In this document: positions 1 to 64,000 of the stretch, piece by piece
Layout of the letters: every line of letters begins with the position of its first letter
Position numbering within the stretch: the first letter of the stretch is position 1
The notes under the pieces: model-generated
The model's database searches: none
Told to the model about the DNA's origin: nothing
The model's input: only the letters and a program-made list of their open reading frames with translations
Translations under genes and position numbers: made by a program
Origin: Beroe forskalii
Taxonomy: Eukaryota; Ctenophora; Nuda; Beroida; Beroidae
Direction of reading: 5' to 3'
NCBI GenBank assembly: GCA_011033025.1
Contig: WFMF01000073.1
Location: forward strand, 402,579 to 466,578
DNA: 64,000 nt

Positions 1-964
1 TATGTAAAGCTTCACAATAAATTATGCCTCACATATTTCAGATACCGAGTGATGATTTTCTCATAAATACATACCAAGAATTTATAATAAGTACTACTGA
101 GTACTGGATTTAGTGCATACTTGTTATTATCTAAATGGACAATATTATGATCTATGAAGTCAATATAGGTGCTGGAAACTAATTCATTTAACAGCTGGCT
201 TATCAGTTTCCAACAATTTCATTGGTTAATTTTGTACTGGAATGAGTAAGATAAAAGTTACATATGGTACATGTTACAGAATAATTCATCACGAAATTAT
301 GTCGATAGATCTTAAAATCTTTAGAAACTTATAATCATTCAAGCAAGGTGTTATTTTTCTTATCGTTTTTTCTTTTGCCCTGACTACGCCTATTATAATA
401 TGCATAGAACCCATGTTCTGCGAGTAACAATAATAACATGAAGTAACATGAAGAACATGAAGTAACATGAATTGATAATCATCTTGAAAGTAGCTTCCCA
501 ATTCGGAATCACACACTTGCCAATGGGGAATTAAAAAGCAGATAAATAACCCATGTTCTTTACAACTTCAGAAAGTCAGTAAAAAGCAGAGAATGAAATA
601 TCTATTATCTAACAGCTGAATTTGAGAACACACTGCTAGTAATACTATAAAGCTCTAAAGGTTTAAGGATCATAGAAAGTAATGCTTCTCAAGAAACTGA
701 TAATCTAAAGGAATTATACCTGTACGAAGTCGGCCTTGAAGTTCCTCTGCAAAATAAAATCATGTGACTATTAGAATAATAGAAGGCATGGAAGAATATC
801 CAATCATATTTGACTTTGTGACCAGTGACCACAGCATAAATAATGTAAAACTCTGAAAGTGAAGATGCAAATGCCTATAACTCCATTAAAGTAAAATTAC
901 TTTCCTTGCATTAGTTACCAATATGGACTGAGTGAGCACTTTTTACTTTTGAGGAAAGCATAAA
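1..964. other. AT-rich stretch without a recognised gene
   Basis: No open frame here resembles a known protein. Short tandem copies of a 'gaagtaacat' type motif occur near 425-470. The only splice-like object is a possible micro-exon at 720-746, listed separately. Confidence 0.5.
720..746 (-). other. possible 27-nt micro-exon
   Basis: Read on the minus strand, a T-rich tract ending in TTTTGCAG is followed by 27 bases and then the donor GTATAA. In one phase the 27 bases read GNFKADFVQ, in another NFKADFVQ preceded by an arginine. A GNF-like turn of this kind would be at home in a transthyretin-like domain, such as the one that follows the catalytic domain in M14 N/E carboxypeptidases, whose likely exon lies upstream at 12602-12678. 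The stretch is too short to prove anything and about 11.8 kb from that exon. It could equally be chance. Confidence 0.12.
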
Positions 965-970
965 GTAGAG

Positions 971-1810
971 TGATTGGCTGAGGTTGCGAGAGTGTGCAGC
1001 CTCTGATTGGCTGTGGTTGCGAGTGTGCAGCCTCTGATTGGCTGTGGTTTCGAGTGTGCAGCCTCTGATTGGCTGAGGTTGGGAGTGTGCAGCCTCTGAT
1101 TGGCTGAGGTTGTGCAGCCTCTGATTGGCTGAGGTTGCGAGTGTGCAGCCTCTGATTGGCTGAGGTTGCGAGTGTGCAGCCTCTGATTGGCTGAGGTTGC
1201 GTGTGTGCAGCCTCTGATTGGCTGTGGTTTCAAGTGTACAGCCTCTGATTGGCTGAGGTTGTGAGTGTGCAGCCTCTGATTGGCTGAGGTTGCGAGTGTG
1301 CAGCCTCTGATTGGCTGTGGTTTCGAGTGTACTCCCTCTGATTGGCTGAGCTTGTGAGTGTGCAGCCTCTGATTGGCTGAGGTTGCGAGTGTGCAGCCTC
1401 TGATTGGCTGAGGTTTCGAGTGTGCAGCCTCTGATTGGCTGAGGTTTCGAGTGTGCAGCCTCTGATTGGCTGAGGTTGCGAGTGTGCAGCCTCTGATTGG
1501 CTGAGGTTGCGAGTGTGCAGCCTCTGATTGGCTGAGGTTGCGAGTGTGCAGCCTCTGATTGGCTGAGGTTGTGAGTGTGCAGCCTCTGATTGGCTGAGGT
1601 TGCGAGTGTGCAGCCTCTGATTGGCTGAGGTTGTGAGCTCTGATTGCAAGTGTGCAGCCTCTGATTGGCTGTGGTTTCGAGTGTGCAGCCTCTGATTGGC
1701 TGAGGTTGTGAGTGTGCAGCCTCTGATTGGCTGAGGTTGCGAGTGTGCAGCCTCTGATTGGCTGAGGTTTCGAGTGTGCAGCCTCTGATTGGCTGAGGTT
1801 GCGAGTGTGC
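971..1810. repeat. 31-bp minisatellite, about 27 copies, each with a CCAAT box
   Basis: The unit reads (plus strand) GAGGTTGCGAGTGTGCAG followed by CCTCTGATTGGCT. Copies differ by a few substitutions (gaggttgcg, gtggtttcg, gaggttgtg) and a few are shortened. The minus strand of each unit carries AGCCAATCAGAGG, a very good match to the NF-Y consensus RRCCAATSRG. Because 31 is not a multiple of 3 but stops are absent, two long open frames run through the array on the minus strand (for example the peptide NLSQSEAAHSQPQPIRGCTL). These are products of the repeat, not a gene. Confidence 0.93.
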
Positions 1811-2689
1811 AATTTATTAAGTATAAATGGGTTTAAATGGCCTTTTAGCTCTTAAAGTCCTTGATCTGGTGACCACTAGAAAACTTTTTGTCCAATGGGC
1901 CGGCTAAAACCGTTCAAAAATGATTCGATTTTTGTCCATAGGCCCGGTTAATAAAAAGGGGGCCGGTTAAATAAAGGTCAATAAGGTATACCATTTTTGA
2001 CGATGATTTAAGGCTTTAAAACTTGAAAATGAAAGTTAGTGCCCAAAGGCCAAAGTTTGGGCAAAAATTGTGCACGATTTTTCTGCCTCCAAGTCATAGG
2101 CAGTTTTAAATGGAACCATCCCCGAACCGTAACTAGGTCACTATATAAGAATCTTAGAATGTATAGAAATATTATATGCTACCTGTAACGAACAATTTGC
2201 TTAAAATCTTGAGTAATTAGCCATTGCATCTACAGTAATGAAGTGATAAGCTGACGAAAATTGTCACCTGATATTTGATCGAAGCTGCTGAAATTATAAT
2301 CTTTATTCTTTCTTACCAGGCAAAAGTTTCAACTTCTTCCCCTAATGGAGAAACGTTAATGAAATTACATGGTTCTCTTATTACAAGTATTATGCACGTG
2401 GAAACACGGTGCTTTCTCACTGCAAAAGTGTACTTTTGGGGGAATAAAGAAATAAGAACCTGCGACCATCTCGATACAGCAGGGTGTACGTCTCCCATGA
2501 TAGGAACCCAGAGGGAAAGAGAGCAGAAGAAGGCACTGGAGATGCCTCAAAATGAAGAAGAAGATCAGTAGCGAGCCCGGGAAGTACCACTACATCCAAA
2601 ATAGAACAGAGACAGAGTGACCGTATAAACTTCTCAGAAGGTTCCGTCAGCTCATACTGCTGCCGTTTCAAGGACAGCGACACCACTTC
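1811..2689. other. spacer without a supported gene
   Basis: Contains GGCCGGYTAA-type short repeats at 1897-1970 and an open frame on the plus strand (2275-2571, 98 codons). The frame has no recognisable motif, and the opposite strand is also open across 2313-2550 in several frames, so none is called. A consensus-like acceptor (tttcttaccag) ends at 2320 but no matching exon was recognised. Confidence 0.4.
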
Positions 2690-3405
2690 CCCCGTCAACT
2701 CAGGCTGCCTCACCATCTCAGACTCCCCCGTCAACTCAGGCTGTCTCACCATCTCAGACTCCCCCGTCAACTCAGGCTGTCTCACCATCTCAGACTCCCC
2801 CGTCAACTCAGGCTGTCTCACCATCAGACTCCCCCGTCAACTCAGGCTGTCTCACCATCTCAGACTCCCCCGTCAACTCAGGCTGTCTCACCATCTCAGA
2901 CTCCCCCGTCAACTCAGGCTGTCTCACCATCTCAGACTCCCCCGTCAACTCAGACTGTCTCACCATCTTAGACTCCCCCGTCAACTCAGGCTGTCTCACC
3001 ATCTCAGACTCCCCCGTCAACTCAGGCTGTCTCACCATCTCAGACTCCCCCGTCAACTCAGGCTGTCTCACCATCTCAGACTCCCCCGTCAACTCAGGCT
3101 GTCTCACCATCTCAGACTCCCCCGTCAACTCAGGCTACCTCACCATCTCAGACTCCCCCGTCAACTCAGGCTGTCTCACCATCTCAGACTCCCCCGTCAA
3201 CTCAGGCTGCCTCACCATCTCAGACTCCCCCGTCAACTCAGGCTACCTCACCATCTCAGACTCCCCCGTCAACTCAGGCTGCCTCACCATTTCAGACTCC
3301 CCCGTCAACTCAGACTGCCTCACCATCTCAGACTCACCCGTCAACTCAGGCTGTCTCACCATCTCAGAATCCCCCGTCAACTCAGGCTGCCTCACCATCT
3401 CAGAC
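2690..3405. repeat. 36-bp minisatellite, about 20 copies, open on the minus strand
   Basis: The unit is CTCCCCCGTCAACTCAGGCT plus GTCTCACCATCTCAGA. Since 36 is a multiple of 3, the minus strand encodes a 12-residue repeat, ESEMVRQPELTG, over most of the array. A 2-bp loss in one unit near 2822 splits the frame. At the low-coordinate end the frame runs on for about 90 residues of non-repeat sequence to a stop at 2417. That tail has no motif I recognise. The array may be a coding repeat or simply a stop-free satellite. Confidence 0.9.
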
Positions 3406-5941
3406 GGTCCTGTATCGTCCAGTATATGTGTTGTTGAATTAAACTTTTAATCGTATTGATTTCAGTGGATAAGATCAGAGAATCCTTATTGTCAAATTCA
3501 TTTTCATCACAAATAACAGCAAATCCAATAATACTATATTCAATATGACTAGGTATAATATCACCATACTGTAGTTGTGAATTCAATATTATTTGATATT
3601 CCAATATCATCATTATTTCAGCAACATTTCAGTAGATTGAAAATGGATTCATATCAATATGAATCCACTTGAAAATCTCAACGTCATTTCCAAATTAAAT
3701 GTCGATAATGAAATTACAAATAACATATAGACCATATAGGTAAATGTTGAACGTTTGAAATACTTTTATACCTAATGTTCAATAATTTGATTGAAATCGT
3801 TCCACTACTGTATATCTTAACATTCTTTGCAATCCAATGATTTTCCAGCAATCAACAATAATTTTGCATTCGCCTACTGAAATGTTGCAAGGAGAAATAT
3901 TGAAGATGGCCTTACTTCAGTGGCAAATTCAAATCGCTCTTAACAGTTATTGAGGGAGTATGTTTTCATATTGAAGAGGTTTATGATCTTAGGCAGTCTC
4001 AGGATATTATTCAAAATAATTTTGATAGTCATCTCACTTGAATTCCAGAAAACAGGGGTTTCGACTTGCAGTTCTCAGCCATGACAACATGCTGTTATTC
4101 TCAAAATTCGTTCTAAAGCTGTTCTATGCCCTTAACCCTGCATAGTTACGTTGTCTAAGAATAAACGCATAATCGTTCATGGTTGCCATTTGTAACCCTG
4201 AGATATGGACGGATCGGACTACAGCACTTCTGTACTGTAGTTCGTATATCAATGCAGATTTAATGCAGTGCACATATAAAATGTAAATATATTCATTAGT
4301 TCATTATTCGTATGTTATGCACTTGTCAAATCACCACCTTCTCAGCTACAGGTAGACCTGTCAGTAACCAATTCCCAGAGGAACATACATTTACCATTCA
4401 CAGAGAACTGGTCAAATGACAGCACTGTCAAGGTTTGTTAAAATACTGAACAGTGACAACTACTCAACAAACACAGTGTTTTAGTAGAATTATGCGCGTG
4501 GTTGGATATTATGATATTATGTTGGTTATGCTGAAGAAGATGAGGAAGATAGCAGTTGTTCTAGCGGAGGGCTGCAGTTTACTTCATGGAAAGATAGCTA
4601 TTTTAATGAATAATTAAATCCGATGTATTTATTTGAAATATATTCTATTTCTATCTCTCAACTAAATCTGTTGCTGAATTATTGACGGCAAACGATGAGT
4701 ATATGTCCGTTTAAATTCATTCCATAAATAACTCCAAAGCCAATAGTTTGCACTTGTAAGTCACACCATGAAATGTGATAATGATATGACTATCATCGTG
4801 TCACTATATTCATTATCAGAGTGAGAGAGTACACGGCGATATTCTTATTAATTCATTAAAGTTTCGTCACACTGAAACTGGAAAGACTAATAGAGTAATA
4901 GTTGAGTTTTTGAGGAGGTGATCTCATCACATACGGTGAACCAGTGACTCGGCAAGGAAAGTGACACAGTTAATTGATCTGAGACGTAGTTTCTCCTTTC
5001 TGTGGAAAGCTTTAACCGCGCAAAACATTATCTTATTTTACCTAGGTACCTTGCAAACAAAGAAACCTTGACTGATAGGTTTAATTCCGAAATACTGTCT
5101 ACCTTTGAAGAGAATAGAGTAATGGTTCAGTAGGCTGTTGGGGCCATGTAACAGCTTGCAAAGAATAAGAATTTTTGAAGGAACAAACGATGATTTTGTT
5201 ATGTCAACAAACTAAATCTTTACATAGAGGTTACGGGTAAGTTAATAATAGGTATCATGGGGCTATTGATCAAGACATTTCGTTAATTTGGGAGATATTT
5301 TCATTTGGGAGATATTTTCATTTTGAGTGCCAGGCGCAAAATTGTTGACATGAAATAATTTGGTTAATGTACCGAAGTGTTATATATTTTCTATTGACGG
5401 AGCCCTTTGTGGTGCCATCAAGAGGGTTTCCAATCAATCAATCATTTTTTCCAGACATTTATTTGACTTTGTAAAACTTACTTTGCTCAATACTCATTGA
5501 ATACTTCTAAAGTTCTAATACTTAAGCATTACTGATTATAGTTACAAATTACTGATTATAGTTACAAATTCAATTCTATAGAAGTATAGAGCCGTATGGA
5601 CCATAGCAATGTCAAACGCGATGAACAACCTCGTGCCATTTACATATTAGGCGCTTTCTTACTCTTCTATTGAGATACGGATGATTGCTGATCATGATTA
5701 GCACTTCCGTACAGACGTATGTAGCTAATAATAAAAACAACATGTAGCTCAACCAATAAAACTTCTGAGTTAATATGTTTATGAATAATTTTCGGAAAGT
5801 AGGGAAATTATTCATTGAGTAGATGACGAATTGCGTGCAGGTATTGATGTGAACGTTTAGTGTGATCCAATGACCTACTGTTCTGCTATTTTTGTAATAA
5901 AGTTCAAAAGCCCTCACTGGTGCCCCCTGGGGTTTTCAAAC
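3406..5941. other. 2.5 kb without a recognised gene
   Basis: AT-rich sequence with frequent stops in all frames. A 21-bp direct duplication (ATTACTGATTATAGTTACAA) sits at about 5529-5572. No coding segment, RNA gene or transposon end was recognised. Confidence 0.5.
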
Positions 5942-6059
5942 AAACATGAATAACAAATTAGAAGACTTCAGTTAATAGCACTACCATGACTACATTTATG
6001 CTTTTATGTAGTCATGGGAGTGCTATCAACTGAATTCTTCTAACTTGTAAGTCATGTTT
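5942..6059. repeat. 118-bp imperfect inverted repeat (MITE-like hairpin)
   Basis: The left arm starts AAACATGAATAACAAATTAG and the right arm is its near reverse complement, ending CTAACTTGTAAGTCATGTTT. The inner arms (TAGCACTACCATGACTACA) pair almost perfectly, leaving a loop of about 12 bases. Size and structure fit a very small MITE or its remnant. No clear target duplication was found. Confidence 0.6.
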
Positions 6060-6060
6060 T

Positions 6061-6096
6061 TTGACAAGTAACCAGTTATAACTGGTTACTTGTCAA
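6061..6096. repeat. 36-bp perfect palindrome
   Basis: The arm TTGACAAGTAACCAGTTA is followed directly by its exact reverse complement with no spacer. It lies one base to the right of the hairpin at 5942-6059. Confidence 0.9.
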
Positions 6097-8231
6097 TGCA
6101 AGTCTTTTCAGGGACTTAAGACTTTAAGAGCTTCAAGATGAGTTATCTACTTGCCTTCAGGATAATAAATTCAAAATTGCACCACTATATCATATTAATG
6201 ATAAATTTACGTATTCTAGTCGATACATGCATTCAACTTTGGCTACTTGAATGATATTCGATGAATCCTTTTAACTATAATTCCTGAGAATGATCTTCAT
6301 GAATTTTATATCTTTATATTTTTATTAAAATTGAGAAATTAATAATATTCTCAGAAAATCTCTCGGTGGCTGCTCCAAGGCAGACTTTTATCATGATAAA
6401 ATACTTATAATAAATTCTAATATAATATTCAAAGGCTTTTAGCTCATAGCACCAATTAAACAATTTCAAAAGGAGGATATGAATGGTTCTTTTGTTGAAT
6501 TAATTGCTTTCTAAGTTTCTACAACACTATTTGCAGTAGTTAAGTGTTTATTGAGAACTTCATCAAGCTCCTCTGAACACAGCAAATGGTTGGAGATATA
6601 TTATAAATAATCTTCTGCGAATCAAGATTTTTGTTATGGGATCCAATACCAGCCGTGCATTAGAACATTAATAAAGGTGCATGTACCATTGTAAATATAA
6701 ATACCATGATATTTACTTTTTAATAAAAAAAGTACCTATTGTTACATCTCCACAATGTTATAAGTAAAATATTAAATTATTGCCCTATATCATTCTAAGA
6801 TTCTAATCGATTGATGAATCTCGAGAGTTGGTATTGCTAAATGATTGCCCGGTACTAGGAAATATGAAGCACACAGACTAAGACAGAGCGGAGGAGAGAA
6901 ATTATTTCGCTTATTACCAACTTGAAAGAGGGTGCTTTGAGACTTTTAATAACAAATATGTTTATTACATCTCAAACTTTCTTACATTCATTTCAAATTT
7001 TCAATGAGCATACTATTTTCAGATTGTAAGCACGTAAGATTTGATAAGGAATAGATGTATTGCAACTGTTTGGGTGCACCTCAGAGCTATTTAACTGTTT
7101 TAAGGAGCACCTGGAACTTAACTGGTAGTCAGGTTGTTGGGCTTAGTTGAAGCAGTGTTACAAAATTATACAGAAAAATAGGTCGTACGAGTTTACGAAT
7201 TTTGAGTCGATAAATTTTGTGCAGTCTAATAAAATTAGAATGACAGAATATTGATTTACAGTATGATCTTTCGAAATACAAAATCTAAATCTGACTCATT
7301 ATTTTATTTTCTAACTACTGATGAGACCATTGACCAACTGGTATATGCTAAATAAATGATATCGAAATCATACCCACATACGGTAGAAAGATAAGTCATT
7401 TATAAATGATTTAAGATATTTCGAATAATGAAACTGAAACTACTGTTATGTAGGATCTTTCCAACAATTTCATTGTGCAACATGGTTCGTAAAAGCTGTA
7501 AAGCTGTAATCACTATTGCTGATTCGGTTATTTACTTATTTGAATAAAAAACGGTCTATGAAAAATGTATGGCATAGCACTTAATTAAGATAAATTGAAA
7601 ATTGTTGGGCATATAAGCATTATGTAACTATTACAACTGCCTCTTATTGAGTATACTTAGTTACCTAGAGAATTGTACTTTCTAGTGTGCTATCAAATCA
7701 AGTTATGTTTCAGTGATGACCATACCCAAAATTGTGTAGACTGGGTGTCACTGAGAGATACTGGTATTGTATCAATTATTCCTCTATAATTGGGAGACAA
7801 AGAGACCTGAAGAATGCTGACTATCTCAGTATAGAAATTAGTTAATTAGTGATGATATTGATGTGTCCAAGTTTGCGATGATGCGTCCAACACACGAAGC
7901 AGTTCTTGATAAGAACACAAAGTAAGCGACAGGTAAATGAGTTTAAATTCCACTTTGGTATAATAATCACAACATTCAAACTTCCTGACAAATCCTATAA
8001 AATGCTATCACAAGAGTAACCTACCACACTAGCAAAATGAACAGATACACCAATAAATTACACTCAAACGAGCATTTTGCTCATGATCCTAATAATGACG
8101 AATGAAATAGATGAATAAATAAAGTCTATGAATTTTAAGTATAATCTTGCAGGACCCAGCCCGCATATTCCGGTTTAAAATCTAAGAACATATCCAGCAA
8201 GGACAAGAGATGTCACATTAATAACAAACAT
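6097..8231. other. 2.1 kb without a recognised gene
   Basis: AT-rich non-coding sequence. No motif-bearing frame, RNA gene or transposon terminus was recognised. Confidence 0.5.
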
Positions 8232-8356
8232 GAAGCTAGACGGTAAGCTAGACAGTAAGCTAGACGGTAAGCTAGACAGTAAGCTAGACAGTAAGCTTGA
8301 CAGTAAGCTTGACAGTAAGCTTGACAGTAAGCTAGACAGTAAGCTTGACAGTAAGA
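8232..8356. repeat. 12-bp minisatellite, about 10-11 copies
   Basis: Unit AAGCTAGACAGT with variants AAGCTTGACAGT and AAGCTAGACGGT. Both strands stay open (KLDS repeat on plus, LLSS repeat on minus), which is a consequence of the 12-bp period rather than a sign of a gene. Confidence 0.92.
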
Positions 8357-8650
8357 ATGAAGCTGCACAGATAGGACATGTACTCAAGGCAGATATATTA
8401 CTTTCGCACTTTGCGTCTTCTTACTTGGGATTTGGCAATGAGAATGAACGGCACCACAGTTGCTCCTGACTCCCCCACTCTAATGTTCCTGAAATAAGTG
8501 ATTATGAAGAAGCAGATTTCTAGTTAATTGCCAACTTATTGCTAAAGGTTAATCCTGTCACATCTGTAGATCATCAAATCTCAGCCTTTCGAAATGTTGA
8601 GATGTTTGTGGATGCATACCCTGTCTGCGGGAGCTATGAAATAATATCGG

Positions 8651-9071
8651 ACCTTATCGGACATAATTACCATGGACATGACAGTCACGCAGAGCACCTC
8701 AGCGTGAATTTTAATGTCCGTGATACTAATTTCCGTGATACCAATTTCCGGGATTTTTAGGTCCGTGAAAATTAAGTCCAGCATTCCCTCTTGCTATTTC
8801 TTCTTTTCTAGGATACAGGTGCCGTACGGCTGTTGGAAAAGAAGTAAAATTTAAAAAAATACAATTTTTTTTGTTAAATTAAACCCGTTCACTTTTGTTA
8901 AAAATTGATCCAGGAATTTCTGTGATTTTTCCTGTTATGATTTTTCCACTGCAGTAATTTCCGTGATAATTATATCCGATAAGGTAACACATTCATACGC
9001 AATGAAAGGCTATAGTGTGCATGGGATCCTAAGCGTGACTTAATGTCCGTGATAATTATATCCGATAAGGT
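8651..9071. mobile_element. MITE-like element with ACCTTATCGG ends
   Basis: The left end reads ACCTTATCGGACATAATTAC and the right end is the reverse complement, ATAATTATATCCGATAAGGT. A second copy of the right-end motif lies inside at about 8962-8984. Short internal repeats of TTTCCGTGATA occur near 8717-8760. No transposase is present. The terminal motif fits a small non-autonomous DNA transposon. Confidence 0.55.
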
Positions 9072-9526
9072 GAGTCCCCAGCTATAGTGTGAACATCCTA
9101 AGTGAACACTTTATGTCCATTAATGAAATTGAGTAAAATCGAATGCATTAGCTAACTCAGGGAGATCACTCTCAAACCCCCCCCCCCCCTTGTAAAAAGC
9201 TCTGCGTTTCACTTTAATTATATTTACTTAAAAATAAGTGGGGTGGTTCTGTGGCATTTACTGATGCATTAAAGATAAAATATATAAATGCACTTCACGA
9301 AGATTTATATTGTGAAACTCTACATTTGAAAGAAAATAAACCGGAAATCGTATTTCAGGAATCATATTTTGAAAAACAATAGATTATTAAATCTAATAAT
9401 ATTTTCATTCTACTGTAACCTTATAGCTTAATACTTTAATAACAGAAGCATCCCTCCAAGGTATTTGCCTTTCTGTAATTGTGCGCAGCAGTAATAACAT
9501 ATTCACGTAATATAGAGCCCTGGCAC
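9072..9526. other. spacer, no gene seen
   Basis: Contains a run of 12 C at about 9178-9189. AT-rich, no coding potential recognised. Confidence 0.5.
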
Positions 9527-10853
9527 TGATCGTCTAGTGACATTCCAGAAGCCTGTTTGGATGCTGTAACCTGGTAATCTGGTAACCTGGTAACCTGGTA
9601 ACTAACCGTCTAGTGACATTCCAGAAGCCTGGTTTAGATGCTGTAACCTGGTAACCTGGTAACTTACCGTCTAGTGACATTCCAGAAGCCTGGTTTGGAG
9701 GCTGTAACCTGGTAACCTGGTAACCTGGTAACGTGGTACTGACCGTCTAGTGACATCCCAGAAGCCTGGTTTGGAGGCTGTAACCTGGTAACCTGGTAAC
9801 CTGGTACTGACCGTCTAGTGACATTCAAGAAGCCTGGTTTGGAGGCTGTAACCTGGTAACCTGGTAACCTGGTAACCTGGTAACTTACCGTCTAGTGACA
9901 TTCCAGAAGCCTGGTTTGGAAGCTGTAACCTGGTAACCTGGTAACCTGGTAACTTACCGTCTAGTGACATTCCAGAAGCCTGGTTTGGAAGCTGTAACGT
10001 TGTTACCTGGTAACCTGGTACTGACCGTCTAGTGACATTCCAGAAGCCTGGTTTGGAGGCTGTAACCTGGTAACCTGGTACTGACCGTCTAGTGACATTT
10101 CAGAAGCCTGGTTTGGAGGCTGTAACCTGGTAACCTGGTAACTTACCGTCTAGTGACATTCCAGAAGCCTGTTTTGGAGGCTGTAACCTGGTAACCTGGT
10201 AACTTACCGTCTAGTGACATTCCAGAAGCCTGGTTTGGAGGCTGTAACGTTGTTACCTGGTGTCCTGGTACTGACCGTCTAGTGACATTCCAGAAGCCTG
10301 GTTTGGAGGCTGTAACCTGGTAACTAACCGTCTAGTGACATTCCAGAAGCCTGGTTTGGAGGCTGTAACGTTGTAACCTGGTAACCTGGTAACTAACCGT
10401 CTAGTGACATTCCAAAAGCCTGGTTTGGAGGCAGTAACCTGGTAACATGGTAACCTGGTAACTAACCGTCTAGTGACATTCCAGAAGCCTGGTTTGGAGG
10501 CTGTAACCTGGTAACCTGGTAACCTGGTAACCTGGTAACTTACCGTCTAGTGACATTCCAGAAGCCTGGTTTGGAGGCTGTAACCTGGTAACCTGGTAAC
10601 CTGGTAACTTACCGTCTAGTGACATTCCAGAAGCCTGGTTTGGAGGCTGTAACCTGGTAACCTGGTAACCTGGTAACTTACCGTCTAGTGACATTCCAGA
10701 AGCCTGGTTTGGAGGCTGTAACCTGGTAACCTGGTAACTTACCGTCTAGTGACATTCCAGAAGCCTGGTTTGGAGGCTGTAACGTTGTAACCTGGTAACT
10801 TACCGTCTAGTGACATTCCAGAAGCCCGGTTTGGAGGCTGTGACGTTGTAGGT
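9527..10853. repeat. two-level minisatellite: ~65-bp unit, 20 copies, with 8-bp sub-repeats
   Basis: Each higher-order unit has a constant block, CCGTCTAGTGACATTCCAGA followed by AGCCTGGTTTGGAGGCTG, then a run of one to four copies of the 8-mer TAACCTGG. I count 20 constant blocks, at about 9533, 9609, 9669 and so on to 10805. Unit length varies with the number of 8-mers, so two slippage processes act at different scales. The short minus-strand open frames over it are repeat products. Confidence 0.93.
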
Positions 10854-11295
10854 GCCAGGCAGGAGGGGTCTCCAGTAGTATCCTGCTCCATGTCTCACAG
10901 TCACAGGCTTCCCTTCTCCAGACACCGATATCACAGCACCTACGTGGGGAGGTTGTCAAGCAATCATTATGGGGAGGGGGGGGTAGCTGTAGTTCAATAA
11001 AGTTCTGATACCAACTGTTCTGACACCAGGCACCAGGGGGAAGGCGACACAGGCGGCTGCCACCCTTTTCGGACAGAAAACGTGAAAAATTTGTTAAGAT
11101 GGGAGCTTTGAGCCAAGCAAAAGAAAAATTCAACTGGTTCCGATGTAACTCGCCGCCCCCTTTTCAAAAATCTGGTTACACCTGGGACCTTTGTCAGGCA
11201 AGCAAAAGAAAAATTCAACCGAAGGTTCCGAGGCCGATGTAACCGGGTGAAGGGTTCAAAAAACCGGGAGAAGGTACAAGGGTGTCAGGCAACGG
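10854..11295. other. spacer with a duplicated AAGCAAAAGAAAAATTCAAC segment
   Basis: The segment AAGCAAAAGAAAAATTCAAC occurs at about 11114 and 11199 with similar flanks (GGTTCCG, GATGTAAC), so about 85 bp is duplicated in tandem. The minus-strand open frames here carry no recognised motif. Confidence 0.5.
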
Positions 11296-11918
11296 GAGAG
11301 GGGTAAATAGAACAGATAGAGGTAAATAGAACCGGGAGATGGGTAAATGGAACCGTGAGAAGGGTAAATAGAACCAGGAGAAGGGTAAATAGAACCGGGA
11401 GAGGGGGAAATAGAACCAGGAGAGGGGTAAATAGAACCGGGAGAGGGGTAAATAGAACCGGGAGAGGGGTAAATAGAACCAGGAGAAGGGTAAATAGAAC
11501 CGGGAGAGGGGTAAATAGAACCGGGAGAAGGGTAAATAGAACCGGGAGAGGGGTAAATAGAACCGGGAGAGGGTAAATAGAACCGGGAGAGGGGTAAATA
11601 GAACCGGGAGAGGGGTAAATAGAACCGGGAGAAAGGTAAATAGAACCAGGAGAGGGGTAAATAGAACCGGGAGAAGGGTAAATAGAACCGGGAGAGGGGT
11701 AAATACAACCGTGAGAGGGGTAAATAAAACCGGGAGAAAGGTAAATAGAACCGGGAGAAGGGTAAATAGAACCGGGAGAAAGGTAAATAGAACCGGGAGA
11801 AGGGTTAATAGAACCGGGAGAAAGGTAAATAGAACCGGGAGAAGGGTAAACAGAACCGGGAGAAGGGTAAATAGAACCGGGAGAGGGGTAAATAGAACCG
11901 GGAGAGGGGTAAATGGGG
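11296..11918. repeat. 21-bp minisatellite, about 30 copies
   Basis: Unit AGAACCGGGAGAGGGGTAAAT with common variants GAGAAGGG and GAGAAAGG. The 21-bp period leaves several frames open on both strands (plus RVNRTGR, minus FTPLPVL or YLPLSRF). A few units are shifted by one base, which moves the frames. No gene is supported. Confidence 0.93.
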
Positions 11919-12601
11919 CCGGGTATGGAATCAAGAGAAGGCTAAAATTCAAGCATTTTCGTCTATTTCAGAGATGAAGCCACTCCTTCATTTCAACAAG
12001 CAGTTAACAGTTAGTCTGACCAGTACCCACTACCCAAAACATCCTTTAATTAAAGTATTGAGGCCTCGTAGGTCCGCGTAGGTGACTGACTAGAAAAATC
12101 ATGAGTGTGAAATCACATTGGTACGATATTGCTATTTGAAATGTGTTGTTGATAAGAGGTTTAAGGTTTTCATGCATATATATCTGGCTATCTGATTATC
12201 TGGTATATCAAGCATATCATATTTTACACCATTACAGAGATTGATATTCTTTACTAAATTTTTGAAATCATTATGTCATTCAATAACGGACATAAAATCT
12301 TTCTGGAGAAATGAGTCCAGATCTTAGAGTTCATGTGCAGGGCGTAAAATCTCACAGCCTCCATGAGCAACTTTATATCAGATGAAATATGAAATAGATA
12401 AATGCTTGCCTTTGTGTCCTGGAAAGCCAAATAAACCAACTAAAAGTAACGAGGTGCCTACTTTCTCGTAAACTTTAAACAGTATTTAAGTGATAGAATT
12501 TTATCAATAAAGATAAGACTGCGAACTCTTGAATAACTGAATTATGATAACTATAACTACTTAGAACCAGGCAGTCTATCTAGACCTATCTATAACTATA
12601 C
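11919..12601. other. AT-rich spacer, no further exon recognised
   Basis: The rest of the carboxypeptidase transthyretin-like domain might be expected in this direction on the minus strand, but no segment with its typical GDYWR-like turn was found by eye. Confidence 0.4.
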
Positions 12602-12678
12602 CTAGAACAGGCGATCCAGTGTGGTCCAGCACGCTGCCTTTGATGCCATTCTGAGCCTGCTCTGTCAGAGCAAATATA
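12602..12678 (-). CDS. likely exon of the carboxypeptidase transthyretin-like domain
   Basis: On the minus strand an acceptor (ACTTCTACAG) precedes 77 nt that read IFALTEQAQNGIKGSVLDHT followed by GSPVL, then the donor CTAG|GTATAG. This matches the start of the transthyretin-like domain that follows the catalytic domain in M14 N/E carboxypeptidases, where family members read roughly LIAYLEQVHRGVKGFVxD. It lies downstream, on the same strand, of the six catalytic exons at 26599-30048. The splice phases do not join directly: exon 6 ends with one base of a codon, this exon begins with the last base of a codon. At least one short exon (family sequence EELxxxWxxNxxA) is therefore missing between them. 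The gap of about 13.9 kb is nearly all transposon. Seen: motif and splice sites. Inferred: membership of the same gene. Confidence 0.55.
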
Positions 12679-12744
12679 CTGTAGAAGTTATCAGCCCACA
12701 CGTCAGTGAATGTCGAACGGGCGTCTAGAAAATACTGAGTGTTA

Positions 12745-15597
12745 CCCTTTGGCCACATGCCCTGAAAACCGCGCGGGATTCCCGAGCGGAATTCCGTATT
12801 TAAAATCCCGGAAAATGGGGTTAGTTGCTACATGCCCAGAATTACGAATTTCAGTGCGCGTGGATTCACGGATACTTGTATGGTATAATAGTTTAATGGT
12901 TTATTAATGAGACCATGTATCTACACAGTGTCCGTTGATGGATCAATACGACAGTACCTAGGTGTTGTGAAACTTATCCATCATTATGTAAACAGTAATT
13001 GTAGTGTTTGTATAACAATTCTGACCAAAAAATTACAGGGCCCGTAGTTCGTATTTTTTGAGTTGGGTGGCTGGGCGAGCGAAGCATTAAGCAAGCCCAA
13101 GAACAGGGGCAAAAGCCCCTGGCGGGGCTTAGGCCCCCGGAAAATCATTAATTTTTATCTAATGCCTCAAAGCGATCATCGGACTATACTTCAGCTGCAT
13201 TTATAATTGGCGCCGTGCTCGGCCAACCCATTGCCTAGTGCCTATCATGATCTCCCTTTGAGTAAGATGACAAATAAAACCAATCAGACGGTTGATCTAA
13301 CGTCACATTTAACCGTCTGATTGGTTTAATGGGTATTGAGTCATAATAGTCGAGTTTTCGAGTCAATTTATGTAACCTGACTCGAAGACTTAACTCGAGT
13401 TTTTGGACTAAAACACTTGACTTGCCAACCAGACGTGATAATCATGATCAGTGATAGTAGTCTTAGTCAGTTTAATCAACCAGGCCAGTGGCAGCCACAT
13501 GGCAGATCATAGATACTTCCCTATACACAAGGCTAAGCTATTAGGCCAAGAGTATGAACTCCTGGGTGGACAGGCCACCCGACTTCCGGGCATATCCAGG
13601 GCTGAGAGCAGTCCGCCAATCCACGACCCTACAGGACCGGCGAGCGACCAACGCCTACACCCGGTGATCACTCACCTTAATTTGACCAGGCCACTCGACT
13701 CGAATCGGCCATTGAACGAGAATAAGCCTACCGAATCGACTCTGCCGATCGATTGATCGGATCAATCCGGACAATGTGAGCGATACGTCAGATGTGTGTC
13801 AGTTGTACGTCAGACTGGTGTCAGTGATAAGTCAGAATGGAATTGGCAATATGTCAGGCTGGTGTCAGTGACACGACAGACTGGTATCAGTGACACGACA
13901 GACTGGTGTCAATGAAACTTCAAACTGGTGTCAGTGACTCAGTGATACTACAGACTAGAGTTAGTGATAAGTCAGACTGGTGTCATTGATACGTCAGACT
14001 GGTGTCACTGGATCACTGACACCAATCTGACATATCGCTGACATACGTGACACCAGTCTAACGTATCACTGACACCAGTCTAACGTACCACTGACGTCTG
14101 ACACCAGTCTGGCGTATCACTGACAAAAGTCTGAGGTATCACTGACACCAGTCTGTCGTGTCACCAGCCTGACGTATCATAGACACCATTCTGTATTATC
14201 ACTGACACCAGTGTGACGTATCACTGACACGAGTGTCCAGTCTGACGTATCACCAGTCTGAATTATCACTTACACCAGTCTGTAGTAGCACTGCTGAAAC
14301 TCTGACGTATCACTGACACCAGTCTGACGTACCACTGACGTCTGACACCAGTCTGGCGTATCACTGACAAAAGTCTGACGTATCACTGATAGTTGATACC
14401 AGCCTGATGTATCACTGACAGTGACACCAGTCTGACGTTTCATTGACACAATTTTCAATTTGATGTATCGCTGACACCAACCTGACGTACCAATGACAAT
14501 GGTACGTCAGGTTGGTGTCATTAATACCTGACGTACGACTGACAGTGGTACGTCAGGTTGGTGTCATTGGTACGTCAGGTTGGTGTCAGCGATACATCAA
14601 ACTAGTGTCAGTGATACGTCAGACTGGTGTCTATGATACGTCAGACTGGTGTCTATGATACGTCAGGCTGGTGTCAGTGATACGTCAGACTGGACACTGG
14701 TGTCAGTGATACGTCAGACCTGTGTCAGTCATACGCCAAACTGCTGTCAGTCATACGCAAGAATTTCATTGGTGATACGTCACACTGGTATCAGTGATAC
14801 GTCAGACCAGTGTCAGTGATACGTTAGACTGGCGTCACAACGCGTACTTGCGCACAAAGTACTGACACTGTCAGCTATACGTTAGACTGGTGTCAGTGGT
14901 AGGTCAAACTAGTGTCAGTGATACGTTAGACTGGTGTCAGCGATACGTTAGACTGGTGTCAGTGATACGTTAAACTGGTGTCAGTGATACGTCAGACTGG
15001 TGTCACTGTCACGTATGTCAGCGATACGTCAGATTGGTGTCAGTGATACGTCATGACCTGCCTATCGGCCCATAACTTGCCTATGGGCCCATAACGGCAT
15101 AACCTGCCTATGGGCTTTTATAAATTATGTATTAGGGGTCTATAATAGGTAGTTAATAAGTTAATAGCTAAATAGTAATGCTAACAGTAGCATCAGCACG
15201 TATGCGTCGAAATTGATCCTTGCATTCTCAAAATTTCTCACTTAAAATTCCTTCATTCAAAGTCACAGATTCTCAGTGTCCAAACGTGAACCATTGTCTC
15301 ATTGTATTGTGAGCAAGAGAAGCTAGTATGAAAGTGTATTCCAGTGTTTGTGTAGGCAACTAATTATAATGTAATGTGATAATGGGCTGTTCGTGTAATG
15401 GTATAATCAGCGGAAACCATTGAACTTCCTAGTAAATTCTGCGGAATTCCGTTCAGAATCTCGAATCTCGTGTTCCAAAACACGAGATTCGGAATTTGAC
15501 CGGTTTTTTGCTCGGGGAATCCCGAAAATCGCAGTTTGGCACCAAAATGAGGGATTCCCGAACTTCAAAATGCGGGAATCCCGGGCATGTGGCCTTA
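12745..15597. mobile_element. foldback-type element, family copy 1
   Basis: Starts CCCTTTGGCCACATGCCC and ends GGGCATGTGGCCTTA; the shared terminus is GGCCACATGCCC. TTA stands just before it and TTA ends the copy. The interior has no transposase. It holds a large array of a 22-bp unit (GTCAGTGATACGTCAGACTGGT), forward at about 13780-14005, inverted at 14010-14480 and forward again at 14490-15050, so the core can fold on itself. Subterminal GGAATTCCG and ATCTCGTGTT hairpins add to the structure. The open frames inside are repeat products. TTA duplications and GG-rich TIRs resemble PIF/Harbinger-type elements; the long tandem arms resemble foldback elements. The superfamily is inference. Confidence 0.75.
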
Positions 15598-16890
15598 CCC
15601 TTTGGCCACATGCCCTGAAAACCGCGCGGGATTCCCGAGCGGAATTCCGTATGTAAAATCCCAGAAAATGGGGCGAGTGGCTACATGCCCTGAATTACGA
15701 ATTTCAGAGCGCGTGGATTCACGGATACTTTTTATGGTATAATAGTTTAATGGCTTATTAATGGGACCATGACGTATCAACACAGTTTCCGTTGGATCAG
15801 TACACAATAAATAGGTGTTGTGAAACTTATCCATCATTATGTAAACAGTAGTTGTACCTAGTAGTCCAGTCGAAAATAAGATCGGTCAGGAACTAACTTG
15901 CAGCAATGACTTAGGGTGTTTTTTCGATTCAATATGGTCCCAGAGTCACCAAACCAAAATCCCTAAAATCCGGTCGGCACTTTTCGAGTTGTGGCCACGC
16001 CCTTTTTTGACCGTGGGAATTTTGGTGAAAAATCTGAACTTCAAGATTTTGAGCTTTATAGGCAAGATTATACACTAAATCCACTTATTTTTGCACGAGA
16101 AAACGATGCAACTGTTATTTTTGGCTATAACCATTGCAAAAGCCACTAATTGGCCACGCCCATTTTTATCGTGGGAATTTTGGACAAAAATCTAAATTTC
16201 AAAATTTTGAGCTATACACGCAAGATTATACACTAAACCCACTTATTTTTTGCACGAGAAAACGATGCAACTGTTATTTTTTTGGCTATAAGCATTGCTG
16301 GAGGCCAATAATTGGGAATTTTGGGCAAAAAAATCCAAATTCAAAAATTTTGAGCTATACAGGCAAGATTATACACTAAACCCACTTTATTTTTGCACGA
16401 GAAAAACGATGCAACTGTTATTTTTTGGCTATAAGCATTGCTGAAGCCAATAATTGGCCACGCCCAATTTTATCGTGGGAATTTTGGGCAAAAATCCAAA
16501 TTCAAAAATTTTGAGCTATACAGGCAAGGTTATACACTAAACCCACTTATTTTGTCACGAGAAAAGCGATGCAACTGTTTATTTGTAGCTATAATCACCA
16601 TGGAGGCCAAGCATGGACAACGCCAACTTTTTTTGCCCGTGAGAATTTAATCGAAATTACTTATTGTGACAATTATTTTGTGCTTTATGTGTGCTTGTTA
16701 ATAAATACTTTTCATTCGATGCATACATATTACAATGAAAATATAAGTATTAAATAGACCCTTATGTATTAAATAGACCCTTGTAATATGGATTTTGATG
16801 GCAATCGATTCATTCTTTTACTGTAGTACTGTACTTGCTCCTGTGAATTACTCTCTTCCCAACACACTCTATAGTACATTACCTTCCTAA

Positions 16891-17425
16891 CGAGCTAATA
16901 CACTTTTGTGACTTTCTAATACGCTCATATATCTTCCTAACACACTCCTGTGTCTTCCTTTACACACCTGTGTCTTCCTAGCACACTCCTGTGTCTTCCT
17001 AGCACACTCCTGTGTCTTCCTAACACACACCTGTGTCTTCCTAGCACTCCTGTGTCTTCCTAGCACACTCCTGTATCTTCCTAGCACACTCCTGTATCTT
17101 CTTAGCACACTCCTGTGTCTTCCTAGCACACTCCTGTGTCTTCCTAGCACACCTCGGACTGTGTCTTCCTAGGACACTCCTGTGTCTTCCTAGCACACTC
17201 CTGAGTCCTGTGTCTTCCTAGCACACTTCTGTGTCTTCCTAGCACACTTCTGCGTCTTCCTAGCACACTCATGTGTCTTCCTAACACACTCCTGTGTCTT
17301 CCTAGCACACTCCTGTGTCTTCCTAGTACACTCCTGTGTCTTCCTAACACACTCTGTCTCTTCCTAGCACACTCCTATGTCTTCCTAACACACTCCTGTG
17401 TCTTCCTAGCTCACTCCTGTGTATT
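16891..17425. repeat. 21-bp minisatellite, about 25 copies
   Basis: Unit CCTAGCACACTCCTGTGTCTT, lying in the core of the nested foldback element. Degenerate copies (cttcctaacaca and the like) continue thinly up to about 18970, which suggests an old, once larger array. Confidence 0.9.
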
Positions 17426-17479
17426 CATTCCTAAGGCACTCCCGTAACTTTGTATCACACTTCTATGACTTTAAATGTA

Positions 17480-17655
17480 CTTTAGCGAAAGACCAAGAAT
17501 TAACACATCTCTATTACATACGAATGTAATGAGTATGTAATAGGATATAAATATTGAGTAGCTTGCTACGAAATATTTATATCTAATTTATCATCCGACT
17601 GGCGTAGCCAGGAGTATGATAAATTTAGATGTGTTATGAATGGCTTTCGCTAAAG
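17480..17655. mobile_element. 176-bp MITE with TA duplication
   Basis: Ends CTTTAGCGAAAG and CTTTCGCTAAAG, each flanked by TA. Inner inverted segments AACACATCT / AGATGTGTT and ATCTAATTTATCAT / ATGATAAATTTAGAT leave a small GC stem (CTGGC-GTA-GCCAG) in the middle. This fits a mariner-like non-autonomous element. Confidence 0.7.
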
Positions 17656-20600
17656 TAATATAATAGTCGAACGTGTTTCGCATATTTGTAACACGTAGGT
17701 TATATGTAGCTGTGGTTTGGGGATGTCTGTGAATAATATTCATCTTGGGGCTATCAATTACATGAGGATCCAAAGAAGACGCATGATAAATCGGCATGTA
17801 AATTAGCAAAGATGGATTTTATATAATGCTGATGTAGAGAAGATATAACATTGATGCGGTGTTGGATTTATCAAATAGAGCTCATGTAATAGATGGGTTT
17901 TTCATTTAGCATGTCTATAAAGTGTATGTGAGAGACGCTAGATATCAAGGGATGTAATTCGCAGAGGAGCTATGTTAAATATACGTGAGACTATTATAGT
18001 AATATAATAGTCTTCTCAACATGTTCCCTATTTCTTCTCAAAATAAGGCTGCGTCTTCCAAATCATTGATAAAACATCCTAACACATTCTTGTGACTCCC
18101 AAACTTTAAAAAAATCTTAATAAATGTATTTTGTGACTCTCTTACACACTCGTGCATCTTCCTAACATACGTAGTACGCACGTGCCTTTTCACACCCAAG
18201 TGATGCTTAAACGCTTTCTGTATCTTCCAAGCACACTAGTGTGGCTTTCTACTTTTCTATAACAATCCTGTGTCTTCCGATACACTGTTTCGACTTCCCA
18301 CGACACCCATACTTCTTCCCAATCCATTTTTTGTCTTTCCAAAAGGTACTTATTACACTGTGTGGTCTTCCTAAGCACCAAGACATTCATTCCTGTGATT
18401 TCTAAAATCAATTCTGTGTCTTCCAACTCACTTGGTGAACTCAGTGTCGATCCTTGCTGTACGGCATGTTAAACAAGGAATCGAAGCTGAGGGACTCCGT
18501 ACAGGACATTACTGTTACGGCATTTGTGATTATACAGAAAAGATTTAGATTGTATTACTTGCCAGCACACCTAATTCAATACTACTGTATTGTCCATCAC
18601 ATTCTTATGCTCCCTAACTAACTTTTGTGACTTTCTGCATCCTCTGAAACGCTCTTATAACTTCCAAACACAATTATAAGATGTATTCGTGCGACCTAAC
18701 TACAAATTCTGATACTTCTTAATATGTTCTTGCATGGTATTTTCTTAAGGTGCTGCATCCTCTTACTTCCTTCCATGCCCTCCTAGCACACATAATTGTG
18801 AAGTGCCACGTCTTAGCACACTTCTGCGTCTTCTGGTACACTTCTTATTATACCATCAGAGCCTTAATCTTCCCAGTACTCAATATCTTTCCAACATACT
18901 CGTGCGTATATCTCGCACATTCTTGCTTACCAACTCACTCTGAATGTGTCTTTCCAACACACGCCTGTGTGAATTTGTATTTTTGCCCAAAATTCCCATC
19001 ATAAAATTGGGCGTTGCCAATTATTATTTATTGGCCTCAGCAATGGTTATAGCCAAAAAAATAACAGTTGCATCGTTTTTCTCGTGCAAAAATAAGTGGG
19101 TTTAGTGTATAATCTTGCCTGTATAGCTCAAAATTTTTGAATTTGGATTTTTGCCCAAAATTCCCACGATAAAATTGGGCGTGGCCAATTATTGGCCTCA
19201 GCAATGCTTATAGCCAAAAAATAACAGTTGTATCGTTTTTCTCGTGCAAAAATAAGTGGGTTTAGTGTATAAACTTGCGTGTATAGCTCAAAATTTTGAA
19301 ATTTAGATTTTTGTCCAAAATTCCCACGATAAAAATGGGCGTGGCCAATTAGTGGCCTTTGCAATGGTTATAGCCAAAAAATAACAGTTGCATCGTTTTT
19401 CTAGTGCAAAAATAAGTGGATTTAGTGTATAATCTTGCCTATAAAGCTCAAAATCTTGAAGTTCAGATTTTTCACCAAAAATTCCCACGGTCAAAAAAGG
19501 GCGTGGCCATAACTCGAAAAGTGCCGACCGGATTTTAGGGGATTTTGGTTTGGTGACTCCTGGGACCATATTGAATCGAAAAAACACCCTAAGTCATTGC
19601 TGCAAGTTAGTTCCCTAACTCTTCAAAATTTGTCTGTTTTCGACCGGACTATAGTGTTTGTATAACAATAACAGGGCCAGTCGTTCAATTTTCTAATTTT
19701 TTGAGTTGGGTGGCTGGGCGAGCGGAGCATTGAGCAAGTTTACGAATGAGGCAAAGCCCCTGGTGAGGGATTTGGATTCCAGAAACTTATTAGAAAATTA
19801 ATTAGAAAATCAATTATTCTTATCCAATGCTCGAAGCTATTATCGGACTATACTTCAGCTGCATTTATGATTGGCGCCGTGTTCGGTCAATCCAATGACT
19901 ACCACGTGATCTCCTATTGAGTAAGATGACAAATGAACCAATCAGGCGGATGAATATCTCGTGAATATTGATAAGAACGTCACATATAACAGTCTGATTG
20001 GTTTAATGGGTATTGTGCCAATAGTCGAGTTTTCGAGTCAATTCATGTTACATGACTCAAAGACTTGGCTTGAATTTTGGACTTAACCACTTGACTCGCC
20101 ACCCAAAACGTGATAATCATGGTCATTGATAGTGGTCTTAGTGGAGTGGCCATTTGTGATTTGGTCAAGGTCGGTTCTTAAACTCCAATCAACCAGGCCA
20201 GTTGCAGCCATTCAGATCATAGATACTTCCCTTTACACAAGGCTACCCTATTGGGCAAAGAGTGTGGTATTCTGGTTGGACTGGCCGCCCGATTGCCGGG
20301 GATATCCGGGCTAAGAGCAGTCCGCCGATCCAGGGCCCTACTGGAGCGACGAGCGTCAGTGCTTAACACCAGGTGATCACTTACTTTTAAATTAATTTGA
20401 ACTGGCCACTCGACTCGAGTCGACCATTCAACGAGAATTAGCCTACCTAATCAACTCTTCCGATCAAATCAATCCGGAATGTGTCAGCGATACGTCAGAT
20501 GTGTCAGTACTTTAGAATGGTGTCAGTGGTACGTGAAAATGGAACTAGCGATACGTCAGGCTGGTGTTAGTGAAACGTCAGGCTGGTGTAAGTGAAACGT

Positions 20601-21149
20601 CAGATAGGTGTAACTGGTAAGTCAGACTGGCGTCAATGAAATTTCAGACAGGTGTCAGTGATACTAGTTGTCAGTGATTAGTCAGACTGTTATCTGTGAT
20701 ACGGCTTTACGCCAGATCGGTGTCAGTGAATCACTGTCACCAATCTTACGTAATGGTACATGATACATCATTTTCAAACTGGTGTCAGTTATAAATGATA
20801 ATACAGACTGGTGTTAGTGGTACGTTAGACTGGTGACAGTAATAAGTCAGAATGGTGTCAGTGATACTGCAGACTGGTGTCAGTGATAAGTCAGACTGGT
20901 GTCAGTGATACATCAGACTGGTGTCAGTAGTAGGTCAGACTAATGTGATTGATATGTTAGACTGGTGTCACGTATGTCAGTGATACGTCAGACATGTGTC
21001 AGTGACACGTTAGACTGGTGTTAGCGAGAGGTCGCACTGCTGCTAAGTACGCTAGCGATACGTAAGATTGGTGTCACGGGTCACCGTGTCAGTGCGATAC
21101 GTCATGACCTATTGACCTGCCTATAGTTTTTGTAAATTATGTGGGGGTT

Positions 21150-21746
21150 TATAGTGTACTGGGGGGGCGACCCCCATAAACCCCCGGTGGATATCGAAAA
21201 TGCCAAATGGGGGTTTAATTTTTGGGGGTTTATGGGAGTTTATGGGGGCTAAATTTAGTTAAATTTTGCTTTTTTATGACTGATTTTGTTCAAGATTTTT
21301 GGCATTTTATGGAATGGTACCATTTTTTGTAACGATTTTTGTTGACGATTTTTGGCCTTTTTTGAAATGGTACCATTTTTTGTTGAGGAATTTCGACCCT
21401 TTTCTGAAATGGTACCATTTTTCAGTGATTTTCAAGCCTTTTTTTTAAATGGTACCATTTTCTGTTTCACATTTTCGGACCTTTCCTGAAATGGTACCAT
21501 TTTTGCCAATTATTTGAAATGGTACCATTTTTTGTTGGCGATTTTCAAGGCTCTTCTGAAATGGTACCATTTTTTGTTGGCGATTTTTGGCCGTGTTTTG
21601 AAATGGTACCAATTTTCATTGAAGATTTTCGACCCTTTTCTGGAAAATTAAACTCCCATAAACCCCCAAGTGGATACCGAAAAGGCAAATGGGGTTGAAT
21701 TTTGGGGTTTATGGGGATTGAGGGTCTGCCCCCCTATACTATACTA
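21150..21746. mobile_element. MITE with an array of AAATGGTACCATTT palindromes
   Basis: The left end (TATAGTGTACTGGGGGGGCG then ACCCCCATAAACCCCC) and right end (GGGGTTTATGGGGATTGAGG ... CCCCCCTATACTATA) are inverted. Between them a ~50-bp unit carrying the 14-bp palindrome AAATGGTACCATTT (centre GGTACC) repeats eight or nine times. It is absent from the matching place in copy 1, so it inserted into copy 2. Confidence 0.65.
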
Positions 21747-22248
21747 TTAGTATAGGCATCTAAATTTAAGTTGATGACTAGATAATAACTTAATAATACT
21801 AAAAGTAACATCAATACTTATGCATCGAAATTGATCCTTGCATACTGATTTCTCACACAAGAAATTCCTCCATTCAAAGTCACAGATTCTCAGTGCCCAA
21901 ACGCGAACCATTTTCAGCAAGAGAAGCTAGCATGAAAGTGTATTCCAGTGTTTGTGTAGGCAGCTAATTATAATGTAATGTGATAATAGGTTGGCCGTGT
22001 AATGGCTTAATCAGCAGAAATCATTGAACTTCCTAGTAAATTTCGCGGAATTCCGCTCAGAATCTCGAATCTCGTGTTCCAAAACACGAGATTCGGAATT
22101 CGGAATTTGACCGGTTTTTTGCTCGGGAATCCCGAAAAATCGCATTTTGGCACCAAAATGAGGGATTCCCGAACTTCAAAATGCGGGAATCCCGGGCATG
22201 TGGCCTTAGGGTTAGTGTTATTCACACTGCACTCACTTATCAAATATA

Positions 22249-25200
22249 CTGGGCCCCCAGGGGCGTTCACCGGCAAAGTGTGCCCCGGCCATTTTATGAT
22301 TGGATCGTGCAGATGAGACCTAGAACTAAAAAATTAGCTGGGGTTATTTTTAGTCAGATCATATTTTGGGCGTGGCCGGCCACGCCCTTTTTCAAAAAAA
22401 TCTGTCTTGGCCCAGGAAGGTCGTAGAGACTTCGTTTTGGGCTTAAAAAGAACCGCAATGGCCATGTTTATATTAGACTTGTTAATAAACATATGCTCTA
22501 AAATGCTCAGGAACCGAGTTATAGGCCAAAAACTGATTTGAGGAGACGCGAGGGTTTAAATTTCACGATTTTTCATAACTCCGGCCAAGACAGTCGTAGC
22601 AACTTCGTTTTGGGCTCAAAAGAAGCGCAATGGCCATGTTTATATACGACTTGTGAATAAACATATGCCTTAAAATGCTCACAAAACAAGTTATGAGCGA
22701 AAAACTGATTTTTGACAATTTGTGCTGCACTATATTTGAACATATATGTATCAATCATTCAAATTTTCACGTAAAATCACAAATCAGCCCATTTCAGGGG
22801 TTCTTCCATCATCTGTTGTGCCGCAAATGGGATCATCAGACATTATACGACCTCTTCCAAGCTTCAATTCATCCCCATATGTTGGCCAAGGCCCATTTTC
22901 AGCGAAGCGCACAGGCATAATTTGGTCACATATCAGCTTAGATTGACCTTATCTCAGCTTTTCTGCTTTAACCAGTTTATCTGAATATCTGAATGGCAAT
23001 TGGCAGTTTATATAGATTCTAAAGAGCACTGTCAACACACCCATAGGAAAACAGCTCGTAGCAGTTGCAACAATTTACATTCATACTTTCATACCAGAGA
23101 TACCCTTGATTGGCTTGATTCCATGTCGAAATCATTTTTTTCCGTCCAGGGCTTGTTGGAATCACTTCTTTATTTAGAAACCACAGTATGGTAGTTACTG
23201 TGAGGCAGCTGGTTGTTTGGCAGTTTTCTTTACTGCTGAACAATGTAGTTGGATTCAGCTTCATTTCTGTTCAAGGATAGTCCACTAAGTCGTATGTTCC
23301 AAAGATTGCCATTTTGGCTTGCTCTCGTATGCGCAATAGTATCGTAGAGGATACTAATGCCCATCCTGAAGATTGGTTCTTGGGTGCCAGTAGGTACTCC
23401 AAAAATGACAACATTTGAAATACTGGCATCATGGCTCCAATGACAATGGAAATGGACTGTTCAAATAATGATGCTACTTGGCTATTTCTCTTGATCAAAT
23501 GAATTTCAATGTTTTATGTTATGCATTGAGCCAAATTGGTAACCAATATGACTAAGATATAGACTATAAAGATACTAAATTTCTATGCAATCAGATCACT
23601 TAAATTGAAAGTCTTATTATTGACATGCATGTACTGAAAATGAACAGGCATTGATATTTCCCATTGATTTGTGGTTTTTCCTAAATTCCTCAATGGGAAA
23701 TCAAAGCTTCTATCTGGACTTTGAAGGCTGGTTATTATTGAACATTGAACAGCTGAAATAGCAATTTTCAACATGTTATTAGATTGATCATCATCCAAAT
23801 CATATAATCATGCTGCACGGAAACTTCCATCAATCAAGTACGTAGTGGCTCCCACCTTGTAGTTCTACGACCTTCTTCATTTTCGTTCCTTACATAATTT
23901 CAGTCTAACAGGCTTGTGACTCAAGCTCTCAGTAAGGGACCGAATAGAGCATAAATATAAAGCTACCTCGATTCTCGAATATAACTGCTTAACTGGTGTT
24001 CACCCCAAGTTGAAATTTCATTATTATGTTGTTTCCCTTCTGTCTTCTGGCAGTATTTGACATACCAGCATAACGAGTATATTTAATCAATGCTAGTGGG
24101 TTCCAAAATCTGCGGTCCATTTGGAGATTCCATGTTAAACTGAAGCCAGATGGGCGAGAATAATGGGGACCTTCGTTGGACAGAGATGAAGTTGAATCAA
24201 ACTGCATTGTGCAGCAGTTAAGGAAGCAGCAAAACAACATTACTTCCTAACAACCAGCTGTCTAACAACCGGACTGTCATTGTTAAGACAACAAGTCAGT
24301 AGTGAGGTCATCAATCCACTGAACTGAAATGCTTTTCACTGGATTAGCTCAGGCATCCATGCGAATTGTGACAGTTGTAAGTCGGTATCCTATGGCCCAT
24401 GTACCACTGTACTGGCTGTGATCAAGCTGTAATGTGCAGCAGTGAAGGAAGCCAGTCATGCCTAACAAGCTGACTGCATCCTATGACCTGTCAGAATCTT
24501 CCCCCATTTGCCAAGCAGTAGTCTAAATAGCAACCATTCAACCAATTATTTATAGCAATATTTGCGTTTTTCACATTTTTACTCATTGGAACATTCTGTA
24601 TAGCCAATTTGAACCCAATGGGTAGCATAATTGGGTAGCATAATTGTATTGATGAAGTGAAGATTATCATGGTGTTGGCATGGGGTAGAGCATTAAAAAC
24701 ATTTTAAAATCTATATTAACTACCATTCAGATATTCAGATAAACTGGTTGAAGCAGCAAAGCTGAGATAAGGTCAATCTAAGCTGATATGCGACCAATTT
24801 ATGTCTGTGCGCTTCGCTGAAAATGGGCCTTGGCCAACATATGGGGATGAATTGAAGCTTGGAAGAGGTCGTGAAATGTCTGATGATCCCATTTGCGGCA
24901 CAACAGATGATGGAAGAACCCCTGAAATGGGCTGATTTGTGATTTTACGTGAAAATTTGAATGATTAATACATATATGTTCAAATATAGTGCAGCACAAA
25001 TTGTCAAAAATCAGTTTTTCGCTCATAACTTGTTTTGTGAGCATTTTAAGGCATATGTTTATTCACAAGTCGTATATAAACATGGTCATTGCGCTTCTTT
25101 TGAGCCCAAAACGAAGTTGCTACGACTGTCTTGGCCGGAGTTATGAAAAATCGTGAAATTTAAACCCTCGTGTCTCCTCAAATCAGTTTTTGGCCTATAA

Positions 25201-25471
25201 CTCGGTTCCTGAGCATTTTAGAGCATATGTTTATTAACAAGTCTAATATAAACATGGCCATTGCGGTTCTTTTAAGCCCAAAACGAAGTCTCTACGACCT
25301 TCCTGGGCCAAGATACAGATTTTCGAAAAAGGGCGTGGCCGGCCACGCCCAAAATATGATCTGACTAAAAAATAACCCCAGCTAATTTTTTAGTTCTAGG
25401 TCTCATCTGCACGATCCAATCATAAAATGGCCGGGGGCACACTTTGCCGGTGAACGCCTCTGGGGGCCCAG
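22249..25471. mobile_element. 3.2-kb DNA transposon with ~750-bp inverted arms
   Basis: Ends CTGGGCCCCCAGGGGCGTTC (left) and GAACGCCTCTGGGGGCCCAG (right), each flanked by TA. The arms (22249-23000 and 24720-25471) match closely end to end; identical stretches include the GGGCGTGGCCGGCCACGCCC palindrome. Because the arms are inverted copies, each gives the same open frame on opposite strands (for example MLTKQVMSEKLIFDNLCCTI). The 1.7-kb middle (23000-24720) has only short frames and no recognised transposase motif, although its composition is less repetitive than the arms. It may be a decayed transposase region or captured host DNA. The missing carboxypeptidase exon was sought there without success. 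Confidence 0.75.
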
Positions 25472-25473
25472 TA

Positions 25474-25738
25474 TAAAATGTAATCTTATATAAATTTAAA
25501 TGCAAACCTTATTAGAAATTCGACGCAGTGAATATTCTGCGATTGTAGCTGTGAAATTCTCACAGACACATGTTACATATTTGACATTCTCATTAGGCAA
25601 CACATCATACCTTCATAATGACACTCAAAATAACTCTTATTATATTAATTTCGAAGCATCGCAAGCAAAATTGCAGCACCTCAGCAAACTGTATTACTGT
25701 ACTACTACCACTGCAGTATTAGGTACTTTACATAGCAT
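25474..25738. other. short host spacer between two elements
   Basis: About 265 bp that belong to neither flanking transposon and so are probably part of the ancestral carboxypeptidase intron. A 122-codon open frame begins here and runs into the MITE; nothing in it is recognised. Confidence 0.45.
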
Positions 25739-25740
25739 TA

Positions 25741-26568
25741 AGGGGGGGGTTCACCCCTCACATTTTGGAAAACACGAATTTGAGATAGGAGTTGGCCAGG
25801 ATGGCCAGGGCGTGTACATACATTTTGACGGTAGTCTTGAGTCCATAGGTCCAACATTGCCCATGTGAGGCCTCGGAGCAAAAATGGCGTCCAAAAATCG
25901 AAATTTTACCTGATGCAGATAGCTTTTGATTGCATTCGATTTGTCTCGACGAGATGATCATTTTAGTGTATTTGTTTGTCAAAATTGGATGAAAAATGGC
26001 GAAGTTAAGCTCATGCAAAGCGCGCACGCCAAAATTGCGCCTATTCTGGGCCTAAAGATGGCCATTTTGGCCACATTTTTGGAGATATGAGCTTCAAACT
26101 TGTTTTACCCATCATTTATGTCAAAATTGATGGGCAAACCAATTATAAGTTAATTGGACCTTATTTGGCCAATTTAGCACACAAAAAACCTTCAAAAATC
26201 CACTAAATCGCTGATATCTCAGATAGCGCTTTTGCCCAAATTGACTTTCTACTTTTCGTTATAACTTTTCCATTTTTCATTGTTTCTCCATGAAATTTTC
26301 AGAATCGCTTCGAAACTAAATTTCGCACTTAAGTTACTAAGCAAAATTTTGGGTTTTCACTCCAAAAATTTTTTATGCCCATGAGAGCCAAAATCCCCGG
26401 GGATTTTGGCTCTCATGGGCATAAAATTTTTTTGGAGGCCAACATGGGCAATGTTGGACCTATGGACTCAAGACTGCCGTCAAAATGTTGGTACACACCC
26501 TGGCCATCCTGGCCAACTCCTATCTCAAATTCGTGTTTTCCAAAATGTGAGGGGTGAACCCCCCCCCT
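25741..26568. mobile_element. 828-bp MITE (AGGGGGGGGTTCACCCC family), copy 1
   Basis: Ends AGGGGGGGGTTCACCCCTCA and TGAGGGGTGAACCCCCCCCC plus TT, flanked by TA. The outer ~110 bp pair (GTTGGCCAGGATGGCCAGGG / its complement). Inside, near 26373-26437, lies a long perfect palindrome around CCCCGGGG (arm ATGCCCATGAGAGCCAAAAT). The long arm 25741-26395 recurs at 62341-63003. The element ends 31 bp from the donor of carboxypeptidase exon 6. Confidence 0.78.
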
Positions 26569-26598
26569 TAAAACACTAAAACAGAAGGCTGGATTCAC

Positions 26599-26790
26599 CT
26601 GGTGGGTACTTGCAACAGCCCAGTTCGATGGTCAGCTCGAAACAGTCCTGGTAGTAATAGTTCCAGTCCTGCATGCCATTGAACACCTGATACCACTGGT
26701 TTCCGTTGGTGATCCCATCCTCAAAGTAACTCCTGCCACAAGGACTTTTGCTTTTAGTCATCGTCTTGTGGTTCAAGGAGTACGTTTTAG
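26599..26790 (-). CDS. carboxypeptidase exon 6 (catalytic glutamate)
   Basis: 192 nt after the acceptor CATCCTTCAG, ending CCACCAG|GTGAAT. Reads [20 protein letters not shown], then [35 protein letters not shown] and CCKYPP. It carries the Tyr and Glu of the active site. The first codon is completed by the last G of exon 5 (CTA G-CT AAA = L A K). The donor is 31 bp from the end of the MITE at 25741-26568. Confidence 0.92.
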
Positions 26791-29700
26791 CTGAAGGATG
26801 ATTTATTAACTTATTATTAATACAATTGAATGATAAAAGCTAAATTGTACAAAAAATCCACGGGCAATGGGCATATTGTAAAAATGTTAAAACCTTATAC
26901 TGGACCTCTAATAATCTGTAACACCAGTCTAAAAGCTGTGTTCCAGCAACCTAGGTGCACAAAGGTTTTAAAAGCTGTGTTTATTAACCAACCTAGGTGC
27001 ACAAAGGTTTTTAAAAGCTGTGTTCCACCAACCTAGGTGCACAAAGGTTTTTAAAAGCTGTGTTTCACCAATCACCAACCTAGGTGCACAAAGGTTTTTA
27101 AAAGCTGTGTTTCACCAACCTATGTGCACAAAGGTTTTTAAAAGCTGTGTTTCGCCAACCTAGGTGCACAAAGGTTATTAAAAGCTGTGTTTCACCAACC
27201 TAGGTGCACAAAGGTTTTTAAAAGCTGTGTTTCGCCAACCTAGGTGCACAAAGGTTTTTAAAAGCTGTGTTTCACCAACCTAGGTGCACAAAGGTTTTTA
27301 AAAGCTGTGTTTCGCCAACCTAGGTGCACAAAGGTTTTTAAAAGCTGTGATTCACCAACCTAGGTGCACAAAGATTTTTAAAAGCTGTGATTCACCAACC
27401 TAGGTGCACAAAGGTTTTTAAAAGCTGTGTTTCACCAACCTAGGTGCACAAAGAGTTGGTCGTCTGGAGAGGCAGCATATTCCATAGAGGGGACCCCAGG
27501 ATAGCCGTCCCAGGGATAGTTAACCACCAAGGAACCGTCATGGAAACTGATACCTAGAACTGCTGGAACTCTAGCAGCCTGAAATGTGAGAGTTTCAATA
27601 GAGTATCATAGACGTATACAATAATATAGTTATTGACTGTTGTTAGTCTTGAAAAGTAAATATATTTAACAATAAAGCACAGAGGGATCAATCGAGATTC
27701 GAGGATATGAAATTTTGCAATTTGCACATTTATTTTCGATAGAATCTCTATCGAATCAATGAGACATTCTTACACTAAAATTGTGTGCCTCCATCAATCC
27801 CTTATGTGTTCGGTCCATCCACACACAGATGTGTGATGGTGGTGTCAATAATCGGAGAACTGAGATTGGTGTACCTATGTACCAGCATAACTTATAGCTT
27901 ATCAGTCAGGTATCAAGGTGTGTCAATATGCCATCATCTGTCTGTGCAGATAACGTTCTCAAGAACTTAATTACTCACATATTCTTCTACCATTTTTGCC
28001 TCACTGCCCATTTCTACCCCTAATTCCAAAAAGGGGTTAGGAAAGTCCCTGTTCAAGTCTTTTCTTTCACTGGTGTACCTGATACAAAACAAACGTGAAC
28101 ATAAATTAGGTATAAAACAAATGTTCACACTTAAGGCGTGATTATTGATGATTCTGAAGGAAAACATAGGTAATGTGTATGTATATACTTATATAATAAA
28201 AAGCCATCAATAATTCTTCAAACACAAACTAAGTAACTAAATAGGTAGCTCTTCAATTTGATGATTTATCCACTATTTAGTTTTCAAATGAGTATCTGCT
28301 ATAGTGCTATAATTTATACCTAAGAAGATTTCCTTCTAATTAGATTCAACCTTAGCTAGTTATAATTCAACAATTAGCTAATAATTATTTCATTAAGTGT
28401 CACAACTTAAGTTTGTGTTACCTGCCCACAGTACCCTCACAGGACTCGGTTGCTGAGGCAAATCCATCTGGGTTAAGTGTTGGTACCAGATGCAAAACAG
28501 TTTCATCAAGAACTTTCTTTACATCTGCGTCTTTTGACTTAAACACAAGATAGTAAGCAAGTTTTAGAAGAAGACCACGCCCTCTGACCTCATTCCCATG
28601 CATATTAGCCACATACTGCGGATTTGATTAATATGGTAAATATACCTATGATAGGATTTCCAAAACCATGGGACAGTGGTCGTAGTAAGTTAACCCCCTG
28701 CTGATTGGGTATGGTCAGTCCTTTTTTCAGTTGGAACCAACGTAAATAAACCTCACGCAGTCCAAAACAATGTTATTCTAACTTGGAATCAACAAAATTG
28801 ACGTGTTTCTTAATTTTGATGTAAACTCATGTGCTGAAATACAGCAACTGGCTTCAATTTCACGTGCATTTATCCTATTTGAATTTGTTTCAAATTTCAA
28901 TGTAATAAAGTTGAAACTAACGTGTAAATATCAATTTCTTTAATTCCAACAATTTCTACAAAACGTCCAAATTTATCATTAAACTACAGTAACACTGAAT
29001 CCTTTACTAACCTTTAACCTTGACCAGTTACTTCACTGTAGCCTGCCATTTAAGTATATGCATATTCATAAGAACGGTTGTACAATTATACCTGAAATTT
29101 TACATGAATCTTTCTAGCTACTTCCCAACTCTTTATTTCGTTTTCTGATAGGCAGGGGGTTACCGCCCTGGCCAGGGCAGGAAAAGCTATCATTATCATT
29201 ACATTGAATATTTATATAACATATGCTCTATTATCCAATCATTGCTATTCAATGTATAGAATGAAAAAATGATACTTTACCTTGACATGAGGCTTATCAG
29301 ACCTCTGTGAGCTTGACACGTTGCTTGTGATTGTTATTTCATTTATCCTTCGTTCATTGGAGCTAATACCAAGTGAATTAATTTCTACCAAATCTGGATA
29401 CTGAATAGGAACGTTAATTGACATAAATAGGATTTTTTTCGAATTTTATAACCCTTCATTACCTCAATAGGTTAAACAAAATTTAGGTTAACTCAGTCTA
29501 ATTCATTTGAGGTTGCCACATGGTGGCAAAGTGTTAGGTATTTCATATAAATGCATTTAATATAATTGAATTATACAAATGTTTATTGTTTATCTGTATT
29601 GCATATTTTGGTCAATTGAGTGTAAAAGCTCCTTTTGACTTGAATTTTCAAACTTTTAAACATAATTTATTATTCAATTATTACCACCGAATTTGAGTAC

Positions 29701-30048
29701 CTATTATATATCATTTGCACCATGTCTCCCCTATTATATATCTGAATGGTGAAGATTTTACTGAAAGGTGTTCATTTGGCTCACAATAAGGAGCAGGTTA
29801 TACCATGGGTATAACTAAGTATATTTATTAATTAATAATTGAGCTAGTGCTAATGAAATGAAAACAATATCTACAATGGAATTATGGTTTACCTGATTTT
29901 TTAAGTCTTTAAATGCAGTAGTAATATCATCATTTGAAAAGTAGGTGTTTAATAAGGGATTCTCCTCAGCTGGATCCCAAAATTTCAAACCATATGAAAG
30001 GCCAAGGATGGCATAGAAAGTGAATATCATTTTCTCATGAATTGTCAT
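26599..30048 (-). CDS. secreted metallocarboxypeptidase, M14 N/E group (six exons, 3' end open)
   Basis: Exons, in order on the minus strand: 30048-29893, 29400-29281, 28615-28422, 28078-27979, 27578-27440, 26790-26599. All have GT-AG junctions and compatible phases, giving about 300 residues. Enzymes of this group remove C-terminal basic residues from peptides in the secretory path or at the cell surface. Seen: N-terminal Met with hydrophobic stretch [15 protein letters not shown] (signal peptide); zinc site ANMHGNE (His98, Glu101) and SFHDG (His203); NPDG; substrate-binding DLNRDF (Arg167); GITNG...WY (Tyr270); catalytic Glu292 in [10 protein letters not shown]. All key residues are present, so the domain should be active. 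The start is the first Met after an upstream in-frame stop; Met7 is an alternative. The usual GRELW segment is replaced by [10 protein letters not shown]. After exon 6 the transthyretin-like domain should follow; one likely exon is at 12602-12678. A CPD, CPE, CPM or CPN identity cannot be chosen. Confidence 0.9.
26929..27450 (-). repeat. ~40-bp minisatellite made of the exon-5 splice donor
   Basis: About 13 tandem units. On the minus strand each reads TTTGTGCACCTAG|GTTGGTG followed by AAACACAGCTTTTAAAAACC. The first unit (in transcription order) is the true end of exon 5 with its 5' splice site; the other twelve lie in the intron. Most keep both the last exon bases and the GTTGGT donor exactly; one reads CATAG. 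The exon end itself was thus the seed of the repeat. Confidence 0.93.
27440..27578 (-). CDS. carboxypeptidase exon 5 (third zinc ligand)
   Basis: 139 nt after CATTTCAG, reading [20 protein letters not shown], then [20 protein letters not shown] and QLFVHL. His in FHDG is the third zinc ligand (the family more often has LHGG). The final bases of the exon, TTTGTGCACCTAG, are part of the downstream minisatellite unit. Confidence 0.92.
27979..28078 (-). CDS. carboxypeptidase exon 4 (substrate-binding arginine)
   Basis: 100 nt after TTTTGTATCAG, ending GAATAT|GTGAGT. Reads [20 protein letters not shown] then [13 protein letters not shown]. The DLNR(D/N)FP motif is diagnostic for M14 carboxypeptidases. 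The first base completes an Arg codon begun in exon 3. Confidence 0.92.
28422..28615 (-). CDS. carboxypeptidase exon 3 (HxxE zinc site)
   Basis: 194 nt after AAATCCGCAG, ending GGGCAG|GTAACA. Reads [20 protein letters not shown], then [40 protein letters not shown] and GTVG. It carries two zinc ligands (His, Glu) and the conserved NPDG turn. Confidence 0.93.
28686..29185. mobile_element. intronic transposon remnant with GTTAACCCCCTGC ends
   Basis: Fills most of the intron between exons 2 and 3. The left part (28686-28960) is the reverse complement of the last ~280 bp of the 1.19-kb unit at 51872-54270; the right part (about 29000-29185) is the reverse complement of the 205-bp unit at 44821. 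The ends TTAACCCCCTGC and GCAGGGGGTTA are inverted. Reading: one element whose two halves were separately amplified elsewhere in the window. Confidence 0.6.
29281..29400 (-). CDS. carboxypeptidase exon 2
   Basis: 120 nt, phase 0 at both ends, after TCCTATTCAG and before GTAAAG. Reads [20 protein letters not shown], then [20 protein letters not shown]. It corresponds to the YPxLxxLxSIGxSxxGRxL segment at the front of the catalytic domain. Fit by position and phase is good; the sequence is more divergent than in the other exons. Confidence 0.85.
29893..30048 (-). CDS. carboxypeptidase exon 1 with signal peptide
   Basis: 156 nt from ATG to AATCAG|GTAAAC. Reads [20 protein letters not shown], then [20 protein letters not shown] and [12 protein letters not shown]. 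The hydrophobic core after Met7 is a signal peptide. The rest matches the Y-x-N-x-x-(D/E)-(L/I)-x-x-x-(L/F)-x-x-(L)-x-x-x-YP lead of the catalytic domain. Confidence 0.85.
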
Positions 30049-30562
30049 AACATTGAACCAATATTCACAAATGATTATTTGAGAATGTCGAACATCTGGA
30101 AAAGGAAGGGATGTTAATTATCAATCAGATGATCTACATAGGTAATGCAACCTTGCAATCATTTGTTCGACAAGTTAAATGCCATTTGAAATTGTTTACA
30201 AATTAGATATGGCAATCCAGAAATGAGCTCATCAAATACCTACCTACATGAAATTTTCAACATAAATTCTTAAAATATTGGTGCTTCATTATTGGTTCTA
30301 CCCATATATTCTAATTAGAATGTTCACTGTTCCAAAAGGGTAACTTAAATAATATAGAACATCCCAGATGCTCCATAATATAACCCAGAGAAAAATATAT
30401 TATAAGTTTTGTGCTGTAAAAATTTATAATTGAATTGAGAATTGAAGCTGTCATTGAATTAGTGGCAAACATAATGTGTAATTGGTTTGATGAGTATCAT
30501 TTTTGAGAATTATGTCTTTCACTGCGGCATTGATTAATCACTTCAAACATATCTCATAACCC
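30049..30562 (-). promoter_or_regulatory. presumed upstream region of the carboxypeptidase gene
   Basis: The 0.5 kb before the first ATG is AT-rich and has no recognised gene. No TATA box or initiator could be chosen with confidence. An untranslated first exon cannot be excluded. Confidence 0.3.
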
Positions 30563-30722
30563 ATATGTGTGCACATACGTTGATCAAAAGATAGGTCAAA
30601 AGAATGTGCAAATTTCAGCAAAAATTCAATTAAAAGCAAATTGAAACCTTGTGTGCACACCGCAATTTGCGCATTCTTTTGACAGTCTTTTGATTGATCC
30701 ATGTGCACACTGCACACATACG
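30563..30722. repeat. imperfect inverted repeat, ~70-bp arms
   Basis: Left arm ATGTGTGCACATACGTTGAT then CAAAAG...GTCAAAAGAATGTGCAAATT; the right arm is its near reverse complement (AATTTGCGCATTCTTTTGAC ... TGATTGATCCATGTGCACAC). Likely a small MITE about 0.5 kb upstream of the carboxypeptidase start codon. Confidence 0.55.
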
Positions 30723-31735
30723 CTTAAGTCATAAGTTTCTGTTTCACTCTTGTAGAACATGCCACATGATCCAAATATTTTTGTCTCTGGTAGGTAAAGC
30801 ACATCTGTCTGCAAAAATTCTCCAAGTTCTAGTAGGAAAGGTGTTATACATTTTTTCAGATGGTGCTTAACCCCTTTTTGGGCCATACTTTTTTTCCTAT
30901 CAGCAAAGAATATAAAATTTCATATTTCAGCCTAGAAAGGTCATAAGGACTCCATTTATAGCCTAAAAGAATCAAAATCATCACATTTAGGTATTATTAG
31001 GTAAAAACTTAAAACAAAACTTGACCTAAACATATACAACTGACCACAATATAGTATATTGTGGTACTTGAAGTAATTTGCAAATTTTTGAAGCAATTTA
31101 AATTCAATTTGCATTGGAATTTTATCAATTGTGAACATGCTGGTCTGTCTCTGTACTGTTGTAAAATGTTTAAAATTTGTTTTATTGAATATTTGTTTTA
31201 TTGAATATGAGCACCTTAAAATGTCCGCAATGGTCAAATTATGTTGGGCGGATGAGGTTTCCGAGGACCCAAAACCTTTACTTTTTGAGATATCATCAAA
31301 AAACCTATACACGAGTAGCTTATTTGTTATTTGAACATACACAGGTAATATGTAGATATGTGTACAAATCAAACAAATCTCGACATTAACCATCACAAAG
31401 TGAAAATATTGAGCTAATTATGCATGTATCAGATTTATTGGATTAGATGAGGTTACAAAATAGTTCTGAATAGATTGAATAATGGTATTTTGGCTATGCA
31501 GTATGCAATTCCCTCAGGTACATCTAGATCCAAAAACTAAGTTGTCCGAAATGATGATTTGGTTTGTAGGTTCATGAAGTTGTGTCGACTCCACTTTGGG
31601 CTTAAATGAGTTTAAATAATCCAAATATAGCTATTTTCATGGTAGTAAGCAGGTATGGCTAGATAGAAAGCAGCTTCTACAACTCTACAAGAAAAGCGAA
31701 ACCAACATTTGACCAGTGCAAGTGGCGACTTACTT
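30723..31735. other. 1 kb without a recognised gene
   Basis: Overlapping open frames on both strands (30956-31396) have no recognised motif and biased AT-rich composition, so no gene is called. Confidence 0.4.
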
Positions 31736-31878
31736 TTACAATTTAAGAGAGTAAGAGGCACATGTTATAGAAATGCCTATCAAAACAACAGCAAGCAGTT
31801 CAAATGTAACCTCAAGTGTTTTTGAAGTGAATTCCTTCTTGACAGTTAGCTTTGGAAGCCGAAATGCCCTGCCATGCC
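31736..31878 (-). CDS. possible terminal exon with a membrane anchor
   Basis: After a pyrimidine-poor acceptor (CACTTAATTTAG) the minus strand reads HGRAFRLPKLTVKKEFTSKT, then LEVTFELLAVVLIGISITCA and SYSLKL, then a stop. The stretch FELLAVVLIGISITCASYSL is a convincing single membrane span near a C-terminus. No upstream exon was found, because the next kilobase upstream is transposon. If real, it ends a separate minus-strand gene lying before the carboxypeptidase gene. It could be a chance frame. Confidence 0.27.
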
Positions 31879-32295
31879 CTAAATTAAGTGTTAGATGATA
31901 TAAATTATAACTATCACAATAATATAATGCAACATATGACCAAGGAGTCGACGGGCGATGTTTGTCCCTTTCTTCTGACTTGTTGTTGGACAAGGCGGAA
32001 GGCGCAAAGTGACGTCCAAATGTGGAACGTTGCGCCGCGCGCGCGAGGGTAGGGTAACATCCTACGAACCAAGGAGTTGCTTTAACCAGATCACTAGCTC
32101 CAGTTATGTGTATATGTGTTGCTTAACACGTATACCCCTGTCGCGTTTCGCGGGATGCGCGGCGCGCAAAGTTATTTAAGGAAGCGCCGCGCTGCGCTGT
32201 GCACTTGCCCTAACCCAGACCCTGGTTACGTGCACGGAGTGCGCGGCGCGGCAAGCGCTAAACCAGTATCATTATTGGTCATTATGGAATTATTA

Positions 32296-32503
32296 GGCGC
32301 TTGTAACGTTTGTCGGTCGATCGAATGGAATTGGTCGATCGATCAACTCCATTTGAACGAATGATGTGTTTGACTGGTCCCTATTGACTTGAATCGTGTT
32401 TAAATGAGCAATTATAAATAGTTGTTTCCCTACTAGCTCAAAGATTTCCTACTTAAAACACATCAGTTGATCATGGATCAAATGAAGTTGATTGATCGAC
32501 CAA
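32296..32503. mobile_element. MITE (GGCGCCCGTAACGTTCG family), one end lost
   Basis: Begins GGCGCTTGTAACGTTTGTCG after TTA and follows the complete copy at 59922-60154 closely up to the inner ATTGATCGACC, then breaks off where the retroelement tail starts. Confidence 0.75.
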
Positions 32504-32792
32504 TGATAGGGTAATACAAGTTGAGAAGGCAACCTTCACACCACTTGTCTTCAGCACCACTGGTGGAATGGGTAATGAAGCTGCTAGGTTTCTAAAACAT
32601 CTGGCTGTGAAGATCAGTAACAAAACAGGTCAATCATACAGTGATACTGTGGCTTTTGTTAGAAGACGCTTAAGGTTTGACCTCCTCAAGACTTGTGTTA
32701 TTTCACTCCGAGGTTTCAGAGGGAAACCTAACACCAAAACAGCAGAAGTGGAATCACTTGACTTAAATCTGATACCAAAAGCAGAGTATTAG
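32504..32792 (+). mobile_element. C-terminal tail of a retroelement protein, copy A
   Basis: Reads VEKATFTPLVFSTTGGMGNE, then AARFLKHLAVKISNKTGQSY, SDTVAFVRRRLRFDLLKTCV and so on to a stop after DLNLIPKAEY. This is the tail I know from reverse-transcriptase proteins of invertebrate retroelements (TFTPLVFSxxGGMG ... LRFxLLK ... RGxRGK). Only the tail is present, so it is a fragment, a fossil. The exact retroelement class is not certain. Confidence 0.6.
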
Positions 32793-33252
32793 ATGGGTGA
32801 TGAACTTTATGTGTCAGAAAAGTTATGTCTTCATTTGAATTTTCACCAGTTAGTTTCGAACTAATATTCTTAATTTACCAGTATTGTATCAAAATTTGTT
32901 TTGTACTCAGTTTATTCTATAATCAGTTTTGTAATCATTTTTCTCGGTGCTCTGGGATTCCCCAACATCAAAATAACATTATATGATATTCATATACGTT
33001 CATTTTATGTATTGATAATTGTCAGACTGTTAGAAGTATTTTGACTTCAGATAATATTATCGTTTCTTAATCATTGTAATTGTGATACACCTCTCATTAC
33101 AAATGTTGGGTGCTTTCTCAACCTGTATTTTATAATATTTGACTCTCTTCGGAGATTTTTACCCCCATTCCATTTGATGGACCTCTGTTCTATGCATGCG
33201 CCTGATTCCATAATGACCAATAATGATACTTGTTGGATAGATCCAAGATCAA
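32793..33252. other. AT-rich spacer with part of a direct repeat
   Basis: The segment 33009-33165 recurs in the same orientation at 33668-33785 (shared: TATTTTGACTTCAGATAAT, CATTGTAATTGTGATACAC, GTGCTTTCTCAACCTGTATT, GAGATTTTTACCCC). Confidence 0.6.
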
Positions 33253-33376
33253 CTAATACTCTGCTTTTGGTATGAGATTGAGGTCCAGTGTCTCCATTTC
33301 TGCTGCTATGGCTCTTGGCTTACCCCTGTAACCTCGAAGTGAAATGACACATGTCTTAAGAAGGTCGAATCTTAAG
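33253..33376 (-). mobile_element. C-terminal tail of a retroelement protein, copy B
   Basis: Minus strand reads LRFDLLKTCVISLRGYRGKP, then RAIAAEMETLDLNLIPKAEY and a stop. It is a diverged copy of the end of copy A (32504-32792), in opposite orientation, tail to tail. A fragment only. Confidence 0.6.
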
Positions 33377-33910
33377 CAGTGTCTCATGAACATCTTTTGG
33401 ATTTTTAAGTGCCAGCTGTTATTTTACGAAGTTCATGCATGTTTGTTTTTCTTTTAGAATAGAAAAATTTTTGGGCTGTAATAAAATAAAGTGGGCTGTA
33501 AACACAGCCAATTTTTCGCATGATTCACCATTTAGGATAACATTTTTTCTTGTTCATATGTTCAATTGAATCTGACCTTTTTTTAAAACTTTTCATTTAT
33601 TTTTTTAATGCCAGGGAATGTTTTTTGAACAATAATTGGTTAGTTTGTAAAGATCTGGATTTTTTTCAAAAAGTTAGAAATATTTTGACTTCAGATAATC
33701 ATTGTAATTGTGATACACTCTCATTACATATGTTAGGTGCTTTCTCAACCTGTATTGACTCTCTTCAGAGATTTTTACCCCAGTATGTTGCTATTGCAAT
33801 AATATTGGGTCCTATTTGGTTTAATCAATCTATATGGCAATAGGAAACTAGCTCATAGTTAAGGATATAATCTTGCACCTCTCTAGGAACATCTTTCAGT
33901 TGTTCCCTTG
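33377..33910. other. AT-rich spacer with the second half of a direct repeat
   Basis: Contains the second copy (33668-33785) of the repeat described at 33009-33165. A 97-codon plus-strand frame crosses it but has no recognised motif. Confidence 0.45.
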
Positions 33911-33974
33911 CCCTAACCAGCGCCCTGGTTTCGCGCACGGAGTGCGCAACAAGCTGCGATGCCCCTGGTTAGGG
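33911..33974. repeat. hairpin with CCCTAACCAG ends
   Basis: CCCTAACCAGCGCCCTGG at the left pairs with CCCCTGGTTAGGG at the right around a GC-rich loop (GCGCACGGAGTGCGC). The same ends frame the shorter hairpin at 34308-34345, and a one-sided relative lies at about 32208-32260. Probably the ends of a very small MITE family. Confidence 0.55.
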
Positions 33975-34307
33975 GAAGTTGTTCCCATCTATGAGCCAGG
34001 TAGTCACGTGTAAAGCACTTCCCAGTGGGTGACTGTTTCTGGGTCCAGCAACAGGTTCCTGTGGCGTGGTACTTCAGTGTTACCCTTATGTGTGCAGACC
34101 ACTCGATTGAAAAAGGGCTCGATAGAGATGTGCAAAAATTGTGTGCTTTTGATGGAAGTTGTATAGAAAGTTGAAGTGCACAGAGGAAATCCGTGCATCT
34201 TTATTGAGGCCTCTGCCAATTGAGCGGTCTGCACACATGCAGTATAGGACGACCCACTTACATTGCTAGAAGCTTTGTGTACCACAGCTGTGCTTCCCAC
34301 TGCTTTG

Positions 34308-34345
34308 CCCTAACCAGGACCCTGGTTACGCGCCCTGGTTAGGGG
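34308..34345. repeat. 38-bp hairpin with CCCTAACCAG ends
   Basis: CCCTAACCAGGACCCTGG then CCCTGGTTAGGGG. Same family as 33911-33974, with most of the loop absent. It sits just beyond the low-coordinate end of the DIRS-like fragment. Confidence 0.55.
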
Positions 34346-34394
34346 AACCCACTGCTGTGCAATGAGCACTAACTTGCACATGTTTCTCCTCACT

Positions 34395-34755
34395 CTGCTG
34401 ACAATCAACTCTGACTATTACTGTAAATGGAGGAAATGCATAGTCCCCGTCCAGCCACTGATGATGGAATGCATTCATCATCTCGTGCTGCTCTTCCCAT
34501 GGGGTGTACTGAGGCAGCTAGTGAGCTCTGTGGCTGGCAAACAGATCCCTCCTTAGGGGACCCAGTTCCTTCTATATCATGTCAAACTCCTTGTGGTTCA
34601 GCATCCATTCTTTGTTTTTGTTCTGACAGATCCTTGACAGGTTGTATGGTCTTGTCTTGAGTAATCCTGGAATGTAATGGGTGACTAGGTTCAGTGCCCT
34701 GCCCTGGGCCCACTCCCAGATTTCTCTCACAAGAGGTGACATTTGTAAATTCCAA
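34395..34755 (-). mobile_element. fossil fragment of a DIRS-like retroelement (RNase H region)
   Basis: Minus-strand translation in pieces shows EIWEWAQGRALNLVTHYIPG, then EWMLNHKEFDMI and later LPQYTPWEEQ ... DGDYAFPPF. These match the order seen in DIRS-type and related retroelement proteins (IWxWC ... HIPGxxN ... EWxLxxxxFxxI ... YVSWxPDP ... YAFPPF). The copy is broken and old; only this region remains. Confidence 0.5.
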
Positions 34756-35122
34756 ATTATATTCTGATTATAATTTACAACCTAAATATTACATCTGTGT
34801 TTTTCAATGAGGGTATCATCTTTTTCAGAATATTTAATCAAAAGTGACTCACATTTAAGGTGCCATTGACCCATGTTGTAGGAACAGAATAAAACTATGA
34901 AGAAAATTGCTAATAATCCATAACATCTGTGGGATGGGCCATGTTTTTTTGGTTTTTTAATGTTTTTTTTGCTTTCTTGGGTGTTTCACAAAATATTAGA
35001 AACAAAAGCCAAATAGAAATTAATAACTTGATTATCTGAACATTCATTTTACTATTTTAGGGTCCATGCCGCAAAACAATTATCAGACCTTCAATTTTTC
35101 TGTTTTTCATTGGGAACTCTTA
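34756..35122. other. AT-rich spacer, nothing recognised
   Basis: T-rich runs at 34945-34985; no coding segment or element ends recognised. Confidence 0.45.
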
Positions 35123-35283
35123 GGTGGTTTCATTGTTCTGCTTCGATTTAGTGGACTGATCAAATGAAAAACTTGCATAATACACTTCTACAATGAATTT
35201 CGCACAGAAACAGCAAGTGTGAGCAATTATGTACGTTTTCATTTGATCAGTTCATTTGATCAATGCAGAACAATGCAGGTGCC
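35123..35283. mobile_element. 161-bp MITE with TTA duplication
   Basis: Ends GGTGGTTTCATTGTTCTGC and GCAGAACAATGCAGGTGCC, flanked by TTA on both sides; inner arms ACTGATCAAATGAAAA / TTTTCATTTGATCAG. A relative lies at 60158-60300. TTA duplications fit PIF/Harbinger-like elements. Confidence 0.65.
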
Positions 35284-35394
35284 TTAACCATGGTTTAGAT
35301 TCATCATTAGCACAGAAAACTATGTTTGTAAACCTCTAGAAGTCCTTATCCGGAAACTCTCCCTACGCTATCACTGACAGGCTTTCTTTTACCT

Positions 35395-35830
35395 TATTCT
35401 TTTTCTTCGGGTTCCTCCCCCGGTAAAACCCCCCGCCTGCAAAAAAGTTAAAAAGTTAAAGAGAAATCCAATAGAATGAACAAAGGGCCCAAAATTTTTC
35501 AGGGCTAAATAACGGGCGATTCAGAAATTTGGGTATCACATAAACAAAACATAATATCAAAAACCTATGAAGACGATTTTAAAAACGACACCACCTTTAC
35601 CAAAATAAAAGGGCATTCATGATAAAATGATATCATTTCTGTGGGCCGAAAGAAAAAAATTTTTGATCCGATACCTACCCGGGGCCCCCTTTGATGCGGG
35701 GAGGTTGGGGTTAAGTTTGCAACACAGGCCACGATCCCTTTTTGGCTTTTTTGAGTTGTACCACCCACCTGAATTTTTTGGGGAAAGGGGTTTTTATGAA
35801 AAATTAAGACACCACCCTAAATTCAAGATT
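35395..35830. other. stretch with unusual homopolymer composition
   Basis: Homopolymers of G, C, A and T follow one another far more densely than in the flanks (for example GAAAGAAAAAAATTTTTGAT and CCCGGGGCCCCCTTTGATG). No gene is recognised. The pattern resembles a low-quality read end kept in a consensus, though it could be real sequence. Confidence 0.3.
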
Positions 35831-36089
35831 TTGGAACAGTTCCAGAATAGAACATTGAATTTCAGACTCTCATAGTACAAAGGAATCTGAAAGAATTATT
35901 TGACCCAAATAGGCACTATTAGAATAGCTTCAATCATCATAAGATCCTTCGCTAAACCCTTCATTTGTTTTGCGCCAGGTAAAGTTGACATTTGTACCCA
36001 CCAAAAATAACCTGGTATGTCCCATATAACTCTGGCTGATTGACGTCTAAGACTAAAACCCTCAATATTTTTGGCTAACCCTAAACTAA

Positions 36090-36175
36090 CTAATACAACC
36101 ATAACCTTAATCTTTACCCTGAACCTACTTAAATCCTGACCCCTAATCCTGGTTCTAACCCTAAAACTTAAAGCG
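36090..36175. repeat. degenerate telomere-like CCCTAA tract
   Basis: Scattered TAACCCTAAAC, CTTTACCCTGAACC and TCTAACCCTAAAAC motifs over about 85 bp. Too irregular for a functional telomere; probably an interstitial remnant or chance. Confidence 0.3.
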
Positions 36176-36417
36176 CTAGATGCGCTTAACTATATATTTT
36201 CCGATGACGTCGTATCATAGATAATGAAGGTTCTCAGGTATTTGGGACAATGGCCAATAACCTTGTGGGAAAACATCTTTTTTTTCCACAGTTATAGGCA
36301 ATTTTATGCTCTTCAGTATTTGGATGAATTTTTTCCGATGAAATCTTACTCATAACCAATTTACCCATTTCATTCCTATTCGATTGTTCGTTTTAAATCT
36401 TTTCTAGTTTTTTGAGA

Positions 36418-37400
36418 TAATCAATTTCTGATTTTCATCTCGTGACTTAACGGGTGATGACTAATTATCTGGAATTATTTCAATGTATTCTTGTGGGCAA
36501 ATCGAGATCATGTTAGGGCTCAGATGAGGTTATTCTGGACCTAAAAGCCTGCTGATTGAGAATCACATCATGAGAAAATTTGAAAACCCTGTTTTCTCAT
36601 GCTATTGACCAGATGGTTTGAGAAGGTACAGAAAAATCTTTTGCAAAATTTCAATGGCGATAATTATCCCCAAAAGTGTTAATAAAGCCTTACTATGGGA
36701 TGATTCTAAGCAGGAGGGTCTCAAGAGTGACTGCAGTGAGTAGCATCACTAACTTATCCAGTGGTGACCCTATGGAACCTAAAACGTGTTTAAAATCGTC
36801 AATTCTGATAATTTCACTTTCATAAAATTTTGATTTGTAAATCCAAAATTCGGCATACCATTAAATGGAAGTGGTCCAAAGACATGGATTATGTTGAATG
36901 AGGTCCCTGCCATTAAATCTGAGTGTTCATACAACTAAGGTCCTGTTCTAAGACTCTCGTAAGGCCTGGTGGTGTAGCAAAACACATAAATTTTTCCATA
37001 AATTTGGCATTATTTTTAGCTCTAAAATCTAAGAATTTTCTTAATCTTCACCGAAAAATGCATGTAGAGGTCTTCAATAGCGTCTTAGCTAACGAAGTCC
37101 ATAAGTCAACCTAGATGGTAACTGATGGGAACGCTCCTGTAGGCCATATTCCAATCATATGTCAGGGAGTCAATCTTTAAATTTGTGCAAGATTTTTTCG
37201 CATTTTCCCAAACTAACCGGCCAGTAGCATGGGAAAACAGGGTTTTCAAACCTTCCCATGATCCTATTCTGAATCAGCAGACTTAATACTTTAATAGGTC
37301 CAGAATAATCACATCTGAGCTCTAAAATGATCTCGATTTGTCCACAAAAACACATTGAAACAATTCAGATAATTAGTCATCACCCGTTAGATCACATGAC
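36418..37400. mobile_element. element with long diverged inverted arms
   Basis: The segment at 36430-36620 (AACGGGTGATGACTAATTAT ... TTCTGGACCTA ... AAAACCCTGTTTTCTCATGCTA) recurs inverted at 37200-37400 (TAGCATGGGAAAACAGGGTT ... TAGGTCCAGAATAA ... ATAATTAGTCATCACCCGTT). The middle has no recognised frame. Exact ends and target duplication could not be set. Confidence 0.55.
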
Positions 37401-37746
37401 CATGAAAATCAATAAAATGCGTTTCTAATATTTACATCTTAACTCATAAGACACAAAATTAGAAACTGTAAGCTTTTTAGTCAAAATATAACAACAAGAG
37501 GCGAAGGTATATATCGCAACATAATAACCAGAAGGTGCCACTTGATGAAGTTAAATTTCCCCTCAGGAACGAAAACTAAAATGCATAATATGGTCACGTT
37601 ACTTTAAAGTTACTAGCTAAAAATTGCCCCAAAAAACGCTAGTATGAATAATTATATATTCATATTGAGCCCCATCGAAACTTTTGGATCTTTGTTAACC
37701 TAAAACATAGATTTTCCAAAATTGCTAAATATTTGCAGAATGTTTG

Positions 37747-37800
37747 GTGGTCAAATAGCTCAGTGAGTTACCTAAGCGTCGGATTTAGCAATCCGATTCC
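37747..37800 (+). other. tRNA-like segment (possible Pol III promoter)
   Basis: TAGCTCAGTGAG resembles the tRNA A box, and about 30 bases on CAATCCGATTCCCGC is a weak B box. The stem TCGGA / TCCGA between them resembles an anticodon arm. No acceptor stem closes the structure, so this is at best a tRNA-derived SINE head or a decayed tRNA. Confidence 0.25.
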
Positions 37801-37928
37801 CGCTCATTTCTATTTTATTATTCTGTGAGCTAACACTGCAAACTCAGTGATTGCTGCTAGCTCCAAAACGTATCACATTATTTGATTACTGTAGTACTGT
37901 GTGATCAGGTGAACCAGGAAAAATTTTT

Positions 37929-37971
37929 CTCCAAAATGTAATTACTAATTTTTAGTAATTACATTTTGGAG
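37929..37971. repeat. perfect 20-bp inverted repeat with 3-bp loop
   Basis: CTCCAAAATGTAATTACTAA, then TTT, then the exact reverse complement. Confidence 0.9.
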
Positions 37972-38220
37972 AGGAGTTTTCCGCAGTTTACGGGTAAAAA
38001 GTAAACATTTCATACTCTGATACTACGAAATCAGTAGATATCGACGTATTTTAGTACCCAGGTACCAACTGATTTTTCAAATTCCAGCTGATGACCACGT
38101 ATTTTAGTACCCAAGTACTAAACAACATTCGAGGGAAAAATAGACCCACCCACCGGCCCTGTGTCTGCAACTTAGTACCCGAATCTCCCCCGGCAGTTGG
38201 GGGAGTAAGTAACTTTTCAA

Positions 38221-38790
38221 CCTATGAAGGCTTTCATTGGTATATCAGAGACCACTAAAAGCTTGCATCAGATCATTCGAATCTTGCAAATATCGCAATG
38301 AAAATCTTGCCTTTCCTATGAAGGCTTTCATTGGTATATCAGAGACCACTAAAAGCTTGCATCAGATCATTCGAATCTTGCAAATATTGCAATGAAAATC
38401 TTGCCTTTCCTATGAAGGCTTGCAGTGGAATATCAGAGACCACTAAAAGCTTGCATAAGATCATTGGAATCTTGCAAATATTGCAATGAAAATCTTGCCT
38501 TTCCTATGAAAGCTTGCAGTGGAATATCAGAGAGACCACTCAAAGTTTGCATAGGACCAACTGAATCTTGCAAATATTGCAATGAAAATCTTGCCTTTCC
38601 TATGAAAGCTTGCAGTGAAATATCAGAGACCACTAAAAGCTTGCATTAGATCATTTGAATCTTGCAAATATTGCAATGAAAATCTTGCCTTTCCTATGAA
38701 AGCTTGCAGTGAAATATCAGAGACCACTAAAAGCTTGCATAAGATCATTTGAATCTTGCAAATATTTGAATTAAAATCTTGCCTTTCCTA
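38221..38790. repeat. ~95-bp tandem repeat, about six copies
   Basis: Unit begins CCTATGAAGGCTTTCATTGG or CCTATGAAAGCTTGCAGTGG and includes ATCAGAGACCACTAAAAGCT and ATTGCAATGAAAATCTTGCC. Copies start near 38221, 38318, 38409, 38501, 38598, 38691 and 38786. Short frames on both strands are repeat products. Confidence 0.9.
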
Positions 38791-39057
38791 TGAAGGCTTG
38801 CATGGGAGTCTACATTATGACAGGCATTTTCCTACTGTTGGGTCAGCCAAAAGACTGCTCAACGTGTGAAATATTGCAAACTTCTTTGCAAGCTTTTTGT
38901 TGCCAAATGCTAGATTTGTCTTCTGTCTCATACGGCAAATCTTGCAAAACCACCAAATAAACTTGCTGGTCCCTAATTGATTTAAATTCCGCTGGCTATG
39001 ATGAGCAGTCTTTTGGTAATCTCATGCAAGTTTTTTGGTGACTAGTGCATTATACCA
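38791..39057. other. spacer between the 95-bp array and the LINE
   Basis: No gene seen. The end of the LINE similarity at about 39058 abuts a G run (GGGGGGGG). Confidence 0.45.
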
Positions 39058-40192
39058 TCGGGGGGGGAGCCTTTATTGAAAGCCTTAATTAGATGCTCGT
39101 TGAGTTTGGTTGCAGCAGTGTCCAAGTCTTTGTTTGAGTTAATGTCCTGGATGGGGTGGGGGTTATTTGTCAGGAAGGTATCAAATACATCCCAGTCTGT
39201 GTTTTGGTAAGCCGGACTTGCCGAGGCTTGTTGAGTCTCTTCGAAGTTATGTTGAATGTAATGTAGTGATGATCGGAATTAGAGTAGCTAAGATCAACCT
39301 TCCAATTCTCGACCTGGTCGTTACCAGTGTTGTTAGTGATGGTGAGGTCAATAACAGATTCATGGCCTCTGGAGTTAAGAAAAGTTGGGGTAGTACCCTT
39401 ATTGACCCAGTTTAGGCCGAGGCTGCTGAGGAGATCAACAAGGCTTTCTCCCCGGTTATTGCAGGTTTTGTTACCCCAAAGGGTGTGCTGTGCATTAGTG
39501 TCAGAGCCTATAATGATAGGAAGTTTGTTGTTATTTGCGTAGTTAACCAGAGGTATGAAGTTGGTGGGGGGTATGTTGTGTGTTATGTCCATGTAGGATG
39601 ACACGAAGATGATTTCTTTGTCCTCATGTTTCAGAAGCACTGCTATGAGGTCTGGGGTGGTAAACTGTGTCAGCTCTCGGCAATGGTTATCTAAATCTTT
39701 GTGTACTACTACAGCCGCTCGTGGTTTGTTAGACCTATCTGTGCTGTAGTATGTTTTCAGGTGAGGATTGATTTTGGGGATGATGTTGTTGGAGTTCGAG
39801 TATGGCTCCGTGGCAAGAATTATGGGGTTAATTTTGTTCTTATTAAACGCGATTAACGTGTCCCATGCATTCTTCTTTTTCTTGAGGTTGATTTGGGTAA
39901 CTGATAGAAGATTTTGCTTACCTTTACTTGTAGCTCCTCTGTTGGTCGTGCAGAGGGGCCCCACCCCGCGTTGGGGAGAAGTTAAGGTTTGGTTTGGGGT
40001 CGGGGGTTGTGGGGGCTTGTTGGTGCGGCGGAGAAAAGAGTCGAGGGGGCCCCCGCCCAACCCCCTACAGGTCTTACGACCTGTCTGGGGCCGGGCGGCT
40101 ACTGGCGGCCGGCCAGAGCCGAATCGCCGAGGACACGGTCCTGAGTAGCATGTCATTAGCTCGGAGATACTCCTCGCCCTCTGGTGACACAT
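39058..40192 (-). CDS. LINE ORF2, apurinic-type endonuclease domain (partial)
   Basis: Starts ATG at 40192, overlapping the end of ORF1 by 119 nt in another frame. After a proline-rich lead, an exonuclease-endonuclease-phosphatase domain runs from about residue 100 to 315: PIILATEPY (catalytic Glu129), GSDTNAQHTLWG (229-240, the D-x-N-x-x-x-x-W box), RGESLVDLLSSLGLNWVNKG then TTPTF, SVIDLTI (279-285) and the closing SDHH (306-309). This is the target-nicking endonuclease of LINEs of the R1/I/Jockey kind. The frame shifts once near 39217; the shifted frame continues sensibly (NTDWDVFDTFLTNNPHPIQD ... LNEHLIKAFNKGSPP) until about 39058, where the similarity ends before the reverse transcriptase. 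Non-functional as it stands. Confidence 0.85.
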
Positions 40193-41096
40193 CTATCCAG
40201 GCCCGTACCCTCCGCGGCTGGCCACTCCCCTCCCCTCCCCCCTCCTCCATCACGTTGACACCACGAAGTGCGTTGTCAGGAATGCCGGTTGGTCCGCGGA
40301 CCGTCCGGCTGTTCCTTTGATTGATGCCTGAGATCAGGCGTTCAAGTGGGAATAAATGGTACTCCTGCGGAACATGCAGGGTGTACCTGTTCCATGTGCG
40401 TGTGAGGGTCACCGTCACCCCATTGGCCTCCAGGACGCCCCTGGCGACTCTTATCGAGTCGTCCTCGTCAACCGGGAAGGCAAACCCGCCGGGCACCCGC
40501 GTAGGGATGCCCACCGTGTACTCCTCCCCGGAATGGAGCAGGGTGTCCAGGATCGCCATCCTGGCCTCTCCCTCCTCGACCCCCGGTAGGGTCGCCGTCA
40601 GGGTGAACCGCGAGCGGCCCACCCCTCCGTAGACCTCCACAGGGGACCGGTTAGGCCGCATGGGGGGCGGTGGTGCCGTTTGGGCAGGTGTGGGTTGGGC
40701 TGGGGTTGGGTTGGTGGGTGTGTTGGAGGGTGTTGTTGTTGCTGTTGTTGTTGCTGTATCAGCGGATGGGGGTTTCGTGTCTGGCTCATACTCATGTGCT
40801 CTATCCTCTTCATTGCAGGATTGCACCTGATGCATGGCCGTTCCCTCCTTTCCTCTCAGCTCCGCCGCCTTCTCCTGTCTCTGCCTCTGCCTCTTCCTCT
40901 TCCTCCTCTCCTTCTCCCTCCTCGCCTCTCTAGCCCTTTCGCTCAAAGGGCACCGGGCCTCTTTGTCCTTGGGACAGCTCCTCGAGGAGCCCGATGCCCC
41001 GTTGCACTCCGAGGCAACTCTCACCCTTGGGGCTGGTGGTGGGGGTGGTGGTGGGGTGGTGCCAGTGTATTCATCTGGAATGGATTTGCTGATATT
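40074..41096 (-). CDS. LINE ORF1 protein (5' end lost)
   Basis: Open from about 41096 to the stop at 40074. Reads NISKSIPDEYTGTT, a proline run, then a basic, helical KR-rich block (SERAREARREKERRKRKRQR), a TP-rich linker and a folded part from about residue 130 of the visible 316 (RSRFTLTATLPGVEEGEARM ... LERLISGINQRN). No Met begins the frame, so the start is missing or lay upstream of the stop at 41097-41099. LINE ORF1 proteins bind RNA; no zinc knuckle is seen here. Opposite-strand frames are shadows. Confidence 0.75.
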   Translation of the reverse strand, partial: NISKSIPDEYTGTTPPPPPPPAPRVRVASECNGASGSSRSCPKDKEARCPLSERAREARREKERRKRKRQRQRQEKAAELRGKEGTAMHQVQSCNEEDRAHEYEPDTKPPSADTATTTATTTPSNTPTNPTPAQPTPAQTAPPPPMRPNRSPVEVYGGVGRSRFTLTATLPGVEEGEARMAILDTLLHSGEEYTVGIPTRVPGGFAFPVDEDDSIRVARGVLEANGVTVTLTRTWNRYTLHVPQEYHLFPLERLISGINQRNSRTVRGPTGIPDNALRGVNVMEEGGGEGSGQPRRVRAWIDVSPEGEEYLRANDMLLRTVSSAIRLWPAASSRPAPDRS

Positions 41097-41235
41097 TCAC
41101 TGTACTCTGATCGGGCATCCTTGACGAACTTTTTGATGAAAGAGGGTTTTGATTTATCATGAGAAGTATTTTACCAACCTCTAGAATCACCCGCAACTTC
41201 AAAGTAGTCAATTATCTTGGGCATGATGATCTTTA

Positions 41236-41448
41236 TTAAACTTTTAAACGACGTAAAAAGCCTTTGTCCTCCTTATTTAGCTGATATTCCAACCCTGAGC
41301 GAGCCTTAATTGTCTTTGAATACTTTTCCATAACACTGTTCAAAAGCAATTTTACTAATATGGTAAATGTAGGATTTGTTGCCTGCAAAGCTTCTTTCTT
41401 GAACTGACTGTTACAAAGATAAGAGTAAGAACCTTCCAGAAGCTTGAG
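41236..41448 (-). CDS. unrecognised open frame, possible terminal exon or element fragment
   Basis: 71 codons to a stop, followed at once by AATAAA. Reads LKLLEGSYSYLCNSQFKKEA, then LQATNPTFTILVKLLLNSVM, EKYSKTIKARSGLEYQLNKE and DKGFLRRLKV. Amino-acid composition is protein-like, and CAG just before TTCAAGAAA could be an acceptor. I do not recognise the family. The NPTFTILVKLLLNS stretch is loosely reminiscent of the palm of family B DNA polymerases; if so, it would be a fossil of a virus-like or Polinton-like element, but the stretch is too short to decide. A host gene's last exon is the other option. Confidence 0.3.
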   Translation of the reverse strand, partial: LKLLEGSYSYLCNSQFKKEALQATNPTFTILVKLLLNSVMEKYSKTIKARSGLEYQLNKEDKGFLRRLKV

Positions 41449-42055
41449 TTAATAAACAAATAACGGAAGCCACCGACTGCTTGCCCTGGCCAGGAGCTTC
41501 CTCTCCTGGCCGCCGCCTGGGCCCTCGAAGGCCCGTACCCCTTCTAGAAGTAGTATGAGTATGGTCTGAAGCAAAAATAACTGGACATGTATTTTCGAGG
41601 ACTACTATGAATAAATCAAAATCCGTAATTCTCAGTATGTACAATGTACATGGTATTTGTGTCGACCTTCTGCTCCAGCCAGACCTTGAATTGAATGAGC
41701 TTTCGATCACATTCTGTAACTTCCCCAGATTATGCATCGATTACGGGACTTTGAATAACAGATGCGATGAGGTGGCCAGCATATCGCAGTCTTTTCAGAT
41801 TCTTGGTATCAGCTGTGACTACCAGTTCCCCAGTCATTTTGTACTTGCTCGATGTGCATTAGGCCTAGGAAGAAAAGCATATCTGCTATAACAAGCCGAT
41901 GTTTCAATGAAAATGATCTTGAAATAAATTGTTGTATTTCGAAATAGATTAATCGTATGGCTCATGATTAATATAAAGAGTGAACCTTAGTTAAAAATAT
42001 CTATTATTGGCAAGGATGGTGTGATTTACCATGTATCATACATTGCTGCAAGCCT
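41449..42055. other. spacer with several unresolved short frames
   Basis: On the minus strand a good acceptor (TGCTTTTCTTCCTAG) ends near 41867 and is followed by LMHIEQVQNDWGTG in one frame and MTGELVVTADTKNLKRLRYA in another. Neither is recognised and no consistent exon could be drawn. Confidence 0.3.
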
Positions 42056-43520
42056 GATTTTTGACCCAAAATGCGAAAATTGTGGCCAAACCATTACTCC
42101 AAAGTGTTAAATAACGCCGGGAATCAACTCAGCGTTCAATTTCACATAGATTTAGTGGTTTCACATGCTATATATGCAACAACAACAAAAAATTAAATTT
42201 TTCCCTGTCAGGATTGGGCGCGTCACGATTTTTGGCACAAAATTCAAAAATTTTGACTCAAACATTGCTCCAAAGTGTTAAATAACGCCGGGAATCAACT
42301 CAGCGTTCAATTTTAAGTCTAGTTAGTGGTCTCCCATGCCATATTTCCATGAAATAAAAATTTTCAAAATTTTCCCACGGTCCAAATGGGCGTGGCCCTG
42401 GCAACATGTTCCTATGGTCGAAAAATTTGCTTCCCGGTGAATTTCGATTATTTACATCCCAAAGTACCCAAAAAAGCATGGAAGCAACTTTAATGAACGT
42501 TTGCAGCCAATTCCTATATTTTTGGCATAACTGCCCTAACTAATTAATTGATCGTCACTTTACTTTCTGTGCCACATGATAGTTTATTTATTTACATCGG
42601 AAATAAATAAAAACCATAAATAGAAAACAAGATTTATTTTATTGCAGAACTCAAGAGTTCTGATGTTCTCCATCTCATAAACTGTCCAAATGCCCAAAAT
42701 GGGCCTCATGGACAGCCAAAATGGCCATATTGGGGATTATCTCGGGAACGGGTTGAGATAGAGCCTTAAAAAATGCTCTACCCTCATAAACCGACCATTT
42801 CCAGTCGAGTTACATGGTTCTGACGGTCTCCATATCATTAGCTGTCCAAACGCCCAAATTGGGCTTCATGCCAGTATGCATACAAGCCCCACAAAACACG
42901 ATCTCTGCTAACCTATTCTCAATGCCTTTTTGTAAAACAAAAACGCGATTGGGAACAGGAAAAAATCCGGCTCTATTAGTTTCTGCGGAATTTAGTCTAG
43001 TTTCACGTAAAAAAAGAATTATGCAAAAATATCAATCGTGGCTGGAGTTTTAGCCACTTTCGAAAAAAACACAAACTGAGAAAATGGCGATTTTGTGGTT
43101 TTTAGAGGCTTTTTTGGACCTCAAATCGCCATTTTAGCAGCAATCAACCCCATACTTGCAGATAATACGTAACTTAACGCTATTTATCGAATAAAGTTGG
43201 TCTCATTCAAAAAATATCGATATTTGGCCAAGTTATGGGTCAAAATAGGCTCGCGCGACGCGTGTATGCCCATATAATTATATGGGCATAGGTTTTTTGG
43301 CCATAACTCGGCCATTTTTTGAGATATCGACTTCAATTTTTTTTATGGTAACTCAGGGGACTATTATCTATCGATTGCACACCTCAGATCCCGTCCAAGT
43401 CGCTTTTGGAAACCCGGCCAAAAAGTTGGCTCACGGGGTGTACCTTTTGGGTCAACCATTATCTCAGAAACCTGTTATCCAAAAAATTTGGCTCCCCCTT
43501 TAAATCTGTCCAAATTTTGG
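42056..43520. repeat. decayed repeat region with local direct duplications
   Basis: A ~170-bp segment (CCAAAGTGTTAAATAACGCC, GGGAATCAACTCAGCGTTCA) occurs at about 42100 and 42260. Another (TGTCCAAATGCCCAAAATGG and CTCCATCTCATAA types) occurs at about 42665 and 42820. Phrases such as GGGCGTGGCC and CATAACTCGGCC are shared in style with the MITEs at 22249 and 25741. No gene seen. Confidence 0.5.
43265..43290. repeat. 26-bp perfect palindrome
   Basis: TATGCCCATATAA followed by its exact reverse complement. Confidence 0.9.
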
Positions 43521-44820
43521 GTTCAGTAAAATTATTAAATTACTAGCTAACCACTGTATAAGCCATAAGGGTACCCAGTGTTTTTACGCCAATTTCTTTG
43601 ATCTCTTTGTCCATGCCATTATAGCACAATTGTGATAGGAGCCCGTGTAAGCTGCTATCAAAGCAATACGTGACCCGAACTTCTCAAATTCACAATACTA
43701 CTATTATTGAGACGTCTCACGGATGACCTATATCACAATATTCAGATAGAGCTTTTGTTCCACTTACCGCGAATTAAAGGTTAACACATCAAATATTCCA
43801 TTATCTGCTGTTATTATTTGACCACTGTATAAGGGTGCCTGTGTTTTACACTAATTCCTTTGCGACCTTTGTCATATAAACACTATGTTATAACACTATG
43901 GTCTATGACTCTCGTTAAATGGTGATTGTGCTTATAGTGACTTGTGTAATTTTCTATCAAGCATAATGTATATATACGTGACGGGCATTTTATTAAATTC
44001 CCAGCACAATACTCCAATTATTGGGAGCTGTCGTGCTCCAATATTCTGATTGAGCTTTTGTTCCGGCTTGCCCTAACGAGGTGTTATCATTATAAACTCT
44101 GCATCTCATTGTAATTTGAACATAAGATATATTGGTCGCGGCAATATTCCACTTCATTTTAAACTAACGGCTAGATTGAGAAACTAATACAACAGATTTA
44201 ATGAAAAGTGAAATTTAATTTTTTGTTCATTTTCATTTTAGGCCTAAATTAGTATGGTTAACAAATTAATTCTGCTCCAACTAACCAACCAGACATCATG
44301 TCGTGTCTTGTTTCTATAATAAGGAAGCTCTCACAGAGATTTAAATCTGTCCAAATTTTGGATTCAGTCAATTCAGTAAATTATTGAATTATATTTGCGC
44401 CAATCCTTCTTGTCGTTAAACCAATTAGTAGGTCAATTAAACTGGTAATTAGGCAGTGTTCGGTCTCCAATGTTCATACACGCAAATTTACACACGAATA
44501 GTTGCACGAAAATCTGATTGTTACCAATTCAATAAACTCGGAATCGTTTGAGCACCGTGGACGACAGCACACAATGTTTCATTGTAGTATAAATGAAGCT
44601 CATTGAGGTGTTTTCCAGCTTCCTAGAAAGAATGCACCGGTGAAGTTTCAAATAACTGTGCATGATTTCTGGCCGGAACAAGAACAATTATTGAATATTA
44701 TGGAAAATTTGAGCTGAACAGCACGTGTATATTAGACGCGAGATTATGTATGAAATGCCCTCCCTCATAGCATTTAAAGCTATAACCGAATATTACGGTT
44801 ATGGGGTAGGTATCTAGTTA
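43521..44820. other. 1.3 kb without a gene; diverged direct repeats
   Basis: ACCACTGTATAAG-type sequence recurs at about 43550 and 43820, and TTTAAATCTGTCCAAATTTT at about 43500 and 44340. This suggests an old ~0.8-kb repeat structure. Confidence 0.45.
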
Positions 44821-45386
44821 TTCCCGCCCTGGCCAGGGCGGTAACCCCCTGCATATCAGAAAAATAAAAAGAAATAGAGAGTCAGGACCTATCTAGAACG
44901 ATTCGTCGTAAAATTTTAGGTCTAGAACAACCGTTCTTATAGATACGCGTATACTTAAATCGCACGCTACAGTAACGTAACTGGCCAGGGCTATATATGA
45001 GAGAATTCAGTGTCACAGGAGTTTATTCCCGCCCTGGCCAGGGCGGTAACCCCCTGCATATCAGAAAAATAAAAAGAAATAGAGAGTCAGGACCTATCTA
45101 GAACGATTCGTCGTAAAATTTTAGGTCTAGAACAACCGTTCTTATAGATAAGCGTATACTTAAATCGCACGCTACAGTAACGTAACTGGCCAGGGCTATA
45201 TATGAGAGAATTCAGTGTCACAGGAGTTTATACATTCCCGCCCTGGCCAGGGCGGTAACCCCCTGCATATCAGAAAAATAAAAAGAAATAGAGAGTCGGG
45301 ACCTATCTAGAACGATTCGTCGTAAAATTTTAGGTCTAGAACAACCGTTCTTATAGATACGCGTATACTTAAATCGAGCGCTACAG
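44821..45386. repeat. 205-bp tandem repeat, three units (third one split by insertions)
   Basis: Units start TTCCCGCCCTGGCCAGGGCG at 44821, 45026 and 45235. Each holds the 18-bp palindrome CCGCCCTGGCCAGGGCGG, GTAACCCCCTGC, and near its end CTACAGTAACGTAACTGGCC. The first two are almost identical. The third stops at 45386, resumes at 46847-46860 and again at 50521-50570. A reverse-complement single copy lies in a carboxypeptidase intron (29000-29185). Confidence 0.9.
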
Positions 45387-46846
45387 TATGGTGGCCGAGA
45401 GTGGCCATCGAAAAATTTTCAGCAGCAAAAAAAAACTTCGAAAAAAAAATCATGTTTAAAAAAATCGCTCTTGGCCGAAAGTGGCCATCGAAAAATTCTT
45501 CAGCGGAAAAAACTGAAAAAAAAATCATGTAAAAAATTCGCTCTTGGTTGAAAGTGGCAATCGAAAAATTTTTCAGCAGAAAAAAAAACTTCGAAAAAAA
45601 TCATGTGAAAAAATCGTTCTTGGCCGAGAGTGGCCATATTGAAAGCAACATGCGTGTGCTCATGTAAATGCGTGCACGTGATTGATAAATGATATCACGC
45701 ACAGCGACACAGTTCTCCTGTATGTGTCTGCAACAAACCATTGATTTACCCACCAACTGATCCATCGATAGACCTATTGATAATGCCATGTTGAAATTTA
45801 GATGTTATCATTGACACCTATTTCCCTATTCATGCACAGTGCACACGTCAACGATCAGTGATGTCATTATCAATAGGTGTATCAATGCAGATGGATCAGT
45901 CGGCAGGCCCTGGTCGACAATCGTCATTAGGACACATACAGATCATACTTGAATAGTGTCATGCAGGACAAATACCAGTGCCCTAGGGCCTGGTCTGTAG
46001 TTGAAAGGGCTCTTACTAAATCGCTCGCCAGCGCACACGTGGCACTACTTTTTATACGGCTCTCAATCCTTGATTTCACACCCTGACCCTAACCCTGACC
46101 CTAACTGACCTCTCAAACCATACCACTGCCCTAACCATTACCCTAACCCGCCGCCAAGGCGTAGGGGTCAGACAACGTCTGACAAACCCGACTGAGAAAT
46201 AAGGCTTTTTCATCCGTTTAGCCGAGCACTGGTCACGTGACCAGACAAAAATCAGTTTTCGCTTATCACTTCTCAGGGTTGCATTTTTACCCTACGTCAT
46301 GGGGGGTGATTCGGAATCAGCGTCGAAAAATACGTCGATACTTATCTTCAGATATCGAAAGTACTCTAATATAAGGATTTTTGGAAATCTCTTTAGTGGA
46401 GGTCAGACAACGTCTGACAACGATTTAATGAGAGCATCTGAATTTCAACATGGCATTATCAATAGGTCTATCGATGGATCAGTCGGTGGGTAAATCAATG
46501 GTTTGATGCAGACACATACAGGAGAACTGTGTCGCTGTGCGTGATATCATTTATCAATCACGTGCACGCATATACATGAGCACACGCATGTTGCTTTCAA
46601 TATGGCCACTCTCGGCCAAGACCGTTTTTTTTCATGATTTTTTTTCCGAGTTTTTTTTCTTCTTTTTTTTCTGCTGAAAAATTTTTCGATGGCCACTCTC
46701 GGCCGAGAGCGATTTTTTCGAAGTTTTTTTTTTCTGCTGAAAAATTTTCGATGGCCACTCTCGGCCAAGAGCGATTTTTTTCACATGATTTTTTTGAAGT
46801 TTTTTTCTGCTTAAAAATTTTTCGATGGCCACTCTCGGCCACCATA
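45387..46846. mobile_element. 1.46-kb foldback element with tandem-repeat arms
   Basis: Ends TATGGTGGCCGAGAGTGGCC and GGCCACTCTCGGCCACCATA. The flanks give a 6-bp duplication, CTACAG (45381-45386 and 46847-46852), and removing the element restores the 205-bp repeat exactly. Each arm starts with three or four ~70-bp modules (GGCCGAGAGTGGCCATCGAA ... TTTTCAGCAGAAAAAAA ... AAATCATGTGAAAAAATCG), then a ~170-bp inner arm (ACATGCGTGTGCTCATGTAA ...). The core (45800-46440) includes a degenerate telomere-like tract at 46078-46150. No transposase. Confidence 0.82.
46078..46150 (+). repeat. short degenerate CCCTAA (telomere-like) tract
   Basis: CACCCTGACCCTAACCCTGA, then CCCTAACTGACC and CCCTAACCATTACCCTAACC. 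It lies in the core of the foldback element. Confidence 0.5.
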
Positions 46847-46860
46847 CTACAGTAACGTAA

Positions 46861-49800
46861 CCCTTTGGCCACATGCCCTGAAAACCGCGCGGGATTCCCG
46901 AGCGGAATTCCGTATTTAAAATCCCGGAAAATGGGGTTAGTTGCTACATGCCCAGAATTACGAATTTCAGTGCGCGTGGATTCACGGATACTTTTATGGT
47001 ATAATAGTTTAATGGTTTATTAATGAGACCATGTATCTACACAGTGTCCGTTGATGGATCAATACGACAGTACATAGGTGTTGTGAAACTTATCCATCAT
47101 TATGTAAACAGTAATTGTAGTGTTTTTATAACAATTCTGACCAAAAAATTACAGGGCCCGTAGTTCGTATTTTTGAGTTGGGTGGCTGGGCGAGCGAAGC
47201 ATTAAGCAAGCCCAAGAACAGGGGCAAAGCCCCTGGCGGGGGGCTTAGGCCCCCGGAAAATCATTAATTTTTATCTAATGCCTCAAAGCGATCATCGGAC
47301 TATACTTCAGCTGCATTTATAATTGGCGCCGTGCTCGGCCAACCCATTGCCTAGTGCCTATCACGTGATCTCCTTTGAGTAAGATGACAAATAAACCAAT
47401 CAGACGGTTGATCTAACGTCACATTTAACCGTCTGATTGGTTTAATGGGTATTGAGTCATAATAGTCGAGTTTTCGAGTCAATTTATGTAACCTGACTCG
47501 AAGACTTAACTCGAGTTTTTGGACTAAAACACTTGACTTGCCAACCAGACGTGATAATCATGATCAGTGATAGTAGTCTTAGTCAGTTTAATCAACCAGG
47601 CCAGTGGCAGCCACATGGCAGATCATAGATACTTCCCTATACACAAGGCTAAGCTATTAGGCCAAGAGTATGAACTCCTGGGTGGACAGGCCACCCGACT
47701 TCCGGGCATATCAATGGCTGAGAGCAGTCCGCCAATCCAGGACCCTACAGGACCGGCGAGCGACCAACGCCTACACCCGGTGATCACTCACCTTAATTTG
47801 ACCAGGCCACTCGACTCAAATCGGCCATTGAACGAGAATAAGCCTACCGAATCGACTCTGCCGATCGATTGATCGGATCAATCCGGACAATGTGAGCGAT
47901 ACGTCAGATGTGTGTCAGTTGTACGTCAGACTGGTGTCAGTGATAAGTCAGAATGGAATTGGCAATATGTCAGGCTGGTGTCAGTGATACGTCAGAATGG
48001 AATTGGCAATATGTCAGGCTGGTGTCAGTGATACGTCAGACTGGTGTCAATGAAACTTCAAACTGGTGTCAGTGACTCAGTGATACTACAGACTAGTGCC
48101 AGTGATAAGTCAGACTGGTGTCATTGATACGTCAGACTGGTGTCACTGGATCACTGACACCAATCTGACATATCGCTGACATACGTGACACCAGTCTAAC
48201 GTATCACTGACACCAGTCTAACGTACCACTGTCGTCTGACACCAGTCTGGCGTATCACTGACAAAAGTCTGAGGTATCACTGACACCAGTCTGTCGTGTC
48301 ACCAGCCTGACGTATCATAGACACCAGTCTGACGTATCATAGACACCAGTCTGACGTATTACTGACACCATTCTGTATTATCACTGACACCAGTGTGACG
48401 TATCACTGACACAGTGTCCAGTCTGACGTATCACCAGTCTGAATTATCACTTACACCAGTCTGTAGTAGCACTGCTGAAAGTCTGACGTATTACTGACAC
48501 CAGTCTGACGTACCACTGACGTCTGACACCAGTCTGGCGTATCACTGACAAAAGTCTGAGGTATCACTGATAGTTGATACCAGCCTGATGTATCACTGAC
48601 AGTGACACTAGTCTGACGTTTCATTGACACAATTTTCAATTTGATGTATCGCTGACACCAACCTGACGTACCAATGACAATGGTACGTCAGGTTGGTGTC
48701 ATTGATACCTGACGTACGACTGACAGTGGTACGTCAGGTTGGTGTCATTGGTACGTCAGGTTGGTGTCAGCGATACATCTAACTAGTGTCAGTGATACGT
48801 CAGAGGGTCTATTTTCAGAACTTTCTATATTACGTCAGGCTCAGGTCGTGATAGAGGGCGATGGGGCAAAATGGGATAGTATACCAAATGGGACCCTTAC
48901 GATTCCTGGGAATATACATGGGTTGGGACTAAAATTTTGTTGCTGTTGAATGGGTCCGAGATAGGTCACTTAAACCAAGAAGTCATTGAGGTAATTCAAT
49001 CAGGCTCTTCTTCACACGACTACTTCCTTACACCAGATAATGAGTAACGATGTTGCTTGTTTACTCTATCATGACATGATTTGTATTGGAACATTCCTTT
49101 TATGTTTGATTGTATTTGGTTCATCATTAGCCTTATTCTCCAGTGATTGATGGGTTTTTAGTTTGGTTAATGATAGTCTAATATGTCAATTAATATAAAT
49201 TAAACTGCCATATAATTTGTAAAATAGGATACTCATGACTGACACCATAGGATATCCCATTTGGCCATTTCGGACTATATCCATTTGACCAACTATGGTT
49301 TTCTAATTTTCTATTTAATTGACGGAAATGGTTTGAATTTTATCATTTTATCATAAAAATGTGTTCTATTTCATTTGCACTTTCAGGCATCCAAAATTTT
49401 GTTTTAAATACAAAGATGTTAAAATGGGACACTGGAAGTTGGTCAAATGGGATATCCCATTGGGCTATTTATGTGGGTCCCATTTGACAAACTTTCACAG
49501 AAAAATCAAATGAGGTTGGCCAGACGGGATGAGGCCACACCCACAAAATGGGCAGGGAATGGTGAAGTTTGATGTTATTACACTAATCTTCAGGCAATAG
49601 CAGTATCTATGCAAAAATTTCATGGAAATCGGCTAAAATGAAAACTCTACAGACTTAAGAATTTTAGGGTCCCATTTGCCCCATCGCTCCCCTACGTCAG
49701 ACTGGACACTAGTGTCAGTGATACGTCAGACCTGTGTCAGTCATACGCCAAACTGCTGTCAGTCATACGCAAGAATTTCATTAGTGATACGTCACACTGG

Positions 49801-50520
49801 TATCAGTGATTCGTCCAGACCAGTGTCAGTGATACGTTAGACTAGGGTCACAACGCGTACTTGCACAAAGTACTGACAATGTCAACTATACGTTAGACTG
49901 GTGTCAGTGATACGTTAAACTGGTGTCAGTGATACGTCAGACTGATTGTCACTGTCACGTATGTCAGCGATACGTCAGATTGGTGTCAGTGATACGTCAT
50001 GACCTGCCTATCGGCCCTAACGGCATAACCTGCCTATGAGCTTTTATAAATTATGTGCCCAGGGGGTCTATTAGGTAGTTAATGGCTAAATAGTATTGCT
50101 AATCCTTTACGTACCTATGCGTCGAAATTGATCCTTGCATTCTCAAATTTGTCTCTAAAAAATTCCTTCATTCAAAGTCACAGATTCTCAGTGTCAAGCA
50201 TGAACCATTGTCTCATTGTATTGTGAGCAAGAGAAGCTAGCATGATAATGTATTCCAGTGTTTGTGTAGGCAACTAATTATAATGTAATGTGATAATGGG
50301 TTGTTCAGTGTAATGGTATAATCAGCGGAAATCATTGAACTTCTAAGTAAATTCTGAATTCCGTTTCAGAATCTCGAATCTCATGTTCCAAAACACGAGA
50401 TTCGGAATTCAGGAATTTGACCGGTTTTTGCTCGGAATCCCAGAAAAAACGCAGTTTGGCACCAAAATGAGGGATTCCCGAACTTCAAAATGCGGGAATC
50501 CCGGGCATGTGGCCTTAGTG
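46861..50520. mobile_element. foldback-type element, family copy 3
   Basis: Same family as 12745-15597: starts CCCTTTGGCCACATGCCC, ends GGGCATGTGGCCTTAGTG. TAA flanks both sides (46858-46860 and 50521-50523), and removal restores CAGTAACGTAACCGGCC of the 205-bp repeat. Over its left 1.9 kb it is nearly identical to copy 1 (including the block GGGTGGCTGGGCGAGCGAAG and the 22-bp arrays), which points to recent spread or duplication. It is interrupted by a MITE at 48854-49692. Confidence 0.85.
48854..49692. mobile_element. 839-bp MITE with GGGCGATGGGGC ends
   Basis: Ends GAGGGCGATGGGGCAAAATG and CATTTGCCCCATCGCTCCCC, flanked by TA. Absent from the same place in copy 1. The interior repeats ATGGGATATCCCATTTG-like palindromic phrases; no transposase is seen. 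Mariner-like by target site. Confidence 0.8.
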
Positions 50521-50592
50521 TAACCGGCCAGGGCTATATATGAGAGAATTCGGTGTCACAGTAGTTTAATAATATGTAATAATATAGGATAA

Positions 50593-50746
50593 TCAAACAC
50601 CCTTAGGATACGTTTATATGAATTATCACACGAGCGAAGCGAGTGTGATAATTCAGCAAACTTCTCGAGCCGAAGAAGGGGGTAATTCAGTATCACTCGA
50701 GCCGAAGGCGAGTGTGATATTGATATAAACATCCTTAAGTGTTTGT
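50593..50746. mobile_element. ~155-bp MITE-like inverted repeat
   Basis: Ends CAAACACCCTTAGGATACGT and the complementary ATATAAACATCCTTAAGTGTTTG-like right end. Inside are two stem motifs, CACACGAGCGAAGCGAGTGT and CACTCGAGCCGAAGGCGAGT. Confidence 0.55.
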
Positions 50747-51632
50747 TAATATCTAATATAACGTAACAGGCAGATATTTACTGGTTTTCCAATAAGAAAG
50801 CAAATTTAGAAAGCTTTATGGATATAAAAAATCCTTTAAACTGAGCGCCTGAAAGTGGATCTTGAAAATATCAAGCTTTGGGTGGCGGGAATTTTAGATT
50901 GAGATGGTGGAGAGGAATATGTATATATTTGAATTTGCCCAAGAAAGTATAGATAAAAACGCAAGTCCAGGAATATTTATAAACTTTTGATCGTATCGTT
51001 TGATTCCAACAAAGGTAATATAAAGTGATTGTCGATTGGTGTACAACAACAAAATAGAAGGACATTTCCGTGTAAGTGTGTAACGCCGTAACGGACGCAA
51101 AATTTCGGCAAATTGCGGGCGGTGGCATTTGTTTAAAATGTAAAGATGTAAGAAGGGAAACATGATTCAAACAAGCGAAATTTCACCAACGACCAACGTG
51201 TACAGCAAGTATAATAAACACCAAAACAAGAAACCTTAACGCCAAAGCAAGAGAATAAATTTGTATATGCTCGTGTATCGTTATTTATACAAGTAGTGAG
51301 GGTAAGTGGTCCTTGTGGGCTGTGGCACGTGCGTGCGCGGCTCATATAACGACTGCTGAGTATACATAAACTCATTAAATCAAAACAAGATAACATGATA
51401 ATGTATACACTGATGTATGGTAATGGGTGAGCAAGTGGTCTTCAGGTTTTACTGTAATGCGTGCGCGGCTCATATAACGACTAAAGTGGACACATGAACA
51501 GAAAACAAGATAACGTAATATGTATACACCGGTGTATCGCAAGGGAGTGAGAGCATTAACTAAAACTATAGAAATTCAGATTTAAATGATTTTACATAGT
51601 CGATAAATACTTATCACAAAATTATAAAGTTT
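50747..51632. other. spacer, no gene recognised
   Basis: GTGCGTGCGCGGCTCATATA occurs at about 51330 and 51459 with similar flanks, so ~130 bp is duplicated. Minus-strand open frames (50871-51396) have no recognised motif. Confidence 0.45.
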
Positions 51633-51742
51633 CAATTTTTGGGGTGTGATAATTTTTCAAAGGTGTGATAACTGTTCTTTGAGGGGTGTGATAACTGTAC
51701 AGTTATCACACACCTGGAAAAATTATCACACCCCAAAATTTC
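51633..51742. repeat. inverted repeat of GGGGTGTGATAA motifs
   Basis: Left arm TTTTTGGGGTGTGATAATTT, right arm AAATTATCACACCCCAAAA, with two further GTGTGATAACTGT motifs and the palindrome ATAACTGTACAGTTAT in the middle. Confidence 0.7.
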
Positions 51743-51871
51743 GAAAATTTTAAAATCTTATGAAAATTATTAATTGACCCCTAAACTCCGTTTTTGAAGC
51801 CGTTGTATAACAAAAATTATCGGAGCAAGAATTATATAACGATCGTTATATAATAATAATAATAATATGAA

Positions 51872-54270
51872 GATAATTTGGGACCCAATTTAAATCGATG
51901 AGATCTCAAGTTCCACAAATGGTAGAGTCATGATCGAGGTCAGGTTTTGTAGATCTAAGATAGGAAAATGTAATAGGCTATAAGAGAAGTTCTGGTGACG
52001 TCATTATGACGTCATTATGACGTCATTAACTTAGCGAAATTTTACTGTTTTTTTTAGCGAAAATAGGTCGTTTTCGAGCGCATTTTTCACCAAGAAGGAG
52101 TGGAGATAGCTCAAAAATTTTGAAAAATCGTTAGTTGGAAATTTAAAGAGCTCTCAGAAAATCATACGGATCATTGGGCTATCTCGATTTTTCATAGAGA
52201 TATACGCGATTTCCTAAGGTACGGTGAAAAATCGATGTCGAAATCTTAGGACAAAACTTAAACGAGGGAGATGTCAAGAAGTACGACTTATCTTGAGATG
52301 AGATTGGTCAAAGTATGTTGTACTAAGGCGGAATTGTCTTATAGGCTATATGGGAAGTTGGTTTGAGCCTATTTGGGTGCTGTGATGACGTCATCAAAAT
52401 CGCGTAAAACCACTAAAATAGCATATTTTGCGATAAAACGATATTTTGCGCTACTTTGAACATCTCTAACCCAGAGAGTTTTCATCGGAATATGTTTTAC
52501 TTCGATATTTTGCTTTTAGACCTAGAGATTTAGCTATAAAACGAGTTTCAAGGTGATCGGTCGAAATATGTCGTCATGCGAAGCCTCTAAAAATCGAGCC
52601 GCAAAATGGTTGAAATTACGTTAATGATGAAAAATTGTGCTCAAGCCTTATTCTGTGATACAATGACGAACTAATAATGGTTTCCTCATGTCTCTCAGTG
52701 ACTAAATGTGGGAAATATACGATGAAATAGTGAATCACGTGAGTTCACGTGGACGTTTTGTAGAAATTAGGGGATTTCAAGAAAATGATATTTACACGCG
52801 ATTTTCGACTTGATTACGTTGAAATGAGTTCAAATACGACTAATGCACGTGAAATTAGATCTGGGTGCTACATTTCAGCACGTGAGTTCACGTGGACGAT
52901 TTGTAGAAATTAGGAAATTGGTCAATTCTAGTAATTCCAAGTTAGAATAACGTTGTTTCGGAATGCGTGAGGTTTAGTTACGTTGGTTCCAACCGAAAGA
53001 AATGGACTGACGTCACCAAATCAGCAGGGGGTTACTACGACAACCGTCTCGGTTTTGGAGAGCCTATAATAATAAGATAATTTGTGACCCAATTTAAATC
53101 GATGAGATCTCAAGTTCTACAAATGGTAGAGACATGATCGAGGTCACGTTTTGTAGATCTAAGATGGGGAATTGCATTAGGCTATAAAATAAGTTCTGGT
53201 GACGTCATTATGACGTCATTATGACGTCATCAACTTAGCGAAATTTTACTGCTTTTTTAGCGAAAATAGGTCGTTTTCGAGCGCATTTTTCACCAAGAAG
53301 GAATGGAGATAGCTCAAAAAATTTTGAAAAATCGTTGGTTGGAAATTTAAAGAGCTTTCAGAAAATCATACTGATCATTGGGCTATCTCGATTTTTCATC
53401 GAGATATACGCGATTTTCTAAGGTGCGGTGAAAAATCGATGTCGAAATTTTAGGACAAAACTTTAATGAGTGAGATGTCAAGAACTACGACTTATCTTGA
53501 GATGAGATCGGCCAAAGTATGTTGTACTAAGGCGGAATTTCTTATAGGCTATATGGGAAGATGGTTTGAGCCTATTTGGGTGCTGTGATGACGTCATCAA
53601 AATCGCGTAAAACCACTAAAATAGCGTATTTTGCGATAAAATGCTATTTTGCGCTACTTTGAACATCTCTAACTGAGAGAGTTTTCATCGGAATATGTTT
53701 TACTTCGATATTTTGCTTTTAGACCTCGAGATTTAGCTATAAAACGAGTTTCAAGGTGATCGGTCGAAATATGTTGTCATGCGAAGCCTCTAAAAATTGA
53801 GCCGCAAAATGGTTGAAATTACGTTAATGGTGAAAAATTGTCCTTTAGCCTTATTCTGTGTTACGATGACGAACTAATAATGGTTTCTTCATGTCTCGCA
53901 GTTACTAAATGTGGGAAATATACGATGAAATAGTGAATCACGTGAGTTCACGTGGACGTTTTGTAGAAATTAGGGGATTTCAAGAAAATGATATTTACAC
54001 GCGATTTTCGACTTGATTACGTTGAAATGAGTTCAAATACGACTAATGCACGTGAAATTAGATCTGGGTGCTACATTTCAGCACGTGAGTTCACGTGGAC
54101 GATTTGTAGAAATTAGGAAATTGGTCAATTCTAGTAATTCCAAGTTAGAATAACGTTGTTTCGGAATGCGTGAGGTTTAGTTACGTTAGTTCCAACCGAA
54201 AGAAATGGACTGACGTCACCAAATCAGCAGGGGGTTACTACGACAACCGTCTCGGTTTTGGAGAGCTCTA
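51872..54270. repeat. 1.19-kb tandem duplication, two copies
   Basis: Copy 1 runs about 51872-53064 and copy 2 about 53065-54270, both starting AATTTG(G/T)GACCCAATTTAA and ending CGTCTCGGTTTTGGAGAGC. They differ by scattered substitutions. Each has three close CRE palindromes (TGACGTCA) near its start and ATGACGTCAT once later. The last 280 bp recur inverted in a carboxypeptidase intron (28686-28960). No gene seen. It lies downstream of the last recognised FERM exon and may be intronic. Confidence 0.88.
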
Positions 54271-54403
54271 ACTATATGGTTTACAATGTATCATTGACCT
54301 CTAAGGTTCAAGCGATTGGCACTTCGAGTGGAACTTCAACAAGTGCGATTTCGGGTGATTTATGGGTGTAATAATATCCAAATAATCATACTAGGTAAAG
54401 TAC
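54271..54403 (-). other. start of the intron after the last recognised FERM exon
   Basis: Follows the donor AAG|GTACTT of the F3-terminal exon. The coiled, charged helix that follows F3 in ERM proteins was not recognised on the minus strand down to 41450, so it is far away, lost, or this protein ends differently. Confidence 0.4.
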
Positions 54404-54496
54404 CTTAGCTTGCTGTTTAAGGGCTTGAACAACCACAGTGTCTCCCTTGTGTCTGCGAGCGTACAGCTCGTGGTTACCAACACACAGCTGCAGAAT
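54404..54496 (-). CDS. FERM exon, end of lobe F3
   Basis: 93 nt, phase 0, after TTCTCACAG and before GTACTT. Reads [20 protein letters not shown] then [11 protein letters not shown]. It corresponds to [20 protein letters not shown]-type sequence closing the FERM domain. Confidence 0.93.
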
Positions 54497-57400
54497 CTGT
54501 GAGAATTAGTATTTCAGGGCTACGTTGTATTCTCATACCAGACCGTATGATATGGCAATGTAATACGGTATTTTTTCTGTGATTTCCATACATCGATTAT
54601 CGACAATAATTTATAGTGACTCAAATTATATGTCATTGGATTTTAAAAGGAATTGATTCAAATCACTAATATCTAGATACATAACAGCTGAATATGAAGA
54701 AAAAAATGAATTCTTTAAAATTTATTATCAGTGAGTCAGTGGGCAGTGTCACGACAAATAGTACCAACCATTCTGTTAGTTCTGATGTTTTTTGTAAAGA
54801 ACTTGAACTCTTCGGACTTCTCATTCACAGGTTTGATAATGAACTGAAAGGTGGCGGCATTTATTAGCAATACTGGAAGTGGTAACTGGTAGGAACCCTT
54901 CAATGATTTTAAATGCATCAGGGGGGGGGGTTCAAGCCTAACACACTTCATGGCTAAACAAATTAAAGTAGGTGCCCAGTCCCCAGATATACCGGACGTG
55001 GCAGTACCTATAATCATACTTCAATGAAGCAAATAACATTGAAAGATGAACATTTAATGAGGATTTAATGAACATCTACCTTTTTATCCTGGAAGGATAT
55101 GTTTTTGACCTCACTCCAAGGAAAAGCAATCTTTGGTTTCTGCTGGTTCTCCATCTCGTATATGTTGAGACCTTGAGCATCAACTCCTAGCCAGAGATCT
55201 GTACCTTTCTTGTTCTGTTTGAAAATGATTAACCGAATAAGCAAGGGCAAATGATAAGGCACATCAAAGCAATTTAACTGTAGGTAGTTCTTACAGGAAG
55301 TTCTAAGTACCAGATAACAATGCCTCAGAGATGTTCCACATTTAATAAGCAGTTCTGAGAGTTGTTGATATGATTTTTCTCACATTTAATAAGAATTATT
55401 TGGAACCTGAATCAGAAAGTAGTTCACACCGAACATCTTTAGATCTTGAGCTATCATCAAATACTGGAGCTCTGCCCATTCTCTATCCCTGAAATTATCT
55501 AAGCTGATAAAATGTTTCTTAAATGGAATAATTGGCCAAACATACTAAGCATAGTATTTTGAAAGATGAAATAGACTAACAGGCAGATGAGCACCTTGTA
55601 ATCGGTGCTGATCAGCGCCGATCAGCGCCGACCCACCGCCGATCAGCGCTGATCGGCGATCGATCAGCGCTGATCAGCGACACCGCCGATCAGCACTGAT
55701 CGGCGCTGATCAGCGCCGATGGAAAAAATTTAAAAAAATCAGCGCCGATCGCTAATTCACTAAATTCGCACTGATATGGACATTTTGGTACGTTTCCCTT
55801 AAAAATATACCTAATTGCGGCTGCAGCCCTGGGTGATGTTGAGAGTTCGATCAATTTACCAGAGTTTGATTTTCGTAGTGGTAGAGGATGGGCACTGGGC
55901 AGCTCGTCAGGAAGGAGGGCGGTTATAAAGTTATAAGAGGACAGTCTACCTATCTGCTTTAGGTGTATTTGAACACCCAAACGAGCCGCCCCTAGTCCCA
56001 GCTGCTTGATGTTAATGAGTCGTAACGACGTTACTGAGTCGTAACTGAGTCGTAGCGACGTTACTGAGTCGTCACGACGTTACTGAGTCGTTGCTGAGTC
56101 GTAATGACGTTACTGAGTCGTAACGACGTTACTGAGTCGTAACGACGTTACTGAGTCGTAAGTCGTAACTCCGTTACTGAGTCGTAACTCCGTTACTGAG
56201 TCGTAACTCCGTTACTGAGTCGTAACGACGTTACTGAGTCGTAACGACGTTACTGAGTCGTAACGACGTTACTGAGTCGTAACGACGTTACTGAGTCGTA
56301 ACGACGTTACTGAGTCGTAACGACGTTACTGAGTCGTAACGACGTTACTGAGTCGTAACGACGTTACTGAGTCGTAACGACGTTACTGAGTCGTAACGAC
56401 GTTACTGAGTCGTAACGACGTTACTGAGTCGTAACGACGTTACTGAGTCGAAACGACGTTACTGAGTCGTAACGACGTTACTGAGTCGAAACGACGTTAC
56501 TGAGTCGTAACGACGTTACTGAGTCGTAACGACGTTACTGAGTCGTAACGACGTTACTGAGTCGTAACGACGTTACTGAGTCGTAACGACGTTACTGAGT
56601 CGTAACGACGTTACTGAGTCGTAACGACGTTACTGAGTCGTAACGACGTCACTGAGTCGCAACGACGTTACCGAGTCGTAACGACGTTACTGAGTCGACT
56701 GAGTCGTAACGACGTTACTGAGGCGTAACGACGTTACTGAGTCGTAACGACGTTACTGAGGCGTAACGACGTTACTGAGTCGTAACGACGTTACTGAGTC
56801 GTAACGTAACGACGTTACTGAGTCGTAACGACGTTACTGAGTCGTAACGACGTTACTGAGTCGTCGTGTAACGACGTTACTGAGTCGTAACGACGTTACT
56901 GAGTCGTAACGACGTTACTGAGTCGTAACGACGTTACTGAGTCGTAACGACGTTACTGAGTCGTAACGACGTTACTGAGTCGTAACGACGTTACTGAGTC
57001 GTAACGACGTTACTGAGTCGTAACGACGTTACTGAGTCGTAACGACGTTACTGAGTCGTAACGACGTTACTGAGTCGTAACGACGTTACTGAGTCGTAAC
57101 GACGTTACTGAGTCGTAACGACGTTGTTACTGAGTCGTAACGACGTTACTGAGTCGTAACGACGTTACTGAGTCGTAACGACGTTACTGAGTCGTAACGA
57201 CGTTACTGGGTCGTAACGACGTTACTGAGTCGTAACGACGTTACTGATTACTGAGTCGTAACGGCGTTACTGAGTCGTAACGACGTTACTGAGTCGTAAC
57301 GACGTTACTGAGTCGTAACGACGTTACTGAGTCGTAACGACGTTACTGAGTCGTAACGACGTTACTGAGTCGTAACGACGTTACTGAGTCGTAACGACGT

Positions 57401-58957
57401 TACTGAGTCGTAACGACGTTACTGAGTCGTAACGACGTTACTGAGTCGTAACGACGTTACTGAGTCGTAACGACGTTACTGAGTCGTAACGACGTTACTG
57501 ACTTACTGAGTCGTAACGACGTTACTGAGTCGTAACGACGTTACTGACTTACTGAGTCGTAACGACGTTACTGAGTCGTAACGGTGTTACTGTGCCTAAA
57601 CAGTGTTACTGTGCCGTACCTTCGCATCTCTGTCGTACTCGTAACAACGTTGCGGTCTTGCCGAGTTATGAACGAAATACGTTCGATAATAATGACCTCA
57701 GGAATTCAATTTTTTGCATCCAATTTTCTCAACGTCCAATTTACGAAATTAGGGCGTTGGGAGATATGGGCGCATCTGATACGTACAGAGTCTCTACGTA
57801 TCAGATACGCCCATATCTCCCAACGCCCTAATTTCGTAAATTGGACGTTGAGAAAATTGGACGCAAAAAATTGAATTACAATTTATTAACTTTGAGAGTC
57901 TGTACTACAGACTCTCAAAGTTAATAAATTGTAGTCTGTATGAAAGCACTTCAAACTACCTTAGGAGGTGTATTTATGTGCGATAAAATTTCGGTGTTTC
58001 AACTTTCAAATTTTGGTAAGTTGAAAATATAGGGATTTTTTGTTAACATATGATAATGACGTCATTTTGAACTTTCATGGTGGGTGAAAAAATGGGGATT
58101 TTTCTGGAAAATTCCCAAATTACAACCTTTATAAATAAACCTCCTAAGGTATCTGGCTGCTTATTTAGTTATTTTGATACTACTTTTTTTGAATATTTAT
58201 TATTTGTTTAAGTAAGTTTATAATCGGCCCGGAGCTACGGTTGTTGATGTTGTTATTATAAACCTGTGCGAGGATTTGCCATTAAACGTTTCTCAGGGCC
58301 AGCCGCAATTATATTTCTAAGGGAAACATGCCCAAATGTCCATGTCAGTGCAAATTTAGTAAGTCAGCGATCGGCGCTGATCAGCGCCGATGGAGTTTTC
58401 AAAGGCTCTTATGCAGGTGTTTTGGTAGGCGCTGATCAGCACCGATCAGCGGCCAATCTCGCCGATCAGCGCTGATTGATCGCCGATCGGCGCTGATCAG
58501 CGCCGACGACCGCCGATGAAATTTTTAATTTTTTCCATCGGCGCTGATCAGCGCTGATCGGCGGTGTCGCTGATCAGCGCTGATCGATCGCCGATCAGCG
58601 CTGATCGGCGGTGGGTCAGCGCTGATCAGCGCTGATCGGCGGTGGGTCAGCGCTGATCGGCGCCGATTGCAAGGTGCTCATCTGCCGACTAATAGAGGAG
58701 CTGAGTTGTCAAGTCTTAGCATTTTATTAGGCACTTCACTGAATCATGAATTTAAAATCCTGATTTGTTCAGTGTGTTAGAAACATCATCATTTACCTTT
58801 CGATGTTAGCTCCAGATGAGTGTTCAGCCCACCATTCAAAGACATTTTCCTCCCACCCTTCCTTGGTCATGAGGTACTGGTTCATGACCTGCTCAGGTAT
58901 CAACTGCTCATTACCCAGCTGCCCAATCTTATGCTTTTGTGCATCATAGTCTCCATA
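54404..58957 (-). CDS. FERM-domain protein of the ERM/merlin group (five exons, both ends open)
   Basis: Exons on the minus strand: 58957-58797, 55488-55407, 55214-55080, 54843-54769, 54496-54404, all with GT-AG sites and matching phases. They encode most of lobe F2 and all of F3. Family members tie actin to membrane proteins and lipids under the plasma membrane. Seen in order: [12 protein letters not shown] ... [20 protein letters not shown] ... [117 protein letters not shown] and PKI-FPW-E-RNIS are hallmarks of ezrin, radixin, moesin and merlin. ILQLC-GNH recalls merlin, LWLGVDA-GLNIYE recalls ERM, so the choice is open. Lobe F1 should lie beyond 64000 or was not recognised. The helical and C-terminal parts should lie below 54404 but were not found. 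Confidence 0.92.
54769..54843 (-). CDS. FERM exon, middle of lobe F3
   Basis: 75 nt, phase 0, after CCTTTCAG and before GTTGGT. Reads [20 protein letters not shown] then RTNRM, matching FxIKPxDKKxxxFxFxxxxLRxNK of the family. Confidence 0.92.
55080..55214 (-). CDS. FERM exon, start of lobe F3
   Basis: 135 nt, phase 0, after TTTTCAAACAG and before GTAGAT. Reads [20 protein letters not shown], then [20 protein letters not shown] and FQDKK. This is the most diagnostic exon of the gene. Confidence 0.95.
55407..55488 (-). CDS. FERM exon, end of lobe F2
   Basis: 82 nt after AATTTCAG and before GTTCCA. The first base completes an Arg codon from the previous exon; then [20 protein letters not shown] and VNYFLIQ. 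ExEYLKIAQDLEMYGVNYF is invariant in ERM proteins. Confidence 0.94.
56012..57590. repeat. 19-bp dyad minisatellite, about 80 copies
   Basis: Unit GTCGTAACGACGTTACTGA. Within it GTAACG-A-CGTTAC is a perfect 13-bp dyad. Most copies are identical. Variants include AACTCCGTT at the start of the array, GAAACG, GAGGCG and a few partial units. Near-uniform copies suggest recent expansion or homogenisation. Confidence 0.96.
57703..57877. repeat. 175-bp near-perfect palindrome
   Basis: The left arm (AATTCAATTTTTTGCATCCA ... GGGCGTTGGGAGATATGGGC ... ATCTGATACGTA) is mirrored almost exactly on the right around a centre CAGAGTCTC. Overlapping minus and plus frames over it are mirror images of each other. 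Confidence 0.92.
57877..57933. repeat. 57-bp palindrome
   Basis: TACAATTTATTAACTTTGAG and AGTCTGTA, mirrored by TACAGACT and CTCAAAGTTAATAAATTGTA around a one-base centre. It begins at the base where the previous palindrome ends. Confidence 0.92.
57959..58150. mobile_element. 192-bp MITE with TA duplication
   Basis: Ends CCTTAGGAGGTGTATTTA and TAAATAAACCTCCTAAGG, flanked by TA. It inserted into the hAT-like element. Confidence 0.75.
58797..58957 (-). CDS. FERM exon, lobe F2
   Basis: 161 nt after AATAATTCAG and before GTAAAT. Reads [20 protein letters not shown], then [20 protein letters not shown] and [13 protein letters not shown] plus two bases of an Arg codon. Matches KYGDYNxxxHKxGYLxxExL(I/L)PxRVxxxxxxTxxxWExRIxxWxAEH. 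The frame stays open upstream through the neighbouring MITE, but that is coincidence: the acceptor lies 11 bp from the MITE end. Confidence 0.9.
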
Positions 58958-58970
58958 CTGAATTATTATA

Positions 58971-59761
58971 CAGTAGGGTGCCATATGTTTTCGTCGTTTT
59001 GCTTTTTTAGCCTTTTTAAGTGCAATGAATTTCCATTTTAAGTAATCACTGTCCAAAACCGTTCAATTATTCCACCTTGATGGTTCATGATATCATTAGA
59101 CTAATCATTGCCCTGAGTAATTGTGAAAAAACCTCCAAAATTTGCCTATGAATCAATAAGCGAGTTAGGGCTAAATAAACGTGGGTAACCAAAATTTCCA
59201 TGTTTTGATACGAAAAATGCTACAACTTCTACAATTTTCTGAATTTTTCTGTAATTTGAATTACTTTTGGAAGCTGATTGTTTTCGCCTCTTGCTGCTAA
59301 AATTTAATGTCAATCGTATTTAAAACAACGATGGCGCAGTCCTGCTATTTCGAAACTTTTTTCAGAAAATTTCTGGTAAAAATGGCATTGCCTGTAATTT
59401 TTTTGAATAGATCGAGAAAGTTCAAAAAGGTACGTTGGCCGAGAATGCACCAAGTGTCCAAGAAAAGTAGTATATCGCAATTCAATCAATTTCTTAATAG
59501 CTCCTCAAATCTGAATTTTAAAAAATACGTTTTTATTTAAAAAAAGTTATTCAACTTTGACGCATCACCGTGTTCTCGTATTTTTAGGCCGTATTTAACA
59601 AACTATAACACATCAAAATTCAAAGATTCGGGATTCTAATAGATTTTAAATTATTGGAATTGGTGAATCCAATCAAAAGTTATGAGCATTTCAACGATTG
59701 CAATTTAACAGTGTTGACAGGCAAATTTTCGAAAACGACGAAAACATATGGCACCCTACTG
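58971..59761. mobile_element. 791-bp mariner-like MITE next to a FERM acceptor
   Basis: Ends CAGTAGGGTGCCATATGTTT and AAACATATGGCACCCTACTG (about 30 bp identical), flanked by TA. No transposase. It lies immediately upstream, in transcription order, of the F2 exon. Confidence 0.85.
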
Positions 59762-59921
59762 TATGATCTAGCATCACATTTTAATAGTACTATACCAAAT
59801 TTGGAATAAGATATTTTGTTACAAATAATCATTACATCCTAGGAACATTTGATATCATAGCATTCCTGGCTATTTAAGTCTGAAGTAATGTTTCACTCAA
59901 TTTGAGGCACCTGCATCGTTA

Positions 59922-60154
59922 GGCGCCCGTAACGTTCGTCGGTCGATCGAATGGAATTGGTCGATCGATCAACTCCATTGGAACGAATGATTTGTTTTAC
60001 TGGTCCTTAATGACTTGAATCGTGATTAAATGAGCAATATTTAGTTGTTTCCCTAATAGCTCAAAGATTTTCTATTTAAAACACATCAGTCGATCAAATG
60101 AAGTTGATCGATCGACCGGTTCCATTCGATCGACCGACGAACGTTACGGGCGCC
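59922..60154. mobile_element. 233-bp MITE with TTA duplication (GGCGCCCGTAACGTTCG family)
   Basis: Ends GGCGCCCGTAACGTTCGTCG and its exact reverse complement, with TTA on both sides. Inner arms contain GGTCGATCGA palindromes. A one-ended copy lies at 32296-32503. TTA and GG ends fit PIF/Harbinger-like MITEs. Confidence 0.85.
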
Positions 60155-60157
60155 TTA

Positions 60158-60300
60158 CGCGTCGATCGAATGAACTGATCAAATGAAAATGGCACACAAT
60201 CGCGCGCTTGCATTTTTGCGCGGATGTCTTCATAAAAGTGTATTGTGCGCGTTTTTCATTTGATCAATCCATTTGATCAACGCGGAACGATGAAACCACC
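60158..60300. mobile_element. ~143-bp MITE, relative of 35123-35283
   Basis: Inner arms AACTGATCAAATGAAAA and TTTTTCATTTGATCA, right end GCGGAACGATGAAACCACC. The left end is altered. It begins directly after the TTA of the preceding MITE. Confidence 0.6.
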
Positions 60301-60455
60301 TGACAGTCATGACCCTGACGAGTTGAAATAGCGTGCCGGCACGCTAACGTACCGGTTCGGAACCGGTAAGTTACTGGTTGGAAACCCGGGTCGAGGAACG
60401 CTACGTAGCGTGTAAACACGCTACGTAGCGTGTTAGCACGCTACGTAGCATGGCG

Positions 60456-60521
60456 ATTTTAAGACAAAATTCCTAAGAAATTCGTACGCGTACGAATTTC
60501 TTAGGAATTTTGTCTTAAAAT
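60456..60521. repeat. 66-bp perfect palindrome
   Basis: ATTTTAAGACAAAATTCCTA AG then AAATTCGTACG, followed by the exact reverse complement with no spacer (centre ACGCGT). Just before it CGCTACGTAGCG, itself a palindrome, occurs at 60398, 60418 and in part at 60439. Confidence 0.95.
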
Positions 60522-60660
60522 ACGTGCGCGTGCCCCGGACGCGCAATTTCATCCATCACTTATGTACAGCGCCCTACAGCAAACACAAAAAACGGCGACA
60601 AAAGTGGTACCGAATTGCCACATAATGAAATTCCCGCCATTTTTGACAGCCAACAAATTA

Positions 60661-61839
60661 GGGTTTCCATTATCTACTTGAAATCTTTTATCTAGATAAA
60701 TAGATAATTTTTTTGCCATTATCTAGATTATCTAGACAAACTAGATAATTTTTGACTCCGAAATTTATCCAAATTTGACACAATTTTCAACGTTAGAAAT
60801 GCACGACTGTTGCAGTGGAACATCATACTATAACCAGCTGTCGGTTATTGAAATGGATGATTTTAATGGCCACCAAAAGTTCATGATGATATTAGAATTT
60901 TGAATAGAGTTCAGGACATTCATTTCTTCATTTTGATTGAGTTGAAATCAGTTATCCTTATAAATTCTCCATCATAAAGAAACAACTTTATCTACCAATT
61001 AGTTGCTATTAATACTTGCATTATTCATCGGAAAAGAGTCAATGAATGTCGAAATAAAGTAAATTTCATGATGATGGCCTCGGAGTTGCTGGAATGCTAG
61101 TAAAATTGAGAATAACTGAATAAAAAATAAGGGATCAAATTCCCTCGTATTAAATCATCATAACAAACCAAAGTTGACAGTTCCTTGACTCTTGAGCTGA
61201 ATGCATTAATATTGACCGTTTTGTAGGTTACTTGCAAATAAGCAATCACTTTGCCATAGCTGTAGGCTACTTTCGTACATATTTACAGCCTACTTTTTGT
61301 CAAAAGGACGTCAATAATTTGACATAAATTGGAAGCAGAATAGCGAGTGTTACGAGTAAGTATTTAACTTTCGTTAAAGTGGCAAATGACGATTTGTAAG
61401 ATGTGATAAGATACTTTGAACAACGCCTTCTAATTCTGTAGCTATTCATATCAGTTTAACAAAGGTCAAATCATCAGTAAAACAGATAGTACTTGAAGCA
61501 AAACAGCCCGCCCTTGAACCTGAGGGCCCTAAACATTGAACTATGTCCATATAGAATCATGAAATGAGTTGCCCAAGTCCTATGCATAGCCATAAATTGT
61601 CTTACTACCTAAGATCTCCGAAACAGGTATGAAAATCAACAGATCAGAAATTTTGAAAATTTGAAATCCTACAATTATTGAAGAAATTCAGGAAAAATGG
61701 CGATTTTAGCTGAAATTTCATGGCAAAAGGGATATGAAATTTATCTAGATATCTAGTACAAATTATCTAGATAAATAGACAACGATTTTTTGCAAATTGT
61801 CTAGATAATCTTATCTAGATAATATCTAGATGGAAACCC
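60661..61839. mobile_element. 1.18-kb element with GGGTTTCCAT ends
   Basis: Ends GGGTTTCCATTATCTA and TATCTAGATGGAAACCC, flanked by TA. Subterminal ATCTAGATAAATAGA-type repeats are found at both ends. The middle has no recognised frame. Confidence 0.72.
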
Positions 61840-61841
61840 TA

Positions 61842-62265
61842 CAACAAATCTAACGTCAGAATGTCAAATGATGGTTCGACATTAACCAAAACATGAAGAT
61901 GGGTGCATTTCTTGAATTCCTTAATGAAAGCTGAAATAGCAGACAAGTACAACGAGGCAAATTATGGAGTTCATTTATTATGCAGCAAAAATGATGAACA
62001 AGTACCTAACATTTGATTTTAACCAGTCAACAATTTCGGTACAAGCAAAACATTCCGTGAGTTAAACAGTAAGTCTTGGTTTGAACTGAAAACAGTTGAC
62101 AACAGTCTCACGTGGTACAATATTACTATTACTAACCAAACAAAAAATATATCATTCATAATAAGGCATGGCAAATTTCCAGTCATGTCACTGGAAGTAT
62201 TTATTATCAATGAGAAGCACCGTAAAAATGAATAGATACTCTAATTGTGACATTAAAAACGACTG
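61842..62265. other. spacer, no gene recognised
   Basis: A 63-codon minus-strand frame has no known motif. Confidence 0.45.
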
Positions 62266-62340
62266 GGTTCTGAGCTGTCCCGAGGACGTTGAAATAGCAG
62301 CAAAGCTGCTATTTCAACTTTCTCGGGACAGCTCAGAACC
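62266..62340. repeat. 75-nt hairpin, 14 + 19 bp stem
   Basis: GGTTCTGAGCTGTCCCGAG, a 3-by-3 internal mismatch (GAC/TTT), then GTTGAAATAGCAGC, a 3-nt loop AAA, and the complementary strand. The loop is too short for a typical microRNA precursor, so a recent palindrome is more likely. Confidence 0.75.
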
Positions 62341-63003
62341 TGGGGATTTTGGCTCTCATGGGCATAAAAATTTTTTGGAGGCAAAACTCAAAATTTCGCT
62401 TAGTAACTTAAGTGCGAAATTTAGTTTCGAAGCGATTCTAAAAATTTCATGGAGAAACAATGAAAAATGGAAAAGTTATAACGAAAAGTAGAAAGTCAAT
62501 TTGGGCAAAAGCGCTATCTGAGATATCAGCGATTTAGTGGATTTTTGAAGGTTTTTATGAGCTAAAATGGCCAAATAAGGTCCAATTCGCTTAAAAATTG
62601 GTTTGCCCATCAATTTTGACCTAAATGGTGGGCACAACAAGTTTGAAGCTCATATCTCCAAAAATGTGGCCAAAATGGCCATCTTTAGGCCCAAAATAGG
62701 CCAACTGCCACTTTGGCGCGCGCGCTTCGCATGGCATAACTTGGCCATTTTTCATCCGATTTTGACAAACAAATAAACTAAAATGATCAGCTCGTCGAGA
62801 CGAATCGAATGCAATCAAAAGCTAAGTTCTATCTCCATCAGGTAAAATTTCGATTTTTGGACGCCATTTTTGCTCCGAGGCCTCACATGGGCAATGTTGG
62901 ACCTATGGACTCAAGACTACCGTCAAAATGTTGGTACACACCCTGCCCATCCTGGCCAACTCCTATCTCAAATTCGTGTTTTCCAAAATGTGAGGGGTGA
63001 ACT
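62341..63003. mobile_element. MITE of the 25741 family, copy 2, one arm only
   Basis: Reverse complement of 25741-26395: it starts at the GGGGATTTTGGCTCTCATGG centre of the copy-1 palindrome and ends CCAAAATGTGAGGGGTGAAC. The short arm is absent and the hairpin 62266-62340 stands in its place. Confidence 0.82.
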
Positions 63004-64000
63004 ACAAACATAACAAAATACTGAATATCGATTTCCTAATTCAAAGATTGACATAAGAGGCGGAAGAGACTAAACTGTGAATCATCAGCGGTTACCCTAC
63101 AGTTGTAAGGTCTCCCTCAAAGGTTGGCTTGCATCCCCTGTAAAACTTGCATCCTCAGTGATTATTGGTCGAAATGAGTTACTCAACATCCCTAACAATC
63201 TGGCATGCATTCCCTGACTAAAAACCTAGCCACCTGGTTTTCTTTATGATTCAAACATAGTTAAGAGATATTTAATATAATTTTCAGGGCATACCATGGG
63301 TTTCAGCTGATGTCTGTGCTGGCATCACTATTCTGCAATCATCTCAATCCTTGATTGATCTTCACATTTTATCTCTACTACTTTATTGTGCTGCTAACTA
63401 TTAACAATTTTGGATTATTCAAGTGGCTACATCAAAATTAATCTTATATATAATTTCGTAAGAGCACGTGAATAATGTCTGTTTGTGCGGGCGCACAGTT
63501 TAAATTTGAGCTTGCCAAGAAAATATCAAGAGAAACGAAGGCTAAGATGCACATAATGGTACCGTTGCTATGGAAACCAATTTAAGTGCACGTGCAGATA
63601 ACAATCAGTCTATGCGAGTGCTTTCTGATTCGCTACGACGGTTTAATGCTGTGCTGTAGCTTTTTGAAAATTTCTGGCGTTTTCTTTATTTCAATTTGAA
63701 GCTCTCAAGATGGAGAATGGGCATAACTTGAATAACGGAGGATATTCCAGATGGATTGCTTTCATTGTGGCAGAGGTTGGTCAATGGTCGATAATCAAAG
63801 TTGAGTAGGTAATAACTGTAGCTACGAAATTTATTGTTTGAAGCAATTTAAGGTTTAAAACTGTCGAATATAAGTGTAGCAGCCAGCAGGTTATGAAGAC
63901 AGTTCCTAGCTTTGATATATGGAAAAAAATTGTCCAATGTCGGTATGAGAATCGGTTGTCAGAATTAACTTCATCTTGCAATCAAAACGTAACAAAAGTC
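63004..64000. other. 1 kb without a recognised gene
   Basis: The FERM F1 lobe would be expected in this direction on the minus strand but no matching segment was found. Short frames have no known motif. Confidence 0.45.

Follow-up and report, generated by a model that had tools for sequence, protein, structure and literature searches.

Thirteen copies of one 5′ splice site stand in a row at the end of a carboxypeptidase exon, each preceded by the same exon bases. This raises the question of whether the row is a device that serves splicing or a repeat that happens to have arisen across an exon-intron junction.

The carboxypeptidase gene and its repeat array

The minus strand of the window (the whole stretch of 64,000 nucleotides that was analyzed) carries a gene for an M14B metallocarboxypeptidase (CPD/CPM-like); six of its exons, separated by GT-AG introns, give a continuous open frame. 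In PDB alignments, the product matched 1h8l (carboxypeptidase gp180, E value of 1.9e-56), 3mn8 (LP15968p), and 1uwy (carboxypeptidase M), which we take to be duck, fly, and human proteins, respectively. The features around the fifth intron are as follows (a slash marks the exon-intron boundary).

27440..27578, minus strand: exon 5, ending ...DDQLFVHL plus the first base of an Ala codon (PDB alignment, joined frame)
27434..27443, minus strand: putative authentic donor CTAG/GTTGGT, the 5′-most of 13 (conserved frame FVHL-AKTYS; 9.62 bits)
26930..27453, minus strand: 40-bp minisatellite, 13 copies of CTTTGTGCACCTAG/GTTGGTGAAACACAGCTTTTAAAAAC over the exon 5/intron 5 junction (TRF, unit alignment)
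26945..27403, minus strand: 12 further donor copies (donor PWM; FVHLGW-stop for each), with GT starts at 27399, 27359, 27319, 27279, 27239, 27199, 27159, 27119, 27079, 27032, 26992, and 26950
26791..27439, minus strand: intron 5, 649 nt, about four-fifths of it array, with the acceptor ...CATCCTTCAG
26599..26790, minus strand: exon 6, beginning CTAAAACGTACTCC... (PDB alignment, joined frame)

TRF reported positions 26930 to 27453 as a single array with a period of 40, 12.9 copies, 91% match, and a score of 867. On the minus strand, the copies aligned at TTTGTGCA numbered 13, and the spacing between neighbors was 40 nt in 10 of 12 cases, 47 nt in one, and 42 nt in another. The unit joins the 3′ end of exon 5 (14 bases) to the donor side of the intron, an anatomy that the original prediction had described correctly except that it counted 13 exon bases. 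The donor CTAG/GTTGGTG recurs in 13 consecutive copies within the array, AG standing immediately before GT in all of them. The copies carry distinct substitutions and indels, and the exon-distal one is among the most altered. This copy number excludes a chance origin of the array. An exact 20-mer of the unit had no match elsewhere in the 216-Mb assembly of 1,134 contigs, and an 80-base query from the array, with the best candidates scored, gave no second match either. There was therefore no sign of a mobile repeat, and a mobile element or dispersed repeat was dropped as a candidate.

Which of the 13 donors belongs to the gene can be read from the protein. Exons 5 and 6 are both bounded by AG...GT with matching phases, and conservation of the residues F..LA.tYs at the end of exon 5 extends to all three PDB entries aligned here (1h8l, 3mn8, and 1uwy). 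Exon 5 takes its final 14 bases from the first repeat copy. Exon 6 starts CT AAA ACG TAC, so that TTT GTG CAC CTA G/CT AAA rebuilds FVHL-A-K, and FVHL-AKTYS is obtained with the first (exon-nearest) donor copy only. Two placements made beforehand hold up well here, namely that exon 5 ends in the first copy of the array, where homology fixes the site, and that the acceptor of exon 6 is at 26791, where its AG ends. Judging from protein conservation, the first donor would be the only one used. That conserved codons lie inside the repeat shows that the unit derives from the exon end, from which the array spread into the intron.

In the alignment of the 13 copies, one of the 17 columns from donor position −13 to +4 varied, against all seven from +5 to +11, a contrast that is inflated by indels in two copies and by shared descent. 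The near-invariant donor core could hint at constraint, and we did not take it as evidence of selection. No such contrast was seen in another donor array of this genome (L059, listed below), in which 3 of the 12 listed junctions read CTGGTTCT instead of CAGGTACT. The carboxypeptidase array also folded better than 20 shuffles (z of −5.4), and we make no claim about RNA structure because a tandem self-complementary unit would give the same result anyway.

Frame and strength of the later donors

Splicing at a later copy had been expected to add in-frame or out-of-frame repeat units to the mRNA. An in-frame addition is not possible, as any of the 12 later donors leads to FVHLGW and a stop, with TGA two residues on. 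Because this stop falls within the first added unit, the outcome is independent of copy number.

Donor and acceptor PWMs were derived from 46 introns, resolved among 51 pairs of CCT and myosin exons in this genome, a set in which a few of the assigned acceptors look doubtful. The first donor (CTAG/GTTGGTGA) scored above 91% of the 46 leave-one-out values and is predicted to be strong by PWM. The proposal that the later donors look usable agrees with these scores, 12 of the 13 array donors reaching the 41st percentile or higher among the 46 sampled donors and the distal one the 20th. A GTTGGT donor occurs in 2 of the 46 sampled introns too, and donor scores as high as that of the first copy had a frequency of about 0.36 per kb per strand in roughly 130 kb of fetched sequence.

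Junction-spanning arrays in other genes of the genome

TRF arrays were compared with 172 exon matches to CCT, myosin, and dynein genes (203 were listed, the other 31 lying in unfetched stretches) and were often near exon ends. Arrays were judged by eye, and those with at least 2.9 copies and a unit containing 5 or more coding bases were taken as clear cases. Seven further junction-spanning arrays of this kind, with unrelated sequences, were found in dynein, myosin, and CCT genes.

L055: donor, 49 bp by 12.1 copies, 44 exon bases per unit, dynein exon end plus donor (C580:379200-384600, minus strand)
L059: donor, 55 bp by 11.9 copies
L051: donor, 32 bp by 3.1 copies
L029: donor, 37 bp by 2.9 copies
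L037: acceptor, 69 bp by 32.0 copies, about 40 myosin-exon bases (YLLGVEES) per unit (minus strand of C29:1500-11400, positions 3971-6104); two acceptors are possible, with coding bases within the unit for either
L043: acceptor, 34 bp by 8.1 copies, before the myosin exon FNSFEQLCINLTNEK, one of the 46 PWM introns
L060: acceptor, 71 bp by 8.0 copies, about 57 bases of a conserved dynein exon (C194:349400-352800, positions 5-573)

In L055 and L059, one unit included in the message would introduce a stop; in L043, it would shift the frame and also lead to a stop. A claim that repeat periods are never multiples of three was dropped, a weak case having a period of 45. At the unit joint of L055, GAG is common to the exon and the donor, which suggests microhomology at the founding duplication.

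Six arrays (L026, L028, L039, L056 [23 bp], L058, and L064) were excluded from the clear count because the junction was not clearly in the array or because just 2 to 3 exon bases were included, and L048 (47 bp by 4.0 copies) because its junction is uncertain. L047 and L048 are on contig C790, where, in each of the two gene copies, a dynein acceptor 20-mer recurs exactly twice within its own intron, the distances being irregular. L028 and L029 correspond to CCT gene copies on contig C558, inverted and ca. 40 kb apart, that are 86% identical over 5,709 aligned columns. The two differ in repeat number, with 1 versus 3 copies at the donor and ca. 4 versus 1 at the acceptor, whether they are duplicates or a product of assembly, and this difference makes length instability of junction arrays plausible.

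To place these cases against a background, 85 introns were resolved (46 of 51 plus 39 of 47 pairs, with 13 pairs dropped and some of the pairs paralogous), and a 20-mer was considered repeated when it had at least two further copies within an equal range of 600 bases each way. Among 85 donors, the junction 20-mer was repeated in two (L055 and L059), and among 85 acceptors also in two (L043 and, irregularly spaced, L047), compared to 619 of 4,548 intron-interior (13.6%) and 6 of 680 exon (0.9%) control 20-mers. With unequal search ranges, the same test gave 2, 3, 611, and 6 for donor, acceptor, intron interior, and exon, respectively. L029, L037, and L060 are outside the 85 introns, and L051 has one further copy only. 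Junctions are repeated less than intron interiors and, to the extent that four cases allow a comparison, more than exons. Such an intermediate rate would be expected if minisatellites arose anywhere and those that span junctions were tolerated, while their rarity relative to intron interiors counts against a special function. We make no claim of a genome-wide excess of donor-like minisatellites, three times AGGTRAGT with gaps of 8 to 38 bases giving 1,405 occurrences versus 4,430 in the reversed control.

Origin of the array and comparison with known repeats

Tandem repeats of similar placement are known from amphioxus as “mirages,” reportedly described for the first time by Canestro in 2002. 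These boundary-spanning repeats are found in Adh3, with units of 10 to 72 bp, and in the globin genes BflGb6 and BflGb9, with units of 150 to 160 bp (PMC3087553), as well as in PGBD5, with troponin C also named (PMC3902484). Regular splicing was undisturbed there as judged by RT-PCR, and the repeats were unstable in length (PMC3087553, PMC3902484). Mirage units contain exon and intron bases over the boundary, lie on the donor or the acceptor side, and in many cases show AG/GT. The carboxypeptidase array resembles them in the 14 exon bases of its 40-bp unit, in the AG/GT of all 13 copies, and in a unit length that falls within the reported range. It differs in copy number (13, compared with 3 and 6 units reported for BflGb6) and in lineage, several unrelated conserved genes of one ctenophore genome being concerned. 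Regular splicing, shown by RNA in amphioxus, is predicted here for the first donor, the only one that keeps the conserved frame. By its anatomy, the array belongs to the mirage kind. Human genes in segmental duplications likewise carry internal tandem repeats at exon-intron boundaries, and these have been tied to novel introns or to exon lengthening (PMC2812944). These share the position at the boundary, but in our case the repeat does not include the acceptor, and exon 5 keeps its length. Among the best matches in the ctenophore and Mnemiopsis literature, taken by title or abstract start, no paper dealt with junction-spanning repeats. In the literature matches listed, as far as their titles and excerpts go, “mirage” arrays were limited to a handful of amphioxus genes, with boundary repeats also in human segmental duplications.

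We consider it probable that the array is a minisatellite of the mirage type, a tolerated by-product of repeat birth and not a splicing device. A tandem duplication would have copied a segment over the exon 5/intron 5 junction, comprising 14 exon and ca. 26 intron or filler bases, and the array may then have expanded and been homogenized through unequal exchange or slippage. The working donor would still be the copy that adjoins the exon, the later copies would be transcribed as intron and then removed, and the array could persist because it lengthens the intron and not the exon. Any mis-spliced message would presumably decay, and the array itself probably lacks a selected function.

The original prediction proposed that the repeat could act as a decoy or a buffer of donor strength. 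In such a scheme, the additional donors would attract U1 snRNP and adjust exon-5 splicing, or divert part of the transcripts into nonsense-mediated decay, with copy number setting protein output. Such a role would fit the 12 of 13 donors that score like real ones, the almost invariant exon-like core, and the shared stop, which would make a clean decay switch from every alternative donor. However, dynein, myosin, and CCT genes contain junction arrays of unrelated sequence as well, and repeats are less frequent at junctions than in intron interiors, with no enrichment pointing to selection, so that the claim is left unsupported; the first donor, moreover, is already strong by PWM. We regard this role as quite unlikely. 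Recursive splicing, in which every AG/GT of the array would act as an acceptor plus a regenerated donor and the intron would be removed stepwise, is extremely unlikely. Recursive splice sites (ratchet points) have AG directly followed by GT and are located in long introns. The array copies share this AG/GT (13 of 13), but they form a short tandem array with no acceptor-like tract before the AG, and an intron of 40 nt, as each step would require, is very short. On the acceptor PWM (46 introns), the array AGs all scored 2 bits or less, whereas the median of real acceptors was 9.3, a test that is not absolute since the exon-6 acceptor itself scored just 2.0; recursive splicing was rejected on these scores.

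The array might also be an intermediate of intron gain, with intron 5 born when an exon segment containing AGGT was duplicated in tandem (Rogers type), an origin that has been proposed for the globin mirages of amphioxus. A paralogue on contig C315 lacks the intron, the homology of both of its carboxypeptidase domains being continuous at this point (query 136-188 and 2-166), and CTAG/GT is similar to a proto-splice site. Yet the acceptor side (CATCCTTCAG/CTAAAACG) has no repeat copy, and 139 intron bases separate the acceptor from the array. In a Rogers-type gain both intron ends lie in duplicated copies, while here the array ends at 26930 and the acceptor is at 26791. We consider this origin very unlikely. 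Minisatellites are prone to misassembly, and a junction with one or two copies could have been falsely expanded, but the copies differ by distinct substitutions and indels, and the same architecture appears with other periods at other loci, which makes an assembly artifact highly unlikely. A broader alternative to the tolerated minisatellite is that junction-spanning minisatellites exist genome-wide (perhaps at thousands of loci), with a fixed rule by which the copy nearest to the exon wins on donor and acceptor sides alike, and that some arrays with near-invariant cores, the carboxypeptidase array among them, are kept since U1 snRNP recruited by their donor rows shields the transcript or raises its output. 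Taken as a whole, this combination is unlikely.

What is new here is where and how often such arrays occur, in a ctenophore and with seven more clear cases among 172 exon matches. Their presence in an early-branching animal suggests a process that is neither lancelet specific nor rare. Rows of 13 near-identical donors or some 30 acceptors in conserved genes provide a natural test of how the spliceosome chooses among equal sites, and they also allow one to ask whether such arrays seed new introns.

Other repeats were seen in the window. Between exon 6 and the next carboxypeptidase part there is an inverted repeat (25742 to 26566) with 125-bp arms, 97% complementary, and a 575-bp spacer, which looks like a MITE-type insertion. 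A 36-bp array of 20 copies with 96% identity at 2688 to 3405 is open in more than one frame. Arrays with a 22-bp unit (TGTCAGTGATACGTCAGACTGG-like) occur in both orientations at 13775 to 15053, 20546 to 21021, 47891 to 48769, and 49708 to 49944 and are perhaps borne by a dispersed element.

Elsewhere in the assembly, the mitochondrial contig C1134 (13.3 kb) holds the sole COX1 match, and its first 10 kb have a G+C content of 17.4%. In these 10 kb, ARAGORN (bacterial code) found no tRNA, and there was no Rfam match at the gathering score. Ctenophore mitochondrial genomes are described as being 10 to 11 kb long, with all tRNA genes lost (PMC7194472), compared to which C1134 is somewhat longer. 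Together with the codon use of its COX1, these features make a ctenophore host probable. Its COX1 contains four in-frame TGA codons and no CGN codon in the stretch counted, and the arginines aligned to those of 7o37 COX1 are AGA or AGG, which points to code 4.
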